9,289 nucleotides of DNA, from assembly GCA_012841485.1 (NCBI GenBank), contig DUUU01000348.1:1-9289 (forward strand), written 5' to 3'. Every line of letters begins with the position of its first letter. The first letter of the stretch is position 1. The stretch comes from Armatimonadota bacterium. Its GTDB lineage: Bacteria > Armatimonadota > JAAZEB01. A program made the position numbers and the translations under genes. Shown piece by piece: positions 1 to 9,289 of this stretch. The notes beneath the pieces are model-generated. The model was not told where the DNA came from, searched no databases, and saw only the letters and a list, made by a program, of their open reading frames with translations.

Positions 1-380
1 ATGTGCGCCTGCTCTCGGACGGCGAGTTCGTGCAGAAGGGACCGATGGGCAGGGGGGTGCGCGCGTGCATGGGCCGAACGGCCGTGCTCGTGGCCGGTGG
101 GGTCGAAGTGGTCGTCTGCGAGCGCCGGCTTCAGCCCTACGACACGGCGTTGCTCCGCAGCGTGGGGATCGAGCCGACGGATCGCCGGCTGATCGCGCTC
201 AAATCCGCGGTCCATTTCCGGAGCACCTACGAGGAGATTGCCGAGCGGATCTTCGATGCCGACACGCCCGGAGTACACCGGCCCGACTTCGACCAGTACG
301 AATACCGCCGCCTGCGCCGGCCCCTCTATCCGCTGGAGCAGGTTCCAGAGGGAGATCACGCCCTCTCTTTCCTGCGCTGA
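1..380 (+). CDS. M81 family metallopeptidase (MlrC-like), C-terminal end, 5'-truncated by window
   Basis: Only the last ~125 residues are visible; the gene continues upstream of base 1 (reading frame begins at base 3, stop TGA 378-380). The GTG at base 3 is in frame but is probably internal, because the preserved part is only the C-terminal domain. Visible hallmarks of the MlrC C-terminal domain are SDGEF near the start, an alternating hydrophobic stretch (TAVLVAGGVEVVVCERRLQ), the block SVGIEP, then LKSAVHFRSTYEEIAERI and a closing RRPLYPLEQ. In the family, MlrC degrades linearised microcystin in sphingomonads, but most homologues sit in catabolic clusters and have unknown substrates. The zinc-binding N-terminal domain lies outside the window, so activity cannot be judged. 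The next gene follows after 110 bp on the same strand and is an oxidoreductase, consistent with a catabolic cluster. The family call is fairly secure; the substrate is unknown. Confidence 0.85.
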   Translation, partial: VRLLSDGEFVQKGPMGRGVRACMGRTAVLVAGGVEVVVCERRLQPYDTALLRSVGIEPTDRRLIALKSAVHFRSTYEEIAERIFDADTPGVHRPDFDQYEYRRLRRPLYPLEQVPEGDHALSFLR

Positions 381-477
381 GGGAAAGCGCGCTGGGCATT
401 GGGGTTTGATAACGCGGTGGGGGCAGGAACGGCAGCACGCGGGGGCCGATATCTGGCCAGCGCCTGAACTGCCTCCC

Positions 478-485
478 GGGGAGAG
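478..485 (+). promoter_or_regulatory. Ribosome binding site of the Gfo/Idh/MocA gene
   Basis: GGGGAGAG, five bases before the ATG at 491. It supports this start and independent translation initiation after the 110-bp gap from the M81 gene. No convincing promoter was seen in that gap. Confidence 0.7.
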
Positions 486-490
486 AAACG

Positions 491-1624
491 ATGCAGGAGC
501 CGACATATCGCGTCGCCATCATTGGCACGGGGGGGATCGCCAACCACCACGCGGGGTACTACGCGAAGCACCCGCGCACGACCATCGTGGCGGCTGCGGA
601 CATCCGACCGGACGCACTGGCCGCTTTTTGCGAGAAGCATAACGTGCCGGCGCGCTACACCGATTACCGGGAGCTACTGGAGAAAGAGCAGCCCGACCTG
701 GTGAGCGTTTGCACCTGGACGGCGACCCATCCCGAGGTGACGATCGCCGCCGCGGAGGCAGGCGTGCGCGGCATTCTCTCGGAAAAGCCGATGAGTGCGC
801 ACCTGGGGGATGCCCGGCGCATGGTGGCCGTCTGTCAGTCGCGGGGCATTCCTCTCGCCATTCACCACCAGCGCCGTTTCGAGCCCGGACTCGTCGAGGC
901 GCGCAAGCGGATCGCTGCCGGGCAGATCGGCGTGCCGCTTGCCGGCAATTTCCGCACTGTCGGCGGCTTCCTCAATAACGGCACGCATGGCGTCGATTTC
1001 CACCGCTACCTGCTCGGCGATCCGGCTCCCGAATGGGTGATGACGCAATTGGAGCGGCGCACGAACCGCTACGAGCGCGGAGTTCTGGTAGAAGACCGCA
1101 TCCTCTCCAGCATCCGCTTCGAGAATGGCTACACCCTCACAATTGAAGTGGATATGGACGAGAAGCCCGCGTCCCATTGGTGGGTCTTCGGAACCGAGGG
1201 CACGATCCGCTTTGGCCAGGGGGGCACGGTCCTCTTCGCGCGCGGCGAGCCGGAGCCGCTTGCCGCGGAGTCCGGCCCTGGCCCGCTCGACGAGCTGATC
1301 GCGTGGATTGAAGGCGGGCCGGAGTCGCGCAACGCCGGGCATGTTGCCCTCGTCGCGCATGAGATCATGATGGCCTCCTACGAGTCGGCGCGCACGCGCT
1401 CTCGCGTCCGCGTGCCACTCGATGCCGGAGTGGAACGCTCGCCCCTCTACACCATGCATGAAGAGGGCCTCCTGCCGGTCTCCGGCCCGGCCTACGATAT
1501 CCGGTCGCTGGATGCGCTCCGCTATGCCTTCGAGCGCGAGGGGATTCCGCTCACGGGCGAGGAGTACCTGGAGGGTCAGGGCAACTGGACCGGCCAGGGT
1601 CTTGCTGGCCAGGTGCGCAAGTAA
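491..1624 (+). CDS. Gfo/Idh/MocA family NAD(P)-dependent oxidoreductase
   Basis: Complete 377-residue protein, a normal length for this family, probably cytoplasmic. The Rossmann dinucleotide-binding motif VAIIGTGGIA is at residues 8-17. The family motif EKP, inside LSEKPMSAHLGDARRM, is at 98-100; its Lys normally takes part in catalysis. The second-domain motif THGVDFHRYLLG (165-176) supplies the expected Asp/His pair (H166, D169). Members oxidise or reduce sugars, inositols and related polyols; the substrate cannot be read from the sequence. The ATG at 491 is favoured because GGGGAGAG (478-485) lies just upstream at good spacing and the Rossmann motif begins eight codons in. It follows the M81 gene by 110 bp and may be co-transcribed with it. 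Its 3' end faces the acetyltransferase gene on the other strand, 30 bp away. Confidence 0.93.
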   Translation: MQEPTYRVAIIGTGGIANHHAGYYAKHPRTTIVAAADIRPDALAAFCEKHNVPARYTDYRELLEKEQPDLVSVCTWTATHPEVTIAAAEAGVRGILSEKPMSAHLGDARRMVAVCQSRGIPLAIHHQRRFEPGLVEARKRIAAGQIGVPLAGNFRTVGGFLNNGTHGVDFHRYLLGDPAPEWVMTQLERRTNRYERGVLVEDRILSSIRFENGYTLTIEVDMDEKPASHWWVFGTEGTIRFGQGGTVLFARGEPEPLAAESGPGPLDELIAWIEGGPESRNAGHVALVAHEIMMASYESARTRSRVRVPLDAGVERSPLYTMHEEGLLPVSGPAYDIRSLDALRYAFEREGIPLTGEEYLEGQGNWTGQGLAGQVRK

Positions 1625-1654
1625 CGCCACGGGCTGGCGCCGGCTCTGCCGCGA

Positions 1655-2152
1655 TCAGAGGGCGCTCAGATCCATGTAGTAGGTGATACTACTCGTGGAG
1701 CGGTCGAAGCCCGCTTTCTCATAGGAGCGCCGGGCGGGCGCGTGCGCTGGGTCGAGGCCCGTGGTCACGCGGGCGGTATGCATCCCGCGCTCGCGCATGA
1801 TCCGCAGTGCTTCCCGATGCTGCGCCGTGCCGATCCCCGAGGCCTGACACTCCGGGTCGACCGCGTTGTTGCCAATCTCGCCGACGCCCGTCTCGGGGTG
1901 GATGATGAAGGTGATGAAGCCCGCGATGGCGTCGTCGATCTCGGTGACGTAAACGCAGTCGGGCCGGGCGCGCGCGGCCTGGCGCACCTGATCCGCCTTC
2001 CGTTCCTCCCAGCCGGTGTATAGCCGGGCGAAAAGCTCCTCGCCCAGCGCCTCGCGATAGTAGGCATAGATCGGCTGCCATGCCCGGACGGCGATCTGCG
2101 CGATTCGCTCCACCTCATCCGGGCGCACGGGTCGGAAACACCGGTTGCTCAT
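1655..2152 (-). CDS. GNAT family N-acetyltransferase
   Basis: 165-residue protein, typical for a single GNAT domain, which moves an acetyl group from acetyl-CoA to an amine. The acetyl-CoA pyrophosphate-binding motif A is QASGIGTAQHREAL (103-116, Q-x-x-G-x-G), preceded by the beta-strand block GEIGNNAVDPEC. Motif B is AHAPARRSYEKAGF (136-149), ending in the usual Y-E-K-x-G-F; the position before A, often Asn, is His here. An N-terminal segment (AWQPIYAYY..LGEELF) resembles the opening helices of the family. The start is ATG at 2152 with GGAGAG just upstream. The frame is open much further upstream (to about 2809), but that extension is antisense-like, low-complexity R/G/A protein overlapping the DUF58 gene and is not real. 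It lies 98 bp downstream of DUF58 on the same strand, probably as the last and loosest gene of the operon. Substrate unknown. Confidence 0.88.
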   Translation of the reverse strand: MSNRCFRPVRPDEVERIAQIAVRAWQPIYAYYREALGEELFARLYTGWEERKADQVRQAARARPDCVYVTEIDDAIAGFITFIIHPETGVGEIGNNAVDPECQASGIGTAQHREALRIMRERGMHTARVTTGLDPAHAPARRSYEKAGFDRSTSSITYYMDLSAL

Positions 2153-2204
2153 GCTTCTCTCCGTTTCGGTTGGGACGGCGCCCGCCGTCCCAGATGCTTC
2201 TCTC
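2151..2204. repeat. 11-bp direct repeat (ATGCTTCTCTC) flanking the hairpin
   Basis: Perfect copies at 2151-2161 and 2194-2204, one on each side of the 2171-2192 hairpin. Read on the minus strand each is GAGAGAAGCAT. The downstream copy contains part of the ribosome binding site and the first two bases of the acetyltransferase ATG; the upstream copy repeats the same sequence but continues as ATC instead of ATG. Confidence 0.75.
2171..2192 (-). repeat. Strong GC-rich hairpin between DUF58 and the acetyltransferase, REP-like
   Basis: Arms of 10 bp (TGGGACGGCG and its exact reverse complement) enclose two bases, so the real loop is probably about 4-6 nt. On the minus strand it is followed by AACCGAAACGG with no U-tract, so it does not look like a standard intrinsic terminator. 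It may be a mRNA-stabilising stem at the 3' end of the DUF58 coding region, an attenuator before the acetyltransferase, or a copy of a genome-wide palindromic repeat. Confidence 0.7.
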
Positions 2205-2250
2205 ACTGGCGGGTGACTTCGGCGGTGGATGGCTCGATCCCTCCCGCGGC

Positions 2251-3510
2251 CTAGTGCGTGGGATACTCCGCGGGCACTTGCAGGTCGGCGGCGCCAACGA
2301 CGACCACCCGGAGGCCGTGGTGGCGCAATCGGGTAGCATTCACCTGCGTGGCGGCCGCGGTCCGGCGCCCGGCGCGGCCAGGCTGCGCGGCATCGATCAG
2401 GAGCACCAGTGTCTCGCCACCGCTTTGCAGACGGATGGCGGCTTCCACCACCGCCTCGTCGGCGAATGGCGTGATGATGAGCGTGGTACGCCCCGGCACA
2501 ATGCCCTCGGCCAGATCGGCGGGCGAGAGTTTCGCGTTCGGCTCCACGCGCGCCAGCGCCTCCAGAAGGAGGGGGAGCGCCTCCGGTCCATAGCCATCCA
2601 CCTGATCCACGGCCTTTCCGCGCGCGAAACGCAGTCGCCCCTGGCCCCCCTGATCCAGAATCTGGCCCAGCCACGAGGCCGCGGCGGTGACGGCCAGCTC
2701 TAGCGGCGGGCCAGAGGCGCGCGAGTCGAGGACCACGAGCACGTCGCCTACGGTGACTGGCTCGAACTCGATGACGACCATGCGCCCCATGCGCGCGCTG
2801 GTCTTCCAATCGACGCGGCGGAGGTCATCGCCCGGGTGGTAATCCCGGAGGCTATGGAAGTCGAGCCCGTGTCCCGGCAGCACGGAGTGGCGCGGCGACG
2901 TGCTTCCGTAGGCGCTCTCCCCCAGATACTCGTGATACTCGATGCGGCAGATGCGAGGGTAGACCAAGACCTCGCCGGTTCCGGGCAGGGCGCGCCGCCG
3001 GCGGAAGAGCCCCAGCGGATCGGTGGCCACTACCTCGACCGGCGCGAGCGGATAGGCCCCGCGCGCGGGCGCGGTCATCACGCCCTCCAGAGAGGCACGT
3101 TGGCCCGGCCAGAGCACGGCCAGCAGATGGTGTTTCGGAACGGCGTCAATCCCGGGGGGAATCCCCGCGCTGATTCTCAGAAACACCTTGGGCAACCGGC
3201 TCTTGTTCTCCGCGGTCAGCGTGAAAGGCGCCGCCTCGCCGGCCGTGAGCGGAGTGGGAACCTCGCGCGAGACGGCGACGTGATGAAGCGAGAGCGTGCT
3301 GAGAAGGTAGGAGAGGAGAGCGACGCCGAGGACCATCGCTCCCATGACGAAGAGCTGGCTGGCATGGAGGATGGCGGCGACGATGAAAAAGAAGAGCGGC
3401 CCGATGAGGGCGACCGTCAGCAGCGGGCTGCGCGCGCGCAGGAGCGCGAGGAGCAGCACCGCCGCGACGGCGATGATCACCAGGCTTGCCGGGCTATACG
3501 GGGCGTTCAT
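2251..3510 (-). CDS. DUF58 domain-containing membrane protein (MoxR-associated)
   Basis: 419 residues. The N-terminus is hydrophobic, with two or three membrane segments (about 7-24, 30-49 and 53-70), followed by a soluble beta-rich part (VSREVPTPLTAGEAAPFTL onward) with the family block DPLGLF (164-169). The DUF58 signature LRDYHPGDDLRRVDWKTSAR is at 221-240. Beyond it VLVVLDSRASG (257-267) begins a VWA-like fold with a partial MIDAS pattern (D262, S266). DUF58 proteins almost always pair with MoxR ATPases and are thought to work with them in assembling or activating metal- or envelope-associated proteins; the exact activity is unknown. Its start overlaps the MoxR stop as ATGA (3510-3507), so translation is probably coupled; no clear Shine-Dalgarno is visible. 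Length and order of parts are normal. Confidence 0.92.
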   Translation of the reverse strand: MNAPYSPASLVIIAVAAVLLLALLRARSPLLTVALIGPLFFFIVAAILHASQLFVMGAMVLGVALLSYLLSTLSLHHVAVSREVPTPLTAGEAAPFTLTAENKSRLPKVFLRISAGIPPGIDAVPKHHLLAVLWPGQRASLEGVMTAPARGAYPLAPVEVVATDPLGLFRRRRALPGTGEVLVYPRICRIEYHEYLGESAYGSTSPRHSVLPGHGLDFHSLRDYHPGDDLRRVDWKTSARMGRMVVIEFEPVTVGDVLVVLDSRASGPPLELAVTAAASWLGQILDQGGQGRLRFARGKAVDQVDGYGPEALPLLLEALARVEPNAKLSPADLAEGIVPGRTTLIITPFADEAVVEAAIRLQSGGETLVLLIDAAQPGRAGRRTAAATQVNATRLRHHGLRVVVVGAADLQVPAEYPTH

Positions 3511-4487
3511 CTGCGTAGCACCGGCACGGGCACCGAGCGCAGGATCTCCTCGACGGTGCTCTCCGCGGTGATGCCGCGCGCTCGAACCTCCGGTTTGAGT
3601 GAGATACGGTGGGTGAGGACCGCGGGCGCCACCGCCTTGATATCGTCCGGGATCACGTAGGTTCGACCTGCGGTCGCGGCGTAGGCCTGTGCGGCACGCA
3701 CCAACCCGAGCGAGCCGCGCGGACTGGCGCCAAAGTGGATCGCGGAATGGCGGCGAGTGGAATCCACGAGCTTGACCACATACTCCCGCAGGGCGCGCTC
3801 GATGTGAATGCTGGTGACCATCTCCTGGAGCATCACCACCTCCTCCGGCGTGACCACCGGTTTCACGTCTTCGATGGGATGGCGCTTGATCTGCCGCTCC
3901 AGCAGGAGAAGCTCCTCTTCGTTACTCGGGTAGCCCAGGGAGAGGCGCATCAGGAAGCGGTCGAGTTGTGCCAGGGGCAGCGGGAAGGTGCCCTGCGACT
4001 CCGTGGTGTTCTCGGTGCCGATCACGAAGAAAGGATGGGGCAGGCGGTAGGTGACGCCGTCACGTGTCACCTGGCCCTCTTCCATGCACTCCAGGAGGCT
4101 CGACTGCGTCTTCGGCGTGGCCCGGTTCACTTCGTCCGCCAGGAGCACGTTTCCGAACACCGGGCCCGGGCGAAACTCGAACTCTGCCGTCTTCGGGTTG
4201 AAGATCGCCGTGCCGGTGACATCGGCCGGCAGGAGATCGGGCGTGAACTGGACGCGCTTGAAGCTGCCTCCCACGCTGCGCGCGAGGGCGCGCCCGAGCA
4301 TCGTCTTGCCGACTCCGGGAATATCCTCGATCAGGAGATGGCCGTTGCACAGGAGGGTGACCACGGCCAGCCGGACCGCCTTCGCCTTCCCGATGATCAC
4401 CGTCTGGATCTCGTCGACGATGCGCGTGGTCTTCTCTGCCAGCGTTTGCAGGTCTGTGTCGGAGAGTGGTTCAGTCGCGTGATTCAA
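3507..4487 (-). CDS. MoxR family AAA+ ATPase
   Basis: 326 residues, usual size for MoxR. Walker A is DIPGVGKT (55-62, K61), Walker B LLADEVNR (115-122, D118/E119), and sensor 1 falls at N150. The arginine-finger region LDRF (165-168) and sensor 2 GASPRG (243-248, R247) are present, so ATPase residues look complete. The usual family ATQNP block is changed to GTENT while keeping the Asn. The start is an unusual TTG at 4487, chosen because AGGAG lies 8 bases upstream and the reading begins MNHATEPLSDTDL; no sensible ATG exists before the conserved core. MoxR ATPases act as chaperone-like motors with DUF58/VWA partners. The gene begins 4 bp after the transglutaminase stop and overlaps DUF58 by 4 bp, making a tight three-gene module. 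Confidence 0.95.
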   Translation of the reverse strand: MNHATEPLSDTDLQTLAEKTTRIVDEIQTVIIGKAKAVRLAVVTLLCNGHLLIEDIPGVGKTMLGRALARSVGGSFKRVQFTPDLLPADVTGTAIFNPKTAEFEFRPGPVFGNVLLADEVNRATPKTQSSLLECMEEGQVTRDGVTYRLPHPFFVIGTENTTESQGTFPLPLAQLDRFLMRLSLGYPSNEEELLLLERQIKRHPIEDVKPVVTPEEVVMLQEMVTSIHIERALREYVVKLVDSTRRHSAIHFGASPRGSLGLVRAAQAYAATAGRTYVIPDDIKAVAPAVLTHRISLKPEVRARGITAESTVEEILRSVPVPVLRR

Positions 4488-4491
4488 GGGG

Positions 4492-6627
4492 TCAGCTCCT
4501 TTTCCAGCGTCGCGGCAGCTTGCGGATGGTTGCTGTCAGCGCCCTGGCCATGCTGGCATCCGGGAGGGTAGAACCAACGGGCGCATAGCACGCCTGCTCG
4601 AAGAGATGGGTGAGCGCCTCCATCGACTCGCGGATCTCCGCCGGCAGCTCGGATGCGCGGACCACCGCCAGATACTCCTCGGCGGTCTGGCCCACCTGGC
4701 GCGGCACTCCCCGGCGCGCCAGGTGCCGGCACGCCTGGTGATAGGCGTGTTGCGTCTCCCCGCGAGGGTCGGAGGCCTCCGGACGAAACCGGATGCTGGC
4801 CTCTTCGTGCCGGCGCCTCCCCCGCGCGCCGGCCACCACGGCTCCGAGGATGCCGAGGAGCAGCGCCTCCGCGAGGAACGTCAGCCCTCGTGGCGACAGT
4901 TTGCTCAACCATGCCTGCCATTCTCTGCCGGACGGCGAGCCCGCCGGCGCGTCGTTACCAGGGGTTGGGTCGAAGGGGATCCAGCCGTAGGGTCGGGTGT
5001 AGATCTCGACCCAGGCGTGGGCATCGCGCTCGCGTACCAGGTAGGTGCCATCCTCCTCCGGTTCTGTGAGCAGGTAACCGGTGACCAGGCGCGTTGGAAC
5101 GCCGAGCGCGCGGCAGAGCACGGCGGTTGCTCCCGCGAAGAGATCGCATGCGCCCTTTCTTCCGCTGGTGAGGAAGTGAACGATGGGGTCCTCGTTTCGT
5201 GGCGCCGATGGAACCGAGAGGGAGTAGCGGCAATGCGTGCGCAGGTAATCGGCAATCGCCTCGGCGCGCGCGTAGGGCGTTCGTTCCTTGCCGGCGATGG
5301 TGAGCGCCAGCTCGCGAACCGGGGCCACGGAGACGGGGATCTGACTCCAGTGCCCATCCTCCGGGGGCTGGCCGCCCGGCGCGCGCTGGAGCAGCGCCTC
5401 GGGCACATCCGGCACCTCGGAGACCACCGTGTAGGTGTCGCCCTCCCGCCAGTCCGTCTTGCCAGAGACAAGGCCCGTCACATCCACAGTCAGATCATCG
5501 CGGGTGGTTATCACCTCCAGGGGGATGCCGGCGCAGCAGACGCTTCCGGGTACCCTGCCAAGGAGATCCACCTGCTGGGTGACGCGGCGGGCGTGCTCTT
5601 GTGGCGGGCGCGAATGCTCGGGCGGGTGGGTAGAGGAGCGCCGTCTCTCCTCGCGCGCCTCCTCCTGCCCGGCTGCGGCATCCAGATCGCGGAGGCGGCG
5701 CATCGCGGCGTGTCGCCCTCGTCGCTCTGCCGGGTTGTCTCCGAGAGGGATGCTGGCCTCGATGAGCGGGGACTGCGACCAGCGGCCCCGCTCGTAGAGA
5801 TCATAGACGCGCCCGCGCAGCAGGCCAGGCGCCGTGGTCTTCACCCGCATCAATACCTGCTCCCCGGTCGTGCGCATCCCGCCGGCCAGGCTGACGGTTT
5901 CAGAAAGGCGCGAGTAGCCTGGGTCATCGTTCGTAGAGAAAAGGGTGCGCCGCAAGCGGTCACGCTCCGCGGGCGTCAGGCCGGGAGTGAGGCGCTGGGA
6001 GAGCGAAGCGAGCGGGAAGGAGAGGGGCAACAGCACGGCTAGGTAGCCGGCGGCCAGCCCCAAGGCGGTTCGCGCGCTCCGCCGCGGCCAGGGCGATCCC
6101 GTGCCTGGGGAGCTCTGCGAGAGGAGATGCTCGTAAGCCATCGCGTAGACCGCGCCGAAGAGGAAGCCAGAGAAGGAGGCCTGCACGCTGAAGCCTGGGG
6201 TGAAGACCCCCGCCAGGCCATAGATGGAGAGGGCGGGGACCGCGGTGGCCACCATCGGCACGCGCCGGCCGCGGAGGCAGGCGCCCGCCACGAATGAGAG
6301 GAAAACCACCGCGAAGACGAGCCCCACAAGCAGGCTGGCGCCACTCTTCTGATGCAACACCTGGGCGCAATCAAGCAGGGGATCGGGTGGGCTGGGGCGG
6401 AACGCGGCAAAGGCAACGCCGGCGAGTGCCGCCAGCGCGAGGGCCCGAATCGCCGCCACCGGCCACCAGTGGGATAGGGTTGCGGATGCGTACCCCAGGG
6501 CGATCATCAGGAGGGATGCGCGCGTGAACGGCTCCATCCCCAAGGCACGGCCGGCCTCCCAGACCGCGCAAGCAGAGGCGAGCGCCGCTGCCGCTGCCGC
6601 CGGCCCTCTCTGTGGACCGCGGGTCAA
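4492..6627 (-). CDS. TgpA-like membrane transglutaminase-domain protein with C-terminal DUF4129-like tail
   Basis: 711 residues from the TTG at 6627. The first ~210 residues form several membrane helices (about 36-50, 56-76, 98-118, 125-145, 187-208), as in TgpA. Next is an extracytoplasmic part with the TgpA-type block LLRGRVYDLYERGRW (269-283). A charged low-complexity insert (about 300-350, rich in R, E, H, P) precedes the transglutaminase-like core. The catalytic triad is visible: Cys494 in GRKGACDLFAGA, His537 in DAHAWVEIY, Asp553 in FDPTPG. A last membrane helix (about 582-602) leads to a cytoplasmic tail (624-700) of DUF4129 type. Such proteins sit next to MoxR and DUF58 and probably process or cross-link envelope proteins outside the inner membrane. 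The start TTG overlaps the preceding stop (TTGA) and has AAGGGAGAG 7 bases upstream; the frame is open 26 codons further upstream without better support. Confidence 0.92.
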   Translation of the reverse strand: MTRGPQRGPAAAAAALASACAVWEAGRALGMEPFTRASLLMIALGYASATLSHWWPVAAIRALALAALAGVAFAAFRPSPPDPLLDCAQVLHQKSGASLLVGLVFAVVFLSFVAGACLRGRRVPMVATAVPALSIYGLAGVFTPGFSVQASFSGFLFGAVYAMAYEHLLSQSSPGTGSPWPRRSARTALGLAAGYLAVLLPLSFPLASLSQRLTPGLTPAERDRLRRTLFSTNDDPGYSRLSETVSLAGGMRTTGEQVLMRVKTTAPGLLRGRVYDLYERGRWSQSPLIEASIPLGDNPAERRGRHAAMRRLRDLDAAAGQEEAREERRRSSTHPPEHSRPPQEHARRVTQQVDLLGRVPGSVCCAGIPLEVITTRDDLTVDVTGLVSGKTDWREGDTYTVVSEVPDVPEALLQRAPGGQPPEDGHWSQIPVSVAPVRELALTIAGKERTPYARAEAIADYLRTHCRYSLSVPSAPRNEDPIVHFLTSGRKGACDLFAGATAVLCRALGVPTRLVTGYLLTEPEEDGTYLVRERDAHAWVEIYTRPYGWIPFDPTPGNDAPAGSPSGREWQAWLSKLSPRGLTFLAEALLLGILGAVVAGARGRRRHEEASIRFRPEASDPRGETQHAYHQACRHLARRGVPRQVGQTAEEYLAVVRASELPAEIRESMEALTHLFEQACYAPVGSTLPDASMARALTATIRKLPRRWKRS
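4496..4500 (-). promoter_or_regulatory. Ribosome binding site deciding the TTG start of the MoxR gene
   Basis: AGGAG on the minus strand, 8 bases before TTG at 4487 and lying inside the last codons of the transglutaminase gene. It is the main evidence for the TTG start. Confidence 0.7.
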
Positions 6628-7655
6628 CGGGTCGCTCTCCCTTGCGCCGGCTTGCCGGAAGCGTGGATCCCGATGGTCTCGAGCGGGAGCCACGAGGCCT
6701 GCCACTTCAAGTCAAGGGCGCCCGTCGGCCCCACCTGGTGATACTCGATGACCGCGTCGTGCCAGCCGCGCGAGAGCCTCACGGGCGAGCCAGCCGTTTT
6801 CCCGCGAGGGGCGATGCGCCAGGAGTCGACCACCACCTTCCCATCCAGAAGGAGGAGCGCCGCCCCGTGGATGGGATCAAAAGAGAAGGTGTAGAGGTCA
6901 TCGGCGGGCACGAAGAGGCGGCCCGTCCAGCGCGCGCTCCACCCCGTCGGGCCCACGCCGGGAGCCGGACCGGTTTCGCTCCAGCTTCCGCCCGGGCGTG
7001 CGTCGGTGCGCCTCACCGGCGTGACTCCCTCAGGCGGGACGGCCAGGAGCGCCGAAAGCGAGCCATCGGCGAGCTCGCAGGCGGGATCGTTGTAGTAGAG
7101 GGCCTTCAACCCGGCCGGATCCCAACCCCGGGGCGCGCTCAGGAGCGCCTTGCCCGTCTTCTGCTCGACGGCGCGCTCGACGCGATACTGCTGCGCGGCC
7201 ACCCGCTTCCAGCGGAGCCCCAGCGGCGGGAGAATGACGTCGAGCATATCCTCGAGGGCCAGATCTCTGCGGCTGCAAGAGACCTTGCCGCGGACATCGG
7301 GGGCGAGCCTGAAACGCACCTGGGCGCTCTCTTCCAGCACCGCCAGCACCGTGCGGATGTCAATCCCGCGCACATCGAGGGAGACGCGCGGCCCGCGTCC
7401 CGGAGTGAGCGGGACTCGGTTGCCCTTGGCCCCGGCGGCAGGAGGGTTCGGAGCCGCATGGAGCATCGCGATTCCGGCTAGCAGGAGCATGGAGATCAGG
7501 AAGGCACTCGCGCGATACCAGCTGGAGAAGGCAAGAGGCCCGCGCGCGCCCGGCAGGCGTTGCTCGCCGGCCATGCTCCGGTTTCTCACCTCCGGGTGGG
7601 TCTGGTCCATTAGGTGTCGCTGTCGGTTGCCGCGCATGGAGCCCTCGGAGTTCAC
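6624..7655 (-). CDS. Membrane-anchored or secreted protein: STN/secretin N0-like domain fused to a divergent PA14 domain
   Basis: 343 residues from GTG 7655, which overlaps the upstream stop as GTGA. One hydrophobic segment (about 47-66, WYRASAFLISMLLLAGIAML) is an anchor or late signal peptide. Residues about 88-150 match the secretin/TonB short N-terminal pattern: SLDVRGIDIRTVLAVLEES, then LAPDVRGKVSCSRRDLALED and MLDVILPPLGLRWKR, ending QYRVER. From about 172 follows a PA14-like region: GLKALYYND, ARWTGRLFVPADDLYTF, LLLLDGKVVVDSW and GWHDAVIEY. The usual DDG calcium-binding pair seen in the neighbouring PA14 protein is replaced by IHG (about 262-264), so ligand binding may be altered. GTG 7655 has a poor ribosome site; ATG 7574 (316 residues) follows a perfect GGAGGTGA (7586-7593) with a long 11-base spacer and gives a more normal signal sequence. 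Both starts are plausible. No described family with this exact architecture is known to me. Confidence 0.82.
   Translation of the reverse strand: MNSEGSMRGNRQRHLMDQTHPEVRNRSMAGEQRLPGARGPLAFSSWYRASAFLISMLLLAGIAMLHAAPNPPAAGAKGNRVPLTPGRGPRVSLDVRGIDIRTVLAVLEESAQVRFRLAPDVRGKVSCSRRDLALEDMLDVILPPLGLRWKRVAAQQYRVERAVEQKTGKALLSAPRGWDPAGLKALYYNDPACELADGSLSALLAVPPEGVTPVRRTDARPGGSWSETGPAPGVGPTGWSARWTGRLFVPADDLYTFSFDPIHGAALLLLDGKVVVDSWRIAPRGKTAGSPVRLSRGWHDAVIEYHQVGPTGALDLKWQASWLPLETIGIHASGKPAQGRATR
6635..6643 (-). promoter_or_regulatory. Ribosome binding site deciding the TTG start of the transglutaminase gene
   Basis: AAGGGAGAG on the minus strand, 7 bases before TTG 6627-6625. The TTG shares two bases with the TGA stop of the upstream gene. 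Together these favour this start over longer versions of the frame. Confidence 0.65.
7586..7593 (-). promoter_or_regulatory. Possible ribosome binding site for an alternative start (ATG 7574) of the STN-PA14 gene
   Basis: GGAGGTGA on the minus strand, 11 bases before an in-frame ATG at 7574-7572. It is a perfect anti-Shine-Dalgarno match, though the spacing is long. If used, the protein loses 27 N-terminal residues that do not look like a signal peptide. Confidence 0.4.
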
Positions 7656-8851
7656 TCTTTCGGCAACCCCGCGACCAGGTGCGGGACTGCGGGAGACGGG
7701 CGTGCCCGGATGATCTCCTTGCCAAAGCTGGAAGAACTCCAGGCGAGGCGGATCGAGGCATGGTGCTCGGGCCCCTGGCAGTAATCGACACGGATGTCAT
7801 GGATGCCAGCTTCCAGGGGAACGGCGCGAATGACGGAGATCCCCTGTTGGATCATCCAGGAATCGATCACCATCTGCCCGTCAATGAAGAGGCGAGCGCC
7901 GTCATCCAGGGCATCCAGGTAAAAGATGTAGGTATCGGAGGCAGGCGCCAGGAGTTTCCCGGTCCAGCGAACGCTGAAGTAGGTGGGGGGCACGCCCGGG
8001 GCGGGCGGCTCCATGTTCCAGGCGAAGTTGATGGCCGGATCGATGCGCGTCGTCACCAGGCGAGTGAAGGTTGGAAAAGTGTAGGGTGTATTGAGGGGAT
8101 AGTCGCCAGCGGCGCGCGTTGGATCGGCGTAGTAAGCGGCCAGGAGACCCTCGTTCAGGAAGCCCCGGTTATGCGTGGCGCCGCCCGTGCCATGCCGGCC
8201 GCGCGGCATACCCTGACCTTGCTTGCCCAGAGTCTGCTCGGTGCCCGGCAGACCCGGCTGCGAAGTTCGGGATGCCAGGTCGAAATCAGGTGCAGGGAGC
8301 TCCTCGCGAACCGCATCGGGTGCTTCCGGCGTGCCGATGGCTGCGGCCATCGTTCCCTCGGCGACTGGCGGTGCCTCCGGGTCGCCCTCGCCATCGCGCG
8401 GCGCCTTCGGAGAGGCCACTGCCGGTTGCACCGGCTCGGTGCCGCCCGGTGCCGTCGGAAGGCCCGAAGCAGGCGAGCCAGCTGGCCGGTTCGGTTCCCC
8501 CTCGGGCATGCGAGATCCAAGCTCTGGCTGTGGGGCGGTGCGTCCAGCAAGCACGTCACGCCTCGGAGGAAGGACGCGGGCAGTACGCATCCGCGGGCGA
8601 GAGGCCACCGTTGGCTTGCCCCGCGGCGCCACGCGCTTCGCGCGCGGGGGGCCTGCCGGCTTCTCGGTGCCCGTGGCGTCGCCAGGGGCCCGCCCATCCG
8701 CCAGCGTGCCCGACATCGGGAGGAGCGTCACCTCGACGATCCCGACGGAGCGTGGCCGTGAGCCCCGGAGGGCGCTCAGGAGCAGGGCCGCCCCGAGCAC
8801 GTGTAGCATGGCCGACACCAAGAGACAACGCTTGATTATCCTTCGCTCCAT
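7652..8851 (-). CDS. TonB-like N-terminus plus Pro-rich linker fused to a C-terminal PA14 domain
   Basis: 399 residues. Basic N-terminus (MERRIIKR), then one membrane helix (about 9-28) containing S13-A-M-L-H17, the SxxxH spacing that TonB uses to contact ExbB/ExbD, and a following strand VGIVEVTLLPM as in TonB-family proteins. Residues about 50-225 are a disordered Pro/Ala/Gly/Arg/Glu-rich linker. Instead of a TonB C-terminal domain, residues about 235-372 form a typical PA14 domain: GLLAAYYAD, FSVRWTGKLLAP, DDGARLFIDGQMVIDSW (316-332) with the Asp pair intact, LEAGIHDIRVDY, and ASIRLAW. PA14 domains usually bind carbohydrate or ligand outside the cytoplasm. ATG 8851 is chosen because the membrane helix follows directly; the frame is open up to 9121 but that part is unlike protein. 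The ribosome site (GGTGG) is weak. First gene of the operon; its stop overlaps the next start. Confidence 0.85.
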   Translation of the reverse strand: MERRIIKRCLLVSAMLHVLGAALLLSALRGSRPRSVGIVEVTLLPMSGTLADGRAPGDATGTEKPAGPPRAKRVAPRGKPTVASRPRMRTARVLPPRRDVLAGRTAPQPELGSRMPEGEPNRPAGSPASGLPTAPGGTEPVQPAVASPKAPRDGEGDPEAPPVAEGTMAAAIGTPEAPDAVREELPAPDFDLASRTSQPGLPGTEQTLGKQGQGMPRGRHGTGGATHNRGFLNEGLLAAYYADPTRAAGDYPLNTPYTFPTFTRLVTTRIDPAINFAWNMEPPAPGVPPTYFSVRWTGKLLAPASDTYIFYLDALDDGARLFIDGQMVIDSWMIQQGISVIRAVPLEAGIHDIRVDYCQGPEHHASIRLAWSSSSFGKEIIRARPSPAVPHLVAGLPKE

Positions 8852-8868
8852 ACCACACCACCCATGTT

Positions 8869-8886
8869 GCGCACGCCCGGGTGCGC
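8869..8886 (-). promoter_or_regulatory. Inverted repeat in the leader of the operon's first gene
   Basis: GCGCAC, six bases, GTGCGC: a perfect 6-bp inverted repeat between the candidate promoter and the ATG at 8851. It would fold at the very 5' end of the predicted transcript, or could be an operator for a dimeric repressor. No direct evidence separates these. Confidence 0.35.
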
Positions 8887-8900
8887 GATTACATAGCAAT

Positions 8901-8928
8901 ATAGACTCTTTCCGGGTGCAGAAGTTCC
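8901..8928 (-). promoter_or_regulatory. Candidate ECF/sigmaE-type promoter of the PA14-transglutaminase-MoxR-DUF58 operon
   Basis: On the minus strand GGAACTT (8928-8922), 16 bases, then TCTAT (8905-8901). This closely matches the sigmaE/ECF pattern GGAACTT-N15..17-TCTRA, differing at the last position. Predicted transcription start about 8894, giving a leader of about 40 nt. A sigma70-like alternative overlaps (TATATT or TATGTAAT as -10 without a good -35). Confidence 0.45.
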
Positions 8929-9174
8929 AGGCCGGGATTCCGAGACAGGAGCCCGATCTGGGCACAGAGACACCCGGCTCCAATGCCCAGACCTCTCCCG
9001 CCTCTTCTCCCATCGCCCCGCGGGCGGCGCTGCCCCGGCCCCTTCGCGGTCCTCCGAGAGCGCCACTCAGATGGCCATCCCCGGGCTCTGGATGGGATCG
9101 CACAATCCTGGGTGCGCGCACGTCCCCATCCGCGTCTGCCCCCTTTATCCATGGTATCGATGCCGGCTTCTCGT

Positions 9175-9204
9175 TTGCCCTGGCTGCCCCCTGTGTGGTA
9201 GAAT
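9175..9204 (+). promoter_or_regulatory. Candidate sigma70-type promoter for the cupin-like gene
   Basis: TTGCCC (9175-9180), an 18-base spacer and TAGAAT (9199-9204; 5 of 6 to TATAAT). Predicted start near 9211, about 30 bases before the ATG at 9242. Confidence 0.5.
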
Positions 9205-9241
9205 ATCGCCGAGAGAGTCAGAGGAGAGGCAGGAAGAGGCG

Positions 9242-9289
9242 ATGCGGGTCGTGCATCACGAGGAGATTGAGGCGAAGCCGGTGGCCGCC
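9242..9289 (+). CDS. Probable cupin-domain protein, N-terminal 16 codons only
   Basis: ATG at 9242 with a purine-rich AGGAAGAGG (9231-9239) directly upstream. The visible residues MRVVHHEEIEAKPVAA resemble the opening of small single-domain cupins (pattern MKVVxYxEVEAxPV), which are common stand-alone metal-binding proteins of about 110-120 residues. The frame stays open to the window edge. The identification rests on a very short match and could be wrong; that a gene starts here is better supported by the promoter, ribosome site and open frame. Confidence 0.55.
   Translation, partial: MRVVHHEEIEAKPVAA

Follow-up and report, generated by a model that had tools for sequence, protein, structure and literature searches.

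Motors of the ExbBD/TolQR type have two well-understood outputs, the opening of TonB-dependent receptors and the movement of Pal. The strand of TonB known as the D-box is described as being captured by the ExbD dimer, with prolines flanking it (PMC10907165). A third output, through transducers tipped with a vWA domain, was proposed in 2025, and its function is given as not known in the available part of that paper (Williams-Jones et al. 2025, PMC12204202). The available main text of the same paper contains neither "PA14" nor "DUF4159". The accessible parts of a 2026 review mention neither PA14 nor vWA, and those of a 2025 MotAB paper do not mention PA14. A search of the literature, whose coverage leaves out many subscription journals and preprints, found no PA14-tipped force transducers, and neither "PA14 domain" with TolQ nor "DUF4159" with "ExbD" co-occurs there. 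Papers that pair the PA14 domain with TonB, ExbB or ExbD appear, from the text accessible, to concern polysaccharide enzymes.

Here we describe a gene (gene 1) in a contig of 9,289 nucleotides from an Armatimonadota bacterium; this whole stretch is called the window. We put a probability of about 0.8 on gene 1 belonging, within Armatimonadota, to a class of force transducers of the ExbBD/TolQR type that end in PA14. By the comparisons presented below, PA14-tipped force transducers are real, and the vWA transducers reported in 2025 are their siblings. Judged from its predicted domains the gene 1 product is a variant of the force-transducer kind and not a TonB, because the TonB C-terminal domain is absent. 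It is probably pulled by a motor, on a target yet to be described, because relatives of the same layout adjoin motor genes. A sequence-only reading of this DNA had proposed a TonB-like anchor carrying PA14 at its end, in contact with ExbBD. The layout holds, and the coupling is probably correct by way of at least eight motor-linked relatives. The gene in the window is a paralogue not linked to motor genes, for which we infer both the ExbBD coupling and the ligand.

Table 1. Positions of gene 1, its predicted parts and the genes that follow it
Feature	Positions	Strand	Length or basis
Gene 1: TonB-like inner-membrane anchor (predicted), Pro-rich linker, PA14 C-terminal domain	7652..8851	-	399 aa
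Transmembrane helix core, residues 10-28, with S13 and H17 (8801-8815)	8768..8824	-	hydrophobic segment and SxxxH; model helix at 2-30
D-box-like V39-E-V-T-L-L-P45, predicted ExbD-binding strand	8717..8737	-	pattern test
Pro-rich linker, residues 46-232, periplasmic, probably disordered	8156..8716	-	sequence and low pLDDT
PA14 domain, residues 233-381, DD motif D316-D317	7709..8155	-	PF07691 E=1.8e-22
Gene 2: signal peptide, PilQ-type N0 (about 7131-7397), PA14 (about 6696-7040)	6624..7610	-	
Gene 3: membrane transglutaminase (Transglut_core and DUF4129); start codon uncertain	4492..6705	-	
Gene 4: MoxR-type AAA ATPase	3507..4487	-	
Gene 5: DUF58 protein	2251..3510	-	

Gene 1 is read from an ATG at 8851, and a longer in-frame ORF from a GTG at 9121 is also present. 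The basic N-terminus and the single helix with S13-xxx-H17 noted earlier are both seen in the translation. The first nine residues are basic, about nine residues precede the helix core, and the helix is confident in the structure model (blocks 76, 91 and 74). The model has a mean pLDDT of 42.7, stays below 50 over residues 31-291, including the first part of PA14, and gives blocks of 55-84 over residues 291-380 of that domain; it is used solely for the helix and the fold family. The TonB-like strand after the membrane is likewise upheld, since V39-L44 and P45 fit the TonB D-box sequence pattern, and V39 starts 22 residues past H17. In terms of the SHLS motif, gene 1 has the Leu (L24) and lacks the last Ser. 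The Pro-rich linker is present but is nearer 190 residues than the roughly 175 first given.

At the C-terminus a PA14 domain with D316-D317-G318 stands, as claimed, in place of the TonB C-terminal domain. PF07691 scores 80.2 bits (cut-off 24) in the Pfam scan, in which the TonB C-terminal domain (PF03544/PF13103) had no match in gene 1. Besides PA14, gene 1 matches only GLEYA at E<=0.1, and this match is below threshold. An overlooked TonB C-terminal domain is ruled out, as the C-terminal half scores with PA14 only.

The S/H motif is weak evidence in one sequence, because shuffling the gene 1 helix yields SxxxH in 9% of cases (shuffling the following stretch yields a D-box in 8.5%); conservation adds weight. 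The earlier suggestion that SxxxH might be chance therefore stands for a single sequence and is rejected when the relatives and ordinary PA14 proteins are considered. A protein-database search with gene 1 gave 26 matches, 10 of which were viewed, and three are unfragmented with the full layout (87, 50 and 49% identical). Across these homologues and the window protein H17, E40, V41, L43 and L44 are invariant. P0005 (50%), P0006 (49%) and the orthologue from the nearest genome (G001) retain both S13 and H17; P0003 is recorded from M15, so that H17 alone is visible. The sequence-only reading had made much depend on these two residues in homologues, and there the His is kept, as is the Ser in those with an intact N-terminus.

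More distant relatives agree. Ten PA14-transducer N-termini, which are 13-26% identical to the window protein save its 84% orthologue, all have H17, and nine have S13, the tenth having Thr. When near relatives are included, the His is present in 13/13 and the Ser in 12/13 (Thr in G004), and a strict D-box lies 21-23 residues past the His in 11/13. The G004 N-terminus was scored by eye and is without a strict D-box. The SHLS motif is incomplete in these proteins, with Leu at H+7 in 6/13 and Ser at H+11 in 0/13. As a control, 11 different ordinary PA14 proteins from the phylum were compared, each with its 5' end more than 150 bases inside its own stretch of sequence, and 0/11 had SxxxH in the first hydrophobic segment (7 further rows near an edge are uncounted). 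Most of these ordinary proteins resemble signal-peptide proteins. Among ExbD-linked transducers (L124 and L046 left out), SxxxH is found in 7/8 with PA14, 6/7 with vWA, 3/3 with DUF4159 and 9/13 with TonB_C, where L137 and L139 lack the His. So the motif is retained in PA14 transducers no less than in the TonB_C proteins adjacent to ExbBD.

These comparisons bear on the strongest alternative, in which gene 1 encodes a plain signal-anchor PA14 protein whose helix only tethers it and whose SxxxH arose by chance or survives as a relic in an uncoupled orphan. The absence of linked exbBD genes in the window and in G001 and the frequency of the motif in shuffles are what it would predict. However, H17, the D-box region and the visible S13 persist at 49-50% identity in P0005 and P0006, in which the surrounding helix has changed, the relatives lie within motor operons and the motif is missing from the ordinary PA14 proteins. 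We consider the plain anchor improbable.

The window was said to be without exbB and exbD, and indeed none is present among its seven ORFs scanned with Pfam, nor is TolB or Pal. In G001 a full orthologue (87%) adjoins gene 2, on a contig (C193) where the profile search found no MotA/ExbB or ExbD match. A genome without exbB/exbD-type genes had been envisaged as pointing to a plain anchor; all three genomes of the G001 family have ExbD matches (4, 4 and 3), together with 6, 6 and 3 matches to MotA/ExbB, some of which are flagellar MotA. Four ExbD loci are found in G001. On C124 and C112 ExbD is followed by a TonB_C protein. On C151 the protein has a DUF4159-like tip, judged by similarity, and its anchor lies in another frame; in G002 the counterpart, L047, is assigned to DUF4159 by Pfam. 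The fourth, on C98, has the order TPR, ExbB, ExbD and a 741-aa protein that contains SLVLH, ARVIEVAVIQ, a Gly/Pro-rich linker and PA14.

The C98 order, TPR included, recurs in G002, G008 (L007), G009 (L008), G006 and G004. The G007 locus (L006) starts within exbB, and in G056 (L123) ExbD is followed by the PA14 transducer at the contig end. ExbD followed by anchor, linker and PA14 is thus present in at least eight genomes (G001, G002, G004, G006, G007, G008, G009 and G056), with ExbB seen in seven, an upstream TPR gene in six, and SxxxH in seven and TxxxH in one. The membrane Asp is kept in the linked ExbD (4/4 aligned). Eight is a lower bound because most of the 105 genomes with an ExbD match at E<=1e-15, out of 291 in the phylum, are uninspected (36 ExbD loci were inspected) and because the phylum PA14 search missed G056. 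The genome-level search covered this phylum, which is Armatimonadota by the grouping of the tool; NCBI names G007 as Abditibacteriota. The eight PA14 relatives adjoin motor genes and the window gene does not. The unlinked gene 1-type copy is rare: G001 alone has it in the phylum search, and P0005 and P0006 are the only further examples from the protein database. Plasmid matches span at most 38% of the gene 1 query, mainly its PA14 half.

The operons of the linked transducers have a Tol-like character. The repeats of the TPR proteins upstream of the L007 and L081 motors best match tol_pal_ybgF (E=7.5e-103 and 6.8e-88), and the L007 motor subunits score best as TolQ and TolR, both below cut-off. 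Pal was not found in the three G001-family genomes, where the OmpA-domain matches are MotB in G001 and G002 and, in G003, a 522-aa protein resembling a solute-binding protein. A single marginal TolB_N match lies in G003. The absence of Pal and TolB is provisional because these genomes are incomplete MAGs. TonB-dependent receptor plugs number two in G001 and one in G002 and were not found in G003; therefore a Ton system is present in at least two genomes of the family, and the PA14 and vWA arms sit in the Tol-like operon.

Different tips are found at the 36 inspected ExbD loci. Eight carry PA14, six carry vWA by Pfam and two are frame-shifted and vWA-like (L122 and L124). DUF4159 accounts for four, two by Pfam (L047, L135) and two by similarity (L048, and L046, whose anchor lies in a different frame). 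TonB_C is found at 13: eight by Pfam, L088 and L089 by further inspection, and L132, L133 and L090 by similarity. The remaining three are without a tip label, L044 and L140 being at contig ends and L141 having no adjacent transducer. In profile-profile comparison the N-termini of PA14 and vWA transducers match with probability 97.3 (E=2.7e-11, 62 columns), and by this measure their anchors are homologous. Within the phylum, the PA14 anchors show a weak match to those of TonB_C proteins (probability 54, E=1.3e-4), whereas vWA against TonB_C does better (93.9), but over 22 columns only. The alignments contained 9/13 TonB_C loci (L133, L137, L139 and L090 out) and 7/8 vWA loci (L124 out).

The G056 (PA14) and G055 (vWA) transducers, from different genera of the same family, are 48% identical over residues 1-354/1-351, after which the tips differ. 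Across their anchor and linker, identity ranges from 46 to 58%. With the low-complexity filter on, the anchor is 46% identical over 48 columns (E=5e-12) and the linker 53% over 103 columns (E=7e-23); their ExbD proteins are 60% identical. PA14-tipped transducers arose at least in part through tip swapping, of which G056/G055 is the clearest event. A second pair from one genus, G004 (PA14) and G005 (vWA), was not taken to prove a swap: ExbB and ExbD share only 57% identity between the two, G004 falls with G006 in the ExbB and ExbD tree, and the G005 locus had no TPR gene picked next to it. In that tree a single clade is rejected for the PA14-linked motors (AU p=3e-6) and also for the vWA-linked ones (p=0.0016). 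The tree is midpoint-rooted and holds 33/36 loci, with similarity-assigned tips serving as labels and L044 unlabelled; L123 (PA14; its contig ends before exbB), L140 and L141 are left out.

The PA14 domain of gene 1 is of the same subfamily as those of the linked transducers. It is 55, 51 and 51% identical to the PA14 domains of L006-L008 and 39% to those of L042 and L043, and has in common with ExbD-linked PA14 domains the lead-in RGF..G...YY.DP. The pair D316-D317 is invariant in all 11 aligned PA14 rows. The protein database holds four close tips by a search that requires shared 5-residue words, and one of them, P0035, is the L007 protein itself. Among solved structures RsgI3 (6qe7, E=2.1e-39) comes nearest, followed by its homologue from C. 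clariflavum (6qdi, E=1.1e-33), and PA14 domains of this type are also top in a fold comparison from the gene 1 model. The PA14 pair of RsgI3 is reported to bind pectin-like polysaccharides (PMC4711584).

Given this kinship, gene 1 might instead encode a sensor in the inner membrane whose PA14 domain signals the presence of polysaccharide, as in the clostridial anti-sigma factor RsgI3. However, gene 1 has no anti-sigma or kinase domain in the short stretch before its helix core, no regulator is found among the scanned neighbouring genes, and the long Pro-rich linker and D-box are features of a transducer. A sensor of this kind is less likely still than the plain anchor. A sensor that reported through a motor would overlap with the force-transducer reading.

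Genes 1-5 are consecutive on one strand and form an apparent operon, in which gene 1 is followed by the N0-PA14, transglutaminase, MoxR and DUF58 genes. Genes 1, 2 and downstream genes are kept together in G001 as well. The N0 domain of gene 2 matches PilQ N0 (4ar0, E=7.9e-9), and its PA14 domain is without the DD motif, which is also lost in its two close homologues. A G068 protein has an N0 followed by two PA14 copies. The order of the genes, the PA14 in gene 2 and the adjacency of genes 1 and 2 in G001 would fit a scaffold serving the assembly of the gene 2-5 cluster independently of proton force, but this is the least probable explanation, as it leaves the S/H and D-box conservation and the eight motor-linked relatives unexplained.

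If gene 1 encodes a force transducer, its helix would dock on the ExbB pentamer through S13 and H17, and the V39-L44 strand would join the ExbD dimer. The gene 1 product would then be pulled as protons pass through the motor, and its PA14 domain may hold a target, glycan or protein, on the peptidoglycan or outer membrane. The window copy, having no adjacent motor genes, would share one of the ExbBD sets of the cell, and the co-encoded N0-PA14 protein (gene 2) would be the likeliest partner of the gene 1 product. A wider picture can be offered tentatively. It is of a Tol-like trans-envelope motor in Armatimonadota that works without TolB and Pal, built of CpoB-like TPR, TolQ-like and TolR-like proteins, with an exchangeable PA14 or vWA tip (DUF4159 being carried on a further motor type). 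Such a motor might place proton force straight onto surface or cell-wall glycan or other envelope partners and not onto a TonB box, and the window copy might be a secondary arm that works with the N0-PA14 protein.

The PA14 class would add to the known outputs a tip of an often sugar-binding fold, so that the target pulled by the motor becomes testable by glycan binding. Because tips are exchanged on a shared anchor, the motor may be regarded as a platform with replaceable outputs. The class may also bear on outer-membrane attachment in those diderm lineages where Pal was not found here.

The likeness to described systems is in each case partial. Gene 1 has in common with TonB the N-terminal helix with S-xxx-H, the D-box-like strand and the Pro-rich periplasmic linker, and exbB-exbD precede its relatives as well; its PA14 replaces the TonB C-terminal domain, and TonB_C proteins beside their own ExbBD coexist in the nearest genome. 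Gene 2 resembles PilQ and the secretins in its N0 domain, which is joined to PA14 and is without the secretin ring domain. RsgI3 (6qe7), like gene 1, is a membrane protein with a C-terminal PA14, but RsgI has a cytoplasmic anti-sigma part where gene 1 has about nine residues. With Tol-Pal the resemblance lies in the operon, which in L007 runs TPR (tol_pal_ybgF-like), TolQ-like, TolR-like and transducer; the TolA domain III model had no match among the transducers inspected, and Pal and TolB stand as described above. The closest parallel is with the vWA transducers, which, in the part of their description available (PMC12204202), have the SHLS-like anchor, motor-box strand, linker and non-TonB tip of the PA14 class and the same TPR-TolQ-TolR neighbours. 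Their anchors have homologues in this phylum, and the two differ in the tip, a vWA fold there and PA14 here.

The transducers (ExbD-linked proteins with an anchor helix, a linker and an exchangeable C-terminal tip) of L123 and L127, stretches from two other Armatimonadota genomes that belong to one family, have their anchor and linker in common, with 48% of positions identical across some 350 residues. Past this region they end in PA14 and vWA, respectively, which is a clean case of tip exchange. DUF4159 is the tip of an additional type of ExbBD-linked transducer, to which L046 and L048 were also assigned by similarity. No paper describing DUF4159 together with ExbD was found in the literature searched. 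Two ExbD-linked TonB_C proteins (L137, L139) carry Asn at the expected position of the anchor His.

Locations of the features discussed (L, stretches from other Armatimonadota genomes)
Feature	Location	Strand
PA14-ending transducer	L123:2370-3944	-
vWA-ending transducer	L127:5378-7018	+
DUF4159-ending transducer	L047:2163-3740	+
DUF4159-ending transducer	L135:2099-4429	-
ExbD-linked TonB_C protein	L137:256-1332	-
ExbD-linked TonB_C protein	L139:4270-5127	-
Gene 2 (signal peptide, PilQ-type N0 domain, PA14 domain)	window 6624-7610	-
N0 and two-PA14 protein	L083:6834-8306 (G068)	
Transglutaminase (DUF4129), MoxR ATPase and DUF58 genes	window 2251-6705	-
Transglutaminase reading frame of G001	L045:8909-10576	+
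384-aa ORF	window 1655-2809	-
TPR protein 5' of exbB	L007:1066-3873	+
TPR protein 5' of exbB	L081:2013-4862	+

The DD motif is kept in the PA14 domain of gene 1 and lost from that of gene 2. After the two PA14 genes come, in the same orientation, those for the transglutaminase, the MoxR ATPase and the DUF58 protein. The transglutaminase frame of the nearest genome (G001) appears to stop early (555 aa versus 737 aa in the window). A GNAT acetyltransferase lies within the C-terminal part of the 384-aa ORF; the beginning of this ORF coincides with DUF58 coding sequence read in a different frame and is probably untranslated.

The TPR proteins encoded upstream of exbB in L007 and L081 are 935-949 aa long, and their repeats score as tol-pal YbgF, which makes a Tol-like operon without TolB and Pal possible.
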